Source of the DNA: Woeseiaceae bacterium
Lineage (GTDB): Bacteria; Pseudomonadota; Gammaproteobacteria; Steroidobacterales; Woeseiaceae
Reading direction: 5' to 3'
Length of the DNA stretch: 64,000 nt
NCBI GenBank assembly: GCA_028227395.1
Contig: JAOIZZ010000006.1
Location: 1 to 64,000 of the forward strand
Under the pieces are notes generated by a model. It did not search any database, had not been told where the DNA came from, and saw only the letters and a list, made by a program, of their open reading frames with translations. How positions within the stretch are numbered: the stretch's first letter is position 1; every line of letters begins with the position of its first letter. The position numbers and the translations under genes were made by a program. Shown piece after piece: positions 1-64,000 of this stretch.

Positions 1-107
1 TCATCACCACAAATCCTTATAGTTCGCTACCTTGATTCTAATCGACCGTAGCTATTGATTCCAAGAATCCAAAAATTAACAAGTTAAGATTACCTAGGAA
101 TACTCGA

Positions 108-1718
108 TTGATTTCAACTTCTAATATCACCATGCAGTTTGCAGCAAAACCCCTCTTTGAAAACATCTCTGTAAAGTTTGGGAATGGAAATCGTTATGGG
201 TTGATTGGGGCTAATGGTTGTGGCAAAACGACCTTTATGAAAATATTAGATGGCAGTCTAGCCCCTAGTTCTGGCCATGTGTCCATCAGTCCGCATGAGC
301 GTATTGGTAAATTAAATCAAAACCAATTCGCTTTTGAGGTATACAGTGCTGTTGATACAGTAATTATGGGGCATCAGGAGCTTTGGAAAATAAAGCAAGA
401 ACGTGATCGTATCTATGCTTTGCCGGAGATGACGGAAAAGGAAGGCATGCAAGTGGCTGATCTTGAAATTCAGTATGCCGAACTAGACGGTTACACCGCT
501 GAAAGTCGAGCGGGTGAGTTACTTATGGGCGCAGGTATTGCTCAAGAATTACATTACGGTGAAATGAGTGCGATTGCTCCAGGTTGGAAGTTAAGAGTTC
601 TTCTGGCTCAAGCACTATTCTCCGATCCAGATATTTTATTGCTTGATGAGCCAACCAACAACTTAGATATTAATGCAATTCGATGGCTAGAAGGAGTATT
701 GGCACAACGGAAATCAACCATGATTATTATTTCACATGATCGGCATTTTCTAAATTCAGTTTGTACGCACATGGCTGATATCGATTATGGTGAGTTACGT
801 TTATATCCTGGAAACTATGATGATTTTATGATGGCATCCACTCAGGCACAAGAAAGGCTGCATGCGATTAATGTCAAGAAATCTGCAAAAATTACTGATT
901 TAAAGCAATTTGTAAGTCGCTTTTCTGCAAATGCATCAAAAGCAAAACAAGCTACTTCTCGTGCGAAGCAATTAGAGAAAATAAAATTAGAGGAAATTAA
1001 ACCTTCCAGTCGTGTTAGTCCTTATATTAGGTTTAATCAAATTAAGAAATTATATCGCCAGGCGTTAACTCTTGAGGATTTTGGGCATAATTTTGAGCAT
1101 GAAAATTTATTCAATTCAGGTAATTTAATTTTATCTGCAGGAACTCGATTGGCTATTATAGGTGAGAACGGCTCTGGCAAGACTACGTTTCTACGTTGTT
1201 TAATGGGTGAATTGAAGAACCAAAACGGTACAATTCAATGGGCTCAAAATGCATCACTAGGGTATTGTCCACAAGATAGTACGGCTGACTTTGAATGTGA
1301 AGATACATTATTTGACTGGATGAGCCAATGGCGTAACCCCAGCCATGGAGATCAAATTGTTCGTGCAACTTTGGGTCGTTTACTATTTTCATCAGATGAT
1401 TTTGAGAAAAAGGTAAATGTTTGTTCAGGTGGTGAGAGAAACAGATTGTTATTTGGTAAATTGATGATGATGGAGCCGAATATTTTGCTGATGGATGAAC
1501 CTACAAATCATATGGATATAGAAGCTATTGAGTCACTTAATCTAGCTTTAGATCATTTCGAAGGCACCTTGATATTTGTGAGCCATGATCGTGAATTTGT
1601 TTCCTCTTTAGCCACGAGAATTATTGAAATTAAAGACGAAAAGTTAAATGATTTTAAAGGGACTTATGATGAGTACTTATTAAGCCAATCAAACGAAAGT
1701 GAGCGCAATAAATTTTAA
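108..1718 (+). CDS. ybiT: ABC-F family ATPase, YbiT type
   Basis: This is a cytosolic ABC-F protein with two ATPase domains and no membrane segment. The family acts on ribosomes as translation factors. Walker A motifs are GANGCGKTT (about residues 34-42) and GENGSGKTT in the second half. Walker B/Q-loop regions read [11 protein letters not shown] and [11 protein letters not shown]. The first signature is degenerate ([14 protein letters not shown]) and the second canonical ([13 protein letters not shown]), exactly as in E. coli YbiT. The start is TTG at 108: the N-terminus [10 protein letters not shown] aligns with YbiT, and AGGA lies about 8 nt upstream. The 536-aa length is normal for the family. 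It appears monocistronic and the assignment is firm. Confidence 0.95.
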
Positions 1719-1768
1719 TTATTTAGATATTTTGAATGCTATGATTGGGGCATTTAAAGGGGAAAATA

Positions 1769-2656
1769 ATGAATATTACTGTTGCAGCGACTCAAATGGC
1801 ATGCACTTGGGATTTAGATAAGAATATAGAAAAAGCCATAAATATCGTGCATCAATCAGCCGATTTAGGTGCTGAAATTATATTACTCCAAGAGTTATTT
1901 GAAACCCCATATTTTTGTATAGACACAAATAATGAGCATTTTAATCTAGCAAAAACCCTAGCAGAACAACCTACGATAAAGAAAATGCAAGTTGTTGCAA
2001 AAGACCGTGGTGTGGTTTTACCGATCTCTTTTTTTGAAAAATCTGGATTGGTTCATTTTAATTCTATCGTTGTTATTGACGCAGATGGATCAATAGTAGG
2101 CCATTATAGAAAAAGTCATATTCCTGATTTTCCTCTTTATGAAGAAAAATTTTATTTCAGTCCAGGTGATACTGGATTTCGAGCTTTTGATACAAGGTTT
2201 GGACGTATTGGTATAGGTATATGTTGGGATCAATGGTTTCCTGAAGCCGCCAGAGCGATGGCATTGATGGGCGCCGAAATATTACTTTATCCAACCGCCA
2301 TTGGGAATGAGTTGGATCAGCCAGACTTTGATAGTAAAAATCACTGGCAAACAACTATGCGTGGTCATGCGGCAGCAAATATTATACCTGTGATTGCCTC
2401 TAATCGAATCGGTAAAGAGTCTAGCAACAATCTCTCAATGGAGTTCTATGGCTCCTCATTTATATCTAATCATCTGGGGGAGCTCGTCTCTGAGGCAGAT
2501 CGTGAATCAGAAAATATCCTAACTCATACATTCGACCTCGATGAAATATCGCGATTCAGGCGAGATTGGGGTGTATTTAGAGACCGACGTCCCGATCTCT
2601 ACGAGGGAATTCTTTCTTTAGATGGTAATCGAACTAAAAAGATAGATCATGAATAA
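1769..2656 (+). CDS. aguB: N-carbamoylputrescine amidase
   Basis: This nitrilase-superfamily enzyme (295 aa) hydrolyses N-carbamoylputrescine to putrescine, CO2 and ammonia. The Glu-Lys-Cys triad is visible as LLQELFETPYF, HYRKSHIP and GIGICWDQWFPEAAR. The closing segment DWGVFRDRRPDLY is characteristic of AguB. The ATG at 1769 is chosen because AGGGG lies 8 nt upstream; an in-frame TTG at 1745 would add eight unconserved residues. The gene overlaps the next one by 8 nt and belongs to an aguB-MFS-aguA operon for agmatine use. Confidence 0.93.
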   Translation: MNITVAATQMACTWDLDKNIEKAINIVHQSADLGAEIILLQELFETPYFCIDTNNEHFNLAKTLAEQPTIKKMQVVAKDRGVVLPISFFEKSGLVHFNSIVVIDADGSIVGHYRKSHIPDFPLYEEKFYFSPGDTGFRAFDTRFGRIGIGICWDQWFPEAARAMALMGAEILLYPTAIGNELDQPDFDSKNHWQTTMRGHAAANIIPVIASNRIGKESSNNLSMEFYGSSFISNHLGELVSEADRESENILTHTFDLDEISRFRRDWGVFRDRRPDLYEGILSLDGNRTKKIDHE

Positions 2657-3797
2657 AATTCCTAATCTTAAAGTATTCTCAGCACTATCGTTTATTGCGG
2701 TAATAACTATTTATCCAGTTTTGGCGTTACCGGTAATGATAGGTATCCTCATGGATCATGCAGAGATGTCATCTTTTTCTGCCGGATGGGTGGTTTCTGT
2801 CGGCACTCTAGCAACTGCCTCTGCTGGTCTTTTGATGTCCACTAAGGTGGATAATAAAAATCTTCAAAAAATATCAAGATTTGTATTAATTGTAGCAATA
2901 GCTGTAGATTTATTGTCTGCATTTACGGCGGGTGCCACCATTATCTTTTTCTTCATGCGTGTAATATGGGGAATCGCAATGGGCGTAGCTCATGCCACTA
3001 GTATAGCTTCGATTGCCCATTACGATAACTTCAAACATGGCTATGGTATTTATGTTGGATTGCAATTCATAGTCAGTGGATTAGCGCTTTATATTGTGCC
3101 GGTATATTCCGATTCAATTGGTGTGATGGGGTTTTTTATTGGATTTGCAGTACTGGATTTTTTCGCACTTCTTTTAACTAAATTCCTTGCCTCAGAATCC
3201 AAGCAGTCTTCAAAGGAGTATAAAAGTAAGTCAAGTTTAGGTGCTTTGATAACAGTCCCTGCAGTATTGGCCATTATGGGCTTCGCATTATTTGAAGCTG
3301 CCAATACCTCTCAATTTTCCTATATTGAAAGATTTGGCATGATATCAAATATCACCGAACATCAAATAGGATTAGCTCTTCTTGTGGGATCTCTTCTGGG
3401 TATTCCAGGAGCTCTATCAATATTTCTAATAGGTGATAAATTTGGATTAATAAAACCATTGGCATTGGGGTTGTTATTACCAATTGCAGCGTTAATCATG
3501 CTTTTATCCTTTAATAGCTATTCTGTTTACTTCATAACCAGCTGCCTACTTGGTTATTCATGGTCATTTTGCATGCCATTCATTGACTCATTATTAGCTA
3601 GAATCGATCGTAAAGGTAGGGTGGTAGCTGCAGGTTCGTCAATCTCATTTTTTGGGTCTGCATTAGGTCCTGGAATAGCAGCAATTGTTGTTTCAGGAGA
3701 GCAATACAGAAATTCATTTATATTAGCTATCGGTCTTTTTCTGGCAACTTTGCTTATTTTTATGATTCTAGGAAAAAAAATGAAGGAAGTTTTATGA
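2649..3797 (+). CDS. MFS transporter of the agmatine operon
   Basis: This is a 382-aa major facilitator protein with about 12 hydrophobic segments. It has no signal peptide or extra domains. It overlaps aguB by 8 nt and aguA by 4 nt, so the three are almost certainly translationally coupled. From that position I infer uptake or exchange of agmatine, N-carbamoylputrescine or putrescine. The sequence itself does not reveal the substrate, and known agmatine exchangers belong to other families. The MFS assignment is firm; the substrate is inferred from context only. Confidence 0.85.
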   Translation: MNKIPNLKVFSALSFIAVITIYPVLALPVMIGILMDHAEMSSFSAGWVVSVGTLATASAGLLMSTKVDNKNLQKISRFVLIVAIAVDLLSAFTAGATIIFFFMRVIWGIAMGVAHATSIASIAHYDNFKHGYGIYVGLQFIVSGLALYIVPVYSDSIGVMGFFIGFAVLDFFALLLTKFLASESKQSSKEYKSKSSLGALITVPAVLAIMGFALFEAANTSQFSYIERFGMISNITEHQIGLALLVGSLLGIPGALSIFLIGDKFGLIKPLALGLLLPIAALIMLLSFNSYSVYFITSCLLGYSWSFCMPFIDSLLARIDRKGRVVAAGSSISFFGSALGPGIAAIVVSGEQYRNSFILAIGLFLATLLIFMILGKKMKEVL

Positions 3798-4819
3798 AAA
3801 CATGGGAAATTTCAAACGATCCAAGAGATTTTGGTTATTTTATGCCTGGGGAATGGACTGACCATGACTGTTGTTGGATGGCTTGGCCATGTAGGAGTGG
3901 TCTCTGGGCTAACAATAAAGAAACTATGCAAGAATATGCAAATGTGGCACATGCTATTGCAAAATTTGAGCCAGTGAAAATGCTGGTGCCTTCAAGAGGA
4001 ATTATTAATGCAGGTCATTTTCTTAATGAGAGTATTGAGATTATTGAGATGAGTATCGATGATTCTTGGGCACGAGATTCAGGACCAAATTTTCTAATTG
4101 GTGGCGATAATCTGGCTGGCTCAGATTGGGTTTTTAATGCTTGGGGAGAACAATATCAACCCTATGATCAAGATGCACAAATGGCAAAAAGAATCCTAGA
4201 GCATGTGCATGCTGATATTTTTCCCAGTTGGTTAGTAGCAGAGGGAGGAGGCGTTACTGTTGATGGTGAGGGTACAATAATAACAACTGAATCTTGTTTT
4301 CTTAATAAGAATCGAAATCCAAAAAGAAATCGAGTGGAAATAGAAAATGAACTGTGCCGCACTTTAGGCGGTACCAAAGTAATATGGATACCGGGTGATC
4401 CAGATGAAACTGAAACGGATGGCCATATAGACGGTATAGCTGCTTTTATTGAGCCAGGACGGATTCTTGTGGAGGTCAATAGTGATAAAAGTGATCCTCA
4501 TTACAACGTAGGTATTGATAACACCAATGCCCTTAAAAATAAACGAGACGCAAAGGGAAGACAGCTTCAAATTGAATTTATTGAGGAGGGCATCTACCAC
4601 CAAGATATATGGAATGGTGGTTGCAGTTCATACATTAATTCATATTTAGCCAATAATGCAGTCATAGTTCCTGCATATGGATACGATCGCGATCATTTAG
4701 CTACAGAGACATACAAAAAGCTCTACCCAAATCGAGAAATTATTCAGGTACCGATACATAATATTGCAACCGGTGGTGGAGGTATTCATTGTATAACTCA
4801 ACAACAACCAAAATATTAA
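3794..4819 (+). CDS. aguA: Agmatine deiminase
   Basis: This peptidyl-arginine-deiminase-fold enzyme (341 aa) converts agmatine to N-carbamoylputrescine and ammonia, the substrate of AguB upstream. Visible family motifs are the opening MPGEWTDHDCCWMAWP, the substrate segment DDSWARDSGP, the GHIDG-type TDGHIDGIA with its catalytic His, and the C-terminal GGGGIHCITQQQP with the nucleophilic Cys. The start overlaps the MFS stop (ATGA). No strong terminator follows; GCTC-TTTTAT-GAGC near 4826 is a weak hairpin without a U tract. Confidence 0.96.
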   Translation: MKTWEISNDPRDFGYFMPGEWTDHDCCWMAWPCRSGLWANNKETMQEYANVAHAIAKFEPVKMLVPSRGIINAGHFLNESIEIIEMSIDDSWARDSGPNFLIGGDNLAGSDWVFNAWGEQYQPYDQDAQMAKRILEHVHADIFPSWLVAEGGGVTVDGEGTIITTESCFLNKNRNPKRNRVEIENELCRTLGGTKVIWIPGDPDETETDGHIDGIAAFIEPGRILVEVNSDKSDPHYNVGIDNTNALKNKRDAKGRQLQIEFIEEGIYHQDIWNGGCSSYINSYLANNAVIVPAYGYDRDHLATETYKKLYPNREIIQVPIHNIATGGGGIHCITQQQPKY

Positions 4820-4922
4820 TTGGCTCTTTTATGAGCATAGAGTCATAAATCCAAATAAATTTTTAACTCTTTATTTAAATGGTAAATTATATAAAAGCCC
4901 AAATAACACAGAGGAGTATAAA

Positions 4923-6071
4923 ATGAAGTCATCTACTTTAAATTGCCGTCTAGCGGGTCGATTCAGAGCAACTGTGATCGCAATATTCACGATACTGGGA
5001 TTAATCGCAACCTTAGAGTCAGCGGCTCAACACAACAATCCGTATCGTGCTTATTACGGCTGGGTAAAACTGCCAGAGGGTCGGGTTCAAGGTGTGGTGG
5101 CTGGTATCTACGCAGATCCTGATGGCAAACATATGTGGTTGATGGATCGATGTGGTGGAAATAACTGCGCGGGTGTCGACGTAGATCCGATACTTAAACT
5201 CGACCTGGAAGGAAACTTAGTCAAGAGCTTTGGTAAAGGGCTATTTGGGTGGCCGCATGGTTTCTTCGTGGATCATGAAGGAAACCTCTGGGTTACCGAA
5301 GGATCACCGGCTGGCGAGCGTCGAGGCGAAGCCGGGTTTAAGATTGGCAAAGGCCATCAGGTTTACAAGTTAAGTCCTGAGGGCGAAATTTTAATGACTC
5401 TGGGTGAAGCGGCTGTCCCTGGAGATGATGAGACGCATTTCAATGGGCCCTCGCATGTACTAGTCGCCCCTAATGGTGAGATCTGGGTAACGGATGGGCA
5501 TCGAGGTGGCAACAATCGTCTGGTGAAATTCTCGAAGGACGGGAAGTTCATTTTGCAGATAGGTGGCGGGATTGAATCTGCGACTGCGGAGCATGGTTTG
5601 TTCAATGACCCGCACCACATAGCAATGGATTCTCAAGGTAGGCTTTTCATTTCTGATCGCGGCAATAATCGAATCCAGATTTTCGATCAAGACGGAACTT
5701 TTCTCGGATTGTGGACACACTTCGGGAGACCAAGCTCAATCGCTATTGATGATGACGACACAATTTATGTCGTTGATGGCACAACTTCGTTAACCGGCGT
5801 CCTCAACCAGCAGATGTATAGTGGTCAGACGGCTAACGGTGGTGGCAGCTATGGCTACAATCGTGGTATCTGGGTTGGTAATGCCAAAAATGGTTCGGTT
5901 GAGGCTTTTATTCCGGAGCTAGAAATCTCTGGGTTCGAGGGTGGCGTGCCGCTTGGCGTTGATCAGGAGTTCATCGGTTTGCATCCTGATGGCAGTATTC
6001 TCGTGGGTGAAGTTGAAATTGGTGAGCGCGAGGGCCGACGTTTAGTACAGTGGATTAACGTCAGGAACTAG
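4923..6071 (+). CDS. Secreted NHL-repeat beta-propeller protein
   Basis: This 382-aa protein has an N-terminal export signal (hydrophobic IAIFTILGLIATLESAAQ, about residues 18-36). Six or so NHL-type blades follow, for example GWPHGFFVDHEGNLWVTEG, GPSHVLVAPNGEIWVTDG and DPHHIAMDSQGRLFISDRGNNRIQIF. Such propellers bind ligands or carry lyase/hydrolase activity in the peptidyl-alpha-hydroxyglycine lyase-like group, but no catalytic set can be assigned here. A strong SD (GAGGAG) precedes the ATG. The gene is visibly richer in G+C than its flanks and has no obvious partner, which suggests acquisition from another genome. Confidence 0.85.
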   Translation: MKSSTLNCRLAGRFRATVIAIFTILGLIATLESAAQHNNPYRAYYGWVKLPEGRVQGVVAGIYADPDGKHMWLMDRCGGNNCAGVDVDPILKLDLEGNLVKSFGKGLFGWPHGFFVDHEGNLWVTEGSPAGERRGEAGFKIGKGHQVYKLSPEGEILMTLGEAAVPGDDETHFNGPSHVLVAPNGEIWVTDGHRGGNNRLVKFSKDGKFILQIGGGIESATAEHGLFNDPHHIAMDSQGRLFISDRGNNRIQIFDQDGTFLGLWTHFGRPSSIAIDDDDTIYVVDGTTSLTGVLNQQMYSGQTANGGGSYGYNRGIWVGNAKNGSVEAFIPELEISGFEGGVPLGVDQEFIGLHPDGSILVGEVEIGEREGRRLVQWINVRN

Positions 6072-6423
6072 CGAGCGAATTGCCCGTTTAACCCCTACTG
6101 GTCGCTTGCTTATTGAATCGCAGACAAACAGAAGCTCTTTGTGCATTTAATAAACAAGCCAAGGGCTGAATCGAATCACCAACATGCGGATTTTTCAGTC
6201 CTGAAATCCTGCATAGGCTATGTACAGTAAGACGCTGCAGCGCAAGAGGATTTCAAGTGATACAACTTGTTACACGTCTATGCTGCATTTCACGCTGCGA
6301 AACAGGCAATATAGATAACATTAGATGTACTTATAGAGACACGGCAGTACCGAAAATCTGTGTCACTTTTTAGAATTTTTATTTCTTCTTGTCCTTAAAT
6401 CCGAATACTCACAGGAATATTAA
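6072..6423. other. 352-bp intergenic stretch without a gene
   Basis: Neither strand holds a convincing reading frame. Around 6230-6300 the sequence GCTGCAGCGC and the later GCTGCATTTCACGCTGCG form short GC-rich near-repeats, but I see no clear terminator. An AT-rich tract lies just before the next gene. Base composition resembles the GC-richer flanking genes, so this spacer probably arrived with them. Confidence 0.5.
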
Positions 6424-6825
6424 ATGATCAAATCACTCGATAAGGTCCTACTTCAGGATCCCAAACTAAATATCCATGCTCTGAAAGCACTGGTGGAAAA
6501 TAGTTTTGACTCCATACTGATAACAGACGCGACGAATCGAACAAGAATTCTTTATGCAAACAAAGCTTTCAAGAAACTGACTGGGTATAGCCCCGCTGAG
6601 GTTTTGGGGAAAACGCCAAAGATATTGCAGGGGGCTGCTACCGACAAAACAGTAATTGCGCGACTGAGTAAAACACTCAGCGCCGGCGGTCGATTTGAGG
6701 GTAAGGCGATCAACTACAAAAAAGATGGCACGCCATTTTTGATGCATTGGCGAGTTGTGCCAGTAAAGCTAGGCAAAGATACCAGTGTATTGCTCGCGAT
6801 CCAGCGTGAGACTTCCAGCATCTAA
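6424..6825 (+). CDS. Single-domain PAS protein, LOV-like without the photoactive cysteine
   Basis: This 133-aa soluble protein consists of one PAS domain (about residues 22-130) and nothing else. It is closest in motif to flavin-binding LOV domains: NKAF (46-49), LTGYSPAEVLG, LQGAATD (68-74), NYKKDGTPF (97-105) and a terminal AIQRET with the conserved Gln127. Where LOV has N-C-R-F-L-Q, this protein has T-P-K-I-L-Q, so Pro65 replaces the cysteine that forms the flavin adduct. It may still bind a flavin, acting as a redox sensor or non-adduct photosensor, or it may be an ordinary PAS sensor. No output domain or kinase lies beside it. Confidence 0.8.
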   Translation: MIKSLDKVLLQDPKLNIHALKALVENSFDSILITDATNRTRILYANKAFKKLTGYSPAEVLGKTPKILQGAATDKTVIARLSKTLSAGGRFEGKAINYKKDGTPFLMHWRVVPVKLGKDTSVLLAIQRETSSI

Positions 6826-6854
6826 GGTTTGAAGTTTTAATTTATCTTAGCTTG

Positions 6855-6927
6855 AAATAACCTATCCAAACATCTGCAATAAATGACAATCTGTGACAGA
6901 CTTTAGTAGTGAGATAGGTATTTTGTT
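6855..6927 (+). repeat. Dispersed small repeat, copy A (most complete)
   Basis: This is a 73-bp unit starting AAATAACCTATCC and ending GAGATAGGTATTTTGTT. Its ends are inverted repeats (AAATAACCTATC versus AAAATACCTATC). Two partial, diverged copies lie in opposite orientation at 16620-16660 and 18303-18346. It looks like a miniature inverted-repeat or REP-like element, not a gene. Confidence 0.7.
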
Positions 6928-6964
6928 AGCTAGGATTTAATTACAGGGTTGATATTAAAAATTC

Positions 6965-7207
6965 TTACATACCGCCACCATCAAAATAATTATTATGATG
7001 GATATCTATATCACTTATTTCATTACCGCATTTTGGGCACTTCCATGTAGTTAAGATTCGTTGTTCCGAATCAATCTCAGCTAATGATGACTCCTTAACA
7101 GTTTCTATATTACATTTTGAACAGTATTCATAAGGATGATATTTAATCCATAGCCATATTTTTTCTATGAGTGCTGTTAAATTTTTAACTAACATCAAAT
7201 CATTCAT
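6965..7207 (-). CDS. Small zinc-ribbon protein
   Basis: This is an 80-aa protein of unknown function. Two CxxC knuckles are present: CSKC at about residues 33-36 and CPKC at about 57-60. Together they form a classical zinc ribbon, followed by a His/Asp-rich tail (DIDIHHNNYFDGGGM). I chose the ATG at 7207 because residues before it belong to a run-through frame without conserved features; no good SD is visible, so the start is uncertain. It lies 44 nt downstream of another tiny zinc-ribbon gene on the same strand. Confidence 0.55.
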   Translation of the reverse strand: MNDLMLVKNLTALIEKIWLWIKYHPYEYCSKCNIETVKESSLAEIDSEQRILTTWKCPKCGNEISDIDIHHNNYFDGGGM

Positions 7208-7251
7208 ATTTGACGGGTCTGAGATTAAATAACAGGTAAAACAATATAACT

Positions 7252-7377
7252 TTACTGCTCTCCTCTTTGAGTTATGCCGCCACACTTGGGGCATTTACCT
7301 GTAGCAGATGGTGCGAAGGATAGGAACTCAATAAATCCACACGTTGTGTTCATACATTTATAAAAAAAAGTTGCCAT
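7252..7377 (-). CDS. 41-aa zinc-ribbon microprotein
   Basis: This short frame encodes a compact four-cysteine protein: MATFFYKCMNTTCGF, then GKCPKCGGITQRGEQ. The spacing C-x5-C ... C-x2-C fits a rubredoxin/zinc-ribbon knuckle. GGAG lies about 10 nt upstream of the ATG. It is co-oriented with, and just upstream of, the 80-aa zinc-ribbon gene, so the two may be co-transcribed. The function is unknown. Cysteine spacing and context support it as a real gene even though it is very short. Confidence 0.6.
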   Translation of the reverse strand: MATFFYKCMNTTCGFIEFLSFAPSATGKCPKCGGITQRGEQ

Positions 7378-7511
7378 ATCTTCTAACTCCTCAATAAATC
7401 TGTTTTGTCCATATCATCAGTCTAACTCCATCTGATGAATGTATCAAAGCACCACCTAGCCTTCACTTAGTTTCATAAAGGGAGTATGTTAAAAAGAAAA
7501 GGAGAAATATT

Positions 7512-7751
7512 ATGAACGCACTATCTAAAACCTTATTAGCATTAGTCTTTGTATCGTTAAGTACCCTATCTTTTGGGCATAGCGGAAGAACTGATTCCAG
7601 TGGTGGACATAATTGCAGTCAAAAATCTAAAGAGAAAGGTCTTTGCAGCGGCTATCATTATCATAATAGCCCAAGAATAACTGACATTGATGTGATCATA
7701 GAAGAGAAAATTGAAGTTCAGGAAGAAGAAGTAATTACTGAAACTAAGTAA
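7512..7751 (+). CDS. Secreted YHYH-domain protein
   Basis: This 79-aa protein has a cleavable signal peptide (residues 1-22, ending LSFG). A short conserved module follows: HSGRTDSSGGHNCSQKS and GLCSGYHYHN, the bacterial YHYH motif with several His and two Cys that probably bind metal. The C-terminal 25 residues are acidic and glutamate-rich. A good SD (AAAAGGAG) precedes the ATG. Proteins with this module are widespread and small, and they have no established role that I know of. Confidence 0.8.
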   Translation: MNALSKTLLALVFVSLSTLSFGHSGRTDSSGGHNCSQKSKEKGLCSGYHYHNSPRITDIDVIIEEKIEVQEEEVITETK

Positions 7752-7780
7752 TTTAAGAGTTTATGCGTCAGAGTCTAACC

Positions 7781-7794
7781 TTCACAAGAGTTTG
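7781..7794 (+). promoter_or_regulatory. 14-bp motif TTCACAAGAGTTTG, copy 1
   Basis: This is an exact copy of a 14-mer also found on the opposite strand at 9407-9420 and 10707-10720. Here it lies 64 bp before the lipoprotein gene and could supply a -35 element (TTCACA). A weak -10 lies about 17 bp downstream. Confidence 0.4.
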
Positions 7795-7857
7795 ATTGCC
7801 GTTATCTTAATAGCTTATTATTTGTAACAATATGGTTACTAATGTAGCTTGTTTGTA

Positions 7858-8157
7858 ATGCATAAACTAATCCCACTTCTTATTTTTCTTTCTTTATCCG
7901 CTTGTGGTGGGGGTGGATCAGATACTGTCGAAACAGCGGTAACGGATGCCGCTACTAAACAAGCTGAAGATGCTGCCACTGCTGCTGCCACTGCTGCTGC
8001 CACAAAAGCCGCTGAAGATGCTGCTTTAAAAGTAGCTGAAGAACAAGCAGCCGCATTAGCCGCCGCTGCCACATTACAAGATGCTGCCAATCAAGCTCAA
8101 CAAACCGCATTACAGAAATTTGGGACCGGTAAATTCGGTCAAAGTACATTTCAATAG
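7858..8157 (+). CDS. Alanine-rich lipoprotein
   Basis: This is a 99-aa lipoprotein. The signal sequence MHKLIPLLIFLSLSAC ends in a lipobox (L-S-A-C), followed by GGGGSD. The mature part is a low-complexity helix of Ala, Thr, Glu, Lys and Gln (for example AATAAATKAAEDAALKVAEE) that probably forms a coiled coil, reminiscent of small envelope coiled-coil lipoproteins. The ATG at 7858 is preferred over an in-frame TTG at 7849 because it begins the signal peptide. The next gene starts 8 bp downstream, so the two form an operon of exported proteins. Confidence 0.75.
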   Translation: MHKLIPLLIFLSLSACGGGGSDTVETAVTDAATKQAEDAATAAATAAATKAAEDAALKVAEEQAAALAAAATLQDAANQAQQTALQKFGTGKFGQSTFQ

Positions 8158-8165
8158 GAACCAAT

Positions 8166-9374
8166 ATGAAGCTTCATCTCTCACTTTTTACTCTAATACT
8201 TCTTTTAACTACTTCAATCAGTCACGCTGATGATTATGTTTGGGGTGAGGAATTTAAAGAAGGCGATGTGATCTCAGCAGAAACGTTTAATCAGGTTTTT
8301 GGTACGTTGCAGAAACTCAATCGTACGCCCGTTGATGCCGATCTTCTGGGTACATGGAGTTGTTCTAGTGTTCGCAGCTACTATACGGGTATGAACACAA
8401 CTGGCTGGGTAAGGACTGGTTTTATTGATTTATTATCAAATGCACAACTAACCATGACGGCTTCTTCAGCTGCTACGAGCCTAGAAAGTGCATACTCATT
8501 TTCAACTTCGAATCCGACACCTCTTATAAGTTTTAACGATGCAAGTTATGCCTCTGCTGGCACTTACATTTTGTATAGAAGTACATTATTTTTTAAGGGT
8601 CTTATGACGCCTTCCGGTAGCAGTACCACAGTTACTAAACATCAAGTAAAAATAGTTAGTGATGATCGCTTCACCCTGACGCCTCTAAGCGGTGGTGGAA
8701 ATAGCCCGGATATGGTTGTTTGTGACTCAGCCGTTGCTGTTCCCGCTGCACCGACAGCATCCACAGCTACTAATGCTCAAACTACGGTCAATGTGACGTG
8801 GACTGATCAAAGCTCTGATGAAACAGGATTTAAGATTTACCGCAGATTATCCAATGCAACTGAAGCCACACAACTTGCCACAGCGGTCACTGCTAGTCCT
8901 TATGTGGATAGCACTCTAACTGAAGGTCAAACCGCTTATTACAGTGTCTCAAGTTATAACGCGAATGGCGAATCGGCTAAATCAGGAGTTGTAGCTGCCA
9001 CGTTAGATAGCGTCAAGCCAACCGTATCGTCACACAGTCCGACAGCCAACCAAGCGGTAGCAAATACTAGCCGCGCTTTAAGTATTACTTTTTCTGAAGC
9101 TGTAAAAGTTATTTGTCCGGCTGGAGGCAATGGACCAATGTGTGATACTTCTGGGTCTGCAATTACTGCCGTTGGAAGTAGTGGTAAAACTTATGCCTAT
9201 ATTGCTTCAGCTGGTAGTACTGGTTTAGTTATATCAGGATCAATTGTTGGTTCTGCAGAGACTTTAAATGCTTCTGATACCATTACTGTGACAGTTCATA
9301 AAGAATGGATACAAGATGTGAATGGCAATCCGATGGCGGCTGATTATACTTATACATTCACTGTGGGAACTTAA
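8166..9374 (+). CDS. Secreted FN3 plus bacterial Ig-like protein
   Basis: This is a 402-aa exported protein. The signal peptide covers residues 1-21 (ending ISHA). An unrecognised N-terminal domain of about 170 residues follows; it contains LLGTWSCSS, typical of a small beta domain. A fibronectin type III domain lies at about 194-278 (PAAPTASTATN ... VNVTWTDQSSDETGFKIYRR). A Big_5/SbsA-like Ig domain lies at about 284-402 (KPTVSSHSPTANQAV ... LSITFSEAV ... YTYTFTVGT). It is probably cell-surface or extracellular, perhaps adhesive or matrix-binding. No cell-wall anchor or autotransporter domain is visible. It is co-transcribed with the lipoprotein. Confidence 0.75.
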   Translation: MKLHLSLFTLILLLTTSISHADDYVWGEEFKEGDVISAETFNQVFGTLQKLNRTPVDADLLGTWSCSSVRSYYTGMNTTGWVRTGFIDLLSNAQLTMTASSAATSLESAYSFSTSNPTPLISFNDASYASAGTYILYRSTLFFKGLMTPSGSSTTVTKHQVKIVSDDRFTLTPLSGGGNSPDMVVCDSAVAVPAAPTASTATNAQTTVNVTWTDQSSDETGFKIYRRLSNATEATQLATAVTASPYVDSTLTEGQTAYYSVSSYNANGESAKSGVVAATLDSVKPTVSSHSPTANQAVANTSRALSITFSEAVKVICPAGGNGPMCDTSGSAITAVGSSGKTYAYIASAGSTGLVISGSIVGSAETLNASDTITVTVHKEWIQDVNGNPMAADYTYTFTVGT

Positions 9375-9406
9375 ATAGAAGTTGCTATATAAGTATCACT
9401 AGGAAG

Positions 9407-9420
9407 CAAACTCTTGTGAA
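9407..9420 (-). promoter_or_regulatory. 14-bp motif TTCACAAGAGTTTG, copy 2
   Basis: This is an exact minus-strand copy of the 14-mer. A -10-like GATACT lies 17 bp downstream on that strand, which would direct transcription antisense to the end of the FN3 gene. The function is unknown. Confidence 0.35.
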
Positions 9421-9545
9421 GGTGGATGCTGACAGGAAAGTTACGGTTCAAACCTGTAATGTCTAAGTCAGAGGAAGATTAGTCAATCTAGTTTACAACC
9501 ATTTTCTACAAATTCTGAGCAAGCAGTTAATATACTACCACCTAC

Positions 9546-9615
9546 CCGGCATGGCACACTGCCTCCCCACCTAGAAGCTTTGCCTTCCCTGCAACTAGAG
9601 AGCTACTTACGTCAG
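9546..9615 (+). repeat. Left arm of a 70-bp imperfect inverted repeat flanking tRNA-Ser
   Basis: This arm pairs with 10015-10084 in inverted orientation. I count about six substitutions and two single-base indels by eye. Conserved blocks include TTGCCTTCCCTGCAA and CCACCTAGAA. Each arm also contains a small hairpin (GGCA-CnC-TGCC). This arm is outside the integrated element and the partner is inside it. Confidence 0.75.
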
Positions 9616-9806
9616 AAAAAAAGTAGGACAACTAATGAGTGACTTGCAGATAAGATGAGATGTATAATCACCGACCAGATAATTTTTGAAGTAGCGTTCA
9701 ATAGATAATTATCGGGGAGAAGTAGAGGGTATATGCCATACATTTGCCATACAGCTCATAGATAAGAAATATTCTATAACGCTGAAACCCTTACAATTAA
9801 AGGTAT

Positions 9807-9897
9807 GGAGAGCTGGCTGAGTGGTCGAAAGCGCTCCCCTGCTAAGGGAGTATGGGTTAATAGCCCATCGAGGGTTCGAATCCCTCGCTCTCCGCCA
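9807..9897 (+). tRNA. tRNA-Ser (anticodon GCU)
   Basis: This is a class II tRNA with acceptor stem GGAGAGC/GCTCTCC, a D arm, an anticodon loop CTGCTAA giving anticodon GCT, a long variable arm (GGGTTAATAGCCC) and T arm GAGGGTTCGAATCCCTC. It has discriminator G and encoded CCA (9895-9897). Its 3' end is the integration site of the downstream element. Confidence 0.97.
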
Positions 9898-9898
9898 T
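9880..9898 (+). mobile_element. attL: 19-bp direct repeat in the tRNA-Ser 3' end
   Basis: ATCCCTCGCTCTCCGCCAT is repeated exactly at 20641-20659. It covers the T-stem 3' half, acceptor stem and CCA of tRNA-Ser, the usual crossover site of tRNA-targeting tyrosine integrases. The tRNA remains intact on the left side. Confidence 0.92.
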
Positions 9899-9948
9899 TC
9901 TAAAAATATCCTTATAAATCAATAACAAGCGTACCTTACTATTATAAA

Positions 9949-9979
9949 TGTAGTACAGATGTAGTATATTATGTAGTAC
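9949..9979 (+). promoter_or_regulatory. Left integrase arm-site array (3 x TGTAGTAC)
   Basis: Three direct repeats start at 9949 (TGTAGTAC), 9960 (TGTAGTAT) and 9972 (TGTAGTAC), so the spacings are 11 and 12 bp. The same motif, orientation and spacing recur at 20550-20580. They lie 51 bp inside attL. I infer arm-type binding sites for the element's integrase. Confidence 0.75.
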
Positions 9980-10014
9980 AAATACCTATTTTTAACCATC
10001 AGTCTCAAAAATTA

Positions 10015-10084
10015 CTGACGCAAGTCAGCTCTCTATTGCAGGGAAGGCAAAGTTTCTAGGTGGGTAGGCAGAGTGCCATACCGG
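10015..10084 (-). repeat. Right arm of the 70-bp inverted repeat
   Basis: This is the inverted partner of 9546-9615. It lies inside the element between the arm-site array and the first gene. The two arms enclose about 400 bp that include tRNA-Ser and attL. A similar sequence on both sides of attL is not explained by simple site-specific integration. Confidence 0.75.
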
Positions 10085-10169
10085 GTGGTACGGGTACTAT
10101 TCTAGCAGTCGAACATTTTTAGCCAGATTGGCTGTTAAGTAGATTGGTTTAATTATAGTTTACTTCTTC

Positions 10170-10685
10170 CTAATTGAATCTTTTTATTAAACCATCTGAA
10201 TTATTTTCATCATTGCATAGGTCGGGAAGACTTCTAACATAATCTTCAAATGGCTCTATAAATATTTGTGCTTCAAAGACATAACGTAAATGACAATGAT
10301 TCCATTGTAATTCAGTATATTGTTTTTCTTTATCCCAAATAACTTGATCCATCATTCCTTGTGTATATTGATAGAAGTTATTCTCGTTTACAGTCCAATA
10401 ATAAACTTGGCGTTGTTCTCTGTTGTAACGCTGAATTTCTGATTGATTGTCCCACGCTATATTTTCAACTCCAATTTCTTCAGGGCTAAACTCATAAGTA
10501 GATAATATTTGATTTGTTCTAAGTATTGTCCTTGATTGTTGTTGACCTGCTATTGCTATTTTTTGTGTTTGTCTCAATTCTAAGCCCACAAAAATTAATG
10601 AAGCAATCAAACCTATTACACCGACTATCTGAAATAGTTCACTGTATTTGGAAAGGCTGTTTATTGAGAAGATACTTTTATTCAT
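10170..10685 (-). CDS. Membrane-anchored paralog 1 of three
   Basis: This 171-aa protein has one transmembrane helix (about residues 16-36, ELFQIVGVIGLIASLIFVGLE) and a cytoplasmic or periplasmic helical domain ending LIKRFN. I recognise the general type, common in marine bacteria (one TM plus a helical domain rich in W and acidic residues), but know of no function. The first 36 residues are nearly identical to those of the next gene, while the rest is diverged. The upstream leader GTTGTGTAGGCT is shared by all or most of the three genes. Preceding it, TTCACA and TAGGCT with a 17-bp spacer could be the promoter. Confidence 0.7.
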   Translation of the reverse strand: MNKSIFSINSLSKYSELFQIVGVIGLIASLIFVGLELRQTQKIAIAGQQQSRTILRTNQILSTYEFSPEEIGVENIAWDNQSEIQRYNREQRQVYYWTVNENNFYQYTQGMMDQVIWDKEKQYTELQWNHCHLRYVFEAQIFIEPFEDYVRSLPDLCNDENNSDGLIKRFN

Positions 10686-10706
10686 TAGTGAAGCCTACAC
10701 AACTAA

Positions 10707-10720
10707 CAAACTCTTGTGAA
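10707..10720 (-). promoter_or_regulatory. 14-bp motif TTCACAAGAGTTTG, copy 3
   Basis: This copy lies just upstream of paralog 1. TTCACA is followed 17 bp later by TAGGCT. The same TTCACA-17-TAGGCT arrangement, with a changed middle, precedes paralog 3 near 11750. A promoter role is plausible. Confidence 0.45.
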
Positions 10721-10733
10721 GACTGGTTTTGTT

Positions 10734-11228
10734 TTAGGTACAGGCTCTTGATGGAATGGCTTCAATAAGTTTTACAAATTCTTTATCGAGCTGTCTTGTT
10801 TTAGTTTCCCATACACGTTCCAACATTTTACAATTTCTATCTGTTGATTCTTCACGTGATTTTATTCTCTTCATTATGGAGTATCTTGATTGCCAGATAC
10901 TTTCATCCATCAATCCTAATCTATATTTTAAATAATCTGTTTCTGAAATATTCCAGAACATGTGTTGGAAGTTATGAGAAAATACTTCGTATTTATCATA
11001 ATCATTTTCTGGATGAAGATAAGCTAAATTATTATTTGTCGCAGTATTATATAGATCAGTAAATGCTTTTGTTCTCTCTACTTGTTGTTCAACCAACGCA
11101 ATTTGCTGAGACTGTCTCAACTCCATACCTACAAATATCAGAGAAGCAATCAAGCCAATTACACCGACTATCTGAAACAGTTCACTGTATTTGGAAAGGC
11201 TGTTTATTGAGAAGATACTTTTATTCAT
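10734..11228 (-). CDS. Membrane-anchored paralog 2 of three
   Basis: This 164-aa protein shares its N-terminus (MNKSIFSINSLSKYSELF and the following TM helix) almost residue for residue with paralog 1. Its C-terminal domain is different (YLHPENDYDKYEVFSHNF ... DEFVKLIEAIP-like end). About 100 bp of DNA covering the start codon and TM is close to identical between the two, so duplication or gene conversion is recent. The start lies 24 bp after the stop of paralog 3, suggesting co-transcription. The function is unknown. Confidence 0.7.
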   Translation of the reverse strand: MNKSIFSINSLSKYSELFQIVGVIGLIASLIFVGMELRQSQQIALVEQQVERTKAFTDLYNTATNNNLAYLHPENDYDKYEVFSHNFQHMFWNISETDYLKYRLGLMDESIWQSRYSIMKRIKSREESTDRNCKMLERVWETKTRQLDKEFVKLIEAIPSRACT

Positions 11229-11252
11229 TAGTGAAGCCTACATAACGTTAAG

Positions 11253-11735
11253 TTAATTTTCATAAATGGCTTGATCAACCAAATCAATAAAACCAGGAGT
11301 TGATGATAGGAAAAATTCTTTATTATCCTCCCAAGCAAAATCTGGCATTTGTTTTGCATTGACTGAGTATGCATCATTCCATAGCTTCCAGTTAGAATCA
11401 CTCATCCGTTTTTCATTATGGTAATCAAATGCTTTTTCCCAATTATTGAAATCATTTAATCTAAGCCTAGTATATTGAAATCTTTCTACCTCGTTTAATG
11501 TATCTGTATTTTTTTCTGCTCTCATTATTAGAGATGCTAAAATAGGATCTGAGGCTATTCTTAAATTAAATTCTTCACTGCTACGGTATAACGTGGAATC
11601 AATTTCAGAAGTATCGATTAATCTCTGTTGATTATATTCAGTAATGGCGTAAATAAGTGAAATAATAACCATAATACAAGCCATAACCTGAGAGAGATTT
11701 GCTAGCTCAGATGTTGCTAATTTCTTAATCATCAT
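11253..11735 (-). CDS. Membrane-anchored paralog 3 of three
   Basis: This 160-aa protein has one TM helix (about residues 14-32, LSQVMACIMVIISLIYAI) followed by a helical domain with ERFQYTRLRLNDFNNWEKAF and a C-terminal GFIDLVDQAI. The layout and pattern (Er-f-y-RL...nnWE...yH) match the other two, but sequence identity is low. The leader shares GTTGTGTAGGCT with paralogs 1 and 2. It is probably the first gene of a three-gene leftward unit. The function is unknown; nothing identifies it as a known defence or immunity protein. Confidence 0.7.
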   Translation of the reverse strand: MMIKKLATSELANLSQVMACIMVIISLIYAITEYNQQRLIDTSEIDSTLYRSSEEFNLRIASDPILASLIMRAEKNTDTLNEVERFQYTRLRLNDFNNWEKAFDYHNEKRMSDSNWKLWNDAYSVNAKQMPDFAWEDNKEFFLSSTPGFIDLVDQAIYEN

Positions 11736-11820
11736 ACCAGCCTACACAACCTTACAGAACTTGTGAAGGATAGGTGTTGGTTTTGCACCAGTTTATCTTC
11801 CTTAAAAAACTCAACTGTTG

Positions 11821-11929
11821 TATAATAGACCCTGTATCAAGAGCAGAGTTAATTCTCTCTCCAACCTGCTAGCTTCTAGCAAGGTGGAACAAAAGATACG
11901 GCTGTTCAAGCAAACAAAAGGAGAACAAA
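11821..11929 (+). promoter_or_regulatory. Promoter and structured leader of the acidic-protein gene
   Basis: A perfect -10 box TATAAT lies at 11821-11826 with only a weak -35 upstream. Transcription from about 11833 would give a leader near 97 nt. It contains AGAG...CTCT and then a 9-bp stem ACCTGCTAG/CTAGCaAGGT (11864-11885) with a 3-nt loop, followed by a strong SD (AAAGGAG). The leader may be regulatory or stabilising. Confidence 0.5.
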
Positions 11930-12241
11930 ATGAACGAAAAATACACACCAGAAGTGGTTAAAATCAATGAGTTTGAGAACGCTCGCTTTGATGAGCAGGG
12001 TCACCTTCATATGGATGGTGCTGATTATCTTGAAGGCTTTCCAGATTATGAATGGTTCTTTGCTACTCACAAAGATAACTTCCCGATAATCTATAAAGAG
12101 TTATCTGGTGATGAGGTGGTGCACGAGGATATAGCTGAAGTGTTTATGAGCTATATGGAAGAGAAAGGCACTAAGGTTAGTGAGCTAATGGATATAAGCA
12201 AAGCCAATGAGTTGGAGTATCAGTTTAGTAATTGGATGTAA
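11930..12241 (+). CDS. Very acidic 103-aa protein
   Basis: I do not recognise this protein. It is soluble, with no signal or TM, and contains 24 Asp/Glu against 8 Lys/Arg. Segments such as FDEQGHLHMDGADYLEGF and SGDEVVHEDIAEVFMSYMEE are typical of a compact acidic fold. The strong promoter box, structured leader and perfect SD suggest substantial expression, unlike its SD-poor neighbours in the element. Acidic small proteins on mobile elements are sometimes DNA mimics with anti-restriction or anti-defence roles; that is only a hypothesis here. It is the only rightward gene in this part of the element. Confidence 0.65.
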   Translation: MNEKYTPEVVKINEFENARFDEQGHLHMDGADYLEGFPDYEWFFATHKDNFPIIYKELSGDEVVHEDIAEVFMSYMEEKGTKVSELMDISKANELEYQFSNWM

Positions 12242-12283
12242 GAGATCTATTATCTTATTTATTTGGCTTGATGGGATGTCAAA

Positions 12284-12832
12284 TTAAGAAAAATTATGTA
12301 ATAAGCCAATTTTTTTACATGGTCTGGTCCAGCTGTTCATATCGATAAAAACACTTTTAAAAGAATCCAGGATTTTTTCATTACTCATCACTCTTTCAAT
12401 TACATCGTTTGGTTTCAAGGTTAGTTCACTTTTATTGAGAATATAATTGTTGGATTTATTACCTTCACCTCTTATTGTAAATCTTATATAAATTGGTGTT
12501 TCTTCAGTAATAGTTAAATCATAAAATAATACTGAGAAGTAATGATCGTCTGTTTCGATATCCTTTAGTTGATAATCCCAAGGTGAATTTAGGATTTTAT
12601 CCTTATAACTGCTTTTATGTAATACTTCATAACCTTTAGTGAGATTTATGATATGCGCTATTACCTCAGAGTGTGTTGTTGACCAGAGTGTTCTGTTTTG
12701 CTCTCTACAATCATAAATCCTATCTACTACTAAATTTGGATTTTTTTCTTGAATAGTTAAGTAGTCACTTGATTCAACACAGGAGGTTACAAGAAATGGG
12801 ATAATGATAAAATGAAGAAATTTTTTAAACAT
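12284..12832 (-). CDS. Lipoprotein of unknown function
   Basis: This is a 182-aa protein with signal MFKKFLHFIIIPFLVTSC, lipobox V-T-S-C. The mature part contains two further cysteines: one near residue 43 in VVDRIYDCREQNRTLW and one near the end in TRPCKKIGLL. They could form a disulfide. It has no recognised domain. It probably resides on the periplasmic side of a membrane. It is separated from the next leftward gene by 40 bp. No clear SD precedes the ATG. Confidence 0.65.
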   Translation of the reverse strand: MFKKFLHFIIIPFLVTSCVESSDYLTIQEKNPNLVVDRIYDCREQNRTLWSTTHSEVIAHIINLTKGYEVLHKSSYKDKILNSPWDYQLKDIETDDHYFSVLFYDLTITEETPIYIRFTIRGEGNKSNNYILNKSELTLKPNDVIERVMSNEKILDSFKSVFIDMNSWTRPCKKIGLLHNFS

Positions 12833-12872
12833 AAAACAAGATTACACATCTTAAATAAATTTGTGAAGTGTG

Positions 12873-13487
12873 TCAGTTTTTCCTAGCACTCATCTCAACT
12901 ACAGGCAAATCAGGATAAGCCTCAATAACTCTTCGATTTAACTCATTATAGTATTCATCAGAATCTCCAATGATGCCGTCTTTGAGTACTTCAAAGTGGG
13001 TAGAATATGCAAAACTAGTTTCTTCATGATATCCACCCATGCCATACCAGGTATTTTTACTTGCCCAAGCTAGAGCTTCTGGTGTTGGTTGAACTACCTT
13101 TTTTTCTGAATTTGTTTTTACCTTTTCTTCTGTATTAGGTGCATTATCTTTTAGGTTTTCTGGACTCTCGTTTATCTGAACTTCTTGAGGACCAAAGATA
13201 TCCTCATACAAATAAATGAAATCCTCTGTTGCTGCTATTGATTTTTTTAACCCTTTTACTTCATTATCACATTCAATTCTAAGTTCTCTAATTCTTTTTA
13301 CTTTCTTTGCACATTCAAATTCAGAGATTTTATTTGTTTTTTTATATATATCTTTAAAAAATACAGCTTGTTTATTTACGCTCTCAAGAAGAACTTTGTA
13401 ATGTTCAAGTTCTTTTTTCTCCTCTGGAAGGAGCTTCATAAACTCAATATAAGCATCGTGAAATTTTTGATGCTCATCATCACTCAT
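12873..13487 (-). CDS. Coiled-coil protein with phage-type C-terminal domain
   Basis: This is a 204-aa soluble protein. Residues 1-95 are charged helices, probably a coiled coil. Residues 105-133 form a polar linker. The C-terminal 70 residues carry a pattern I know from phage and mobile-element proteins of unknown function: W141-ASKNTWYG, then FAYSTHFEVLKDGIIG, then SDEYYNELNRRVIEAYP. In this pattern the W, N-x-W-[FY]-G, EYY and terminal YP/FP are conserved. A good SD (GGGAG) precedes the start. It links the element to phage-related DNA, but the function is unknown. Confidence 0.65.
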   Translation of the reverse strand: MSDDEHQKFHDAYIEFMKLLPEEKKELEHYKVLLESVNKQAVFFKDIYKKTNKISEFECAKKVKRIRELRIECDNEVKGLKKSIAATEDFIYLYEDIFGPQEVQINESPENLKDNAPNTEEKVKTNSEKKVVQPTPEALAWASKNTWYGMGGYHEETSFAYSTHFEVLKDGIIGDSDEYYNELNRRVIEAYPDLPVVEMSARKN

Positions 13488-13679
13488 ATTAAATATTCTC
13501 CCAATACATAATTTAACTATACCACGCTAACTTGACAAGTCTAAAAATTGATGTTAAACTCTATGTCGATTTAAGCATTCATAGAGTTCATTAATACCTA
13601 CCTATTACTTTTAAGAGATCTCTTCTTAGAGAGCAATACAGAGCGTTCTAGAGGTATGTTTAAGGTGGAGTCTAAAAGG
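13488..13679. other. Intergenic, no gene seen
   Basis: This 192-bp A+T-rich spacer separates two leftward genes. It contains a palindromic AGAGATCTCT (about 13615-13624) and CTTCTTAGAGAG sequences that could form a small hairpin. I see no U-tract terminator and no repeat copy. Confidence 0.4.
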
Positions 13680-14930
13680 TTAATTGGTTAACGGAGACAG
13701 TCTCTTATAAATTTCTGGCATAACAGTGGAATACATTAGCATCTCCATAGTGTCTTTGTCAGATTCTTTGACTATGAAACTATCGTGGACTGTTAACGCA
13801 CAGATACCATTAAGTGCAGCTTTGTGTGCAATAAAAAATAAATGATTCTGATCTATCCAGGCATAATGCTCTGCTCTGTCTTTACCTTTGTAGAAATAAT
13901 CCTTCAGTAAAGCAAACTTCTCTTCAACAGCATCTACCAATTCTGATGTCGAGAGTTTGGATTTTTTCTTTAGATGTTTGTATTCATCTGTGTCGCAAAA
14001 GAAAGCAAACCTAGCTGATGATTCACTTCTGCTTTCAGAGTTGATCATACAGCGTGTTATTAAGATCTTAACCAGTTTTCTATCAACACCTTCAATGTGA
14101 TACAGATCAATATCTCTGCCTGTATTGAGGTAACTATCAAACAGAAACTTATGCAAATTATTGAGAATAGAAGCGTTGTAGTCCAGTTCCACAGTAGCTT
14201 CACCATCAATAGTAATCTCTCTTTTTTGATGCCAGTAGCCACCTGATCTGCCACCATAGAGTAATGGATACTTACTCTTCCAGTTGCGATAGGTGCGTGT
14301 CAGATGAATGTCCACATACTGCTCACCTGATTTTAAATTGATGATGGTATGTTGATTTAGGAAAGCACAATACTCTGACATTAACTTCTCTATATGGTCT
14401 GAGTATTCAGTTTCTTTAAAGTCTATGAGTTTTCCACCATTAGGTAAGGTCTCTCTATACATCAGATGACAATGATTATCTTCAGATATTGATTCAGGAA
14501 CAATACCTAGCTTCTCTGCTAACAGAATAACTCCATCTGTTGAGATCATTTCGGATTTTAAGGCGTGAGAATTATCTTCTTTTTGTTTGTAAGCGTTATC
14601 ACCTGTTTTATTTTTGATGTAACCTGCGTCTGCTAATTTATCAGCCACACTTATGATTCTTTTAATACCAATCTGTTGTGGATTGTAACGTTGAGGTAGT
14701 GTCTCACTGTGCTGTCTGCTATAGAGTATGGCTTGATTGGGATACTTAATTAGGTTGCAGAGAATAAGTCTGAGAGACTTTAATTGGCTTCTGATTTTGA
14801 TACTGGATAAATCATCATAAACATAGACACCATCATCTAATAGAGACTCAGATACCTCTTTTGAAGCGACATGAAGTGGATGTTTTGTTATCTCAACATC
14901 AGCATTTAAATGAAAGTTAAAGTATGGCAT
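13680..14930 (-). CDS. Mobile-element protein with family-A polymerase-like motifs
   Basis: This 416-aa protein belongs to a family I know from bacterial genomic islands, with no established function. Its core reads YGGRSGGYWHQ (225-235), then GEATVELDYNA (243-253), then DRKLVKILITRCMIN (283-297), and finally ALTVHDSFIV (378-387). These parallel motif A (catalytic D250 in ELDY), motif B (R284/K288 helix) and motif C (H382-D383-S384) of family-A DNA polymerases and T7-like RNA polymerases. The N-terminal 200 residues look DNA-binding or accessory and have no nuclease motif that I can see. A role in element replication, priming or defence is inferred. It is transcribed divergently from the membrane-protein genes. 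Confidence 0.7.
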   Translation of the reverse strand: MPYFNFHLNADVEITKHPLHVASKEVSESLLDDGVYVYDDLSSIKIRSQLKSLRLILCNLIKYPNQAILYSRQHSETLPQRYNPQQIGIKRIISVADKLADAGYIKNKTGDNAYKQKEDNSHALKSEMISTDGVILLAEKLGIVPESISEDNHCHLMYRETLPNGGKLIDFKETEYSDHIEKLMSEYCAFLNQHTIINLKSGEQYVDIHLTRTYRNWKSKYPLLYGGRSGGYWHQKREITIDGEATVELDYNASILNNLHKFLFDSYLNTGRDIDLYHIEGVDRKLVKILITRCMINSESRSESSARFAFFCDTDEYKHLKKKSKLSTSELVDAVEEKFALLKDYFYKGKDRAEHYAWIDQNHLFFIAHKAALNGICALTVHDSFIVKESDKDTMEMLMYSTVMPEIYKRLSPLTN

Positions 14931-14961
14931 TTAGTTTTGGCTCTCTATGGAGACTCTGTCT

Positions 14962-14987
14962 AGTCTATATACTATAAAGTCTATATA
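14962..14987 (+). repeat. Paired AGTCTATATA repeats between divergent genes
   Basis: AGTCTATATA occurs at 14962-14971 and 14978-14987, a 16-bp period. The pair lies 30 bp upstream of the polymerase-motif gene and overlaps its likely -10 (TATAGT on the minus strand). It could be an operator or short iterons. Confidence 0.4.
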
Positions 14988-15093
14988 GATAGCTGAAATA
15001 TACCAGTAGTTATCCTTCCATCCACCATCATTAATTATCTTAGATGTATAACAACTAACGGATTAGATTCTTTATTCTTTCTTTTGTTAGGTT

Positions 15094-15099
15094 TACTAT
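15094..15099 (+). promoter_or_regulatory. -10 box TACTAT, leaderless type
   Basis: The hexamer ends 6 nt before the ATG at 15106, and there is no SD. The -35 region is weak (TTTATT/TTATTC). The placement matches four other starts in this element. Confidence 0.45.
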
Positions 15100-15105
15100 A
15101 AAGTT

Positions 15106-16053
15106 ATGGTAAATAAGAAATATTTTTTAGCAGCAACTAAAGAAGTAGAGCAAGGTAACTTAGATGAAGCTCTGTGGGCTAAACAATTAGCAGTTGCAAA
15201 GGGTGATGAAGAAAAAGCTAAGTATGAATACATCGCAGAAAGAGCAACTACACTTCAAAAAGATGCCATAACTAGATTCTTTAATCCGATACTAAAAAAA
15301 TACATTCCACGTCTTCTGATATTGGCAGGTTCTTTGTTTGTTATTTTATTGATAATAGATAACTCAAATCAAAGAAAAGCAGAAACACAGCGAATTGAAA
15401 ACGCAAAAATTCAAACAGAGATAGAAGCGGCAGTCAGAGAAGCTCGTATAAAAAAAGAAGAGGTAGAAAAAGAAAAGGCTGAACAGGAAGAAGAAGAAAG
15501 GGCTGAAGAGGAAGAAAGATTAAGGATAGCTAATGAAGAAAGTCGTTTAGCTTTTGAAAATAGTTTAAATGGATTGAAGTGTGTTATAGAAACTGATCGG
15601 TATAAAGAAACATATGATCCCTTTTATCTTATTGTTAATGATGACAAAGAGAGCAATACGTGGGGCAAAACTGTAAATTCTGTTTTTTGGCAGGATCGCA
15701 CAAGACTAAAGTATAGTTATCCAGTAATTTTTAACACTTACGCAATGTGGCTTCAGGGAAATAATTCTTCTATTGATAGAAATTGGTATCAATTTTCAAC
15801 AACAAGGCAAATACTAACAGGTAGAAAACAAAGTAAGCTTGAAGATTGGGACTATACTTACGAAAAAATTAAAAATGTTAAACTCGATCGAGATACATTA
15901 AAATTTTATCTAACAATTGATCTAATTCATCGATCTGAAGTCGAAGTAATTGGTAACTGTACAAAAATTTCTTATACTAAAGTGCTGGAAATAGTCGACC
16001 AAGCTCAAATAAATGCTGATCCAGATGGGTTGTTTGAAAAGCCCTATCAATAG
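15106..16053 (+). CDS. Membrane protein with coiled coil, unknown
   Basis: This is a 315-aa protein. Residues 1-50 form a short helical module (EALWAKQLAVAKGDEEKAKYEYI) that also occurs, diverged, in the next gene. Such modules recur in small bacterial proteins. A single TM helix follows at about 68-83 (LLILAGSLFVILLIID), then a highly charged coiled coil (about 90-155, rich in KEEVEKEKAEQEEEE). A beta-rich C-terminal domain of about 160 residues has FYLTIDLIHRSEVEVIGNC. With one TM, the coiled coil and domain lie on the same side of the membrane. No family is recognised. No SD is seen and a leaderless start is likely. Confidence 0.65.
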   Translation: MVNKKYFLAATKEVEQGNLDEALWAKQLAVAKGDEEKAKYEYIAERATTLQKDAITRFFNPILKKYIPRLLILAGSLFVILLIIDNSNQRKAETQRIENAKIQTEIEAAVREARIKKEEVEKEKAEQEEEERAEEEERLRIANEESRLAFENSLNGLKCVIETDRYKETYDPFYLIVNDDKESNTWGKTVNSVFWQDRTRLKYSYPVIFNTYAMWLQGNNSSIDRNWYQFSTTRQILTGRKQSKLEDWDYTYEKIKNVKLDRDTLKFYLTIDLIHRSEVEVIGNCTKISYTKVLEIVDQAQINADPDGLFEKPYQ

Positions 16054-16089
16054 ATAGTAATCTATAGGATAAAAACCTAACCACGCCAT

Positions 16090-16117
16090 TTGTAAAACTA
16101 TCTAAACTAGCTATGAT
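16090..16117 (+). promoter_or_regulatory. Promoter, leaderless type
   Basis: -35 TTGTAA (16090-16095), a 16-bp spacer and -10 TATGAT (16112-16117). The expected start point coincides with the ATG at 16124. The upstream block CCATTTGTAAAAcTATCTAA is nearly repeated before the gene at 16715. Confidence 0.65.
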
Positions 16118-16123
16118 AAACCT

Positions 16124-16597
16124 ATGGGTATCTTTAAATCAGCCACAGAAAAACTTATCACTAAAGAAGTAGAGTACAAACTCCACGAGAGAGTTGTTAA
16201 AGATCTTACCGAAGGTTACAAAGATCTAGGTGTTTGGGGAAAAGCATTTGTGGATGCTGATGGTGATGATAAGAGAACTGAAGCTGTCTATGTAAAGTTA
16301 ATGGTGCAACATTATAAAGATACGGCTAAATCAGAAGCTGAGTTAGAAGCCATCTGGAAAGGAAGTTACCAGTATGCAGAGGCTGAGAAAGAAAAAGTAA
16401 GATTAAGGGAAGAGAAGAAAAGTATTGAAAAAGTTAAACCAGATAAGGCAAAAAAATCTATCCCGAATGTTATGTATAAACCTATTGGAAATAATCTATT
16501 TGGGAAGATGGGAGAAGAAAATAAGATAAGCGGGTTTGTAAAGTTCTTTATCGTAATTTTATTTTTAATTCTAATAACAAAGTTTTTAACTGTATAA
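16124..16597 (+). CDS. Tail-anchored protein sharing the 15106 N-terminal module
   Basis: This is a 157-aa protein. The N-terminal part (about residues 20-70: LTEGYKDLGVWGKAFVDADG and following) resembles the first 50 residues of the preceding gene. A lysine/glutamate-rich helical middle follows. The last 20 residues form one hydrophobic helix (FVKFFIVILFLILITKFLTV), the layout of a C-terminal tail anchor. Its bulk should therefore be cytoplasmic. There is no SD, and a well-placed -10 predicts a leaderless transcript starting at its ATG. The function is unknown. Confidence 0.65.
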   Translation: MGIFKSATEKLITKEVEYKLHERVVKDLTEGYKDLGVWGKAFVDADGDDKRTEAVYVKLMVQHYKDTAKSEAELEAIWKGSYQYAEAEKEKVRLREEKKSIEKVKPDKAKKSIPNVMYKPIGNNLFGKMGEENKISGFVKFFIVILFLILITKFLTV

Positions 16598-16619
16598 ATC
16601 CTATATTTAAATCCAACCC

Positions 16620-16660
16620 AACAAAATACCTATCTCACTAGCAAAGCCTGTCGCAGATTG
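16620..16660 (-). repeat. Dispersed small repeat, copy C (partial)
   Basis: On the minus strand this matches the second half of copy A: CAATCTGCGACAGGC, then TAGTGAGATAGGTATTTTG, with few changes. The first half is missing or rearranged (GGTTGGATAG follows directly). It lies between two genes of the integrative element. Confidence 0.65.
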
Positions 16661-16678
16661 CTATCCAACCTAACCCAT

Positions 16679-16707
16679 TTGTAAAATTATCTAATCTGTT
16701 TCATTAT
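16679..16707 (+). promoter_or_regulatory. Promoter, leaderless type
   Basis: -35 TTGTAA (16679-16684), a 17-bp spacer and -10 CATTAT (16702-16707). Transcription should begin at about 16714-16715, at the second ATG. This decides the start of the downstream gene. Confidence 0.6.
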
Positions 16708-16714
16708 GGTTGGT

Positions 16715-17425
16715 ATGAAAAAATTATTATTAATAGCACTGCTCTTCCACTCATCCATTAGTTTTTCAAAAAGAACAGATTGTGAAGCTATCTATCCTCC
16801 TCCAGTTACAACAACTCATAAATTAATTGATGGTTATCTTTTTACTTATGAAGATATACATAAAGGAGATATGCAACCAGATCTTTGTTTTCAGAATAGA
16901 TTCTATGTCACCGATGCAACTATCCCCGATGAATCTGAGTCTATTGGAAATATACCAATGTGGTATGAAAGACCTAAGTTATTTATGTATCAAGGGGATG
17001 AGTTCAGAAATCCAGTACATATCAAAACAATTAATATAACTAGACCGAATCAGTCACCTCTAGCCTATCAGATATTTAAGGCAGAACCTCGTTGGGATGA
17101 TCGAATGGATCGGCTGTATCACTATCTAATCTTCTCTACAAAAGGCTTCCATTACTTAGGCAGTGTTAGGGGTTACGATGTTGAATTTAAAGAACAGGGA
17201 ATAAGCCTATCAATGGCTCAACCTGTAACTAAGGAGTTGTTAGCTTGCTATGGTTTAGGTAATGATTTTAATATTAATGGCTCACTGTTATCTTTAACTG
17301 ATGAGCAGAATAAAAACCTTGATCGTTATATAGCCGATGACCCACAACAAACGATTTATTATGTGTTCAATTATAAGAGTATGAAACCACAAATTATGAA
17401 ACAAGATATGAGTATTGATTGTTAG
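16715..17425 (+). CDS. Exported protein of unknown function
   Basis: This is a 236-aa protein with a cleavable signal peptide (MKKLLLIALLFHSSISFSK). I chose ATG 16715 over ATG 16706 because the former begins a clean signal peptide and coincides with the predicted transcription start. The mature protein has four cysteines (near the N-terminus in KRTDCEAIYPPP, then PDLCFQNRF, LLACYGLG and the last residue), possibly two disulfides. It is beta-rich by eye and probably periplasmic. No family is recognised. Confidence 0.65.
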   Translation: MKKLLLIALLFHSSISFSKRTDCEAIYPPPVTTTHKLIDGYLFTYEDIHKGDMQPDLCFQNRFYVTDATIPDESESIGNIPMWYERPKLFMYQGDEFRNPVHIKTINITRPNQSPLAYQIFKAEPRWDDRMDRLYHYLIFSTKGFHYLGSVRGYDVEFKEQGISLSMAQPVTKELLACYGLGNDFNINGSLLSLTDEQNKNLDRYIADDPQQTIYYVFNYKSMKPQIMKQDMSIDC

Positions 17426-17449
17426 CCTAATCCATAGTGAAGATAAATC

Positions 17450-18238
17450 TTGCTAGATAGAATTAAAGAAAAATACTATTTAAAAAGACTTGGAATTGTT
17501 TTTCGAGATGATCCTGAGATATTAGAAAATTGGAAAGAAACTATTCAAAACAAAAATAGTCCACTAATCTTGCTACCTGAATTTTACAAGATGGACTCCA
17601 TTGATCACATAATGATGACTCCTAAGATAGCGGATACAGGCATACCCAAATTTGGGAGTTCTAATATTTCAGAGGATAAAATAAGAAAAGACATCAGAGG
17701 ATTCGCAGCTATCTGGTGTTATAACGGTATTTATGGAGCTGAGAAATTTTTCAAATTTATAAGAAGAAGGAATAACTTCAGATCAATTCCAGAAATTGGA
17801 TTACCTAAAATAGAGTTCATTAGCAGTCGTGTGGATCACCGATTACTTACAGAAGATGGTGAGAGAGTTTCTGGCTACTATTTTCAAGAGGGTGTTAAAG
17901 GTAGACCAAGAAAAGATTACATTGATGAAGGAGATAAAAATTGTATTAGTACAATTACTATCACTACAGAATTGAACCCACCATTACTTGGCAGTAAATT
18001 ATATGCATTATGTAATTGGTTTAAATATAAGTATGTTGTCCTAGATGGTGAAGATCCTTATTACGGAGATGAAGATGGAACTCTTTCCAAAAGGCAAAAG
18101 CATCACATCAAGTATCTTATTGAAAGATACCCTGAACTTTCAACGTATTTTGATGGCTGTAATCAAGAGTCCAATATCATCAAAGCTTATGATCAATGTG
18201 ACGATCTAGTTATAGTAAAATCAGCAACATCCTCTTAA
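17450..18238 (+). CDS. Unknown 262-aa protein
   Basis: I do not recognise this protein. It is soluble, with no signal peptide. Features include KYYLKRLGIVFRDDPEILENW at the N-terminus, a basic RRRNNFRSIPEIGLP (near 109-123), GYYFQEGVKGRPRKDYIDEG, and a C-terminal acidic DGEDPYYGDEDG. The start is placed at TTG 17450, with a weak GAAG upstream and only 24 bp after the previous stop. The next ATG would remove about 47 residues, so the start is uncertain. It probably shares the transcript of the exported protein upstream. Confidence 0.55.
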   Translation: MLDRIKEKYYLKRLGIVFRDDPEILENWKETIQNKNSPLILLPEFYKMDSIDHIMMTPKIADTGIPKFGSSNISEDKIRKDIRGFAAIWCYNGIYGAEKFFKFIRRRNNFRSIPEIGLPKIEFISSRVDHRLLTEDGERVSGYYFQEGVKGRPRKDYIDEGDKNCISTITITTELNPPLLGSKLYALCNWFKYKYVVLDGEDPYYGDEDGTLSKRQKHHIKYLIERYPELSTYFDGCNQESNIIKAYDQCDDLVIVKSATSS

Positions 18239-18302
18239 TTATTAATATTATAATTAGAATACTTCTACAGCTTAACAATCCTCACCATTAGGACAGAATT
18301 AC

Positions 18303-18346
18303 TGTCGCAGATTGTCAATTATTGCAGATGCTTGGATAGGTTATTT
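18303..18346 (-). repeat. Dispersed small repeat, copy B (partial)
   Basis: On the minus strand this matches the first half of copy A: AAATAACCTATCCAAGCATC, then TGCAATAATTGACAATCTGC, then GACAG, with about four differences over 44 bp. The second half is strongly diverged (about 18270-18300). Confidence 0.65.
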
Positions 18347-18424
18347 AAGGCTAAGTATATGTTTCTATTGTTATTTATTGTACTAGTTAAGATATATAGC
18401 AAATGAATAGTATTGGATACCAGT

Positions 18425-18451
18425 TTGTTAGGTTCTTTTTTCTGCTATTAT
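18425..18451 (+). promoter_or_regulatory. Promoter, leaderless type
   Basis: -35 TTGTTA (18425-18430), a 15-bp spacer and -10 TATTAT (18446-18451). The -10 ends 7 nt before the ATG at 18459, and there is no SD. Confidence 0.55.
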
Positions 18452-18458
18452 TTTTCGT

Positions 18459-19163
18459 ATGGAAGATGACTTAAATTCATTTGAATCTTTATTGCAAGCT
18501 ATTGTTAATTTTATATTCTCAATATTTGAGCTTATTGTTTGGCTAGTGTCTACGGTTGTTGGGTGGGGCGAAATAGTTGTGAGCTTTCCAGTGTCACTTG
18601 CTATCCATCAAATTCTTTTTATAACTTATGCTATTTTGATTAGTTTCTTTCTTACAATAGGAAATATAAATAGCTGGAGGACATATATTCAAAGGGCGAG
18701 GGTAATTGACACGGCATTGCAATGCACAAAATCAATAACAGATGCAATTATAGTGATTGGGCAAAACTCCTCTAATCCATCTGAAGGAAATTTTGGCAGT
18801 GATAACTTCGCTCATCGTGATGATTTGATCGTTGTCTCATATGATGAAGACGTTTATCAGGAAGAATATGAAAGTTATGATGGTTTTGACGTAGAAAATT
18901 ACAGGATATTTACTTTAGATGAAAAGTCTAAAATCCCTGATAGGCAAGATTTAAAAATAATGAAAAAAGTTTCTTATGGTTATACCTACAATTACGACGA
19001 GGAAGTCACCGAGCAACAAGCACTTAAAATATTGCAATTGAAAAAGGAACCTAGAAGACTAAATTTCTTTGAGGCAACAAGAATTGATATATTGGGCGTA
19101 TTAGGTATTTCTTTATTTTGGTACCTTGTTTATCGTTTTATGGTGTATTTATCTTCTATCTAA
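18459..19163 (+). CDS. Integral membrane protein, unknown
   Basis: This is a 234-aa protein with about three hydrophobic segments. Two are near the N-terminus (about residues 12-34, IVNFIFSIFELIVWLVSTVV, and 47-68, LAIHQILFITYAILISFFLTIG). One is close to the C-terminus (IDILGVLGISLFWYLVYRF). The central 120 residues are soluble and acidic, with repeated Tyr/Asp/Glu (SYDEDVYQEEYESYDGFD). No family is recognised. The start is predicted to be leaderless. It is the last gene before the integrase, which converges on it. Confidence 0.65.
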   Translation: MEDDLNSFESLLQAIVNFIFSIFELIVWLVSTVVGWGEIVVSFPVSLAIHQILFITYAILISFFLTIGNINSWRTYIQRARVIDTALQCTKSITDAIIVIGQNSSNPSEGNFGSDNFAHRDDLIVVSYDEDVYQEEYESYDGFDVENYRIFTLDEKSKIPDRQDLKIMKKVSYGYTYNYDEEVTEQQALKILQLKKEPRRLNFFEATRIDILGVLGISLFWYLVYRFMVYLSSI

Positions 19164-19224
19164 AGTCTGGTAACTGCTGAATATTTCCTAACTCAACATC
19201 CCACGTAAATGGATGCCATAAGAT

Positions 19225-20541
19225 TTAAAGAGCAGGTAACTGCTTAATATATTTATTCATAACTTCTAACGTCACACCTTTAGAGTAACGCTGAAAAGAG
19301 AGACTGTCTCCTGCTGTATGTCCTGTTATGCGATCAACAATGTTCTCAGGACATTCTAAATTTTCAAGATTAGTAGAACAGTTCCCACGTAGACTATGAA
19401 AGGCATATTCTCTGCCTTTATCCTGATAACCTGCTCTTTTCTTTGCTAAACCAAAAGCTTTTGAATAAGCATCTGATGATGGTCTGCTATTAAATCCAGT
19501 AAAATCTTTAAGCATTTTTTCTAAGTTCTTGTGGATTGGTGTTTGTCTTTTAGCAAACTTATTTTTTCCAACTGTAAGTTCCTTGAAATAGAAATACCTG
19601 ATACCAGTTTCTTCTTCTGTGTGAATTGTCTCAGAGTTAAGATCAAAGATTTCATCTATCCTAGCACCTGTATACCAACCAATATGAATCATCAACTTGT
19701 CTTGCTCTTGCTCACAACAAGCAAGTATTTTTTTTAATTCATCTTCTGTCCAATTTTCATAAGGCGTTGACTCTTGGCTGAATTGGCTATCCCACTCAGT
19801 AAATGGATTGGCATTGTTTAGCTCTTCATAGTCTCTGACGTACTTCCAGATCACACTGAGTGGAGAAAGGTAGCCCTTAATCGTTTTGTGATGCCTGCTA
19901 TCTTCTTTACATAATTTTATAAACGTTCTAACAGCACCTCTATTCAGACTATAAACATAATGATTTTCACGCCCTGATAGTTGATGGAATAACTCTGAAG
20001 CTCTTGAGTATTTCAATAATGATTTATGCGGTAGACCATCGGCTTTCTTTTCCTCAATCACATTAGCTAATGCTTGCTTTAATGTAAGCCTAGCTTTTTC
20101 TTCAACTTGCTCTAGCTCTTTACTAATTGATTCTCCCAAGCGTCTTCTTAAAGCAATATAGGTGAGCTTATCTTTGTCTGGCATCGGAGGTGTATTCGGA
20201 TCATTAGGATCCCATTCCTGGTGACCTTCATAATTGTAATCAACTCTTACTTCATCATCCCAACGCTCCAGCTTATGCCGAAGATCATCTTCAGGTAAAC
20301 CTTCTAACGCTTCCAGTTTATCTGAGAGCAACGGATTGCTTCTCTCGGCATTGAGTAACTTGTCAAAGTAGACGTTATATCTACTTCGTTCCATTAATGC
20401 TTTTGAATAGCTATCTGTGTCTAAAGATTTTAAAAAGTTTTTAACACCAAGCGCCTTTAAAAGTTCTTTGGGAACACGTCTGTTATAGAAGTATTTACCT
20501 CGAATTAATCTTAGACGCTTCATATCTTTTTTGCTGTTCAT
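19225..20541 (-). CDS. int: Tyrosine-type site-specific integrase
   Basis: This 438-aa recombinase integrates and excises the element at tRNA-Ser. The N-terminal 130 residues form an arm-binding region; the core-binding domain is at about 150-245. The catalytic domain shows R294 (TGARIDEI), K326 (TVGKNKF), H382-x-x-R385 (FHSLRG), H408 (ITGHTAGD) and nucleophile Y419 (FQRYSKG), so it is complete. It starts 9 bp from an array of three arm-type repeats, one of which overlaps its putative -10 (TACAAT, 6 nt before the ATG). Autoregulation is therefore likely. It reads inward from attR. Confidence 0.95.
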   Translation of the reverse strand: MNSKKDMKRLRLIRGKYFYNRRVPKELLKALGVKNFLKSLDTDSYSKALMERSRYNVYFDKLLNAERSNPLLSDKLEALEGLPEDDLRHKLERWDDEVRVDYNYEGHQEWDPNDPNTPPMPDKDKLTYIALRRRLGESISKELEQVEEKARLTLKQALANVIEEKKADGLPHKSLLKYSRASELFHQLSGRENHYVYSLNRGAVRTFIKLCKEDSRHHKTIKGYLSPLSVIWKYVRDYEELNNANPFTEWDSQFSQESTPYENWTEDELKKILACCEQEQDKLMIHIGWYTGARIDEIFDLNSETIHTEEETGIRYFYFKELTVGKNKFAKRQTPIHKNLEKMLKDFTGFNSRPSSDAYSKAFGLAKKRAGYQDKGREYAFHSLRGNCSTNLENLECPENIVDRITGHTAGDSLSFQRYSKGVTLEVMNKYIKQLPAL

Positions 20542-20547
20542 ATATTA

Positions 20548-20553
20548 ATTGTA
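20548..20553 (-). promoter_or_regulatory. int: int -10 box overlapping an arm site
   Basis: TACAAT on the minus strand ends 6 nt before the int ATG, with no SD. It overlaps the first TGTAGTAC repeat, so integrase bound there should occlude its own promoter. Confidence 0.5.
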
Positions 20554-20580
20554 GTACAAATGTAGTACATTTTGTAGTAC
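20550..20580 (+). promoter_or_regulatory. Right integrase arm-site array (3 x TGTAGTAC)
   Basis: Exact TGTAGTAC repeats lie at 20550-20557, 20561-20568 and 20573-20580. Spacings are 11 and 12 bp, the same as at 9949-9979 and in the same orientation. They lie 60 bp inside attR, about one helical turn apart. Confidence 0.78.
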
Positions 20581-20640
20581 AAGATGCTTTATTTAGTGGG
20601 ATACAGATGAGAGTACTGAATTTAAAGGGTTAAGCGAAGT

Positions 20641-20659
20641 ATCCCTCGCTCTCCGCCAT
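20641..20659 (+). mobile_element. attR: 19-bp direct repeat
   Basis: This is an exact second copy of ATCCCTCGCTCTCCGCCAT, without the rest of the tRNA. The preceding bases (GGGTT...CGAA) retain traces of the T arm. It lies 11 bp from the stop codon of the convergent GMC oxidoreductase gene. Confidence 0.92.
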
Positions 20660-20670
20660 CTCAATCATAT

Positions 20671-22350
20671 CTAATACTTATTTATTATGAGATCAGCTGC
20701 TTTTTCGCCGATCATTATCGTAGGTGCATTAGTATTACCACTGACTATTTGAGGCATAATTGACGCATCTGCAATTCTAAGATTCTGAATGCCAATGACA
20801 TTCAATTCTTGGTCAACAACAGCCTTATCATCTAAGCCCATTTTGCAGGTACCAACAGGATGATAAACAGTATCGGCACTTTCTCTGATGGCTGCCTCTA
20901 TTTCACTATCATTATTTTGGTTTATATTTCCATCGATAGGGTTTTTAGTATATTTAGACATAGGCTCTTCGTTTAAAATTTCTATCATTTTTTTATAACC
21001 ATTAATCATGGTCTTTACATCATCTATATCAGACAAGAAATTTGGGTCAATGATGGGAGATTCAAATGGATCACTCGAGCTTAAGGTTAATGATCCTCTT
21101 GATTTCGGTCTAAGTAAGCATACGTGACAACTAATACCATGCCCCCATAATAATGTTCTAGCATGATCTACCGTTTTTGCTAGGCCAAAATGAAGCTGTA
21201 TATCGGGTGTCGCTTCACTCGATGAACTTTTTAAAAAGGCCCCAGCTTCGGCTACGGGTGAGGCGAATTGTCCCTTTCTAGTGAAGATATATTTCAAAAA
21301 TTCCAGAGGAAATTTATATAAAAATGATTTTATTGAGAATCCTATCGTGTCGATTGATTCGTAATCAAAGGTACGAACAAAATCAATGTGATCGTGTAAA
21401 TTTTTACCCACACCAGGAAGGTGCCTTTCGGTTTTGATGCCCAGTTTTTCCAGTTCATTTTTTGGCCCGATACCCGATCTGAGTAATATTTGCGGTGATC
21501 CAAAAGCACCGGCCGACAGAATGATCTCTTTATTAGCTTGTATAGTAAATTCTTGTTTATTTTTATCTAAAAATCTAACAGCAATTGCTTTGTCATCTTT
21601 GATGATTAATTTATCGACATTCACATCAGTGAGTATAGTTAGATTCTTTCTGTCTTTTATAGGTTCAATGTATGCTTGTACCGCACTCCATCTTTTTCCT
21701 GCTTTTTGAGTTACTTGAAAAAAACCCACTCCTTGTTGTTTTTGCCCATTAAAATCATGATTATAGTTATGTAGCTTTGAGCCCGACTCTACAAATGCTT
21801 TCGTAAAAATATTCTCATTTTTTATATTGCTGACATTAAGAGGACCATCTTGACCATGATATTGATCGTTAAAAACTTCATTGGATTCGGCTTTTTTGAA
21901 ATAAGGCAACACCTCATCATACGACCAACCTACATTGCCAAGATCTCGCCAATTATCGTAATCATTTTTTTGACCTCTTACATAAAGCATTGCATTGATA
22001 GCGCTTGATCCGCCAAGCGTTTTACCTCTGGGCTGGAAGCCTCTCCGGTGTTCTTCATTTTCAATGGTTGCTTTATGCAGATCGCCAGTTGAATCAACAA
22101 TATATGATTCAGATTGAGGGAGAGTTACTTTCCCAAATGCCCTTTGGGGAACAGTTTCATAACTCCAATTATATTTACTTTTTCGACCTACAATAAAAGG
22201 AAAGCCCATGGGGGTGCTGATTCGAATATCTTTATTTTTTGACCCAGCTTCAAGCAAGCAAACTTTAAAAGAATTTTTCGCACTTAATCTATTGGCAAGC
22301 ACGCAACCTGCTGATCCTCCACCAACGATGATGAAGTCGAAATCGTTCAT
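20671..22350 (-). CDS. GMC-family FAD oxidoreductase (choline dehydrogenase-like)
   Basis: This 559-aa flavoprotein of the glucose-methanol-choline family oxidises alcohols to aldehydes. The FAD-binding motif is near the N-terminus (GGGSAGCVLANRL, about 9-21). The GMC signatures are GGSSAINAMLYVRG (about 114-127) and GAFGSPQILLRSGIG. The C-terminal active-site region has YHPVGTCKMG (His) and SGNTNAPTIMIGEKAADLI. The insertion IVDSTGDLHKATIENEEHRRG is seen in many marine homologues. The substrate is unclear; choline or another primary alcohol is possible. It overlaps by 4 nt with the upstream membrane-protein gene, so it is the second gene of an operon. Confidence 0.9.
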   Translation of the reverse strand: MNDFDFIIVGGGSAGCVLANRLSAKNSFKVCLLEAGSKNKDIRISTPMGFPFIVGRKSKYNWSYETVPQRAFGKVTLPQSESYIVDSTGDLHKATIENEEHRRGFQPRGKTLGGSSAINAMLYVRGQKNDYDNWRDLGNVGWSYDEVLPYFKKAESNEVFNDQYHGQDGPLNVSNIKNENIFTKAFVESGSKLHNYNHDFNGQKQQGVGFFQVTQKAGKRWSAVQAYIEPIKDRKNLTILTDVNVDKLIIKDDKAIAVRFLDKNKQEFTIQANKEIILSAGAFGSPQILLRSGIGPKNELEKLGIKTERHLPGVGKNLHDHIDFVRTFDYESIDTIGFSIKSFLYKFPLEFLKYIFTRKGQFASPVAEAGAFLKSSSSEATPDIQLHFGLAKTVDHARTLLWGHGISCHVCLLRPKSRGSLTLSSSDPFESPIIDPNFLSDIDDVKTMINGYKKMIEILNEEPMSKYTKNPIDGNINQNNDSEIEAAIRESADTVYHPVGTCKMGLDDKAVVDQELNVIGIQNLRIADASIMPQIVSGNTNAPTIMIGEKAADLIINKY

Positions 22351-22838
22351 TGTATTACTTTTTTTTCATTAAGAAGATTGTGTTTTTGTTCTTGAAACTC
22401 TTCATCATTAAGGACATTGGCATCACGTAATTTTTTTAATCTCTCTAACTGATCAATTAGTGAGTCATCATTGTCGATTCTATTTTGATTATAAGTAGCT
22501 TGGTTTTCAGTGTTACTGGTAAAAGACCAGACCAACGCGACCACCCAACCTATAAATGTCCAACCTAGCAACATGTTTACTATGAAAATAGGTATCTTAT
22601 TATTATGTCTTCTTAGAAGGCATGTCATGGTGGGGAAAAAATAGATCAGTGAGAGGACAATAAAACTGCCACCGAAAAATGCAGAAAAAGGGTTTATATA
22701 TTCAGCAAATAGTGAATATCCTTGTCCCCAAGATAATGAATAAGCTAATAATGTTGTGATAAAGACTAGTTTTTTCAAAGTATTAATACCGGCTAGATTT
22801 ATATTTTTAAAATACGTTAGAGTAAGATCATATACCAA
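22347..22838 (-). CDS. Superinfection-immunity-like membrane protein with SHOCT domain
   Basis: This 163-aa protein has two recognisable parts. The membrane part has three or so TM helices ending in NNKIPIFIVNMLLGWTFIGW, the Imm_superinfect pattern related to phage T4 Imm. The C-terminal 30 residues are a SHOCT domain (LIDQLERLKKLRDANVLNDE, then EFQEQKHNLL), an oligomerisation module. The combination is common in bacterial chromosomes, where the role is not established; exclusion of superinfecting phage is only suggested by the name. Translation is coupled to the GMC oxidoreductase (ATGA overlap). No strong SD is visible. Confidence 0.8.
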   Translation of the reverse strand: MVYDLTLTYFKNINLAGINTLKKLVFITTLLAYSLSWGQGYSLFAEYINPFSAFFGGSFIVLSLIYFFPTMTCLLRRHNNKIPIFIVNMLLGWTFIGWVVALVWSFTSNTENQATYNQNRIDNDDSLIDQLERLKKLRDANVLNDEEFQEQKHNLLNEKKVIQ

Positions 22839-22873
22839 TAAGTTGTATCTAGAATTTTACTTTTGTAACTGCG

Positions 22874-23065
22874 TTAACAATCAATATACTCTTCTTTAAT
22901 CTCACAATCTTCTACAATAATGCCTACTGCTTGTCTGAAATCATAATCTTGGCTCAAACTAAAACCGTTCATTCCAGCTACTTTCGCGTTTGCAGTTGGT
23001 GTATATAGTTTAATTGTAATCATGACCAAACAGACCATAATTGTCATTAGTGCTGTATTTCTCAT
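22874..23065 (-). CDS. Small exported or membrane-anchored protein
   Basis: This is a 63-aa protein. A hydrophobic N-terminus (TALMTIMVCLVMITIKLYTP) could be a signal peptide ending at NAKV or an anchor. The mature part ends in VEDCEIKEEYIDC, two cysteines that could bridge. It overlaps the upstream DsbA-like gene by 4 nt, so it is translationally coupled. No family is assigned. Conservation of a short C-terminal Cys-x8-Cys would be consistent with a small periplasmic protein. Confidence 0.55.
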   Translation of the reverse strand: MRNTALMTIMVCLVMITIKLYTPTANAKVAGMNGFSLSQDYDFRQAVGIIVEDCEIKEEYIDC

Positions 23066-24384
23066 TGTGCGGTCCTTTCGTTTTTATTGTGGATGTAATT
23101 GTTAATTTCATGAGTCAATAACCAGATTCGATCTCGACCCCAGCTAGAAAATATTTCTTTATTCTCGGTGTCTATTAAACGGAAACTCGGGACACCCCAG
23201 AGACCTGATTTTATAAGCTGCAATCTATTCTCTTCAATTGATTGTTGCCAGTCTAAATTATCTAAATAATATTTGGCTTTACTCCAATCAAGCGAATTAA
23301 CTTCTATGGCGTTTTTTAAATTCTTTTCTAAACTCATGTCCTTACCTTCTGACCAAGCCATACGACAAAAAGCCAATAGATACTCTCCTCCTTTATCTTG
23401 AGATTGGGCATAAGGGAATAATGAGTAACCCCTTAATACCGCGCTTCCAAGAGGATCATTGATAACACCAAAAGGAACTCCGATGCGATTTGATTCTCGT
23501 TTTGCATCCATGACAATGTATGAAGTTTTATTGGTGGGTACTGCTAAACCTCTCATCATCATGGGCATGACAGGTCTTATGTTTGTTTTGATGGAATAAT
23601 TTTTTTCGAATGCAAGTATTTCTGGAAGAGCTAGATAGCTATAGGGACTTCTGATTGATATAAAGAATTCAACCGTTAAATCCTTATGATTTTCTTGATC
23701 TTTTTGCTCAGTATTTTTTTGAAAATGAGAAACATTGGGGGAATTATTCTTTTTAAGACCGAGTTTTTGGATTCTCTCTTCTAGATATGGCAATCGATCG
23801 ACACCCCAATACCATTCACCGGCATAGTAAAACATGGCACTTTGGTAGTGGCCTAATTTTTTTCTAAGTAAGCTATTTTTTTCTAAAGTCTCTGTTAATT
23901 GTGTTTTTGAAGCTAGTAATTTTTTCGATTTTTTCTTTTCTTCATGACTCCATAAATTTTTTCCAATGAGTAATATATCGGTTAATAAATTATCTGATAG
24001 AGCTAATACGCGCATGGCTATTTCGATGTCGTCATGAGATGGCGTTGTTGTATTATCTGGAAAATTTAAATTATGATATGACGCAATTTTTTTTGCGTCT
24101 CTTAAGGAAAATTCAACTAATTCTTTCTTTTGAGGGGCGGCACTCTTATCTGGAGCTGCAACTAGATGAATACTTAAAGAAATTTGATATTCATTAATTA
24201 ATTTTTCTAATAACTGAGAAGCAAGATAACTATAAGGATCATCGACTTGGAAGAAGAAATATACATCATGATTTTGTCGACATAGTTTTCTCTTTGCCTC
24301 AAAATAATACCTTTTGATATTACGCAAGAATGAACTAGTAATGAACTTCGTAATTGGCGGGCTGATTATTTTTTTTAATTTCAT
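23062..24384 (-). CDS. Tandem DsbA-fold (2-hydroxychromene-2-carboxylate isomerase-like) protein
   Basis: This is a 440-aa protein of two fused thioredoxin/DsbA-like domains. The first begins VYFFFQVDDPYSYLASQLLEKL (about 41-62). The second begins VEFFISIRSPYSYLALPEILAF (about 232-253) and ends with GLWGVPSFRLID. Both carry the S-P-Y/D-P-Y-S-Y-L signature of the HCCA isomerase/kappa GST group, not a CxxC redox site. Glutathione-dependent isomerisation or conjugation is therefore more likely than disulfide exchange. There is no signal peptide, although the N-terminus is basic and somewhat hydrophobic. It is the first gene of a four-gene leftward operon with GMC oxidoreductase last. Confidence 0.8.
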   Translation of the reverse strand: MKLKKIISPPITKFITSSFLRNIKRYYFEAKRKLCRQNHDVYFFFQVDDPYSYLASQLLEKLINEYQISLSIHLVAAPDKSAAPQKKELVEFSLRDAKKIASYHNLNFPDNTTTPSHDDIEIAMRVLALSDNLLTDILLIGKNLWSHEEKKKSKKLLASKTQLTETLEKNSLLRKKLGHYQSAMFYYAGEWYWGVDRLPYLEERIQKLGLKKNNSPNVSHFQKNTEQKDQENHKDLTVEFFISIRSPYSYLALPEILAFEKNYSIKTNIRPVMPMMMRGLAVPTNKTSYIVMDAKRESNRIGVPFGVINDPLGSAVLRGYSLFPYAQSQDKGGEYLLAFCRMAWSEGKDMSLEKNLKNAIEVNSLDWSKAKYYLDNLDWQQSIEENRLQLIKSGLWGVPSFRLIDTENKEIFSSWGRDRIWLLTHEINNYIHNKNERTAQ

Positions 24385-24503
24385 TTAAATCCGATTTTTT
24401 TCTTATTATTTACCATCAAGAGCATTAATAAATTCATTGTTAAGTATTATTCATAGTATTCTTAGTGATCTCTTAATATAATTGATATTGAGACTATACA
24501 AAA

Positions 24504-24580
24504 GCGCCCGTAGCTCAGCTGGATAGAGTACCTGGCTACGAACCAGGCGGTCGGGAGTTCGAATCTCTCCGGGCGCGCCA
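24504..24580 (+). tRNA. tRNA-Arg (anticodon ACG)
   Basis: This 77-nt cloverleaf has acceptor stem GCGCCCG/CGGGCGC, anticodon stem CCTGG/CCAGG with loop CTACGAA (anticodon ACG, read as ICG), T arm CGGGAGTTCGAATCTCTCC and encoded CCA. Confidence 0.98.
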
Positions 24581-24586
24581 TAATAT

Positions 24587-24619
24587 AACCCCACTTTTCA
24601 TGGTGGGGTTTTTATTTTT
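24587..24619 (+). terminator. Rho-independent terminator after tRNA-Arg
   Basis: A perfect 8-bp stem AACCCCAC/GTGGGGTT with an 8-nt loop (TTTTCATG) is followed by TTTATTTTT. It starts 6 bp after the tRNA CCA end. Confidence 0.95.
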
Positions 24620-24674
24620 CCCTTTAAACGATAATATCCATAATTACTAAATCTATTAAAAGCAGGTTAAGGGT

Positions 24675-25679
24675 GTGTATTTAAAAAAACCATATGTTTT
24701 ATTTGTTGGTGATATCGAGGATGACCTGGCAGCAAAAGTTGCTCATGGCATCGCCGATTGGCGGCCAAATGATTGCGTTGGCCAGATTAGGTTACCCGAA
24801 TGTAAAGCAACCTTGGAATTACCTGAATTAACAATTGAGTCTGCAATTGAAAAAGGAGCTAAGACACTGGTCGTTGGAGTGGCTAATCGCGGCGGTGGAA
24901 TTTCTCAAACATGGTATGAAACTCTCATCATGGCAGCGAGTCATGGTCTAGATATTGCCTCAGGCCTGCATCAATTATTGTCGACCGTACCTAATTTAAG
25001 TATTGTCGCTGAGAAAAATGATGTGCTGTTATATGAAGCACGTATACCAAACCCTCCTTTCCCAATTGCTAACGCAAAGCCACGTTCAGGTCGAAGATTA
25101 TTGACGGTCGGCACAGATTGTTCAGCTGGAAAAATGTATACAGCGTTGGCTATTGAGAAAGCCATGTTGGCCAGAGACCTTTCTGTTGATTTTAGAGCAA
25201 CCGGGCAAACAGGTATATTGATTAATGGTAATGGAGTGCCTATTGATGCGGTAGTGGCGGATTTTATGAGTGGCGCTATAGAGGAACTCTGCCCGGCTAA
25301 TGACTCCAAGCATTGGGATATTATTGAAGGTCAAGGCTCTTTATTTCATCCTTCTTTTGCGGGTGTTAGCCTTGGTCTATTGCATGGTGCTCAGGCCACA
25401 GATTTGATTTTATGCCATGAGCCCACCCGTGTTCATATGCGAGGATTACCTGATTTTTCTCTTCCCTCTATAGAGAAATGCATAGCAGCAAATTTAAGTG
25501 CAGCAAAATTGGTTAACCCGGATGTTCGATTTGCAGGAATTGCCCTTAATACAGTTGCATTAAATAATCAGGATACAATGAAGATAATAAATGAATTATC
25601 TCAAGAATTTGGCTTAATAACATTTGATCCCCTCAAACATGAGATGAATGATTTGATCGATTTTTTATTATCAGGGTAA
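24675..25679 (+). CDS. dgcN: DUF1611-family N-acetyltransferase, DgcN type
   Basis: This 334-aa P-loop protein belongs to the DUF1611 family. Characterised marine DgcN proteins acetylate D-glutamate as the first step of D-Glu catabolism. Features include GVANRGGGISQTWYE, the P-loop-like VGTDCSAGKMYTALAIEKAM (about 149-168), RATGQTGILINGNGVPIDAV and EGQGSLFHPSFAGVSLGLLHG. The start is a GTG with AGCAGG about 8 nt upstream. The enolase-superfamily gene starts 5 bp after its stop, the usual dgcN-dgcA pairing. The function as D-Glu N-acetyltransferase follows the family and neighbour. Confidence 0.88.
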   Translation: MYLKKPYVLFVGDIEDDLAAKVAHGIADWRPNDCVGQIRLPECKATLELPELTIESAIEKGAKTLVVGVANRGGGISQTWYETLIMAASHGLDIASGLHQLLSTVPNLSIVAEKNDVLLYEARIPNPPFPIANAKPRSGRRLLTVGTDCSAGKMYTALAIEKAMLARDLSVDFRATGQTGILINGNGVPIDAVVADFMSGAIEELCPANDSKHWDIIEGQGSLFHPSFAGVSLGLLHGAQATDLILCHEPTRVHMRGLPDFSLPSIEKCIAANLSAAKLVNPDVRFAGIALNTVALNNQDTMKIINELSQEFGLITFDPLKHEMNDLIDFLLSG

Positions 25680-25684
25680 GTGTC

Positions 25685-26662
25685 TTGAGAGAATTATCCG
25701 TCAGCCACCAATCTTGGCCCTTAAAAAAAATATTCACTATTTCGAGAGGTTCGAAAGTCTCGGCTGAGGTTATTTATGTAGAGATTAAAGAGGGCGACTT
25801 TATTGGAAGAGGAGAGGCGGTTCCATATGCAAGATATGATGAATCGATCTTGAGTGTAATCAACCAAATTATGTCAGTTAAAAATGATATAGAAAATGGC
25901 TTGAGTTGCAAGGAACTACTTTCACTACTTGAGCCTGGCGCTGCAAGGAATGCAATTGACAGCGCGTTGTGGGACTTGCGCTCAAAAATCAATAAAATAC
26001 CTGCATGGAATAATTTAATTAGTGATATAACGATCAGGATGAAAACCGCAATTACATTAAGCATGGACAGTCCTGAAAAAATGGCGATAGAGGCTCTTGA
26101 GTTGAATGATTGCGATTTATTGAAACTAAAGTTGGGCTCTGAGAATGTAATTAATTCTATTCGTGCAGTTCGCCGAGCTGCGCCTAAGCCAAGATTAATT
26201 ATCGATGCCAATGAAGCATGGACAGAAATAGAACTTTGTTCTTGGCAGCAAGAGCTCATTGATTTGAATGTGTCGCTCATTGAGCAACCATTGCCCGTTG
26301 GTGAAGATGAATGCTTAAAGAATTTCAGTCATTTAGTGCCTATCTGCGCGGATGAATCTTGTCATACTGCAGAGGATATCTCCCAATTGGCCGATAAGTA
26401 TGATTATGTCAATCTAAAGTTAGACAAAACGGGAGGACTAACTGAAGCATTGCGCACAAAAGAACAAGCCCAAAAACATGGCTTAGGTTTGATGGTTGGT
26501 TGCATGGTGGCAACCTCTTTATCTATGGCGCCAGCAATGTTACTGACAGAAAATGCAGATTTTATTGATTTGGATGGCCCTTTTTTATTGGATAAGGATC
26601 GCCAACCTAGCTTAATGATGGGGTCAGATTGCCTACTTTATAACGAGGATGTTTGGGGGTAA
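25685..26662 (+). CDS. dgcA: Enolase-superfamily racemase/epimerase, DgcA type
   Basis: This 325-aa enzyme is of the muconate-lactonising subgroup. Catalytic Lys147-x-Lys149 (KLKLG), metal ligands D174 (IDANEAW), E200 (IEQPLP) and D223 (ADES), and the second Lys245 (NLKLDKTGG) are all present. With DgcN next to it, the likely reaction is racemisation of N-acetyl-D-glutamate to the L form. The alternative is an L-Ala-D/L-Glu (dipeptide) epimerase, the older annotation of the group. The start is TTG with AGGG overlapping the dgcN stop region. The stop overlaps the next gene's ATG by one base. Confidence 0.88.
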   Translation: MRELSVSHQSWPLKKIFTISRGSKVSAEVIYVEIKEGDFIGRGEAVPYARYDESILSVINQIMSVKNDIENGLSCKELLSLLEPGAARNAIDSALWDLRSKINKIPAWNNLISDITIRMKTAITLSMDSPEKMAIEALELNDCDLLKLKLGSENVINSIRAVRRAAPKPRLIIDANEAWTEIELCSWQQELIDLNVSLIEQPLPVGEDECLKNFSHLVPICADESCHTAEDISQLADKYDYVNLKLDKTGGLTEALRTKEQAQKHGLGLMVGCMVATSLSMAPAMLLTENADFIDLDGPFLLDKDRQPSLMMGSDCLLYNEDVWG

Positions 26663-27354
26663 TGTTAAGATTAATTTTTTTATTCGCTTTGTCTCAAGCA
26701 ATGATTGGCTGTACATTGCTTTCTGTGGATTCATCGTCAGAAGATATGCCAGACAATTTTATTGATGTTGGTGATTTCATAAACGATATAATTATAGATG
26801 CTAGGTACGCATCAACAAATAATTTTACCGGCAAGCAAGTCACTGGTTATCATGCAAATAAGTGCTTTTTGACTAAAGAGGCAGCTAAAGCCTTAAACAA
26901 AGTTCAGCATGAAGCACAAAGGCATAAAATGACTTTGAAAGTATATGATTGTTATCGTCCTCAGCAATCGGTCGATCAGTTTATTGCCTGGACAGAAGAT
27001 TTATCCGATCAATCCACAAAGACTCAATTTTATCCGAATATTGAAAAAGAGACGTTGTTAGGTCCTTATATTGCTGAAAAATCTGGTCATAGCACTGGTA
27101 ATACGATTGATTTAACGGTGGTTCTATTTGATGAGGAGGGTGGTGTTGAATTAGATATGGGCTCAGATTATGATTTATTTGATCCTATATCTCATACCAA
27201 AACAGATTTAATTACTTCAAAGCAGCAGGAAAATAGATTTTTATTAAAGAATATTATGGAACAATTTAATTTTCTCAATTATGAATTAGAGTGGTGGCAT
27301 TTTTCATTCCAAAGCTCTGATACCGCTCTTTATTATAATTTCCCGGTAAAGTAA
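26662..27354 (+). CDS. D-Ala-D-Ala dipeptidase (VanX/DdpX-type) lipoprotein
   Basis: This is a 230-aa M15D zinc peptidase that cleaves D-Ala-D-Ala. The zinc motif SGHSTGNTIDLT (SxHxxGxAxD type) and the C-terminal ELEWWHFSF (catalytic Glu and third His ligand) are intact, as is VYDCYRPQQSVDQF. The N-terminus MLRLIFLFALSQAMIGC looks like a lipoprotein signal, so the enzyme probably sits in the periplasm. The ATG at 26662 overlaps the dgcA stop and has GGGGG 2-3 nt upstream. Coupling with dgcNA suggests salvage of peptidoglycan-derived D-amino acids, not vancomycin resistance. Confidence 0.9.
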   Translation: MLRLIFLFALSQAMIGCTLLSVDSSSEDMPDNFIDVGDFINDIIIDARYASTNNFTGKQVTGYHANKCFLTKEAAKALNKVQHEAQRHKMTLKVYDCYRPQQSVDQFIAWTEDLSDQSTKTQFYPNIEKETLLGPYIAEKSGHSTGNTIDLTVVLFDEEGGVELDMGSDYDLFDPISHTKTDLITSKQQENRFLLKNIMEQFNFLNYELEWWHFSFQSSDTALYYNFPVK

Positions 27355-27448
27355 TGATTTTATAGTGAGTAATTAACGTGCTTTATTGGTTGTTATGAGT
27401 TAGCTTGTGTCATCATTTATTGTTTTATCTACAGAGGAATTTTATAAA

Positions 27449-27742
27449 ATGAGTAAGTCATTTAATTTATTGAGTGTTATTGTCGCTTTTTTGTTTATTT
27501 CTGGTTGTGCTAGCAATTCTGGTGAGTATCCATCAGCTAGAACACCATCTTCTGCTCCGTCCTCTCAAAGTGGGGCTTTAAAATGTAACGCAGGCGAACT
27601 ACTCGTCTGTGAATCACGTTCTCCTCACAGAATAAGTGACGGTAGATATGGGCGAAAAAACAATAAAGGTAAAAAATGCTCATGCCAACCAGAAACTGAT
27701 CTTAGTGACTTCAATAATAATGTTCTAGGGCAAGGTCAATAA
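27449..27742 (+). CDS. Four-cysteine small lipoprotein, family member 1
   Basis: This is a 97-aa lipoprotein. The signal ends at lipobox I-S-G-C. A Pro/Ser linker (YPSARTPSSAPSSQSG) leads to a compact C-terminal domain. The domain begins KCNAGELLVCESRSPHR, continues through ISDGRYGRK and ends KKCSCQP. The spacing is C-x7-C-x22-C-x-C. The same domain occurs in the next two genes, and I do not recognise it from any known family. The start is ATG 27449, with AGAGGA upstream, not the GTG at 27407. Confidence 0.7.
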   Translation: MSKSFNLLSVIVAFLFISGCASNSGEYPSARTPSSAPSSQSGALKCNAGELLVCESRSPHRISDGRYGRKNNKGKKCSCQPETDLSDFNNNVLGQGQ

Positions 27743-27867
27743 TATTCCTTGTTAGAATTTGTTAAGTTAAATCGTTTTTATTTTGCAAAGAAATGACAAC
27801 TTAAGTGACACCTTCATATAAGGAGCGTATATATAAAGTATGTTTTTTTAATTAGGGTGAGCTTAAA

Positions 27868-28290
27868 ATGAACGTAAGATCTGCATTATTTTTTTTGGCT
27901 TTAATAGCCATCTCTCCTTTTACAGGTGCACTAGAGCAAGACGAAGATAGCCTCGAAGTTATTCCTCCAACTGAAACAAGTGATGCTCAAGCAGGGATAA
28001 CAGTCCAAGAATTTGCAGATTTATTAAAAATGTCACCTAAAGACTTTGACTCTTTATTGGCTGCGGCTGAAATCGAGGTTTCGGGACCGGATGATATTGT
28101 TGGTGATGATAAGAAAATTATTCTCATGAAATTTCTCAAAAATTTACCCGAAATACATGAATTTGATAATACTGATTGCAAGCCAGATGAAATGCTATTT
28201 TGTCAAACAGAAAGACGAGTCAGTGATCGACGTTTTGGTAGGAATAAAATGGCCAGTGATAAGCTATGCGCATGTGGTCCAATGTTCTAA
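27868..28290 (+). CDS. Four-cysteine small secreted protein, family member 2
   Basis: This is a 140-aa protein with a cleavable signal peptide (MNVRSALFFLALIAISPFTG, then ALEQ) and no lipobox. A middle region of about 80 residues (VQEFADLLKMSPKDFDSLLA) looks helical and resembles a small helix-turn-helix-like fold. The C-terminal domain begins DCKPDEMLFCQTERRVSDRR and ends KLCACGPMF. The Cys spacing is C-x7-C-x21-C-x-C. It is thus a different architecture carrying the same C-terminal module as its neighbours. It is separated by about 125 bp from member 1. Confidence 0.7.
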   Translation: MNVRSALFFLALIAISPFTGALEQDEDSLEVIPPTETSDAQAGITVQEFADLLKMSPKDFDSLLAAAEIEVSGPDDIVGDDKKIILMKFLKNLPEIHEFDNTDCKPDEMLFCQTERRVSDRRFGRNKMASDKLCACGPMF

Positions 28291-28397
28291 GGCTAAATAA
28301 ATGAATATTTGACTGCGAACAATTCAAATTTGCAATTATGTATAGTTTTTTCTCAATTATGTTTGACTGTATTAATCGTTTCAGTAGGATAGTTATA

Positions 28398-28655
28398 ATG
28401 AAAATTAAATACCTACTACTATTAATATCTTTAACCTTTATAATCGGTTGCGTTGGTTCATTAGAGCAACCAGAATATCCATCAGCTAAAATTCCTTCAA
28501 CCGCACCAAGTTCACCAGAGCAAGAAATCAAATGCAATCCAGGAGAAACACTGATTTGTATTACTGAACGCCGCGTAAGCGATCGACGTTTTGGACGGAA
28601 TAAAATGGAAAGCGGCCTTTGTTCATGCAATCCTGACTTAACCGGCCGTTGGTAG
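28398..28655 (+). CDS. Four-cysteine small lipoprotein, family member 3
   Basis: This is an 85-aa lipoprotein with lipobox I-I-G-C, a Pro/Ser linker (YPSAKIPSTAPSSPEQE), then the Cys domain starting KCNPGETLICITERRVSDRR and ending LCSCNP. The core ERRVSDRRFGRNKM is identical to member 2 at 14 of 14 residues, and the linker resembles member 1. The set therefore looks like duplication with module shuffling. The ATG at 28398 is preferred over an upstream in-frame ATG (28338) because it starts the signal sequence and has AGGA upstream. Confidence 0.7.
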   Translation: MKIKYLLLLISLTFIIGCVGSLEQPEYPSAKIPSTAPSSPEQEIKCNPGETLICITERRVSDRRFGRNKMESGLCSCNPDLTGRW

Positions 28656-28701
28656 TATGCTTTTTTGTGTTATCGGACTATAAGTTGGTTTGATTATTAG
28701 T

Positions 28702-29889
28702 ATGAATTATATCAAAAAACTTTTAAATTTAGACTTAACATTACAAATAGTAATGGGTATTTTAATTGCTATTGTCGTGTCTCTTGTCTCAAAAGAATGG
28801 GCTCAAACATTATCAATATTTGGAGTATTGTTTGTACAAAGTCTCAAAGCTGTGGCTCCAGTATTGGTGTTTTTCTTAGTGGCAAGCGCCATTGCAAATC
28901 AACCTCAAAATCAAGATCCAAAATTACGCCCGATCTTGTTTTTATATATTATAGGGACTCTTTGTGCCGCTGTTCTTGCGGTCATTATGAGTACATTATT
29001 TCCGACTAATTTACAGTTAAATGTCACGGATGTGGTTTTAAGTGCCCCACAAGGAATAAGTGAGGTATTAAATAATTTATTATTTAAATTAGTTGATAAT
29101 CCAGTTAGTGCCATTATGAATGGTAATTTCATTGGTATTTTGGTTTGGGGTGCTGCCATTGGAATTGGTCTTAGACGTTCATCGGAAACGACTAAGCTAA
29201 CGTTTTCAGATTTATCCCAAGCCATCACCCAACTTGTTCGTGTAATAATAAGATTGGCACCGATCGGTATATTGGGTTTAGTTGCTGGTAGCTTAGCCGA
29301 ATCGGGTTTACAGGTACTGGCCGATTATGCCCGGATCTTAATGGTATTAATTAGCTCAATGTTGATAATGGCATTATGTGTAAATCCCTTGATTGTCTGG
29401 CTAAAAACGAGAAAAAATCCATACCCAGTGGTCTTCATTGCCCTTAGAGAGAGTGGGGTAACGGCTTTTTTCACTCGCAGTTCAGCGGCAAATATTCCGG
29501 TCAATATCAGTCTTTGTGAAAAATTAGGGCTACAGAGAAATATTTTTGCGGTCTCTATCCCGCTTGGCGCTATCATTAATATGGGCGGTGCTGCTATTAC
29601 CATTTCTATTCTGACCTTGGCAGCTACTAACACCTTAGGTATTAGTGTGGATTTTTCTAGCGCGATACTTTTATGTGTGATCTCAGCTTTATCTGCATGT
29701 GGGGCTTCAGGCGTAGCTGGAGGCAGTTTATTATTAATCCCTTTAAGCTGCAGTTTATTTGGTATTCCTGATGATGTTGCGATGCAGGTCGTGGCAGTTG
29801 GTTTTGTGATCAGTGTATTACAGGATTCGGCCGAGACAGCGCTGAATAGTTCCACCGATGTTGTTTTTACCAGTGCGGTGAGCTCTTAA
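28702..29889 (+). CDS. sstT: Na+/serine-threonine symporter
   Basis: This is a 395-aa inner-membrane transporter of the dicarboxylate/amino acid:cation symporter family. It matches SstT throughout: [67 protein letters not shown] and [16 protein letters not shown]. It imports Ser and Thr with sodium. The ATG at 28702 matches the start of the cytoplasmic N-terminus; no strong SD is present. It overlaps the end of the convergent membrane-protein gene by 4 bp. Confidence 0.95.
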
Positions 29890-30272
29890 AGAAATAAGAT
29901 TATTGCATTAAATATTAAAACAATGACCGTAAAAAGTACGGTAATAAAATGCAGTCCACGAAATGTTGATTTTTCATTATTATCTTTGGCTTTGTTAATT
30001 AACGGGGTAAGCATATAACAGATTGTTGGTAATGCTGTGTTGATGCAGCCAAGAACAAAATTCTTGTTTATTCCAGGATGATAGTAAGAGCTGATTAATA
30101 AATAAGCAAAACCTAGGAATGTTAGCAATAAAAAAAATTTCGGAAAGATTGCACGCAAAAAGATCTTTGTATTCGCTTCGTCAAGATGTTTAAAAACGGT
30201 TCTGGTTATAAACCCAGTTTGAAATATGATTATCCCTACGATAATCCCAGAAAGCATTGTTAAGTAGTTCAT
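29886..30272 (-). CDS. Small integral membrane protein (DUF4149/TMEM205-like)
   Basis: This is a 128-aa protein with four hydrophobic helices (about residues 4-20, 44-62, 72-90 and 106-127). The pattern [22 protein letters not shown] followed by [10 protein letters not shown] resembles the DUF4149 group. The function is not established. The gene begins 23 bp after the stop of the MTHFR-like gene and is probably co-transcribed with it. The last bases overlap sstT convergently. Confidence 0.7.
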
Positions 30273-30295
30273 AAATTTTAACTCTTACCTATTTT

Positions 30296-31174
30296 TTATC
30301 TGAATGTTTTTATCAATTCGGCACATTGATCTTCACAGCTTGGGCCCATAAGGTGCACTCCGTTAATACCAGGCATATCCATGAGTTTTTCGATTATTTC
30401 TTCACAAATCTTTTTTCCTTCTTGCAGTGGAGCGGTAGCTTGATCTAGTCGTTCTATGATCGAATCTGGTATTTTTACGCCATACAAATTGTCTCTCATC
30501 CATGATGCTTGCTTAGCTGACTTTAACGGACCAAGACCGATAAGAAAATTTGCGTTTTCATTAAGATTATTATCCATAATGAACGTCGAATATTTTTGAC
30601 ATAAATCCAAATCATAGCAATATTGAGTTTGCACGAAATTCACACCTAATTTCACTTTTTCAACGAAAAATTTAGAGTGTTGATCTCTTATAAAGTGGTC
30701 ATGAATACTATCAGCACATCCAGAAATAAGTGGTATAGGCTCCTTGATTTCAACTCCGTCCGTCAGAAAACCATCCGACATGGTATTGAGAAGGTTTATT
30801 AAATTAGCGCTGTTCATTTCATTGACAGCTTTAGGACCATCTTCTGGGGGACGGTCTCCAGATAAGCATAGAATTTTATCGATACCTAGTGATAGAGCGC
30901 CCAATATTTCTGATTCTAATGCAATACTATTTCTATCTCTTCCGGTGATTTGTAAAATTACTTCTAAGCCATTTTTTTGTATCTCTCCTGCCACTACTAA
31001 GCTGCTAAGTTTGGGTTTGCAATTAGGTGCATCAGTGATATTAACGGCATCGGCCACGCCAATTAGACTCTCAACTCTAAGAATATTTTCTTTTAAATTA
31101 GTAGAAACTGATGGCGTTGTTTCTGCCGTGAATATAAAAGGTTTATTACTATCTTGAAAAAGTTTATTCGTCAT
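30296..31174 (-). CDS. Methylenetetrahydrofolate reductase-family protein
   Basis: This is a 292-aa flavin-dependent TIM-barrel of the MTHFR family. Landmarks are FTAETTPSV (the E-x-x-P loop), the folate/FAD segment LQITGRDRNSIALESEILGA, LCLSGDRPPEDG and FVQTQYCYDL. The enzyme family reduces 5,10-methylene-THF to 5-methyl-THF. It is diverged from housekeeping MetF and lies beside aromatic-degradation genes, where such paralogs often process methyl groups from O-demethylation. No demethylase is seen here. The ATG at 31174 has AAAGGG upstream; an upstream in-frame start would lack an SD. Confidence 0.8.
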   Translation of the reverse strand: MTNKLFQDSNKPFIFTAETTPSVSTNLKENILRVESLIGVADAVNITDAPNCKPKLSSLVVAGEIQKNGLEVILQITGRDRNSIALESEILGALSLGIDKILCLSGDRPPEDGPKAVNEMNSANLINLLNTMSDGFLTDGVEIKEPIPLISGCADSIHDHFIRDQHSKFFVEKVKLGVNFVQTQYCYDLDLCQKYSTFIMDNNLNENANFLIGLGPLKSAKQASWMRDNLYGVKIPDSIIERLDQATAPLQEGKKICEEIIEKLMDMPGINGVHLMGPSCEDQCAELIKTFR

Positions 31175-31221
31175 GAGCGTGCCCTTTAAAAATGTATAGT
31201 CTAAATAATTGTATATTGAAC

Positions 31222-31270
31222 TTGACAAGTAGTCATAATAGTTAATATATTAATAATTAATATATTAACT
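31222..31270 (+). promoter_or_regulatory. Promoter with perfect 31-bp palindromic operator
   Basis: -35 TTGACA lies at 31222-31227. The palindrome runs 31240-31270: half-site AGTTAATATATTAAT, one central base, then the exact complement. It covers the -10 region (TATATT). It is placed between the divergent MTHFR-like and MarR genes, so the MarR protein is the likely ligand. Confidence 0.8.
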
Positions 31271-31283
31271 AAAGCCCACATTT

Positions 31284-31715
31284 ATGGCAATAGAAGAATT
31301 AAGCAATTCTTTACCAATGATGCTTTATAAGGCACTTGATACGATAATGCCAAAATTTCGTATTATTTTTAAAGAATTTGGAATTACAGAACCGCAAGCG
31401 CGAGTGTTAAGGATTTTATGGCAACATAAAAAAATTGCACTCAATGAGCTTTCGTCCTTATCGCTAATAACACCACCTAGTTTGGTTGGTGTTATCGATC
31501 GTATGGAGCTAAATGGTTTTGTAGAAAGAAATAATTCAAATATTGATCGACGTAAAATAATAGTAAATTTAACCAAAAAAGGTAAAACACTAGAATCAAA
31601 AATACTGCCTAAGGTAGAAAAGGTATATACAGAAATTGAATCGTCTATGACTAAAAAAGATCTGAATAATACTCTTTTTCTGCTCAATAAAATCTCATTA
31701 ATTGATAAAAGATAA
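31284..31715 (+). CDS. MarR-family transcriptional regulator
   Basis: This is a 143-aa winged-helix repressor of the MarR family. It contains FGITEPQARVLRILWQHKK, SLITPPSLVGVIDRMELNGF (recognition helix) and the wing NSNIDRRKIIVNLTKKG. Such proteins usually sense phenolic compounds. A perfect 31-bp palindrome lies 13 bp upstream, suggesting autorepression and control of the divergent gene. It begins a short operon with the HpaB-like hydroxylase (11-bp gap). Confidence 0.9.
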   Translation: MAIEELSNSLPMMLYKALDTIMPKFRIIFKEFGITEPQARVLRILWQHKKIALNELSSLSLITPPSLVGVIDRMELNGFVERNNSNIDRRKIIVNLTKKGKTLESKILPKVEKVYTEIESSMTKKDLNNTLFLLNKISLIDKR

Positions 31716-31726
31716 GGAAATAAGAC

Positions 31727-33208
31727 ATGGTTGCTAAATTAAGTGAAAATATAACATCACTTGGAAACGGCATTCGATCAGGTGCTGAGTATCTAGAAGG
31801 GCTCAATGATGGCAGAGATGTCTGGTTGGAAGGGCAGAGAGTCGTTGATGTTACTCAGCACCAGGGCTTAAGGCGTGGTGCTGAAACATTAGCAGGTTTT
31901 ATGGACAAGCAGGCCGATCCTAAACATAAAAAAATCGTCACGTTTGAGGAGAATGGCCGTGACATACCTATGTCATTTATGATTCCAAAATCAAAAGAGG
32001 ATATCGTTAAGCGTGGTGCGGCTTTTTACGAGTGGGCTACCTGGTCAAATGGTATTTTTGGTAGAACCCCAGATTATAAAAATGCGTCTATTATGGCTTT
32101 CACAGCTGCAGCAAAATTCCTTGAAGAAGGAAAGGTTGAATTTGCAGAGAATATGCGTCGCTATTATCAGTATGCAGCGACACATGATAAAGTTTTAACG
32201 CATTCCCTTCTTAACCCGACTGTTAGTTTTGCTGAAGCTAAAGCAGGCCGGTCCAGTGCTGATGTTACATTAAAAGTAGTTAAGGAGAATGATGCAGGTA
32301 TCTTTGTTTCTGGTGCACGTTTGTTAGCAACCCTGGGTCCACAAGCAGATGAAGTTGAGGTTTTTCCCTCGACACTATTAGATCGACAAAAAGACGAACA
32401 TCTTGAATATGCTTTTGCTTTCATGGCACCGGTGAACAGTCCTGGTTTACGCATGATTTGTCGTGATAGCTATGATCATGGTAAATCTCATTATGATGCA
32501 CCCTTAGCATCAAGATACGAAGAGATGGATGCCATTGTCACTTTTAAAAATGTATTTGTCCCTTGGGAACGCATCTTTATTTATCGAGAACCTTTGTTAT
32601 GCAACAGAGCTTTCGCTGAAACAAACGCGGTCACTCAAATGATGCATCAAGTTATCTGCGGTAAACTTGCCAAGGCTGAATTTATTGTTGGCCTGTTGTG
32701 TGCAATGGCTAAAGCTTCAGGAAAAGACAAAGACATGGCTATAAAAGGTCATATAGCAGAGGCAATGTTTATAACTGAAACCATCAGAGCACTGAGATTC
32801 TCAGCAGAACAACATGCACATGAAGATGAGTACGGCAATTTTGTTCCGTTACGACAACCACTCGATACTTCAAGGAATTTATTTCCAAAAATGTACCCAA
32901 GATTAATTGAATTAGTGCAGTTATTGGGTTCGAGTTCACTAATGGCAACGCCAAGTGAGTTGGATTTATCTAATGAAATTTCGGACGACGTAACACAGTA
33001 TTTTCAGTTGCTAAATCTTGAAAGCAAGGATCGAATTGCACTGTTTAGATTGGCGCATGATCTTTCCGTATCTGGTTTTGGCGGACGCCAAACTTTATAT
33101 GAGCGTTTTTTCTTCGGACCACCGAATGTTATGGCTTCAATTTATTATGATTTGTACAATAAGGATGAAATGATAGATCGAGTTACGACACTGATCAATC
33201 AAGCTTAA
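31727..33208 (+). CDS. hpaB: 4-hydroxyphenylacetate 3-hydroxylase-type monooxygenase
   Basis: This is a 493-aa FADH2-dependent monooxygenase, HpaB/acyl-CoA-dehydrogenase fold. Family segments include YEWATWSNGIFGRTPDYKNA, FVSGARLLATLGPQADE, NVFVPWERIFIYR and DLSVSGFGGRQTLYERFF. The expected reaction is ortho-hydroxylation of a phenol such as 4-hydroxyphenylacetate to homoprotocatechuate. This class needs a separate flavin reductase (HpaC), and none is seen nearby. A good SD (AAGGA) precedes the start. It converges on hpaR with 5 bp between the stops. Confidence 0.88.
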   Translation: MVAKLSENITSLGNGIRSGAEYLEGLNDGRDVWLEGQRVVDVTQHQGLRRGAETLAGFMDKQADPKHKKIVTFEENGRDIPMSFMIPKSKEDIVKRGAAFYEWATWSNGIFGRTPDYKNASIMAFTAAAKFLEEGKVEFAENMRRYYQYAATHDKVLTHSLLNPTVSFAEAKAGRSSADVTLKVVKENDAGIFVSGARLLATLGPQADEVEVFPSTLLDRQKDEHLEYAFAFMAPVNSPGLRMICRDSYDHGKSHYDAPLASRYEEMDAIVTFKNVFVPWERIFIYREPLLCNRAFAETNAVTQMMHQVICGKLAKAEFIVGLLCAMAKASGKDKDMAIKGHIAEAMFITETIRALRFSAEQHAHEDEYGNFVPLRQPLDTSRNLFPKMYPRLIELVQLLGSSSLMATPSELDLSNEISDDVTQYFQLLNLESKDRIALFRLAHDLSVSGFGGRQTLYERFFFGPPNVMASIYYDLYNKDEMIDRVTTLINQA

Positions 33209-33213
33209 GTGCT

Positions 33214-33672
33214 TCACTCTTTATTTATTTTTATCGAAAATTCTGCGAGTAAGGTAAGAATTTGTTGAATTTTTTCCGCACCCAATAAAGATTCAATTTC
33301 TTCATATAAGCTTTCAGTTTCTGGGGCTACATCGGTAATTATATTTTTCCCTTTATCTGTAAGGCAAAATACTGAACGGCGTAGATCACTTGTATCGCCA
33401 GACCTTAGTACGATATTTTCTATTTCTAGATACTTTAAAATTCTTGTCAGACTGGGTGAAAGTAAAAAGCTTCTCCTTGCTAATTCACTGGCATCAATTT
33501 GACTATGTTCATGAATAGTTCGAATTACCCGCCATCGTTGCTCGGTCAACCCATGTCTTCGAAGCATAGGACGAAACCTTGACATCGCTGCTTCTCTGGC
33601 TTGGAGTAATTGCGTTGGTAAAGAGTGTTTGAAGCTCCTAATTAACGAGTGTTCTTTTATTTTCTTATTCAA
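33214..33672 (-). CDS. hpaR: MarR-family regulator HpaR
   Basis: This is a 152-aa MarR-type repressor of homoprotocatechuate catabolism. The diagnostic N-terminal stretch LLQAREAAMSRFRPMLRRHG, followed by LTEQRWRVIRTI, is typical of HpaR/HpcR. SFLLSPSLTRILKYLE is the recognition helix and SDLRRSVFCLTDKG the wing. It is the last gene of the leftward operon DapA-like, FAH-like, hpaR (4-bp gap to the FAH gene). The TTAACATGTTAA palindrome at 35505-35516 is a plausible operator. Confidence 0.92.
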   Translation of the reverse strand: MNKKIKEHSLIRSFKHSLPTQLLQAREAAMSRFRPMLRRHGLTEQRWRVIRTIHEHSQIDASELARRSFLLSPSLTRILKYLEIENIVLRSGDTSDLRRSVFCLTDKGKNIITDVAPETESLYEEIESLLGAEKIQQILTLLAEFSIKINKE

Positions 33673-33676
33673 ATTT

Positions 33677-34537
33677 TTAGATTAATTCTGTGGTTACTTT
33701 ATTGGCTAAAATTCCAATTCCAGGAACCTCAACTTCAACAATATCATCGTGTTTCAGATATTTGGGCGGATCAAAGCGAGCCCCTGCTCCATTTGGCGTA
33801 CCGGTAGCAATAATATCCCCTGCTTTGAGGTGATAGAAGCTGGATAAATAACTGATCAAATACGCAAAAGGAAACATCAAACTATCTGTATTATCATGCT
33901 GTCTAATTTCGCCATTAACCCTCGTAATAACCTCTAATCTTGAGAATGGATTTAATTCATCAGGTGTCACCAACCAGGGACCAAGTGAACCAGATTTTGC
34001 AAAATTTTTCCCTTGTGTAACATTAAATTTAGCATGTCTTAGATAATCACGAATTGATCCTTCATTCATGCAGGTCATACCAGCCACATATTCATGAGCT
34101 TTTTCTTGGGAAATTCTTCTTCCATCTTTGCCAATCACTAAAACAATTTCACCTTCATAGTCGAGTTGGTCTGATTCTGGCGGGTCCATAATATTTTGTT
34201 GATGACCCACCAATGATTCACGCGTTCGCATAAATACACTGGGATATTTAGGTGGTTTTGACCCATCTTTGTATTCTGCATTTCTATCAGCATAGTTGAC
34301 CCCAATGCAGATTATCTTTTCAGGATTTGGAATGGTCGGTAGAAATTCTATTTCATTTATAGAGAAACTTGGCTCGAATTTTTGAGCTTGTTTAGCTAAC
34401 TCGTTTAAGCGATCTTTCTTTATAGCATCTCTCAGATCAATTAAATCTGGATTGACAGCTCCTAAGTCAAAGATATTTTGATTATCGATGACACCAAAAC
34501 TTGATAAACCATTATGCGTGAAGCTAAGAAATTTCAT
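33677..34537 (-). CDS. Fumarylacetoacetate hydrolase-family enzyme (HpaG-like)
   Basis: This is a 286-aa FAH-superfamily enzyme. IICIGVNYADRNAE, the metal-binding YEGEIVLVIG, QGKNFAKSGSLGPWLVTPDE and TGTPNGAGARFDPP are all typical. In this cluster it most likely acts as the decarboxylase/isomerase of the homoprotocatechuate pathway (OPET decarboxylase, HpaG), perhaps also covering the hydratase step. Length corresponds to a single FAH domain, whereas some HpaG proteins are duplicated. It lies 11 bp downstream of the DapA-like lyase gene. Confidence 0.85.
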   Translation of the reverse strand: MKFLSFTHNGLSSFGVIDNQNIFDLGAVNPDLIDLRDAIKKDRLNELAKQAQKFEPSFSINEIEFLPTIPNPEKIICIGVNYADRNAEYKDGSKPPKYPSVFMRTRESLVGHQQNIMDPPESDQLDYEGEIVLVIGKDGRRISQEKAHEYVAGMTCMNEGSIRDYLRHAKFNVTQGKNFAKSGSLGPWLVTPDELNPFSRLEVITRVNGEIRQHDNTDSLMFPFAYLISYLSSFYHLKAGDIIATGTPNGAGARFDPPKYLKHDDIVEVEVPGIGILANKVTTELI

Positions 34538-34548
34538 TGGTTTTTTCC

Positions 34549-35442
34549 TTACAGTAAGTTGGCACGTTTTAGAACTCCATCCAGACGAATCTCTAGTTCT
34601 GGTGTTGCAGGAACCATCGGTAGTCGATGTTCATTTGTTGGCATAATGCCCAATTTTTTCATCATGTATTTAATGGGGATAGGATTTGTATCATAGAAAA
34701 CAGCTTGATTGATCTCTAATAAATTTTGATGCAGTTCACGTCCTTTTTTTAAATCGTTTTGCCAAACTGCCTCGCACATATTGGATAGGATCTTAGGTCT
34801 TAAGTTACCCACGGCATTCATTAAGCCGCAAGCACCAATTGTCATCATTGGAAATGAAAGTTCTTCTAAACCGACAAATACTTTGAAGTCATTACCTAAC
34901 TGTGAGAAGCACTCAGTGACAAATCCTAGATCATTGACGGCATGCTTCATACCTACAAAAGTTTTAGATTTTTCTTTTAATTCTTTCATTGAATCAAGTG
35001 AGACATTAACTGCTGTCCTGCCTGGTATATGATAAATCATCCAAGGCGTATCACTCTGCTTGCTTATGTTTAAATAGTAATCAATTAAGCCTCTTTGTGG
35101 GGGTTTTATATAATAAGGAGTGACAATTAAAAGGGCATCAACACCTGCATTGACGGCATGTTTTGTCAGTAATTCAGTTTCAATGAAAGACTGTGATCCG
35201 GTTGCTGCAATAACAGGCAATCTTCCGGCATTAACCTCAATGGCAACATCAACTAGTTTATTTCTTTCATCAATATTGAGGGTAGATGGTTCTGCAGTGG
35301 TTCCGTTGACTAGAATTCCATGAGAGCCATTATTAATTTGATACTCTACTAGATCTCCATAGGTTTCATAGTCAACCTGATCGTTTTTTATAGGAGTAAT
35401 GATTGGCGGTATGGAGCCTTTTATCAAACTTAAGTCTTTCAT
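34549..35442 (-). CDS. DapA-superfamily aldolase/lyase
   Basis: This is a 297-aa Schiff-base TIM-barrel of the dihydrodipicolinate synthase/N-acetylneuraminate lyase superfamily. The Schiff-base Lys166 (FVGMKHAVND), Tyr137 (WMIYHIPGRT) and pyruvate-binding GTTAEPSTL are intact. In an operon with FAH-like and hpaR, I infer retro-aldol cleavage of 4-hydroxy-2-oxo-heptanedioate to pyruvate and succinic semialdehyde, the job of HpaI elsewhere. A real dihydrodipicolinate synthase is less likely in this setting. It is transcribed divergently from hpaF. Confidence 0.85.
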   Translation of the reverse strand: MKDLSLIKGSIPPIITPIKNDQVDYETYGDLVEYQINNGSHGILVNGTTAEPSTLNIDERNKLVDVAIEVNAGRLPVIAATGSQSFIETELLTKHAVNAGVDALLIVTPYYIKPPQRGLIDYYLNISKQSDTPWMIYHIPGRTAVNVSLDSMKELKEKSKTFVGMKHAVNDLGFVTECFSQLGNDFKVFVGLEELSFPMMTIGACGLMNAVGNLRPKILSNMCEAVWQNDLKKGRELHQNLLEINQAVFYDTNPIPIKYMMKKLGIMPTNEHRLPMVPATPELEIRLDGVLKRANLL

Positions 35443-35477
35443 GACGCTTTCCTTGAATTATTCTAATTCTTCGATAC

Positions 35478-35516
35478 TTGACGTTCGTATTTATCGCAGT
35501 ATACTTAACATGTTAA
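35478..35516 (+). promoter_or_regulatory. hpaF promoter with palindromic operator
   Basis: -35 TTGACG (35478-35483), a 16-bp spacer and -10 TATACT (35500-35505). TTAACATGTTAA, a perfect 12-bp palindrome at 35505-35516, abuts the -10 and covers the expected start of transcription. It is a probable HpaR site for the divergent operons. Confidence 0.75.
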
Positions 35517-35545
35517 ATTTATTCAATCATAGTTCAGGGTGCAAT

Positions 35546-35941
35546 ATGCCGCATTTAACAATCGAATATTCAAAAAATATTGAAGAAAATATTAACGTGC
35601 GTGACTTAGTAAAAGTAATGCATGATATAGCTGCTGGTATAGATGCTCTCCCATTGGGTGGTCTCCGTACAAGGGCTGTAGCAAGGAAGGATTTCTTGAT
35701 TGCTGATGGTCACGATGATAATACTTTTGTAAATGTAGCTCTTCGCATAGCGCCAGGTAGATCAGACTCCGTAAAAAAAGATGCTGGAGAGAGATTATTT
35801 AATGCTTTAAGTAAATTTTTTGAACCGTTCTGGCAATCAGATCCGATTGCATTATCTTTTGAGATTCAGGAATTAGATGCAGAGTTACGGTGGAAGAAAA
35901 GTAATATTCGTGAACATATGAAAGCACGGTACGAGGCCTAG
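35546..35941 (+). CDS. hpaF: 5-carboxymethyl-2-hydroxymuconate isomerase
   Basis: This is a 131-aa tautomerase-superfamily enzyme that isomerises 5-carboxymethyl-2-hydroxymuconate. The N-terminal MPHLTIEYSKNI exposes the catalytic Pro after Met removal. RTRAVARKDFLIADGH and RWKKSNIREHM are family motifs. The ATG at 35546 is fixed by Pro2 and by AGGG 6 nt upstream; the frame is open further upstream but non-conserved. The next gene follows after 3 bp. Confidence 0.92.
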   Translation: MPHLTIEYSKNIEENINVRDLVKVMHDIAAGIDALPLGGLRTRAVARKDFLIADGHDDNTFVNVALRIAPGRSDSVKKDAGERLFNALSKFFEPFWQSDPIALSFEIQELDAELRWKKSNIREHMKARYEA

Positions 35942-35944
35942 ATA

Positions 35945-37468
35945 ATGAAGAAAAATTTTAAAGATAATCTTCAAGATGTTGAAAAGTTACTTACTTCACA
36001 TGAAAAAAACGTTCTACCGCATTTTATAAATGGGCAGTCAACACTTAGTCAATCTGGACTTACTTTTGACAATTACTCACCAATTGATAATAAAAAAATT
36101 GGTGCAATTGCATCAGGTGACCAAAAAGACATCGATATAGCATGCGAAGCTGCACTTCAAGCTTTTGGAGAGTGGCGTAATACGTCTGGAAAAATAAGGA
36201 AAAAATTATTACATAAAGTCGCAGATGGGATAGAAAAATACGCCAGAGATATTGCTTTAATCGAGAGTTATGACTCGGGTCAAGCGATTCGCTATATGAG
36301 TAAGGCCGCCATTCGCGGCGCGGCTAATTTTCGTTTCTTTGCCGATATGGCCCCAAGTGCATCGGATGGAAGATCATTACCGGCAGATGAGCATATGAAT
36401 TACTCTTTACGACAACCCATAGGCCCGGTTGGTGTAATTACCCCATGGAATACTCCGTTTATGTTGTCTACTTGGAAAATAGCACCAGCTTTGGCTTCGG
36501 GGTGCACCGTGGTCCATAAACCAGCTGAATGGTCTCCATATACGGCTATGATGCTTGCTGAAATAGCTCATGATGCAGGCCTTCCAGATGGTGTCCTGAA
36601 CTGTGTTCAAGGACTAGGTGAAACAGCCGGAAGAGCTTTGACTGAAAATAAACATATTAAGGCTATTGCTTTTGTCGGGGAGTCTTCCACAGGGTCTCAA
36701 ATAATGAAACAAGGTGCTGATACACTAAAGCGTTTTCATTTCGAACTTGGTGGAAAAAACCCTGTTATAGTTTTTGATGATGCAGATTTAGATAAAGCTC
36801 TTGATGCAGTCATTTTTATGATTTTTAGTCTCAATGGTGAACGTTGCACATCCTCAAGTCGTTTATTGATCCAAGAATCAATTAAAGAGGAGTTTATCGA
36901 TAAATTATGCGATCGAATCTCTAATTTAAAGGTAGGGCATCCCCTTGATCATGAGACAGAAATTGGCCCATTGATACATCAAAAACACCTTGATAAGGTT
37001 TTGGATTATTTTTCAATTGCAACAGCCGAAGGTGTAAGGATAGCAATGGGAGGCAAAACCTTTAATGAAGGTGGGGCAGGTAATTATGTTGAACCAACAT
37101 TATTTATCGATGTTAAGAATGAGATGCGAGTCGCTCAAGAAGAGATATTTGGCCCAGTCTTAAGTGCCATTTCTTTTGATGATGAAGCAGATGCACTTAA
37201 AATTGCTAATGACAGTATTTATGGCTTAGCTGCTTATCTTTGGACTAATGATGTTGGCCGGAGTCTGCGTTTATCTCATCAATTAGACGCCGGAATGATT
37301 TGGGTAAATTCAGAAAATAACCGACATTTACCATCTCCATTTGGCGGCATGAAAAGTAGTGGTATTGGTCGTGATGGCGGTGATTATAGTTTTGACTTTT
37401 ACATGGAAACAAAAAATATATGCACGGCATTTGGTACTCATACTGTACCTAAACTGGGAAAAAAATGA
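35945..37468 (+). CDS. hpaE: 5-carboxymethyl-2-hydroxymuconate semialdehyde dehydrogenase
   Basis: This is a 507-aa NAD-dependent aldehyde dehydrogenase. Catalytic Glu is in FELGGKNPVIVFDDADLD and Cys in NGERCTSSSRLLIQE, a version typical of HpaE. TPWNTPFMLSTWKIAPALAS and the C-terminal PFGGMKSSGIGRDGG are also present. It oxidises the ring-cleavage semialdehyde. It sits between hpaF and the ligA-like gene, with ATGA overlap to the latter. Confidence 0.92.
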   Translation: MKKNFKDNLQDVEKLLTSHEKNVLPHFINGQSTLSQSGLTFDNYSPIDNKKIGAIASGDQKDIDIACEAALQAFGEWRNTSGKIRKKLLHKVADGIEKYARDIALIESYDSGQAIRYMSKAAIRGAANFRFFADMAPSASDGRSLPADEHMNYSLRQPIGPVGVITPWNTPFMLSTWKIAPALASGCTVVHKPAEWSPYTAMMLAEIAHDAGLPDGVLNCVQGLGETAGRALTENKHIKAIAFVGESSTGSQIMKQGADTLKRFHFELGGKNPVIVFDDADLDKALDAVIFMIFSLNGERCTSSSRLLIQESIKEEFIDKLCDRISNLKVGHPLDHETEIGPLIHQKHLDKVLDYFSIATAEGVRIAMGGKTFNEGGAGNYVEPTLFIDVKNEMRVAQEEIFGPVLSAISFDDEADALKIANDSIYGLAAYLWTNDVGRSLRLSHQLDAGMIWVNSENNRHLPSPFGGMKSSGIGRDGGDYSFDFYMETKNICTAFGTHTVPKLGKK

Positions 37469-37800
37469 GCTTATATAACCTGCAAAAATTTTTATATGAA
37501 TTAAATCGTAATGAATCGATTCAAGAAAATTACAGTGAAAATATCGATTCTTTAATTGCAAAATATTCTCTGACTGACGAGGAGATTAATGCACTTAAAG
37601 AAGGTGATATTGGATTACTTTACGTGCTTGGAGTTAACGGTCAAATACTTATGCATTATGCTGCATTATTGGGTATCGAGTGGTTTGATTATCTAGAGAT
37701 GATGCGTGAAGGGATCCGTGTACATGGTCCAGTTAGGGATGGCGTGTACGCGATGACGGGGGGTGGTGAAAGCTTTACAAATGAGGAGAAAGAGCGATGA
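37465..37800 (+). CDS. LigA-like alpha subunit of extradiol dioxygenase
   Basis: This is a 111-aa helical protein of the LigA (protocatechuate 4,5-dioxygenase alpha chain) family. It has LQKFLYELNRNESIQENY, YSLTDEEINALKEGDIGLLY and NGQILMHYAALLGIEWFDYL. It caps the active site of the LigB-type subunit encoded next, to which it is coupled by a 4-nt overlap. The C-terminal PVRDGVYAMTGGGESF is slightly longer than in minimal LigA domains. Confidence 0.88.
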   Translation: MSLYNLQKFLYELNRNESIQENYSENIDSLIAKYSLTDEEINALKEGDIGLLYVLGVNGQILMHYAALLGIEWFDYLEMMREGIRVHGPVRDGVYAMTGGGESFTNEEKER

Positions 37801-38621
37801 GTTTAGTTTATTCAGGTGTCCTTAGTCATGCTCCAGGCATTACTGGTCGAGCACACTTAGTTGAAAATACAGAGAAACGAGACGAATTTTATACGGCCTT
37901 AGAAAATCAAAAATCTGAAATAATGGACTCTGGAGCAGAAGCTATTATTGTAATTGCGGCCGAACATTTTGCTAATTTTTTCATGAATAATATGCCCGCA
38001 TACTGTATTGGGATCGGTGATTCTTATGAGGGTCCGATAGAAGACCCAAAATGGCTGGGTATTGAAAAAACTAAAATACCTGGTGCGCCTGATTTAGCTA
38101 AAAGATTGACTAAAAATATAATGCAAACAGTGGATGTTGCTTATTCTGAGGAATGGAAGTTTGATCACGGAATAATGGTGCCTCTGAATTTTCTCACGCC
38201 CAAATATGATCTCCCTATCATACCCGTTAATATTAATTGTCAAGGACCACCTCTAACGCCATTACATCGAGCTTGGGCTTTTGGCGAAGCTCTTCGTCGA
38301 GCTTGTGATGAAGTTCCTGAGAAAATTGCACTGGTTGGTACTGGAGGCATCTCACATTGGCCTGCTACTCCTGATTCTGGAAAAATTAATGAGCCTTGGG
38401 ATCGTGAATTTCTTGGCCATTTAATGCGAAACGATAAAGATGCTTTGTTAGGCTATAGTGATGAAGATACTTATAATGACGCCGGCCAGGGTGGATTTGA
38501 GATAAGAACCTTTATTACTGCGGCAGCCGCTGCTCAAGGACAAGGTGATCTTCAATTTTATACAGCTGAAATACCGATATTTGCAGTGGGCTGTACTGTT
38601 GCTCGATTTTCCATCGAGTGA
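37797..38621 (+). CDS. LigB-like class III extradiol dioxygenase beta subunit
   Basis: This is a 274-aa non-heme Fe(II) ring-cleavage dioxygenase. Iron-ligand candidates are H11 (VLSHAPGIT) and H57 (AAEHFANFF). The catalytic-base region is WKFDHGIMVPL, and GTGGISHWPATPDSGKI and GFEIRTFITAAAAAQ are typical of LigB. In this cluster it stands where HpaD should be, so homoprotocatechuate 2,3-cleavage is the inferred reaction. Protocatechuate or gallate-type substrates remain possible. Confidence 0.88.
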   Translation: MSLVYSGVLSHAPGITGRAHLVENTEKRDEFYTALENQKSEIMDSGAEAIIVIAAEHFANFFMNNMPAYCIGIGDSYEGPIEDPKWLGIEKTKIPGAPDLAKRLTKNIMQTVDVAYSEEWKFDHGIMVPLNFLTPKYDLPIIPVNINCQGPPLTPLHRAWAFGEALRRACDEVPEKIALVGTGGISHWPATPDSGKINEPWDREFLGHLMRNDKDALLGYSDEDTYNDAGQGGFEIRTFITAAAAAQGQGDLQFYTAEIPIFAVGCTVARFSIE

Positions 38622-38662
38622 GTAAAGATAGCTAGCATAAGTTATTATCTAGAGGAGCTGAT

Positions 38663-39256
38663 ATGTCATTTATGAAACCGATATCATTGGATCAGGTGCC
38701 AGAAGATATTCTGGAGCGATTCAAGCATTATCAGAATACACGTGGATTTACGCCAAATAGTATTCAAACCATGGTTCGACGCCCAAATATTGTACGTGCA
38801 TTTATGCAATTAAATCAGGCTGTTCTCTATGAAGGTTCGGTAGGCGAAGAGTTAAAAATGCTAGTAAGCTTAATTGCTAGCCAAGTTGCTGGTTGTCAAT
38901 ATTGCCAAGCACACATGGCTAATCTCTCTAAAATTTACAAAGCCTCAGAAGCAAAAATTAGTCAAGTATGGGATTACGAGGAAAGTGATTTATTCACAGA
39001 TGCAGAAAGAGCTGCTTTAAGACTTTCTTATTATGGCGCTATGTCTCCGAGTCAATCATCGCAAGAACATTTTGATGAACTCAATAAATATTATGATGAA
39101 AGTGAGATTGTTGAAATTGTTGCAACTATTTCACTTTTTGGATTCCTTAATCGTTGGAATGATACGATGGCAACAGAACTTGAAGAATTACCCGCCGCGA
39201 TAGCACAAGAAACGATTGGGAAAACATTTAACTGGGAAGTCGGTAAGCATCAATGA
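38663..39256 (+). CDS. AhpD-fold carboxymuconolactone decarboxylase-family protein
   Basis: This is a 197-aa helical protein with the AhpD core. The redox motif is C78-QY-C81-x2-H84 (GCQYCQAHMA). FTDAERAALRLSYYGAM and ISLFGFLNRWNDTMA follow, as in the peroxidase-related group. It probably protects against peroxide or alkyl hydroperoxide formed by ring-cleavage chemistry, as opposed to being a true decarboxylase. It follows ligB by 41 bp with a strong SD (GAGGAG) and is likely in the same transcript. Confidence 0.82.
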   Translation: MSFMKPISLDQVPEDILERFKHYQNTRGFTPNSIQTMVRRPNIVRAFMQLNQAVLYEGSVGEELKMLVSLIASQVAGCQYCQAHMANLSKIYKASEAKISQVWDYEESDLFTDAERAALRLSYYGAMSPSQSSQEHFDELNKYYDESEIVEIVATISLFGFLNRWNDTMATELEELPAAIAQETIGKTFNWEVGKHQ

Positions 39257-39300
39257 ATGTTTAATATATTCATTGATAAATAATAGGGGATATAGTTTTC

Positions 39301-40617
39301 ATGGATAACTCAATAAAGAGTCTGAATAACTTTATAGATAAAGGTTCCATCACTTCGCAGCAAATACTAGTGGTGGCTTTGTGTTTTATATTCAATATGC
39401 TTGATGGCTTTGATATCACGGCCATGGCGGTAGTAGCATCTTCCGTATCTTTGGATTTAAATTTGACTGACGATCTTTTAGGGTGGATATTTAGCTTTGC
39501 TTTAGCGGGAATGATGGTTGGAGCAATGGTACTCGCACCTGTCGCCGACATTATTGGTCGACGCGCATTGATTATATTAAGCCTTGTATTGGTTGGGTTA
39601 TCTATATTCTTAACGGCAAAAGCCGATAATCTCTCATTGTTTATAATGCTTCGTTTTATCAGTGGGGTAGGCGCAGGAGCATTGCTGGCCTGCCAAGCTT
39701 CATTAGCTGCTGAATATAGTCCCGAGAAGTATCGAGCGATGTCAGTAGCGCTTGTTACAGCTGGTTATCCGACTGGTGCAATGATGACGTCTGTCGTGGC
39801 TGGCTATATTTTACCCGATTATGGATGGCGAGCTATGTTTCTATTTGGTGGGACAATAACATTAGGAATGGTTGTTGTGGCATGGCTAATGATCCCTGAG
39901 TCATTAAAATATTTACTAGAAAAAAGACCAACCAATGCTCTCGAAAAGATTAATAGAATTTTACAGAAATTAAAGCATTCACCGATTGAGCATTTACCTG
40001 AATTTATTAAAAACGATGAAAATAAAACCACTTTGTTAAGTAATATGAAAATGCTCTTGTCTCCAAAATATCGAACATTATCATTAACATTATGGACAGC
40101 ATTCTTCTGTGCTTTTGGGACATTATATTTTTTGATGAGCTGGATTCCAAAATTAATGGAAAATGCTGGTTATAATATCTCTGCTGGAAGAGACGCTTTT
40201 CTATATTTTAACTTGGGTGGTGTAATTGGTATTTATTTATTGGGTTTTTTATCGATCAAACTGAAGTTAACAAATCTAATTTTTAGCTTATCTATAGCAT
40301 CAGCTATCAGTATGATTGCATTTGCATATGCACCGAATGAATTAAATACCTTGCTAATCTTGCTGGTTGTGATTGGGATACTTCAACAAAGTGCGTTTAC
40401 TGGTCTGTATGGGGTAGCTGCTAAAGCATATCCTACAGAAATAAGAAGTACAGGTGTTGGTTGGGCTATTGGGTTAGGCAGAACCGGAGCTGTTGTTGGG
40501 CCGGCATTAGCGGGTTATCTCATTCTAGCAGGCTATGATATGTCAGCAAATTTTATATTCTTTTCTATTCCAATGATTATTTGTGGGTTTATTGCCTACC
40601 GTTTGCATATAGACTAA
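39301..40617 (+). CDS. Aromatic acid:H+ symporter (AAHS-type MFS)
   Basis: This is a 438-aa 12-TM major facilitator of the aromatic acid/H+ symporter type (PcaK, HpaX, MhpT relatives). The N-terminal CFIFNMLDGFDITAMAVVAS carries the D-G-[FY]-D motif of the group. APVADIIGRRALI is the loop 2-3 motif, and YPTEIRSTGVGWAIGLGRTG lies in the second half. It probably imports the hydroxyaromatic acid degraded by this cluster. It begins 44 bp after the AhpD-like gene. Confidence 0.88.
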   Translation: MDNSIKSLNNFIDKGSITSQQILVVALCFIFNMLDGFDITAMAVVASSVSLDLNLTDDLLGWIFSFALAGMMVGAMVLAPVADIIGRRALIILSLVLVGLSIFLTAKADNLSLFIMLRFISGVGAGALLACQASLAAEYSPEKYRAMSVALVTAGYPTGAMMTSVVAGYILPDYGWRAMFLFGGTITLGMVVVAWLMIPESLKYLLEKRPTNALEKINRILQKLKHSPIEHLPEFIKNDENKTTLLSNMKMLLSPKYRTLSLTLWTAFFCAFGTLYFLMSWIPKLMENAGYNISAGRDAFLYFNLGGVIGIYLLGFLSIKLKLTNLIFSLSIASAISMIAFAYAPNELNTLLILLVVIGILQQSAFTGLYGVAAKAYPTEIRSTGVGWAIGLGRTGAVVGPALAGYLILAGYDMSANFIFFSIPMIICGFIAYRLHID

Positions 40618-40651
40618 TTAATTTTTTAACTAACCTTAATAAAGATTTTTT

Positions 40652-41470
40652 ATGGAAATCGATACGGATTCATTGACTCCAAAATCATCAATTGTTCAAA
40701 GCGTGGTAGTGGCTTATGAATTACTTAATTTTCTTGCAAAAAAAAGTCGCCCACAGAGAGTGACTGATATTGCAGCTCATTTAAGCATGACAAAAGCTCG
40801 GGTTTCGAGGCATTTAACTACCTTGGCCTCTCTTCAGTTGGTTGTTAAAGCACCTGATAATAGGGGTTATAGGCTTGGCTCTAAATTATTTTCATTATCC
40901 AATGCTGCGATGGCTCAGTACGAGATAACTAATATTACTGATCGATATTTAATATCTTTGAAAAATAAAATCTCTAAGCCTTTGTTTCTGTCTATACCTG
41001 CTGGTGGTGATGCTGTGGTCGCTTCGACGATGACATCATCCGAGGGCGACGTGTATCCAGAGATTCTCAAGGGTTTAAGATGCACTGTTCCTATCTCACC
41101 AACAGCCAGAGCAACATTGGCATTTTCATCTTCAACAATAAGAGAAAGAGTTATCTCTCGACGAACTGAAAAAGAAACAAGTAGTGAGTTTGAGGCCAAT
41201 AATTTTCGTCGGAATTTAAAAAAAATCAAGAAGAATTTCTATGAATATGATGAAGATCCATATCAGGCTGGCTATTCTGCCTTGGTAGTGCCGATATTCA
41301 ATCATATCGAAGGCCTTGAAGCACTCATAACTGTGCTATGGAAAAAACAAAGTTGTGATACCTTAGAGTATGAAAATATTATTCATTTAACCTTGGGCAC
41401 AGCCATTACAATATCTTCAGTGCTGGGCTCAAAGATTATGATAAAAAATATGCAACAAGCGAACAAATAA
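40652..41470 (+). CDS. IclR-family transcriptional regulator
   Basis: This is a 272-aa regulator. The N-terminal winged helix (VTDIAAHLSMTKARVSRHLTTL, about 40-61) is followed by an IclR effector domain (from about 95). IclR proteins of this kind often activate aromatic catabolic operons (PcaR, MhpR, PobR). It lies 34 bp after the transporter gene in the same direction, so it may be co-transcribed with the pathway. The SD is weak. Confidence 0.88.
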   Translation: MEIDTDSLTPKSSIVQSVVVAYELLNFLAKKSRPQRVTDIAAHLSMTKARVSRHLTTLASLQLVVKAPDNRGYRLGSKLFSLSNAAMAQYEITNITDRYLISLKNKISKPLFLSIPAGGDAVVASTMTSSEGDVYPEILKGLRCTVPISPTARATLAFSSSTIRERVISRRTEKETSSEFEANNFRRNLKKIKKNFYEYDEDPYQAGYSALVVPIFNHIEGLEALITVLWKKQSCDTLEYENIIHLTLGTAITISSVLGSKIMIKNMQQANK

Positions 41471-41488
41471 ATTTAGCTGGGGGTTTTT

Positions 41489-41962
41489 ATGTTTGAATGG
41501 TTGGAATATTCTATATTATCAATTTGGGTGGGAGAGTCTCTCTGGGGCTACCCAATCATGCTTAGCTTTCATGTGGTTGGGCTGGCAATCGTTGTGGGAA
41601 TTTTTACTGTCTTTAATTTTCGTATATTAGGTTTATTTGAATCGATAGAATATATAGCTTTCGTGGATTTCTTTAAATTAGCCTGGTTTGGTTTAATACT
41701 TAATGCCAGTTCAGGGTTTGCATTATTTTCCTCCCAAGCAACAATTTTTGTAACTAATACCCCTTTTTTAGTCAAGATTTCGGCAATTTCCCTTGGCTCG
41801 ATTCTCGCTTTTTTCATTCAATCTCGATTGAGAGTTCATGCTCATGATTGGGATTCTCAAATAAGTAAACCGTCAAAAAAGGATTTTTGGTTTGCTCGGA
41901 CTTCATTGTTTTTATGGGTATCCGCCATATTCGGCGGCCGATTAATTGCTTATTATTTGTGA
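41489..41962 (+). CDS. Four-TM membrane protein (DUF6644-like), member 1
   Basis: This is a 157-aa protein with four TM helices. The pattern GESLWGYPIMLSFHVVGLAIVV, with a conserved His in the first helix, and KISAISLGSILAFFIQSRL are typical of a family often annotated as DUF6644. A second, similar gene follows after 12 bp. Conserved His residues in the membrane suggest heme or metal binding, but no function is established. It sits between the catabolic regulator and an MFS exporter. Confidence 0.7.
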   Translation: MFEWLEYSILSIWVGESLWGYPIMLSFHVVGLAIVVGIFTVFNFRILGLFESIEYIAFVDFFKLAWFGLILNASSGFALFSSQATIFVTNTPFLVKISAISLGSILAFFIQSRLRVHAHDWDSQISKPSKKDFWFARTSLFLWVSAIFGGRLIAYYL

Positions 41963-41974
41963 TCGGAGGAAATT

Positions 41975-42463
41975 ATGATTGAAGTATTAGTGCAATTACT
42001 GGAAGGCAGCATAATTAATAATTGGATTTTATCAACTGCTTGGTTCTGGCCTTCTCTGGAAATTTTTCATTTTATTGGTCTGTCATTATTACTTGGCTCT
42101 ATGTTAATAATTGATATTCGATTAGCGGGTTTTGTAAGACGAATGAATATCATGGCAACACATCGACTTTTGCCTTTGGCTGGAGTGGGATTTTTCGTTA
42201 ATCTTATGACCGGTGTGCTATTCTTTGTCGGCGATCCAGCGCGTTATGCCGTAAATATTGGTTTTCAGATAAAAATGCTTTTAATTCTAATTGCAGGATT
42301 AAATGCTTTATGGTTTGCATTAAAAATCAGTCCAGTGATAATCAGCTGGGATCCCCATGGGGATACTCCTTTTTTAGCTAAGGTAACTGCATATATTTCA
42401 TTGATTGCTTGGATTGGGGTTTTGTTACTTGGTCGATTAATACCGTATGTAGGATCGGGTTAG
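41975..42463 (+). CDS. Four-TM membrane protein (DUF6644-like), member 2
   Basis: This is a 162-aa paralog of the preceding gene, with the same first-helix pattern (WFWPSLEIFHFIGLSLLLGS) and four TM helices ending LIAWIGVLLLGRLIPYVG. Both members conserve the helix-1 His and a final G-R-L-I-x-Y. The pair may form a heterodimer. A strong SD (GGAGG) precedes the ATG. The function is unknown. Confidence 0.7.
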   Translation: MIEVLVQLLEGSIINNWILSTAWFWPSLEIFHFIGLSLLLGSMLIIDIRLAGFVRRMNIMATHRLLPLAGVGFFVNLMTGVLFFVGDPARYAVNIGFQIKMLLILIAGLNALWFALKISPVIISWDPHGDTPFLAKVTAYISLIAWIGVLLLGRLIPYVGSG

Positions 42464-42530
42464 TCACAAAATATATATTTACTTACCTAACTAGTAAATT
42501 TTATTGAAAATTGGATTATTTAAATAATTA

Positions 42531-43748
42531 ATGAAATTCTCTACTCGTTCCGCTTTTTCCAGTAAAAATTTTCGTATTTACTTCTACGGTAATATTTTAT
42601 CGGTTGTTGGTATTTGGGTGCAGCGCTTATCTTTGGGATGGCATGCATGGCAATTAAGTGAGTCTGCTTTTATCGTTGGCTTGGTTGCGGCGGCTCAATA
42701 TCTACCCTTGCTATTATTGACTCCATTTTTTGGTGTATTTGCTGATCAATATAAACCCAGAATAGGGGCAGTCGTGATGCATGTAGTATTGATGTGTGTT
42801 GCATTATTACTAAGTTTTTTGACTTTCATGGAGTCTATGGATGTCACAATTTTAGTTATTTTATCGCTGTTCTATGGAATCGCAAATAGTGCTTATTCAC
42901 CTATTCGATTAGCATTGATACCGGTATTAGTTCCATCTTCTCAGTTCTCAAGTGCCGTCGCCATCACTTCGGCTGGATTTAATTTATCTCGTTTTCTTGG
43001 TCCAGGAATAGCAGGTTTTATCGTTACATTTTATGGCTTAGATTTTGCTTATTTTGTGAACGCAGTTACCTTTTTACCAGTAATTTTTTCATTACTAATT
43101 ATAAAAATCCCATATGTTAAAAATAAATCTAAATCTACAGAAAGTTACTTAGAAAAATTAAGTGAGGGTTTGAGGTATACCTTAAATCATGAATTGATAA
43201 GAAATGTAATTTTGATTGCAGGTATTAGTAGTTTTTTTGGCAGAGGCATTATTGAATTAATGCCTGCTTTCGCAGTCACAATTTATGCTGGAGGCAGTGA
43301 TACATTAGCAAAATTAATGGCTGCATCAGGATTTGGCGCAGTGATCGCAAGCTTAATTTATATGACCGGTATTCTGGATTTAAGATTGCGCCAAGCTGTT
43401 TTATATGGTGGGTATGGAATGGCTATTTCTTGTATGTTATTTGCTGTAACTAAAAGTATTTATCTGGGTACTATAGCTGTTGCTTTGATTGGATTTTTCA
43501 TTACTTTTGTTGCAGTTGGCTCGCAATCTCAAGTTCAAGTAAAAGTTGCTAATGAATTAAGGGGGAGAGTCTCGAGTTTATGGACTATTATCGTTCTTGG
43601 TGGTCCGGCTTTGGGAAGCCTCGTGGCGGGTATATTGATTAACATGTTTGGCCCGAAGCCTACCGTAATTTTATTTTCTGCTATTTGTATATTATGCTTA
43701 ATTTTTATTCAATGGCGACAAACTGAGAACTTGACTCAATCTCCGTGA
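42531..43748 (+). CDS. MFS transporter, EntS/MFS_3 type
   Basis: This is a 405-aa major facilitator with about 12 TM helices. The N-terminal FRIYFYGNILSVVGIWVQRL and the conserved YGIANSAYSPIRLALIPVLV are typical of the enterobactin-exporter-like MFS_3 group. These proteins are mostly exporters. The substrate is unknown; efflux of an aromatic compound is conceivable from the context. No SD is visible upstream of the ATG. Its 3' end overlaps the convergent dioxygenase gene by 13 bp. Confidence 0.85.
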   Translation: MKFSTRSAFSSKNFRIYFYGNILSVVGIWVQRLSLGWHAWQLSESAFIVGLVAAAQYLPLLLLTPFFGVFADQYKPRIGAVVMHVVLMCVALLLSFLTFMESMDVTILVILSLFYGIANSAYSPIRLALIPVLVPSSQFSSAVAITSAGFNLSRFLGPGIAGFIVTFYGLDFAYFVNAVTFLPVIFSLLIIKIPYVKNKSKSTESYLEKLSEGLRYTLNHELIRNVILIAGISSFFGRGIIELMPAFAVTIYAGGSDTLAKLMAASGFGAVIASLIYMTGILDLRLRQAVLYGGYGMAISCMLFAVTKSIYLGTIAVALIGFFITFVAVGSQSQVQVKVANELRGRVSSLWTIIVLGGPALGSLVAGILINMFGPKPTVILFSAICILCLIFIQWRQTENLTQSP

Positions 43749-44695
43749 ACAATCCCAGCAGCTATTCCAATTTCAGGTGCAACGGAGTAGAAATCTAATT
43801 TAGGTTTATCTCCTCCTGCAGCTTTATGAGCTGCTGCCGCTGCAATCCAAGTATGTAATTCCATAGAGCCGATTCCCGCTTCTTCAATGAGCTTTGTTTG
43901 ATCCCAAGTATCAAAATCATCAAGCTCAAATTTTGTTAATGTTTCAATAAATCGCATATCAGCTTCTTTATTTAGCCTCATATCTTTAGCTGTTCTTTCA
44001 CCTTTTGCAATCATCTCAGCACCCTCATGATGCATTGTTTCCAGACGTTGTATCCATTCTCGCTGTGTTAGTGATTTCGCGTCATCACCACCAGATTTCT
44101 GCCAAGCTGTTACTTCTTCTGGACCATCATTGATCTCAGGATAGTAACGTGTAGGGTGGTGTGATAATCCACCTGAGGCTAATAATAAGACTCGTTTTTT
44201 TGTTGTTTTGATAAATTTTCCAATCGCTTCTCCCATTAATCGCGAACGACGAAAAGGTACAAAAGGTTCTGCGATACAATTGATAAATACTGGAATAACT
44301 GATTTTGATTGAAGGTCACCACACATAGTATGGATAGTTTGTGAGAATGCATGATCAATGGTCATGTCAATAGAAGTTGCTGGATCAATATCATTCTGTC
44401 GAAGATGGTTGATTATCTCAATAGCGGTAGCTGAAGGCACATTTAATTTACCGGCAAAACCACCTATGTCTCCTGCTGCAGTAGCTTTTATCCCTATACA
44501 AAATGCTGGCATTAGTTTGAGGAAGAAGCCGTTAAAGTGATCCGAGCCAAATGCAATAACAAGTTCAGGGTCAAATGTTTTTACTGCTTCGACGCGATCA
44601 GCATAAGCTTTTTGCATCAAATCCCAATCGGTTGGTTGTTTCGCATAACAATATAGTAATGGGCTATGGGATGCGCATACAAGAGATGTTGTCAT
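43736..44695 (-). CDS. MhpB-like class III extradiol dioxygenase
   Basis: This is a 319-aa Fe(II) dioxygenase resembling 2,3-dihydroxyphenylpropionate 1,2-dioxygenase. H10 (CASHSPLLY) and H53 (FGSDHFNGFF) are candidate iron ligands. IDHAFSQTI holds the base His. VIPVFINCIAEPFVPFRRSR, LASGGLSHHPTR and HTWIAAAAAHKAAGG complete the family pattern. The closest match from memory is MhpB. It is a second ring-cleavage enzyme in the cluster, so the region probably handles two catechols. It is transcribed alone, divergently from HupE. Confidence 0.85.
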   Translation of the reverse strand: MTTSLVCASHSPLLYCYAKQPTDWDLMQKAYADRVEAVKTFDPELVIAFGSDHFNGFFLKLMPAFCIGIKATAAGDIGGFAGKLNVPSATAIEIINHLRQNDIDPATSIDMTIDHAFSQTIHTMCGDLQSKSVIPVFINCIAEPFVPFRRSRLMGEAIGKFIKTTKKRVLLLASGGLSHHPTRYYPEINDGPEEVTAWQKSGGDDAKSLTQREWIQRLETMHHEGAEMIAKGERTAKDMRLNKEADMRFIETLTKFELDDFDTWDQTKLIEEAGIGSMELHTWIAAAAAHKAAGGDKPKLDFYSVAPEIGIAAGIVHGD

Positions 44696-44797
44696 GTTAT
44701 AGTTCCTTTACATAATTATTATAACTATATAATTTGGGATAATTTTTTTAACTCTACCGTGGCTAATTAGACATTATTACCAAGGCGCTGTCATCTA

Positions 44798-45511
44798 ATG
44801 AGTAATTCTTTTCTTACTAAAAACCAAAATTACAAGCTCTTAAGTTTCTGTATTTTTGGCTTTTTGATATTATTTATGAACTCTCTATATGCACATGGGA
44901 TTGGCGGAAAAGATGCCCTTTATCTCCAGCAAAATAGTGGTCAAGCCATGCCTATTTTTATTTATCTAGGCGCTAAACATATGATCACAGGCTACGATCA
45001 TTTGTTATATTTATGTGGAGTTATTTTTTTCTTATTTCGATTAAAAGAAGTCGCAATATTTGTTTCTTTATTTGCTCTAGGTCACAGTATTACTTTACTT
45101 GCTGGAGTTCTGAGTGGATTACAAGTCAATCCATTTATAGTGGATGCGATTATTGGTTTATCGGTAGTTTATAAAGCCTTAGAAAATCTGGATAGCTTAA
45201 AATCATTGATAGCAGTGCCGCCTAATCCTAAAATTGCGGTTTTTTCTTTTGGTTTGGTGCATGGGCTGGGTTTAGCTACAAAATTACAAGAGATGTCACT
45301 TTCCTCTGACGGACTTATATTGAATATTATTTCTTTTAATATTGGTGTCGAAATAGGACAACTAATTGCCTTATTAGGCGCCTTAATTATGATTAAAGTA
45401 TGGCGAGATCAAGGTGGTTTTTATCGCCATTCAAGAATATTTAATTTAATACTGATGTTACTTGGCTTTCTTTTAGCTTTACATCAAATGCTGGGTTATT
45501 TTTTTATTTGA
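44798..45511 (+). CDS. HupE/UreJ-family membrane protein
   Basis: This is a 237-aa protein with a signal-anchor-like N-terminus and about six TM helices. It has the HupE/UreJ pattern: YLGAKHMITGYDHLLYL, FALGHSITLLAG, SFGLVHGLGLATKLQEMSL and FNIGVEIGQL. The conserved His and Asp probably coordinate nickel, cobalt or another metal during transport. No hydrogenase or urease gene is near. The following membrane-anchored protein gene is a recurrent neighbour in other proteobacteria, as I recall. Confidence 0.85.
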   Translation: MSNSFLTKNQNYKLLSFCIFGFLILFMNSLYAHGIGGKDALYLQQNSGQAMPIFIYLGAKHMITGYDHLLYLCGVIFFLFRLKEVAIFVSLFALGHSITLLAGVLSGLQVNPFIVDAIIGLSVVYKALENLDSLKSLIAVPPNPKIAVFSFGLVHGLGLATKLQEMSLSSDGLILNIISFNIGVEIGQLIALLGALIMIKVWRDQGGFYRHSRIFNLILMLLGFLLALHQMLGYFFI

Positions 45512-45624
45512 ACTTTTAAGCATCATTTAAAATAACAGATATATCTAAAAAAATTCGAGTAATGGCTGGGAATATAGAGCGACAATAAGTTATAGTTTCT
45601 TAATAAGATGAAAGGATTAATATT

Positions 45625-46284
45625 ATGACTAAAAATAACAACCACACTCCTCCAAATAATTCGAATGGACTGGATTTCAAGAAAGTTATTGGTGTATTTT
45701 TACTTGCTTTAGTGATAACCATAATCTTTGTTTTGCCAGCTGAATATGGTGTTGACCCTAGTGGCATTGGGGGTAAATTAGGATTACTTGAATTAACCGA
45801 AGAGACAGAAAAACAAACAGATCAGGCAATCAAAATAACATTAATAGAGGGTAAGTTTCCTGCTATTCCAGAGATATTCGATTCTTGGGAGCCAGATATT
45901 CTGGGCATGCCTTTTTCTAAAACAAATAATGCTGCTTTTAATTCCAATGAATTAATAATTAAACTGGGAAGTGGCGAACAAGTCGAATACAAAGCACTAA
46001 TGCAACAGGGGGATGCAATCGTTTATTCTTGGTTCGTTAATAAAGGCATCGTATATACAGATTTTCATGCTGATCCAGGAGAAAGTGCTGACCTTTATCC
46101 TGATGATTATTTTATTCGATATCGAGAAAGCGAAACTGCCAGTAGTGATGGTTCAATTGTTGCTCCTTTTTCAGGTAATCATGGATGGTATTGGTTGAAT
46201 ATAGAAGAGCATCCGATTGAAATTACTCTTAAGGTGGCTGGTTTTTACTCTGAAATTAAGGAGCTTGGACGCTCTTTCCAATAA
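45625..46284 (+). CDS. Transmembrane-anchored periplasmic protein next to HupE
   Basis: This is a 219-aa protein with one N-terminal TM helix (about 24-42, VIGVFLLALVITIIFVLPA) and a soluble periplasmic domain. That domain contains GSGEQVEYKALMQQGDAIVY, YTDFHADPGESADLYPDDY and a C-terminal FSGNHGWYWLNIEEHPIEIT. Several His and Asp could bind metal. It is typically labelled 'transmembrane anchor protein' and found beside HupE-like genes. A partnership with the upstream metal-transport protein is inferred. A good SD (AAAGGA) is present. Confidence 0.72.
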   Translation: MTKNNNHTPPNNSNGLDFKKVIGVFLLALVITIIFVLPAEYGVDPSGIGGKLGLLELTEETEKQTDQAIKITLIEGKFPAIPEIFDSWEPDILGMPFSKTNNAAFNSNELIIKLGSGEQVEYKALMQQGDAIVYSWFVNKGIVYTDFHADPGESADLYPDDYFIRYRESETASSDGSIVAPFSGNHGWYWLNIEEHPIEITLKVAGFYSEIKELGRSFQ

Positions 46285-46304
46285 ATTCTGATAATTTTAG
46301 TAAT

Positions 46305-47972
46305 TTATTGATATCTACCATAGCCAATATCTTCATCGATAATCGCTACGCCATTAATTTCAGCATAACCCTGCCAATCAGTAATTAGTTCTTGAAGAAT
46401 GCTTGGGTGACTTTCAGCAAGATTATTACTTTCAGTGGGATCATCTGAAATATTATAAAGCTGCCATTCACCGTCACCCTCTGGTGGCCATATTAAAACT
46501 GCTTTGAAATTACCTTTTATTAGGGCTCGGTTACCATAAAGTTCCCAACCGATAGGGTTATTCTCATGCACACTTTCAGTTTTATTGGTCAAATAGCTCA
46601 GAGCAGATCGTCCTGTCATGGGCAATAGATTGATTTCTTTCTTATGCGGATGCTCAAGATTAGCTATATCTAAAATAGTTGGTGCAATATCCATTACTGT
46701 CATCACGGAATTCTTAGTGCTATTTTTGAATCGATTTTTTGTACTATAGAAAATGGCAGGCGTTTTTATTCCTCCTTCGGTGGTATATGATTTATAAATA
46801 CCAAATGGAGCGACCATTGCATTTGCCCAGCCAGCACCCAACCACACATAAGAATCTCTTTTGCCCATATTTTCTAGTCGATTGTCAAATATGGCTGGAA
46901 TCCAGTACTTGTTATCACCAACTTCACCAATGGCATTTCCTTCTGCACCATTATCTGAAACAAAAATAATAATTGTTTCTCGTTCAATATTTGTCTCAAT
47001 ATATTCAATAAGACGACCAATATGAAAATCCATTAATTCAACCATGGCGGCATGTAATTCGATTCTTTTTAGTTCCACTTGTTTTTGAAAGTGTGGTAAT
47101 TCATCCCAATTTTTTACTGCACGATTCATTGGCGGTAGGTTTGTATTGGGCTCGATAATACCTAATTCTTTTTGACGCTCGAATCGGTTTTTTCTTATCT
47201 CTTCCCAGCCAGAATCATACACACCTTTATATTTCTCTATCCATTCATCCGGAACTTGGAGGGGCCAATGAGGTGCCGTATAGGCTAAATACGCAAAGAA
47301 TGGCTTATCATCATTTGGAGCATTATCAATATAACTTAGAACTCGATCAGTATAGGATTCGGATGAATAGAAATCATCCGGAAGCTTTGAGACACTCTTT
47401 CCATCTTCAAAGTACGAGGCTATTTGTTGGCCGGCAAAAGTTCCTCTAGCATCACTGAAATGGCTGCCACCACCATCAGCAATTCCAAAATATCGGTCAA
47501 AACCTTGATCGGTAGGCAACTTACCTTTTATTTTACCTAAATCCCATTTGCCTGCCATGAAAGTATGGTAACCACCCTCATTGAGTATTTTTGAAAAAGG
47601 AATAACTCGATCATTGAGATAACCCTCATAACCAGGCAGACCTCTCAATTCTGGTAACCGCCTTAATGCAGCAGAATTCGTTCCTAAACCAGCACGATGA
47701 TTATCAATTCCAGTCATCAGCATAGCGCGAGTTGGTCCACAAGTTGGACCAGTATGATAATTGGTTAGTTGAATACCTTGTTGTGCAATACGGTTTAAGT
47801 TCGGAGTTTTTATTTCACTGCCATAAACCCCTAGATCAGAGTAGCCTAAATCATCAGCCACAATTAATATGACATTTGGCTGTGTTGACTCAACTGCATA
47901 TATATTTGAGACGAAACCAGTCAAAGTAAAAATAAGCACGAGTTTTATACAGTTAGTATTAAAGAATTTCAT
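46305..47972 (-). CDS. Exported type I sulfatase (arylsulfatase family)
   Basis: This is a 555-aa formylglycine-dependent sulfatase. A signal peptide (about 1-26) is followed by NVILIVADDLGYSDLGVYGS, which carries the metal-binding DD. The maturation site is C78-G-P80-T-R82 (PTCGPTRAMLMTG), the Cys-type motif needing an FGE enzyme. IIIFVSDNGAEGNAIGEVGDN supplies the second metal site. The protein should act in the periplasm on sulfate esters, perhaps algal or aromatic sulfates. No FGE or anSME gene is in this window. It is a single leftward gene. Confidence 0.92.
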   Translation of the reverse strand: MKFFNTNCIKLVLIFTLTGFVSNIYAVESTQPNVILIVADDLGYSDLGVYGSEIKTPNLNRIAQQGIQLTNYHTGPTCGPTRAMLMTGIDNHRAGLGTNSAALRRLPELRGLPGYEGYLNDRVIPFSKILNEGGYHTFMAGKWDLGKIKGKLPTDQGFDRYFGIADGGGSHFSDARGTFAGQQIASYFEDGKSVSKLPDDFYSSESYTDRVLSYIDNAPNDDKPFFAYLAYTAPHWPLQVPDEWIEKYKGVYDSGWEEIRKNRFERQKELGIIEPNTNLPPMNRAVKNWDELPHFQKQVELKRIELHAAMVELMDFHIGRLIEYIETNIERETIIIFVSDNGAEGNAIGEVGDNKYWIPAIFDNRLENMGKRDSYVWLGAGWANAMVAPFGIYKSYTTEGGIKTPAIFYSTKNRFKNSTKNSVMTVMDIAPTILDIANLEHPHKKEINLLPMTGRSALSYLTNKTESVHENNPIGWELYGNRALIKGNFKAVLIWPPEGDGEWQLYNISDDPTESNNLAESHPSILQELITDWQGYAEINGVAIIDEDIGYGRYQ

Positions 47973-48130
47973 TGAATTACCTATTTATTATTGCTTTTAA
48001 TTATGATCTATTCGTTAATTTGAATATCATTACTAGTAACTTAAGGCTTTATTTAACCAAGCAATCGTATCCTTATTTGTTAAGATTCGATAGTATAAAC
48101 ATTGATTAATAATAATTCAGGAGGCGAGTA

Positions 48131-49546
48131 ATGTCTGATTACGGACTTATAATAAATGGAAAAAAAGTTTTTTCTAATAATACATTCTCTGTTTTAAACC
48201 CTGCAAATGAAGAGGTTGTAGCAGAATGCCCTATTGCATCTAAGGAGCAGCTTAATGAAGCAGTCTCAGCTGCAGCTATAGCATTTAAAACTTGGTCAGT
48301 GGAATCAGATAATATAAAAGCAGAGGCTTGTGGCAATATATCGGCAGCCATTACTGAGCATGCAGAAGAATTGGCACACTTGTTGACACTCGAACAAGGA
48401 AAACCACTGAATGGGGCAGGTTCACGTTTTGAGTTGGGAGGTGCAGCTGGTTGGGCTGGCTATACCAGCACTTTATCATTGCCTGTTAAGACTATTCAAG
48501 ATGATGACAGTGCTAGAATTCTTCAGACCAGAAAACCGATTGGAGTGGTTGGCTCTATTCTGCCATGGAATTGGCCGTTAATGATCGGGGTTTGGCATGT
48601 GCTTCCTGCGATCAGAAGTGGTAATACCGTAGTCATGAAACCTTCTCCTTATACACCACTCAGCACTTTAAGAATGGCTGAAATCATGAACGAATGTTTA
48701 CCTCCGGGCGTACTTAATTGCGTGGCAGGTGAAGACGATTTAGGTCAATGGATGACAGAACATCCTGATATTCAGAAAATTATCTTCACAGGATCAATTC
48801 CAACTGGAAAAAGAGTAATGAGCAGTTCCTCTGCTACATTAAAAAGACTCACCCTAGAGCTGGGTGGTAATGATGCTGGAATTGTACTGGATGATGTCGA
48901 TCCAGCGACCGTTGCACCAGGTATTATCGAGGGCGCATTTTTGAATAATGGGCAGACTTGTGCAGCCTTAAAAAGACTGTATGTGCATGAATCAGTCCAT
49001 GATGAATTATGTGAAAAATTAACTGAGGTAGCTAATGCAGTGCCGATGGGTGATGGCTTGAATGAGGATAATCTTCAAGGACCAATCCAAAATAAAATGC
49101 AATACGATAAAGTGGTAGGTCTTTATGAGGATGCCAAAGCAAACGGAGGAAAAGTTCTTTGTGGTGGCAACATACCCGATGAACCTGGCTATTTTATGCC
49201 TTATACTCTGATGACGAATGTCACTGATGGAATGCGTATTGTAGATGAAGAGCAGTTTGGACCATTGCTGCCGATAATAAAATATTCTGACATCAATGAT
49301 GTCCTTGAAAAAGCGAACGGACTTGAAACGGGATTAGGTGGATCAGTCTGGTCTTCAGATATTGAAAGAGCATCTGATATTGCCTCGCAACTTGAGTGTG
49401 GAACTGCATGGGTCAATCAGCATGGACCAATTGCACCAAATGTTCCATTTGGCGGTGTCAAATGTTCTGGTATTGGGGTTGAATTTGCTGAAGAAGGGTT
49501 GCATGAATACACTACCATTCAGGTAGTGAACGTCACTAAGGTTTAA
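48131..49546 (+). CDS. NAD(P)-dependent aldehyde dehydrogenase
   Basis: This is a 471-aa ALDH-superfamily enzyme. The catalytic Cys is in NNGQTCAALKRLYVHE, the general-base Glu in LTLELGGNDAGIV, and the NAD site in PWNWPLMIGVWHVLPAIRSG. The C-terminus PNVPFGGVKCSGIG is typical. The substrate aldehyde is unknown. A perfect SD (AGGAGG) precedes the ATG. The operon continues with the NRAMP-like and ThDP genes, so the aldehyde could be the product of the ThDP-dependent decarboxylase. Confidence 0.9.
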   Translation: MSDYGLIINGKKVFSNNTFSVLNPANEEVVAECPIASKEQLNEAVSAAAIAFKTWSVESDNIKAEACGNISAAITEHAEELAHLLTLEQGKPLNGAGSRFELGGAAGWAGYTSTLSLPVKTIQDDDSARILQTRKPIGVVGSILPWNWPLMIGVWHVLPAIRSGNTVVMKPSPYTPLSTLRMAEIMNECLPPGVLNCVAGEDDLGQWMTEHPDIQKIIFTGSIPTGKRVMSSSSATLKRLTLELGGNDAGIVLDDVDPATVAPGIIEGAFLNNGQTCAALKRLYVHESVHDELCEKLTEVANAVPMGDGLNEDNLQGPIQNKMQYDKVVGLYEDAKANGGKVLCGGNIPDEPGYFMPYTLMTNVTDGMRIVDEEQFGPLLPIIKYSDINDVLEKANGLETGLGGSVWSSDIERASDIASQLECGTAWVNQHGPIAPNVPFGGVKCSGIGVEFAEEGLHEYTTIQVVNVTKV

Positions 49547-49550
49547 TTTG

Positions 49551-50786
49551 ATGCCTAATATATTTGCTCGGTTAGGTCCGGGATTAATGCTTGCTGCGGT
49601 GGGCGTAGGTGTTTCTCATCTGGTTTATTCCACACAAGCTGGAGCTGATTATGGCTTATCCTTGTTGTGGTTGATTATTGCTATTACTTTAATCAAATAT
49701 CCGGCTTTTCGTTTTGCTGTTGATTACGCTAACGCTACTGGAGAAAGCTTGGTTAGGGCTTATGGAGAAATCAGCAAGTTAGCTTTAGTTTGGTTGATGG
49801 CAGGTTTTATTGTTGATACATTTATTGCTACCAGTGCAGTTTCTATGGTGACAGCAGGATTATTTATCAGTGTTTTCGATATACCTTATAGTGCACCTCA
49901 AGTTGCTATCGCCATTACGCTTGTTTCAGCGTTGATATTAATGAATGGTCAATATGCAAAAGCGGAAAGGATTGTTAAGGTCTTGGTGGTAGTTTTCTCG
50001 ATATTGACCTTGTTAGCACTGTTTTTTTCATTCCCTCTTTTGGGGAGTAATGATCGAGCTGTATTTGGAGATCTGACTATGGATGTCCCTTTGTCTTTAT
50101 TTGTTATAGCAGTGGCTGGCTGGATGCCAATGCCAACCAATGGAGCAATATTATTTTCCAAATGGGTTTCTGAAAAAAGAAAAATTAGTGGTGAGAAGTT
50201 TAAAGATGAAGATGCCTTGAGAGATTTTAAGCTAGGCTATTTTTTATTGTTATTTCTAGCTATTTGTTTTGTTGTTCTTGGTACAGCTGTATTATTCCAA
50301 ACTGGCAGACCGATACCCGTGACTCCGCCAGAGTTTGCTGCAGAATTATTTAGTGTTTTCACAGAAACTATCGGTGATTGGTCATATCCGATTATCGCAA
50401 GTGCTGGTTTGGCCGTTATGTGGTCCACGCAAATTGCTTTAATGGATGTAATGCCAAGACTTACAGATCGATTATCAGGTGTTATGATGGGTCGCTCTAA
50501 AGATTTACCTGATCGCTATAAGTTATTTTCTGCTATCCAAGTCCTGGGTATTGTAATAATTTTACTTTTCTTTTTAACTAGCTTTAAAGCTTTTCTCTAT
50601 TTTGCAACCAGCATCGGTTTGATTGCCGCCCCAACTATCGGTTATTATAACTATTTAGCAATAACCTCAGATAAAATACCCGCTAAGTACCGACCAAAGA
50701 CCTCGTTGGTTGTTTGGAATTGGGTGTGTATTTTTATTATGACTCTTTTTGCAATTGGATTTATATATACAAGGATTGTGATGTGA
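49551..50786 (+). CDS. NRAMP-family transporter lacking the DPGN motif
   Basis: This is a 411-aa polytopic membrane protein with about 11 TM helices and the NRAMP (LeuT-fold) layout: GPGLMLAAVGVGVSHLVYST, QAGADYGLSLLWLIIAI and AGWMPMPTNGAILFSKWVS. Canonical NRAMP proteins have D-P-G-N in helix 1 and M-P-H in helix 6. Here helix 1 reads G-V-S-H and helix 6 M-P-M-P, so the transition-metal site is not conserved. It may carry an organic acid or another solute. The ATG at 49551 is preferred over TTG 49548. It overlaps the ThDP gene by 4 nt. Confidence 0.82.
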   Translation: MPNIFARLGPGLMLAAVGVGVSHLVYSTQAGADYGLSLLWLIIAITLIKYPAFRFAVDYANATGESLVRAYGEISKLALVWLMAGFIVDTFIATSAVSMVTAGLFISVFDIPYSAPQVAIAITLVSALILMNGQYAKAERIVKVLVVVFSILTLLALFFSFPLLGSNDRAVFGDLTMDVPLSLFVIAVAGWMPMPTNGAILFSKWVSEKRKISGEKFKDEDALRDFKLGYFLLLFLAICFVVLGTAVLFQTGRPIPVTPPEFAAELFSVFTETIGDWSYPIIASAGLAVMWSTQIALMDVMPRLTDRLSGVMMGRSKDLPDRYKLFSAIQVLGIVIILLFFLTSFKAFLYFATSIGLIAAPTIGYYNYLAITSDKIPAKYRPKTSLVVWNWVCIFIMTLFAIGFIYTRIVM

Positions 50787-52444
50787 CTAATGTAAAGAAA
50801 ATGACTGGCGGTGCAGCAATGGTGGCCGCTGCAAAAGCGAATGGTATTGATACTGTTTTTGGCTTACCAGGAGCACAAACTTACCCCATATTTGATGCCT
50901 TGCATGGATCAAGTGAAATTAAAACTATCATTAGTCGACATGAGCAAGGCGCTGCTTATATGGCTTATGGTTATTCAAAAGCAACTGGAAAACCAGGTGC
51001 ATTTTCAGTAGTGCCCGGACCAGGTATTCTAAATGCTACCGCAGCTTTGTGTACTGCAGCGGGAGGTAACGTTCCTCTGTTATGCATGACAGGGCAGGTT
51101 CCATCTCAATTTCTTGGTTCTGGAAGAGGTCATCTACATGAACTATCTGATCAAGCAGGAACATTAAGAACAATAATTAAATATGCTGATCGTATCGATA
51201 ATCCAGTGAATACATTTAAACAGATGAACGAGGCTTTTAGAGTAATGCAGAGTGATCGACCCGGACCTGTGTCACTTGAAATGTGCTGGGACACAATGGC
51301 ACAGGAATGGGAAGTTGAGGTTGAGTCTGGTAATACGCAAATTGATCTACCTGTCATTGATGAGGATAGCTTGATTGATGCGGCAGATTTAATAGCGAAT
51401 TCAAAAAAAATAATGATCATGTCTGGCGGCGGTGCCCAACATGCCAGTCAAGAGGTTAGAGAGTTAACATCCCTATTAGGAGCGGCCGCTACATCATTAA
51501 GAAGTGGTCGTGGTGTAGTGAGTGAGGACAGTGATTGGGGTGTTTCGTCTGCTGCTGCAATGGAATTATGGGGGAGTACAGATTTATTGATTGGTATTGG
51601 TTCTCGACTTGAGATGCAGTACATGCGTTGGCTGTCGATGATGGAATATTACGATAAACCCCCTGAAAATTTTCCTAAATTAATTAGGATAGATGTTGAT
51701 CCAAAGGAGATGCTTCGCCTAAAGCCTCATGTCGCTGTTGTGGCTGATGCTAAAGAAGGTGTCAGTGCTCTGATCGAGAAAATTATTAAACGTGGCTTCA
51801 AGAAGGGCGATTTAAATCGCGTAAAATCAGCAAAAATAAAAGCTCGAAATAATATTGAAGAAATACAACCACAATTAGCTTATTTGGATGTAATTCGAGA
51901 TGTACTTCCCAGGGATGGATTTTTTGTTGAAGAGTTATGTCAAGCTGGCTTTACTTCTTATTATGGGTTTCCTATCTACGAGCCAAGATCATATGTCTCT
52001 TCAGGTTTTCAGGGTACATTGGGATATGGTTTTCCAACAGCACTTGGTGTGAAGGTCGCTATGCCGAATCGTGCAGTAGTATCAATTATAGGGGATGGTG
52101 GTTTCTTATTTGCAATGTCTGAGATGGCCTCTGCAGTGCAGCATAATATTGGTTTAGTCACTATTGTGTTTAATAATAGTTCCTTCGGCAATGTTAGGCG
52201 AGATCAGCAAGAACGATTTAATTCTAATTTGATTGGTGCTGATTTGGTTAATCCAAATTTTCTAAAAATTAGCGAAGCTTTTGGAGTTGATGGCTATAGT
52301 ATTTCTCAGCCTACGGAATTAAAATCGATCTTGGCAAAAGCAATTGAGAATAATCGACCGGCTATTATTGAAGTTAAGATTGAAAGAGGAACTGAAGTAA
52401 GTCCATGGAAATATATTCATAAGACGATTATTGCTCCTAGTTAG
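50783..52444 (+). CDS. ThDP-dependent enzyme (acetolactate synthase/decarboxylase superfamily)
   Basis: This is a 553-aa three-domain ThDP enzyme. Glu54 (ISRHEQGAAYM) activates the cofactor. VVPGPGILNATAALCTAAGG is the Pyr domain, and the GDG...NN ThDP/Mg motif appears as IIGDGGFLFAMSEMASAVQH then IVFNNSSFGN. It could be a 2-oxo-acid decarboxylase, an acetolactate-type ligase or an oxalyl-CoA-type lyase. The neighbouring ALDH favours decarboxylation followed by aldehyde oxidation. The start is GTG 50783, overlapping the upstream stop, with AGGA 7 nt upstream. Confidence 0.88.
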   Translation: MTNVKKMTGGAAMVAAAKANGIDTVFGLPGAQTYPIFDALHGSSEIKTIISRHEQGAAYMAYGYSKATGKPGAFSVVPGPGILNATAALCTAAGGNVPLLCMTGQVPSQFLGSGRGHLHELSDQAGTLRTIIKYADRIDNPVNTFKQMNEAFRVMQSDRPGPVSLEMCWDTMAQEWEVEVESGNTQIDLPVIDEDSLIDAADLIANSKKIMIMSGGGAQHASQEVRELTSLLGAAATSLRSGRGVVSEDSDWGVSSAAAMELWGSTDLLIGIGSRLEMQYMRWLSMMEYYDKPPENFPKLIRIDVDPKEMLRLKPHVAVVADAKEGVSALIEKIIKRGFKKGDLNRVKSAKIKARNNIEEIQPQLAYLDVIRDVLPRDGFFVEELCQAGFTSYYGFPIYEPRSYVSSGFQGTLGYGFPTALGVKVAMPNRAVVSIIGDGGFLFAMSEMASAVQHNIGLVTIVFNNSSFGNVRRDQQERFNSNLIGADLVNPNFLKISEAFGVDGYSISQPTELKSILAKAIENNRPAIIEVKIERGTEVSPWKYIHKTIIAPS

Positions 52445-52625
52445 TTAAAAATTCAGTATTTTTAATCTTGATTTTTGTTAAATTATCTTTTTAGAATTTT
52501 CTATAATTACTGAGATATTTTTCTGTTAATTTTTTAGGTATGAGGATCTATTTTTCACTTTGTAAGGTTTGAAGTTGAATGTTGGTATCGGTTCATTGTA
52601 ACGTTGAGCTAGGCCGAGGAGGGGT

Positions 52626-54467
52626 ATGAAAGATAATATTACAAGACGAGACTTTTTAAATGGCACGCAAATTGCTCTAGGCTCCTCTTTAATCTCGCCA
52701 TGGCAAAGTGTCTTTGGCTCTAGTAGCCAACCCTTCAAGCACGATAGTAACTATTATCCGCCTAAATTAACGGGATTAAGAGGAAGTCATGACGGCTCTT
52801 GGGAGGTTATGCATTCTCGTGTTTTAGGGAAAAAATGGCCGCAAGCTGAATATGAAGAAAAGTATGATTTGGTCGTCGTGGGGGCAGGTATTAGTGGCTT
52901 ATCCGCGGCTTTTACTTACAAAAAAAATCACCCCACCGCAAAGATATTAATACTTGATAATCATGATGATTTTGGAGGCCATGCGAAACGTAATGAGTTT
53001 ACTGTTAATGGTGAAATGAGAATTGGCTATGGTGGGACTGAGACAATAGATACACCCTCATCATATAGTGATGAAGCAAAACAACTAATCTCCGAGATTG
53101 GCATAGATGTTAGTAAATTTTATGAAGCGTTTGATCAATCTTTATATTCATCAATGGGGCTGGGAAAAGGTATTGTTTTTGATAACAAATCTTTTGATAA
53201 GCAAAAATTAGTAATAGGTTACAACAAAATTCCTTGGAAAGAATTTGCCGATAAGACCCCTATGAGCGAGCAAGCAAAGCAGGATTTAATTAGAGTTTGG
53301 ACGGATAAAAAAGATTATCTACCGGGATTATCTGATGAGGAGAAGTACAAATTACTTAAGAAGGTAAGTTATTATGACTTTCTGAAAGATTACGTAAAGG
53401 TTGATCAGCAGGTATTAGAGATATTTAGGCGTTGGGGCATGAGTTTTTGGTGTGTAGGGATTGATGAGGTGCCATCAACTTCAATACAAAGTTATGATGG
53501 TGGCTTGCCAGGATTAGATTACACCTTAAAAAGAAGTGGTTATAGGGGTGATGAGCCTTATATATTTCATTTTCCAGATGGTAATGCGTCTGTCGCGCGA
53601 CTACTAGTAAGAAAATTAATTCCAAATGCAGTTCCAGGTTCAACAATGGAAGATGTCGTATTAGCCAAAGTAAATTATGATTTATTGGATGGTGATGCTG
53701 ACTCAAATACAAATATCAGACTCAATTCAACAGTTGTAAATGTTGCCCATAAAAATAATGCAAGCGTGATTGATTTAACTTATGTTCGTCAGCATCAGTC
53801 ACACACCATTAGAGCTGATAAATGTATTTTTGCTTGCTATAACAGTGCTATTCCATATATTTTCGATGAATTACCTGAAAATCAGATGGAAGGTCTTATG
53901 TATAATGTCAAAGTCCCTTTGACATACACAAAAGTCATGATTCCAAATTGGCAAGCATTCGCTGATCTAGGGATGGACTTTGTCTATTACACTAATGATT
54001 TTTTTAAGCAAGTCGAACTCGATTATCCAGTTTCCTTGGGTCAGTATAAATTTAATAGTTCTCCTGATGATCCAATGATATTACATATGTGTCATTCACA
54101 TCATTCAATTGATATTAAAGGGCCAGATCAATGGCGCGAAGGTAGGCGAAAACTTTTATCAACACCTTTTTCGGTATTTGAGGGGCATGTAAAAAATCAA
54201 TTAGATCAGGCTTTGTCATCGGCTGGATTTGATGCTGATAGAGATATTAACGCGATTACTGTTAATCGTTGGCCTCATGGCTACTCTTATTCAAGTGATT
54301 TGATTTGGGAGCCAGATTGGCCGAACGAAGAGAGTAAACCGTGGGTAATAGGAAGGCAGCAATTTGGACGAACAGCAATTGCTAATTCAGATGCAGGGGC
54401 ATCTGCTGATACTAATGCAGCTATAACTCATGGTATTCGTGCAGCCAAAGAAGTTTTATCTCTTTAG
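52626..54467 (+). CDS. Tat-exported FAD amine oxidoreductase, spermidine dehydrogenase-like
   Basis: This is a 613-aa flavoprotein. The N-terminus NITRRDFLNGTQIALGSS is a twin-arginine signal. YPPKLTGLRGSHDGSWEVMH and the Rossmann motif VVVGAGISGLSAAFTYK follow, then LILDNHDDFGGHAKRNEF. This combination is characteristic of bacterial spermidine dehydrogenase (SpdH) and its relatives. It probably oxidises a polyamine or other amine in the periplasm. The C-terminal FGRTAIANSDAGASADTNAA closes the FAD site. A strong SD (GGAGGGG) is present. PuuB-like oxidase and transporters nearby support amine catabolism. Confidence 0.85.
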   Translation: MKDNITRRDFLNGTQIALGSSLISPWQSVFGSSSQPFKHDSNYYPPKLTGLRGSHDGSWEVMHSRVLGKKWPQAEYEEKYDLVVVGAGISGLSAAFTYKKNHPTAKILILDNHDDFGGHAKRNEFTVNGEMRIGYGGTETIDTPSSYSDEAKQLISEIGIDVSKFYEAFDQSLYSSMGLGKGIVFDNKSFDKQKLVIGYNKIPWKEFADKTPMSEQAKQDLIRVWTDKKDYLPGLSDEEKYKLLKKVSYYDFLKDYVKVDQQVLEIFRRWGMSFWCVGIDEVPSTSIQSYDGGLPGLDYTLKRSGYRGDEPYIFHFPDGNASVARLLVRKLIPNAVPGSTMEDVVLAKVNYDLLDGDADSNTNIRLNSTVVNVAHKNNASVIDLTYVRQHQSHTIRADKCIFACYNSAIPYIFDELPENQMEGLMYNVKVPLTYTKVMIPNWQAFADLGMDFVYYTNDFFKQVELDYPVSLGQYKFNSSPDDPMILHMCHSHHSIDIKGPDQWREGRRKLLSTPFSVFEGHVKNQLDQALSSAGFDADRDINAITVNRWPHGYSYSSDLIWEPDWPNEESKPWVIGRQQFGRTAIANSDAGASADTNAAITHGIRAAKEVLSL

Positions 54468-54534
54468 GTTTAATTACGGTTAAAATAAATAGTCTTTACA
54501 TATAACCCTACTTTTAAATACAAGTGAAAAGTAC

Positions 54535-55335
54535 ATGTCTTTTACAAACAATCATAAAAATTTAATGCATGTAAAAGAAAGGTTTGAGAATGATCATAGT
54601 TTATTGAAAAAAATCTCAATGACTATGAACTTTCTTGGGTCCTCCTCATTTTCCAGTTCACCAATAATAAATATCGACCAAAGGGCAATAGTATTTGATT
54701 TAAGCAAAGGGGCAAATATACATAATGTTCCAATTAAAGGGCTCAAGATAGATGAATTCTCGAGATTAGTTGAAGATGCTATGTATTCTGAGAATACTGG
54801 ATATGGGTTTGGAAGATGGGCTGAGGTAAGAGAGATTTATGCTAATGAATTCTTTAACTCCACAGTTGAAGGTTCCAATGAGAAACGAGATGTTCATTTG
54901 GGGGTAGATGTATTCTGTCAAAGTGGAGAAGATATCTTTACTCCACTTGATGGTCGAATACATATTAAATCGAACAATAAAAATGAACTAGATTATGGCC
55001 CCATGCTAATCCTTGAGCATTCTAATGATAATGATGAATTGTTTTATACTTTATATGGGCATTTGTCTCTTGCAAGTATTGCTAATATAGAAGAGGGGCA
55101 AAGTGTAGTGGCGGGACAGAAGATTGCAGAAGTTGGGGCCCCACCAGAGAATGGAAACTGGCCGCCGCATTTGCACTTTCAATTAATACTGGAGTTATTC
55201 TCATTGGGGTCTGATTTCCCCGGAGTAGCTTTATCAAGTGAGCAAGAGATGTGGCTAGCTCTCTCGCCATGCCCTATTATGTTTTTTTCTGATACATATC
55301 AATCTATCAATAGTATTCATGTAAATGCACCATGA
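54535..55335 (+). CDS. Cytoplasmic M23-type LytM domain protein
   Basis: This is a 266-aa protein with an M23 peptidase fold. HLGVDVFCQSGEDIFTPLDG has the HxxxD zinc ligands, and NWPPHLHFQL supplies the HxH motif. The N-terminal 110 residues (FDLSKGANIHNVPIKG ...) have no known domain. It has no signal peptide, which is odd for a cell-wall hydrolase. From memory, this M23 variant often occurs inside large fusions with a phosphotransferase and a class III aminotransferase; here it stands alone. A role in amine metabolism is therefore possible. The gap to the SSS symporter gene is 21 bp. Confidence 0.78.
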   Translation: MSFTNNHKNLMHVKERFENDHSLLKKISMTMNFLGSSSFSSSPIINIDQRAIVFDLSKGANIHNVPIKGLKIDEFSRLVEDAMYSENTGYGFGRWAEVREIYANEFFNSTVEGSNEKRDVHLGVDVFCQSGEDIFTPLDGRIHIKSNNKNELDYGPMLILEHSNDNDELFYTLYGHLSLASIANIEEGQSVVAGQKIAEVGAPPENGNWPPHLHFQLILELFSLGSDFPGVALSSEQEMWLALSPCPIMFFSDTYQSINSIHVNAP

Positions 55336-55356
55336 ATTAAGGCCAAGGAGAGTTAG

Positions 55357-56805
55357 TTGAGTTCCCTGCATTATTTGGATTATATAGCTATGACGATATA
55401 TTTTGTCGTAGTTTTATGGATTGGTCTCAGTGTAGCTCGATCAAAAAATCAAAAAAGTGAATATGATTCTTTTTTGGCTGCAGATCGAAATATGAATTTA
55501 GTACAAACAACCAGTAGTGCGGCCGCAACAGACATTGGAGGTGGCTTTAGTATTGCAATGGGGGGACTGGGATTCACACTTGGCATCTCAGGCTCCTGGT
55601 ATATAGCGGTATCAGGTTTAAGTATTGTTATGGTATCTTTTTTAATGGTCCCAAAAGTAAAACGATGGTCTGATCGAGTAAATGGGTTAACTACTGGTGA
55701 TTTATTTGCTGCCCGCTTTGATCGCAGGACTGGAACATTGGCAGCCATAGTCATTGGTATTGCTTGGTTTACTTTTGTTGGGGGGCAGATAATTGCGGGA
55801 GGAAAGTTACTTCAAGCTACACTCAATATGAATCTAACTTTCGCAGTCTTGTTATCGGGTGCAATTATTCTAGCCTATACCACAATGGGAGGTCTTAAAG
55901 CCGTTATATATACTGATGTCTTTCAAATGTTTGTTTTGATGATTGGCATAGTTTTTATTACTGTTCCTATCGGTTTGATTGAAGTAGGTGGATGGAGCGC
56001 CATGGTAGATATATTCAATTCATCTCCTGAAACAGCAAGGTTATTGGATTGGGGTAATGCGGGCTGGAAAACGATGCTGGGATGGTTTTTTGCTGTATTT
56101 CCAGTTTGGTTTATTTCTATCGCTGCAATGCAGAGAATTGTTGCCGCAAAAGACGTTAAGACAGCACAACGAGGTTTTTTTCTGGCAGGAATCCCTATTG
56201 AATGGCCGTTATTTGCTATTGGTAGCACTATGATTGGTTTATTTGCTAGAATTTTGATTCCTGATTTATCTGATCCTGAGTTGGCTGCACCAATGATAAT
56301 CATGCATTTATTACCTGCTGGAATTGCTGGAATTGTAATCGCTGCTTATATTGCTGCCATTATGTCATCTGCTGATTCGTGCTTAATGGGCCCTGTAGCC
56401 ATATTTACTAATGATATATATAGGAAACATTTGCGCCCAGAAACTAGCGAGAAAGATCTGGTAAGAGTGGCTAGATATACAACAGTTATTCTAGGAGTAT
56501 TTGCTATTTTAATTGCATATCTAATACCTGATGTTTTAAAACTCATAAATCTAGCCTATACATTTGGTTCTGCAGGTCTATTCTTTCCAATGCTAGGACT
56601 TTTATTTTGGAAAAGAACGACAGCTAAGGGCGCTTATTGGAGTATGTTGTTAGGAGGCTCATCGGCGGTTGTATGGACTCTGGCAGGCAATCCTATGGGA
56701 TTTGCCTCATCTTACTTAGGTTGGGTGGTAGGATTGCCAGTACTGATTGTTGTTTCATTGATGACAGAACACAGTATCGATGAAAATATTGATCTATTTG
56801 GTTAA
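55357..56805 (+). CDS. Sodium:solute symporter (SSS family)
   Basis: This is a 482-aa transporter with about 13 TM helices. It contains TSSAAATDIGGGFSIAMGGLG (helix 1-2 substrate/Na region), GGLKAVIYTDVFQMFVLMIG and IAAIMSSADSCLMGPVAIFT, the typical Na2-site helix. The substrate is not evident; given the neighbours an amine, amino acid or organic acid is likely. The start is TTG 55357, fixed by an AAGGAG 6 nt upstream. It is co-transcribed with the M23 protein gene. Confidence 0.9.
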   Translation: MSSLHYLDYIAMTIYFVVVLWIGLSVARSKNQKSEYDSFLAADRNMNLVQTTSSAAATDIGGGFSIAMGGLGFTLGISGSWYIAVSGLSIVMVSFLMVPKVKRWSDRVNGLTTGDLFAARFDRRTGTLAAIVIGIAWFTFVGGQIIAGGKLLQATLNMNLTFAVLLSGAIILAYTTMGGLKAVIYTDVFQMFVLMIGIVFITVPIGLIEVGGWSAMVDIFNSSPETARLLDWGNAGWKTMLGWFFAVFPVWFISIAAMQRIVAAKDVKTAQRGFFLAGIPIEWPLFAIGSTMIGLFARILIPDLSDPELAAPMIIMHLLPAGIAGIVIAAYIAAIMSSADSCLMGPVAIFTNDIYRKHLRPETSEKDLVRVARYTTVILGVFAILIAYLIPDVLKLINLAYTFGSAGLFFPMLGLLFWKRTTAKGAYWSMLLGGSSAVVWTLAGNPMGFASSYLGWVVGLPVLIVVSLMTEHSIDENIDLFG

Positions 56806-56866
56806 TTCACTTCGTCTAATTAAAAATAAAGTCAAAAGGTTACCAAACTGAGAATTATCTTTCCTT

Positions 56867-58282
56867 CTATTGACCTACAAGAAACCAGCCAATAGAGAGA
56901 TAGATCATCACACTAATCAGTCCAACTAATAGCGCATAAGGCATTTGAGTCTTAATATGATCAATGTGATCTGAGGCTGCCCCGGTGGACGCAAGAATAG
57001 AGGTATCTGACAAAGGAGAGCAGTGATCTCCAAAAACGCCACCACCCGCTACAGCCGCAATAGTTGCATAAACTACCGTATCTAATTCATTGGAAGAAAA
57101 GTTAAATGCTAGAGGAACAGCTATAGGAATCATAATGGCATAAGTCCCCCATGAAGTGCCAGTAGAGAAAGCTACAATACCTGTAATCAAAAAGGCCAGC
57201 ATAGGCAATACTTTGGGCGTCAACCATGATTCTGTGGCAGATACAATATAACCAGCCGTGTTTAACATAGCTGAGAGATCATTAAGTGAATAGGCCAAGG
57301 CTAAGATTACCACAGCTGGCATGATTCCTTTTATACCCATCATAGCGGTATTAATAATTTCTTTAAGAGGTACGCCTTGTATTCGCATGATTATTCCTGC
57401 CACAAATGATGACAATAAGAATGCCTCCATCGGTTTTGCTGAACCGGTAATAAAAAATGATCCGATGGCAAAACTAATGACGATGATTACTGGAAAAATA
57501 AAATTCCAGAATAAACTGGTTTTTATGTCTTTATAGGGTTTGATATTTGTTAGTTCAACTCCCATTAAGGGGTCAGCGCCATCACGAAGTACTTTGTTTT
57601 CATTGATTGCGCGGTGCTCTGCAGTTTTCATTGGGCCAAAATCAGGTATAACTTTGGTGGCGATTAAACCCACCATAATGACCGCAAGAATTGCATATAT
57701 ATTGAATGGTATTGCAGTTATAAATACCTGCATTGCTTGACCAACATCCTCAATCGGGCCCATACCAATCAATAAACTTGCTACCAAAACTGCCCACCCA
57801 GTTATTGGAACAAGGATACTCACTGGAGCTGATGTAGAATCACAAATATATGCTAATTTTTCTCTGGAAATTTTAAAACGATCAGAGAGATTTCGCATTG
57901 TTGAGCCGACAAATAATGGGCTAAAATAGTCACTAAAATAGACAAACATTCCCATAAACCATGCAATTAATTGAACTCGGACACGTGTCATTTTTTTTTG
58001 TGCAATATATTTAGAGAAGTTCGTTATAGCGCCAGTTCTTTGAAAAAAGGCAATAGATATTCCAATGAAGAATTCTAGTAATAATACCCATGAAAAATTT
58101 GTATTCCCAAGAGAGTTTTTGAGCAAATTAGGGAATCCCATTAAACCTTGACCTAAAACAAGTACTCCTATTAGACAAGCCATAACTAAGGAAAAAACAG
58201 TATTTCTAGTGAGAAAAGCTAGCACTATTGCAACAGCTGCAGGTACAAGTGACAAGATTCCATAATACTCAGTAGGTTCCAT
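56867..58282 (-). CDS. NhaC-family Na+/H+ antiporter-like protein
   Basis: This is a 471-aa protein with about 11-12 TM helices of the NhaC/ion transporter superfamily. Motifs are YFSDYFSPLFVGSTMRNLSD, ICDSTSAPVSILVPITGW, FSTGTSWGTYAIMIPIAVPL and GGGVFGDHCSPLSDTSILAS. Some family members exchange malate/lactate or other organic ions, so the annotation as pure Na+/H+ antiporter is tentative. It is 37 bp downstream of the PuuB-like oxidase gene on the same strand, suggesting a functional link. Confidence 0.87.
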   Translation of the reverse strand: MEPTEYYGILSLVPAAVAIVLAFLTRNTVFSLVMACLIGVLVLGQGLMGFPNLLKNSLGNTNFSWVLLLEFFIGISIAFFQRTGAITNFSKYIAQKKMTRVRVQLIAWFMGMFVYFSDYFSPLFVGSTMRNLSDRFKISREKLAYICDSTSAPVSILVPITGWAVLVASLLIGMGPIEDVGQAMQVFITAIPFNIYAILAVIMVGLIATKVIPDFGPMKTAEHRAINENKVLRDGADPLMGVELTNIKPYKDIKTSLFWNFIFPVIIVISFAIGSFFITGSAKPMEAFLLSSFVAGIIMRIQGVPLKEIINTAMMGIKGIMPAVVILALAYSLNDLSAMLNTAGYIVSATESWLTPKVLPMLAFLITGIVAFSTGTSWGTYAIMIPIAVPLAFNFSSNELDTVVYATIAAVAGGGVFGDHCSPLSDTSILASTGAASDHIDHIKTQMPYALLVGLISVMIYLSIGWFLVGQ

Positions 58283-58319
58283 ATTTATTCCTTAAATAAA
58301 ACGATAAAGCATAAGTTTT

Positions 58320-59612
58320 CTATATCTCTGCTCTCGCTCTATTTTTTTCTATTATTGAAACAAAGTTAAAGCCAATTTCTCTAAATGGGTCTAGAGGCAT
58401 CCAGTTAGCTTGACCAAAAAGCTTCTTAACATCTGGAGTGGGTTGATTATTGGCTAAATCTGATAATAATTCTCCAAAAAGTGTGCCTTTTACAACACCG
58501 CCTCCATTACAACCAGCTGAGATATATAAATTTTTATCAACTTCACCCCAAAGTGGCGCACCATTTAATGTTAAGCCAGTTGCTCCACTCCATACACTAT
58601 TAAAATTTAATTCTGGCAGATTTGGGTAGCGCATTTTTAGGTGATGCATTAATTTTTTGCTTATTGATTTGATATTGTCTTCTTTGTCATAGTCATAAAG
58701 TGAACGAATCATTAATCTACCATCAATAGTTCTTCTCAAGGTACTGCCAAGTCGATGAGTTGGTAAAATACCCCAATTATTATCTGTTCCTAACGAAGAC
58801 AAGCTCTCTTTATTAAGCTTTTCAGTTAGCGCTGCATAAGTATAGATAGTGGCAACCCGATGACTTCCAATACCTAATTTTCCGCAAAAGGCATTGTTAG
58901 CAATTATAACTTTTTTAGTTTTTATTTTTGCTTGAGGAGTTTTGATGATCCAATGAGACTTACTTTTTAAGCACTCTAAAGCAGGGGTATTTTCATATCT
59001 TTGAATTGCAGGGGGGAGCTGTTCTGCTATGCTTCTGATTAATGCTGCTGGCTGAGCTAAATAGCAATGAGGAGTATAGAGACCTTGGCGATAATAGGTG
59101 GTACCAAGAAGTTCATTTAGTTGGTCAGTATTGAGGATTTTGTGTTCAAGTTTTGAGGCTTCTAAAAATCTTTGGTAATTAAGTAAAGATTTTAAGCCTG
59201 AACTACCAGCTGCAACCCTATATGTTCCCGTTCGATGCATTTTGCAGTCTAATGATGCAGTTAAAGTAGCCTGTTTAATTTTATCTATAGTTTTTGAGAT
59301 TAGTTGATTGCATCTTACTAGTTTTTTTAATGATGTTGATTTAGCGTCATTAGCTAGAGCAATTTCTAGTAAAAATCCTGAATTACGACCAGAACTTCCT
59401 TCCCCAATAGTACTCGCATCAATCATTGTAATTGAGTCATCAGGAGAAAGTTCAAACCATCGTTTTGCGGCTGCTAACCCTGTATATCCACTACCGATTA
59501 TTACAACATCTGAGGTAATATCATCAGATAATATGGGCTTGGATTGATATATGGAGAGCAATGAGTTCCAGCCACATTTTGTTTTGTAATTTGGGTATTT
59601 GTTTTTTTTCAT
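58320..59612 (-). CDS. FAD-dependent amine oxidase (DAO fold, PuuB-like)
   Basis: This is a 430-aa D-amino-acid-oxidase-fold flavoprotein. The dinucleotide motif VVIIGSGYTGLAAAKRW is at about residues 36-52, followed by GEGSSGRNSGFLLE, which fits the gamma-glutamylputrescine oxidase/glycine-oxidase-like group. WSGATGLTLNGAPLWGEVD and the C-terminal ISAGCNGGGVVKGTLFGELL complete the FAD fold. It oxidises a primary or secondary amine, perhaps a putrescine derivative. It is first in a leftward operon with the NhaC-like transporter. Confidence 0.83.
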   Translation of the reverse strand: MKKNKYPNYKTKCGWNSLLSIYQSKPILSDDITSDVVIIGSGYTGLAAAKRWFELSPDDSITMIDASTIGEGSSGRNSGFLLEIALANDAKSTSLKKLVRCNQLISKTIDKIKQATLTASLDCKMHRTGTYRVAAGSSGLKSLLNYQRFLEASKLEHKILNTDQLNELLGTTYYRQGLYTPHCYLAQPAALIRSIAEQLPPAIQRYENTPALECLKSKSHWIIKTPQAKIKTKKVIIANNAFCGKLGIGSHRVATIYTYAALTEKLNKESLSSLGTDNNWGILPTHRLGSTLRRTIDGRLMIRSLYDYDKEDNIKSISKKLMHHLKMRYPNLPELNFNSVWSGATGLTLNGAPLWGEVDKNLYISAGCNGGGVVKGTLFGELLSDLANNQPTPDVKKLFGQANWMPLDPFREIGFNFVSIIEKNRARAEI

Positions 59613-59736
59613 AACAATTATTTATTAAGTTAAGCATAGAGTGTAATTTTATTTAGATAATTTTGATAATTAAATTTGCAGATAATTTAATTTATGCGGA
59701 CAATTAACCTGTCAACAAAAAAGGAGCTTTTCTGGC

Positions 59737-60762
59737 GTGATAAAAACAGATGTAGTAATTATTGGTGCAGGTCCTTGTGGATTATTTCAGGTATTTGAAT
59801 TAGGCCTATTAGGTCTTAAGTGTGAGTTAATTGATTCCATAAGAAGTCCAGGTGGGCAGTGCACAGAACTATATCCAGATAAACCTATTTATGATATTCC
59901 AGCGATCCCAATTTGCACGGGACAAGAATTGACAGAAGCTTTACTTCAACAAATAGAACCGTTTGATTATGGTATGACGTTAAATGATGAGGTTATAGCT
60001 TTAGAGAAGCAGGCTGAAAATAATTTCTTAATAGAAACAAATGCAGGAAAGAAATTTCAATCAAAAGCTGTAGTCATTGCTGGTGGCGTAGGTTCATTTC
60101 AGCCACGTCAGCTAAGAGCTAACAATGTTGAGCAATTCTCAAATGAATCTCTCCATTATAGAGTGAAGGATTCTAGTATTTTCCAAGATAAGCGTCTTGC
60201 TATTCTTGGAGGCGGAGATTCTGCACTTGATTGGTTGCTAGACTTAGTTAAGATCGCAAGTGAAATTACACTGATTCATCGCAGTGATGAATTTCGAGCG
60301 GTTCCTGCGTCAGTATCGAAAATGCGTCAATTACATTCTGAGGGTAAAATTAATTTAATTGAGAATGCTAAAGTTACTGATTTAATTGGCGAAAAAAATC
60401 AACTTACATCTTGTAGAATTGAAACTAAGGATGGGATAGAAAGAAATATTAAAATTGATAATATACTTGTCTTTTTTGGTTTGGCACCTAAATTAGGCCC
60501 TATTGCTGATTGGGGTTTGGATATCAATCGTAAAACAATTAATGTGGATACCGAGAAATTTCAGACATCTGAGCAAGGTATTTTTGCCGTTGGCGATATA
60601 AACTTTTACCCTGGCAAGAAAAAATTAATACTGTCTGGTTTTCATGAAGCCGCTTTGGCTGCATTTGCAATAAAGCAACAGTTAGAACCAAATAAAAAAG
60701 TTCATTTGCAATACACTACTACAAGTTCAGTAATGCATGAGAGGTTAGGTTTGAACGAATAA
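59737..60762 (+). CDS. Ferredoxin/flavodoxin-NADP+ reductase, thioredoxin-reductase-like type
   Basis: This is a 341-aa flavoprotein of the FNR2 type. The FAD motif is VVIIGAGPCGLFQVFELG, followed by SPGGQCTELYPDKPIYDIP. The NADPH motif is LAILGGGDSALDWLLDLV. No CxxC redox pair is present, which separates it from thioredoxin reductase. EQGIFAVGDINFYPGKKKLI is the C-terminal FAD segment. It supplies electrons between NADPH and ferredoxin. The start is GTG, with AAGGAG 10 nt upstream. It appears monocistronic. Confidence 0.9.
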   Translation: MIKTDVVIIGAGPCGLFQVFELGLLGLKCELIDSIRSPGGQCTELYPDKPIYDIPAIPICTGQELTEALLQQIEPFDYGMTLNDEVIALEKQAENNFLIETNAGKKFQSKAVVIAGGVGSFQPRQLRANNVEQFSNESLHYRVKDSSIFQDKRLAILGGGDSALDWLLDLVKIASEITLIHRSDEFRAVPASVSKMRQLHSEGKINLIENAKVTDLIGEKNQLTSCRIETKDGIERNIKIDNILVFFGLAPKLGPIADWGLDINRKTINVDTEKFQTSEQGIFAVGDINFYPGKKKLILSGFHEAALAAFAIKQQLEPNKKVHLQYTTTSSVMHERLGLNE

Positions 60763-60784
60763 GTGTCAATTCTAAAATGGCGTT

Positions 60785-61306
60785 TTATTTCTTACATAAT
60801 AGAATTAATCTATTAAGTTCAGTAGGAAAATCTTTAAGATTGTATTCACTAAAAATAGATGGTTCAGAATAGGGTTCAATTTCTATTTTTAGTAAAGTTG
60901 CAGCCAATAGCTTATCTATTACTTCTTTACTTCGTTGGGCGTTATCTATTGTGGTAATTTGACTTCCTTTACTCACCTTGACTGACATCCATTCTGCTTT
61001 ATTATTGTCTATCGCCATGCCAATTTCAGTTTTTCTGAATGAGGAAACGAATCGTTTCCAATTGACTGATAAAAAAATAACGGGACTATTATTTTCACAA
61101 TAGAATTCTATTAGAGGGTATACAGTCTCTGAATCTGCTTCATTCCAAACAGAAGTATTTGATGATGAGCTCAACGTGGCGATTTTATCGCTGTATGCCA
61201 TGCTTTTTGTCTCAGTAGTTAACCAGGATTGATTTGATTCTTGAGCTATTACTGTGAAGGGAAATAGCAGTCCTATAAATAGAAATTTTTTAGCTATTGC
61301 GATCAT
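60785..61306 (-). CDS. Exported VasI-like protein
   Basis: This is a 173-aa protein with a signal peptide (MIAIAKKFLFIGLLFPFTVIAQ). The rest resembles the VasI/TagO-type group: YPLIEFYCENNSPVIFLSVN (PxLxxRCxxN-like), FRKTEIGMAIDNNKAEW and IEIEPYSEPSIFSEYNLKDF, with a final LLCKK. VasI proteins accompany type VI secretion in some genomes, but no T6SS gene is here and many homologues stand alone. The ATG at 61306 with GGAG upstream is chosen over a TTG at 61339. Confidence 0.68.
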   Translation of the reverse strand: MIAIAKKFLFIGLLFPFTVIAQESNQSWLTTETKSMAYSDKIATLSSSSNTSVWNEADSETVYPLIEFYCENNSPVIFLSVNWKRFVSSFRKTEIGMAIDNNKAEWMSVKVSKGSQITTIDNAQRSKEVIDKLLAATLLKIEIEPYSEPSIFSEYNLKDFPTELNRLILLCKK

Positions 61307-61419
61307 TTTAACTCCAATATTATTGATAGAAAGTTTCAATCTAAATTATTTATTATTAGTATATTTAAAATAAATTTTTGTTATTGTTATACAGATTATT
61401 AAATTTAAGGTATTTTTCT

Positions 61420-62892
61420 ATGATTTCTCTATTTAGGTCCATCAGGAATTATTGTGAATTCTCGTCCTTATTTTTGATTTGTGTACTCAGTTTTATATTA
61501 TGTGCAGACGCAGATGCGAAATCAAAAAAAGATTCAACAGGGAATGTATTGATCCATGGAGGCTGGTTGATTGATGCTGTAAGTGAAGAGCGGCGGAAAA
61601 ATACTGGAATCATAATTGGGGATGGCAAGATTATTGCGGTTGACTCTAATGAAAGTAATCCTTTTGTCAAAATATCTCGCACCATTGAGTTATCTGACAC
61701 TGACACAGTTTTACCAGGCATGATTGATATGCATGCCCATTATAATTTTAATCTTGTGGATGTCGGGCGAGTTGAAGAGGTTATATACAACGGAATCATT
61801 TTTTTAGCCAATGGCGTAACATCAACCTGGTCTGCGGGTGAATACTATCCTGAGCGGGTCATTCAGCAGCGTGATTTAATAGAATCGGGAGAAATGATAG
61901 GTCCTAGGTTATTTCCCTCTGGACCTTATTTTGGAGCATTTAGATGCGAATATGCTGTAAAAGTAGCTGAAGATGATTGTGCCGCTTGGCCGAATGATAT
62001 TACAGAGCAGGAAATTAGAAATGAAGTTAATAAATGGGCTCAACAGGGTGTAATTAGTATCAAGATCAAACAAGCCTCGCCAGGTGAGGCAAAAATTTTA
62101 ATTGAACAAGCACATAAAAATGGAATGACAACCACAGCGCATCTGGCAAATTATCTTGGCGAATATGATGTTAATCTCAGAGATGCTATTTTAATGGGCT
62201 TAGATCGGGTTGAGCATCGAATTACTCTGGGGGTTGGAGGCGAAAGAAGTGCCGATATGGATCAAATGATTGACTTAATGCTAAGTAATCAAGTTTATTA
62301 TGATCCTAATATCCAGATGTATGGAGGTATTGATTTAAGAAGAGAGTTAGGTGCAGATATGATTTGGACTGACGAATCACAATACTTTACGCCCTATGCT
62401 CAAAATTTATTGAAAGTACGCGGTGATCCACCTCCAGAATCAGAGCCTCCAGCATTTAAACAGCGTTTGGTCGAACTAAAGGCATTTTATCGAAAAGGTG
62501 GAGAAGATCTTATTCTGGTGGGTACTGATGAGCCAGTATATACCTCTTTATTACCCGGTTTTGCATACCATCGAGAACTATACGCGATGGTTTATGCTGG
62601 AATACCGAATATGTCGGTTATAAGGGCTGCCACAATAAATGGTGCAAAAGCATTGGGTGTGGAAGATGAGTTGGGTTCGATAGAGGTGGGTAAAATTGCA
62701 GATATCATCATAATAAATGGTGATCCAATTGAAGATATTAAAAATACACGAAATGTAAAGATGATCATTAAAGAGGGTGAATTTTATGATCCGATGATGT
62801 TGTTAAATTCAGTAAAAGGAAGTATTGGACCAAAGGATTCAGAAGATCACGCAGGATGGGAATTGAAGATCAGACCTCTGAGGGCAGAGTAA
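61420..62892 (+). CDS. Exported amidohydrolase (imidazolonepropionase-like)
   Basis: This is a 490-aa metal-dependent hydrolase with an N-terminal signal (LFLICVLSFILCADADAK, about 19-36). HxH is in GMIDMHAHYNF. The carboxylated/bridging Lys candidate is in VISIKIKQASPG. Further His ligands are in TTTAHLANYLGEY and GLDRVEHRITLGV, and the catalytic Asp in LVGTDEPVYT. C-terminal GVEDELGSIEVGKIADIIII is standard for the superfamily. The substrate is unknown. The ATG at 61420 has AAGG upstream. The PQQ dehydrogenase gene follows after 27 bp, probably in the same operon. Confidence 0.85.
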   Translation: MISLFRSIRNYCEFSSLFLICVLSFILCADADAKSKKDSTGNVLIHGGWLIDAVSEERRKNTGIIIGDGKIIAVDSNESNPFVKISRTIELSDTDTVLPGMIDMHAHYNFNLVDVGRVEEVIYNGIIFLANGVTSTWSAGEYYPERVIQQRDLIESGEMIGPRLFPSGPYFGAFRCEYAVKVAEDDCAAWPNDITEQEIRNEVNKWAQQGVISIKIKQASPGEAKILIEQAHKNGMTTTAHLANYLGEYDVNLRDAILMGLDRVEHRITLGVGGERSADMDQMIDLMLSNQVYYDPNIQMYGGIDLRRELGADMIWTDESQYFTPYAQNLLKVRGDPPPESEPPAFKQRLVELKAFYRKGGEDLILVGTDEPVYTSLLPGFAYHRELYAMVYAGIPNMSVIRAATINGAKALGVEDELGSIEVGKIADIIIINGDPIEDIKNTRNVKMIIKEGEFYDPMMLLNSVKGSIGPKDSEDHAGWELKIRPLRAE

Positions 62893-62919
62893 ATCATAAG
62901 AGATAGTTAAGATCATTAT

Positions 62920-64000
62920 ATGATGCAGAAATATTCGCAAAAAAGTTATATAAACAGTTTGTTGATACTCCTGTTATTCCTGTCATCTGAACTTACTGCA
63001 GGGGGCGAACAAGTCTTTGGAGCTCAATGTGCTCGTTGCCATACATCAAAAAATATGACGGATATTATTCGTGATAAATGGCTCAATCGAAGTATCAGTG
63101 AATTTTTCTTAGTTAATAAAAATACCATGCCAGGAGAGTCGCCTGGATCATTGACTGATCGAGAATATGTTGATGTCGTAAAATTTATGCTTAATCAAGC
63201 AAAGATAGAATTCAAAGATGAATTCTTTTTAACCTCTGATCAAAAAATCAATCTCAAAGAGACGCAGGAGGTATTATTAGATGTTGAGTGGCAGAATTTT
63301 GGTGGTAATTTAAGTGCCCAGCGATACGCCCCATTAAACGATATTAATTCAGAAAATGTGGCAAAACTAGCTATCGCTTGGCGCTGGAAAGCAGAAAATT
63401 TTGGTCCAACAGCAGAAATTAGAAATGTTTCAATGCCAATCATGAGAAATGGCAAAGTTTTTATTGGAGCAGGAGCAACAAGAAATATTGTAGCCATTGA
63501 TGCAGAGACGGGGCAGACATTGTGGATGTGGCGACCCAATGAAGGCGAGCGTTTCGAGTCAGCTGCCAGGAAAGATTCTGGTAAAGGTGTTTCTTATTAT
63601 GAGCATGAGAATGGCAGTAACTCAGTAATCGTAGTTACACCCGGGTATTACCTTGTAAGTTTAGATGCTGAAACTGGGGTTCCTAATAAAAGATTTGGTG
63701 AAAATGGTTGGTTAGATCTTACTAAAGGCCTTAGAAGGGCATCAAATAGGGAACTTGATATAGGTTTAACTTCACCTGCTCTAGTCGTGGGAGATGTGAT
63801 AATTGTTGGCTCGGCGCATGATGTAAGTTTTAGACCTCCATCGAAAGCAAATGTAAAAGGTGATGTAAGGGGTTTTGATGCGAGAACTGGTGAACTGCTA
63901 TGGACGTTTCACACTATTCCTGAGCCAGATGAAGATGGGTATGATACGTGGTTCAATGATTCAGCTTTATATACTGGTAATGCTGGTGTATGGGCCCCAA
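62920..64000 (+). CDS. PQQ-dependent dehydrogenase with N-terminal cytochrome c domain (3' end beyond window)
   Basis: The open frame starts at ATG 62920 (or 62923) and runs off the window after 360 codons. A signal peptide (INSLLILLLFLSSELTAG) is followed by a class I cytochrome c domain with heme motif CARCH near residue 35-39 and a probable axial Met (KNTMPGESPG). From about residue 120 a quinoprotein beta-propeller begins: NFGGNLSAQRYAPLNDINSE, AIDAETGQTLWMWRPNEGE and FDARTGELLWTFHTIP. It is a periplasmic alcohol or sugar dehydrogenase. The cytochrome domain is N-terminal, whereas classical type II enzymes carry it at the C-terminus. Confidence 0.85.
   Translation, partial: MMQKYSQKSYINSLLILLLFLSSELTAGGEQVFGAQCARCHTSKNMTDIIRDKWLNRSISEFFLVNKNTMPGESPGSLTDREYVDVVKFMLNQAKIEFKDEFFLTSDQKINLKETQEVLLDVEWQNFGGNLSAQRYAPLNDINSENVAKLAIAWRWKAENFGPTAEIRNVSMPIMRNGKVFIGAGATRNIVAIDAETGQTLWMWRPNEGERFESAARKDSGKGVSYYEHENGSNSVIVVTPGYYLVSLDAETGVPNKRFGENGWLDLTKGLRRASNRELDIGLTSPALVVGDVIIVGSAHDVSFRPPSKANVKGDVRGFDARTGELLWTFHTIPEPDEDGYDTWFNDSALYTGNAGVWAP

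Follow-up and report, generated by a model that had tools for sequence, protein, structure and literature searches.

The polymerase gene and its catalytic motifs

Can a 416-residue protein encoded on a small chromosomal island act as a polymerase and, if so, what would it copy? The question is raised by a gene at positions 13680..14930 (minus strand) of the window, the whole 64,000-nucleotide stretch of Woeseiaceae DNA that was analysed. A preliminary description had read its product as an island-encoded protein of no known function with family-A polymerase-like motifs. The reading frame is complete, starts with ATG and is single-copy in its own genome (1.6-Mb assembly, 85% complete), which encodes the host PolA elsewhere. 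All the motifs named in that description were found at the residues given for them. The stretch GGRSGGYWHQ (residues 226-235; 14226..14255, minus strand) contains R228, a candidate template-contacting arginine of a beta-hairpin, and is followed by motif A, ELDYNA, with D250 as first catalytic aspartate (14172..14189, minus strand). Motif B of the fingers, R284xxxK288, lies in residues 284-297 (RKLVKILITRCMIN; 14040..14081, minus strand) and motif C, VHDSF, at residues 381-385 (H382-D383-S384; 13776..13790, minus strand), D383 being the second catalytic aspartate.

Conservation was assessed in an alignment of 29 members from Proteobacteria and two Vibrio phages, which share 16-50% identity with the window polymerase, the nearest one reaching 93%. 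R212, G227, R228, D250, Y277, K288, H382 and D383 were invariant (29/29) and R284 was kept in 28 sequences, so that both aspartates on which the polymerase reading hinged are present in every homologue. The two closest proteins (93% and 50% identical across the aligned region), found in assemblies that carry the label uncultured Woeseiaceae, also keep all catalytic residues. In the window polymerase the RxxxK signature is preceded by D275-x-Y277, whose aspartate occurs in most alignment rows, not all. In DNA polymerase I the glutamate five residues past the motif A aspartate is the sugar-discriminating (sugar-gate) residue, and motif C reads HDE in PolA and HDSF in T7 RNA polymerase. Position D250+5 was a glutamate in none of the 29 sequences (12 have a histidine there, the others Phe, Gly, Tyr, Ile, Cys, Lys or Asn), and residue 384 was a serine, giving an HDS motif C, in 17 of them. 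Because this glutamate is absent and Ser384 resembles T7 RNA polymerase, we infer from the sequence that the window polymerase may have a relaxed sugar choice, and hence a capacity for priming or RNA synthesis. It also differs from PolA in motif B, which does not have the Phe/Tyr-Gly pattern of the O helix.

Predicted fold

Structure prediction and structural searches pointed to a polymerase palm. The AlphaFold2 model, calculated with 27 sequences, had a pLDDT of 80.2 and a pTM of 0.78. The 50 best entries retrieved by VIA-align were, without exception, structures of T7-like RNA polymerases or of family-A DNA polymerases (Z 10.1-11.9), aligned over residues ~150-416, with T7 RNA polymerase (1s76) in first position (Z 11.9, 3.8 Å over 240 residues). 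In a Foldseek search of the PDB, mitochondrial RNA polymerase and Taq polymerase stood near the top of the ranking, with E-values of 2.8e-3 or worse. In a library of viral structures the best matches were phage proteins of ~400-450 residues (E down to 7.8e-20), one of which, from a Rheinheimera phage, bears the name 'DNA polymerase'. For the thumb the model has one long helix (residues 175-191). Reverse transcriptase, family-B polymerase and AEP primase readings were dropped as none appeared among the top structural matches, an absence that alone does not exclude them. The invariant catalytic residues together with the palm therefore define a minimal family-A/T7-like polymerase, and we are highly confident that the protein has this fold with an intact active site. 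Since a nuclease domain is absent, 'minimal polymerase' describes the 416-residue protein fairly.

The N-terminal domain (residues 1-150; 14481..14930, minus strand) lies outside this core. Residues 1-162 folded alone (22 sequences) gave a moderate model with a pLDDT of 67.5. The structural neighbours listed for it were nearly all winged-helix proteins, including eS19, eS10, MarR/PadR/LmrR regulators and TFIIIC (Z up to 7.0), while its Foldseek matches had E-values of 0.03 or worse. The model is thus suggestive of a winged-helix-like N-terminal domain.

Family assignment

Sequence profiles assigned the protein to a family of the PHROG collection. Profile phrog_4756, whose function is not annotated, matched residues 37-399 of the window polymerase (E 1.2e-26) and was matched by all 29 members of the alignment. 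AUR84708, a representative of the phage polymerases called divPolA2, and gp041 of Barba19A matched the same profile (E 1.8e-91 and 4.2e-65, respectively). Both also matched a profile built from the bacterial members only (E 8.8e-35 for AUR84708), to which the host cell's own PolA gave no match. On these profile matches the window polymerase is placed in the phrog_4756 family, divPolA2 included, and not in a new one.

In the Pfam scan the sole match was a sub-threshold one to PF00940 (RNA_pol) over motif C (E 0.035; 13.4 bits vs a cut-off of 22), there was no match to PF00476, the canonical PolA model, and no NCBIfam model matched. Alignment of the window family profile with PolA by hhalign was not significant (probability 5%), its single aligned stretch putting motif A on motif A. 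A phmmer search of PDB sequences returned no match and a profile search one chance match only. No relatives were found in viral contigs scanned with the window polymerase alone, or in plasmids, where three records appeared only with a distant family member as query.

A tree of the 29 sequences grouped the three polymerases from Woeseiaceae with good support and set their clade on a long branch, which marks them as a divergent lineage of the phrog_4756 family. The island branch of the family carries the features of TV-Pol, a polymerase group described from bacterial islands. No named TV-Pol sequence matched the window polymerase strongly or directly, the sole candidate reached being MAP_030 of Ma-LMM01, assumed to be a published TV-Pol member, which was a weak match (E 0.002 in a 50-kb set); TV-Pol membership of the window polymerase therefore rests on features. 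The family had already been described, as TV-Pol in 2008 (PMC2579912) and, for its phage members, as divPolA2 in 2024 (PMC11348598). TV-Pol from bacterial islands and divPolA2 from phages, published separately as orphans, appear to be one family. Taking together the reading frame, the phrog_4756 match, the palm model and the invariant catalytic residues, we annotated the gene as a TV-Pol/divPolA2-like minimal family-A/T7-like polymerase.

A tRNA-Ser element delimited by direct repeats

The gene proved to be island-encoded, as had been proposed: it is bracketed by two direct repeats of 19 bp that stem from the 3' end of a serine tRNA gene. The target, tRNA-Ser(gct) (9807..9897, plus strand), was identified by ARAGORN and Rfam. 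The left att repeat, ATCCCTCGCTCTCCGCCAT, covers its 3' end (9880..9898, plus strand) and is repeated exactly (19/19) on the right (20641..20659, plus strand); the repeats delimit an element of 10,761 bp (9899..20659). Its GC content is 33.7%, vs 37.8% in the window outside it. A tyrosine integrase is encoded near the right end (19225..20541, minus strand; PF00589, E 3e-12) and has homologues in two other Woeseiaceae elements, L007 and L008. Just within each end of the element lie three copies of an ~11-bp repeat with TGTAGTACA, exact or nearly so, on the left at 9949..9981 and on the right at 20550..20582, directly upstream of the integrase start (both plus strand). Exact TGTAGTACA sites number five in the 64-kb window, and all of them lie at the element ends; the same motif is present at both ends of L007 and L008. 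Such end repeats would suit integrase arm sites or replication iterons, for which we consider them candidates.

A second conserved sequence, a non-coding box of the form ACATCTAAGATAA(0-3 nt)TAATGATGGTGGATGGA (15017..15047, minus strand), was detected upstream of the polymerase, ~85-115 bp from its start. The three Woeseiaceae elements have it in identical form but for the 0-3 nt gap, even though two of the polymerases share only about half of their residues. Of nine genomes of the genus three contain the box, precisely those carrying the element (contig number and position identify G941 and G942 in this count as the genomes of L007 and L008). This box is a candidate operator or origin site. 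Folded as RNA, the upstream leader of the polymerase was unremarkable (z -1.6). Downstream of the polymerase, a gene for a 204-residue protein (12873..13487, minus strand) matched phrog_28737 at its C-terminus (E 3.9e-8); because it is absent beside the polymerase in L007 and L008, it is probably cargo rather than a dedicated partner of the polymerase. No helicase was found among the island proteins scanned against Pfam.

Related elements and genomic neighbourhoods

The L007 element (5.3 kb) is enclosed by a 17-bp repeat at tRNA-Ser(gga) and the L008 element (9.4 kb) by a 27-bp repeat (26/27) at tRNA-Ser(gct). Each carries an integrase and a polymerase in the same orientation, and across the three Woeseiaceae elements the polymerase persists where other genes differ. 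The joined flanks of the L008 element match the unoccupied site of a relative, L090, with 857 of 870 positions identical and no gap across the junction. The window element is flanked by a GMC oxidoreductase gene, which has a counterpart in the relative L088; there the tRNA 3' end lies ~0.7 kb from it with no island between. A small CxxC-rich, zinc-ribbon-like protein (68-71 aa) is encoded downstream of the polymerase in L007 (11425-11640) and L008 (8797-9003), and a different gene takes its place in the window element. L042 (1140-1644) and L043 contain C-terminal relics of the polymerase close to genes for tRNA-Ser(tga) and tRNA-Ser(gga); motif C of the L042 relic reads YDEF, its histidine being lost, and TACTACA repeats lie on the tRNA 3' side. 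Relics and repeats hint that insertion at serine tRNA genes has happened more than once.

Gene neighbourhoods of the family showed a mobile-element context outside the Woeseiaceae as well. A tyrosine integrase was present within ~8-9 kb of the polymerase in 16 of 20 family loci from other Proteobacteria, vs 1 of 20 control regions from the same genomes, a contrast somewhat biased by the integrase profile, which started from the integrases of the window, L007 and L008 and was then extended with hits from the tested loci. The homologues also have serine resolvases, restriction-modification genes and, in one case, a TIR effector in their vicinity. Five loci share a conserved protein of ~235-250 aa near the polymerase (L053 7436-8143, L055 7459-8157, L058 10654-11397, L059 9850-10605 and L061 7272-8003), with no Pfam match in the two members scanned. 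In phages the family is found in ~170 records, 115 of which are Rheinheimera phages. In the two Vibrio phages a UvrD-type (SF1) helicase gene adjoins the polymerase (L009) or lies ~1.8 kb away (L010). One Rheinheimera phage with a family polymerase also has an annotated DnaG-type primase and a DNA polymerase, and the family polymerase would therefore be accessory in such phages.

Comparison with known systems

divPolA2 was described in barbaviruses, which also encode DnaG and another DNA polymerase, and in other phages by Yutin et al. (2024; PMC11348598), who found its N-terminal domain similar to nothing known. The window polymerase shares with it the profile family, a palm with conserved catalytic residues, a separate N-terminal domain, the lack of an exonuclease and comparable structural matches (mitochondrial RNA polymerase, Z about 12). 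It differs by its N-terminal domain, which models as winged-helix-like, and by its location on a chromosomal tRNA-Ser element with an integrase, whereas divPolA2 is a gene of tailed phages. TV-Pol, with its additional domain TV-PolN, was described by Iyer, Abhiman and Aravind (2008; PMC2579912), who predicted primase plus polymerase activity and reported neighbourhoods with integrases, resolvases or transposases and restriction-modification genes. Here again the likeness extends to the minimal palm/fingers core with the hairpin arginine, two aspartates and RxxxK, to the extra N-terminal domain without any nuclease, and to island neighbourhoods with integrase or resolvase. TV-PolN was however predicted to be all-helical, whereas the N-terminus of the window polymerase models as alpha/beta and winged-helix-like. 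TV-Pol fingers conserve an aspartate immediately ahead of RxxxK, and the TV-Pol thumb has two antiparallel helices; at these places the window polymerase shows D275-x-Y277 and, in the model, the single long helix 175-191.

The only characterised enzyme placed in TV-Pol is CcPol of SCCmec, which by itself extends primers and, together with its partner MP, primes de novo (PMC7581432). The window polymerase resembles the CcPol-MP and PolA-SSB primases (SCCmec, Bacillota) in being a mobile-element family-A core without a full exonuclease, and a comparable priming role is likely. According to published work, CcPol stands near true PolA and contains the PolA domain (PMC7581432, PMC10061031), to which the window polymerase has no match, and the window element has neither an adjacent D5-type helicase nor a conserved partner gene. 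PolA-SSB primases have an adjacent OB-fold SSB partner; the downstream gene 12873..13487, considered for such a CcPol-MP-like part, is not conserved in L007 or L008 and is an improbable candidate. A PICMI satellite was rejected, its primase (DUF3987/DUF5906; PMC10803314) belonging to another family. With T7-like and mitochondrial RNA polymerases and DNA polymerase I the window protein has in common the palm/fingers fold and catalytic residues, but it falls below the Pfam cut-off and is half the size of T7-like RNA polymerases and DNA polymerase I or less.

Proposed role and alternatives

From the computed family, fold, conserved active site and mobile-element context we infer what the protein may do, namely catalysis, priming, DNA binding by its N-terminal domain and replication. 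We consider it rather probable that it acts in replicating the element after excision, as a primase and/or as a polymerase. The integrase would excise the 10.8-kb element from tRNA-Ser, and the polymerase would be brought to the element DNA, perhaps through its N-terminal domain. It would then make primers and/or extend them on the excised circle, with D250 and D383 in the palm, R228 holding the template and R284xxxK288 in the fingers, while host helicase and replisome would supply the remaining steps of replication. The invariant active site, the palm fold, the profile matches of divPolA2, the integrase linkage with resolvase and restriction-modification neighbours like those of TV-Pols, the L008 empty site, the helicase neighbours in phages, the CcPol precedent and the separate PolA of the host speak for this role. 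Against it stand the lack of an island helicase, the accessory position in barbaviruses, Foldseek PDB E-values of at least 2.8e-3, the non-significant profile alignment to PolA and the moderate N-terminal model.

The main rival is a small DNA-dependent RNA polymerase that would transcribe element or phage genes or lay RNA primers, a possibility also raised for divPolA2 by Yutin et al. (PMC11348598). T7 and mitochondrial RNA polymerases are the best structural matches (Z 11.9), but the gap in Z to the DNA polymerases is within a tie. Motif C is HDS in 17/29 sequences, as in the HDSF of T7 RNA polymerase and not the HDE of PolA, and the PolA sugar-gate glutamate is absent from all 29; yet the protein has no promoter-recognition domain like that of T7 RNA polymerase, and the island context and the TV-Pol and CcPol precedents favour replication. 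We judge this RNA-polymerase role unlikely. Quite unlikely too is an accessory polymerase for repair, gap filling or end processing, which would protect element or phage DNA and might be weakly template-dependent. The presence of DnaG and another polymerase beside it in barbaviruses, the variable neighbourhoods of divPolA2 (PMC11348598), the small size and the missing full thumb would fit such a role, whereas the strong integrase linkage in cells does not, and no repair genes were seen beside the polymerase. The invariant template arginine R228 argues for template use, and the template-independent enzyme envisaged in the preliminary description found no support.

The same description had proposed a defence function, which also remained unsupported. 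Restriction-modification genes and a TIR effector do lie near several homologues, but PADLOC gave no match for the window polymerase and marginal matches only among the neighbours tested, and the polymerase persists across the three Woeseiaceae elements despite changes in other genes; cargo with an anti-phage function is very improbable. That the protein is a catalytically dead remnant is hardly credible: C-terminal relics do exist near tRNA-Ser genes of related genomes, L042 without the motif C histidine, but the copy in the window is full length and has lost none of its catalytic residues, which the relatives with 93% and 50% identity keep too.

Returning to replication of the excised element, a stronger version would make the 416-residue protein at once initiator, primase and polymerase of small helicase-less tRNA islands, its winged helix binding the element and its palm, like that of T7 RNA polymerase, lacking the sugar-gate glutamate. 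We regard this version as doubtful. If true, it would add a further type of primase/initiator to DnaG and AEP, common to phages (divPolA2) and chromosomal islands and independent of an SSB partner. New with respect to the published families are the element with its ends, its relatives and integrase linkage, the weak winged-helix model of the N-terminus, the absent sugar-gate glutamate and the lack of an island helicase. The Woeseiaceae elements are small and sharply bounded (5.3-10.8 kb); since their ends, target and one empty site are known, the function of the polymerase is directly testable on them, as regards primer synthesis, the choice of DNA vs RNA and recognition of the end repeats or upstream box by the N-terminal domain.

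Other features of the element

At 11829-12241 (plus strand), within the element, a SAM-I/IV riboswitch (RF01725), which scored 69.4 bits vs a gathering threshold of 41.1, lies directly upstream of an orphan 103-aa reading frame. At 10170-11228 (minus strand) two adjacent paralogues encode small membrane proteins (MNKSIFSINSLSKYSELFQIVGVIGLIASLIFVG...) and share a 178-nt repeat at 82% identity; copies of this small membrane protein are also present in L007 and L008.
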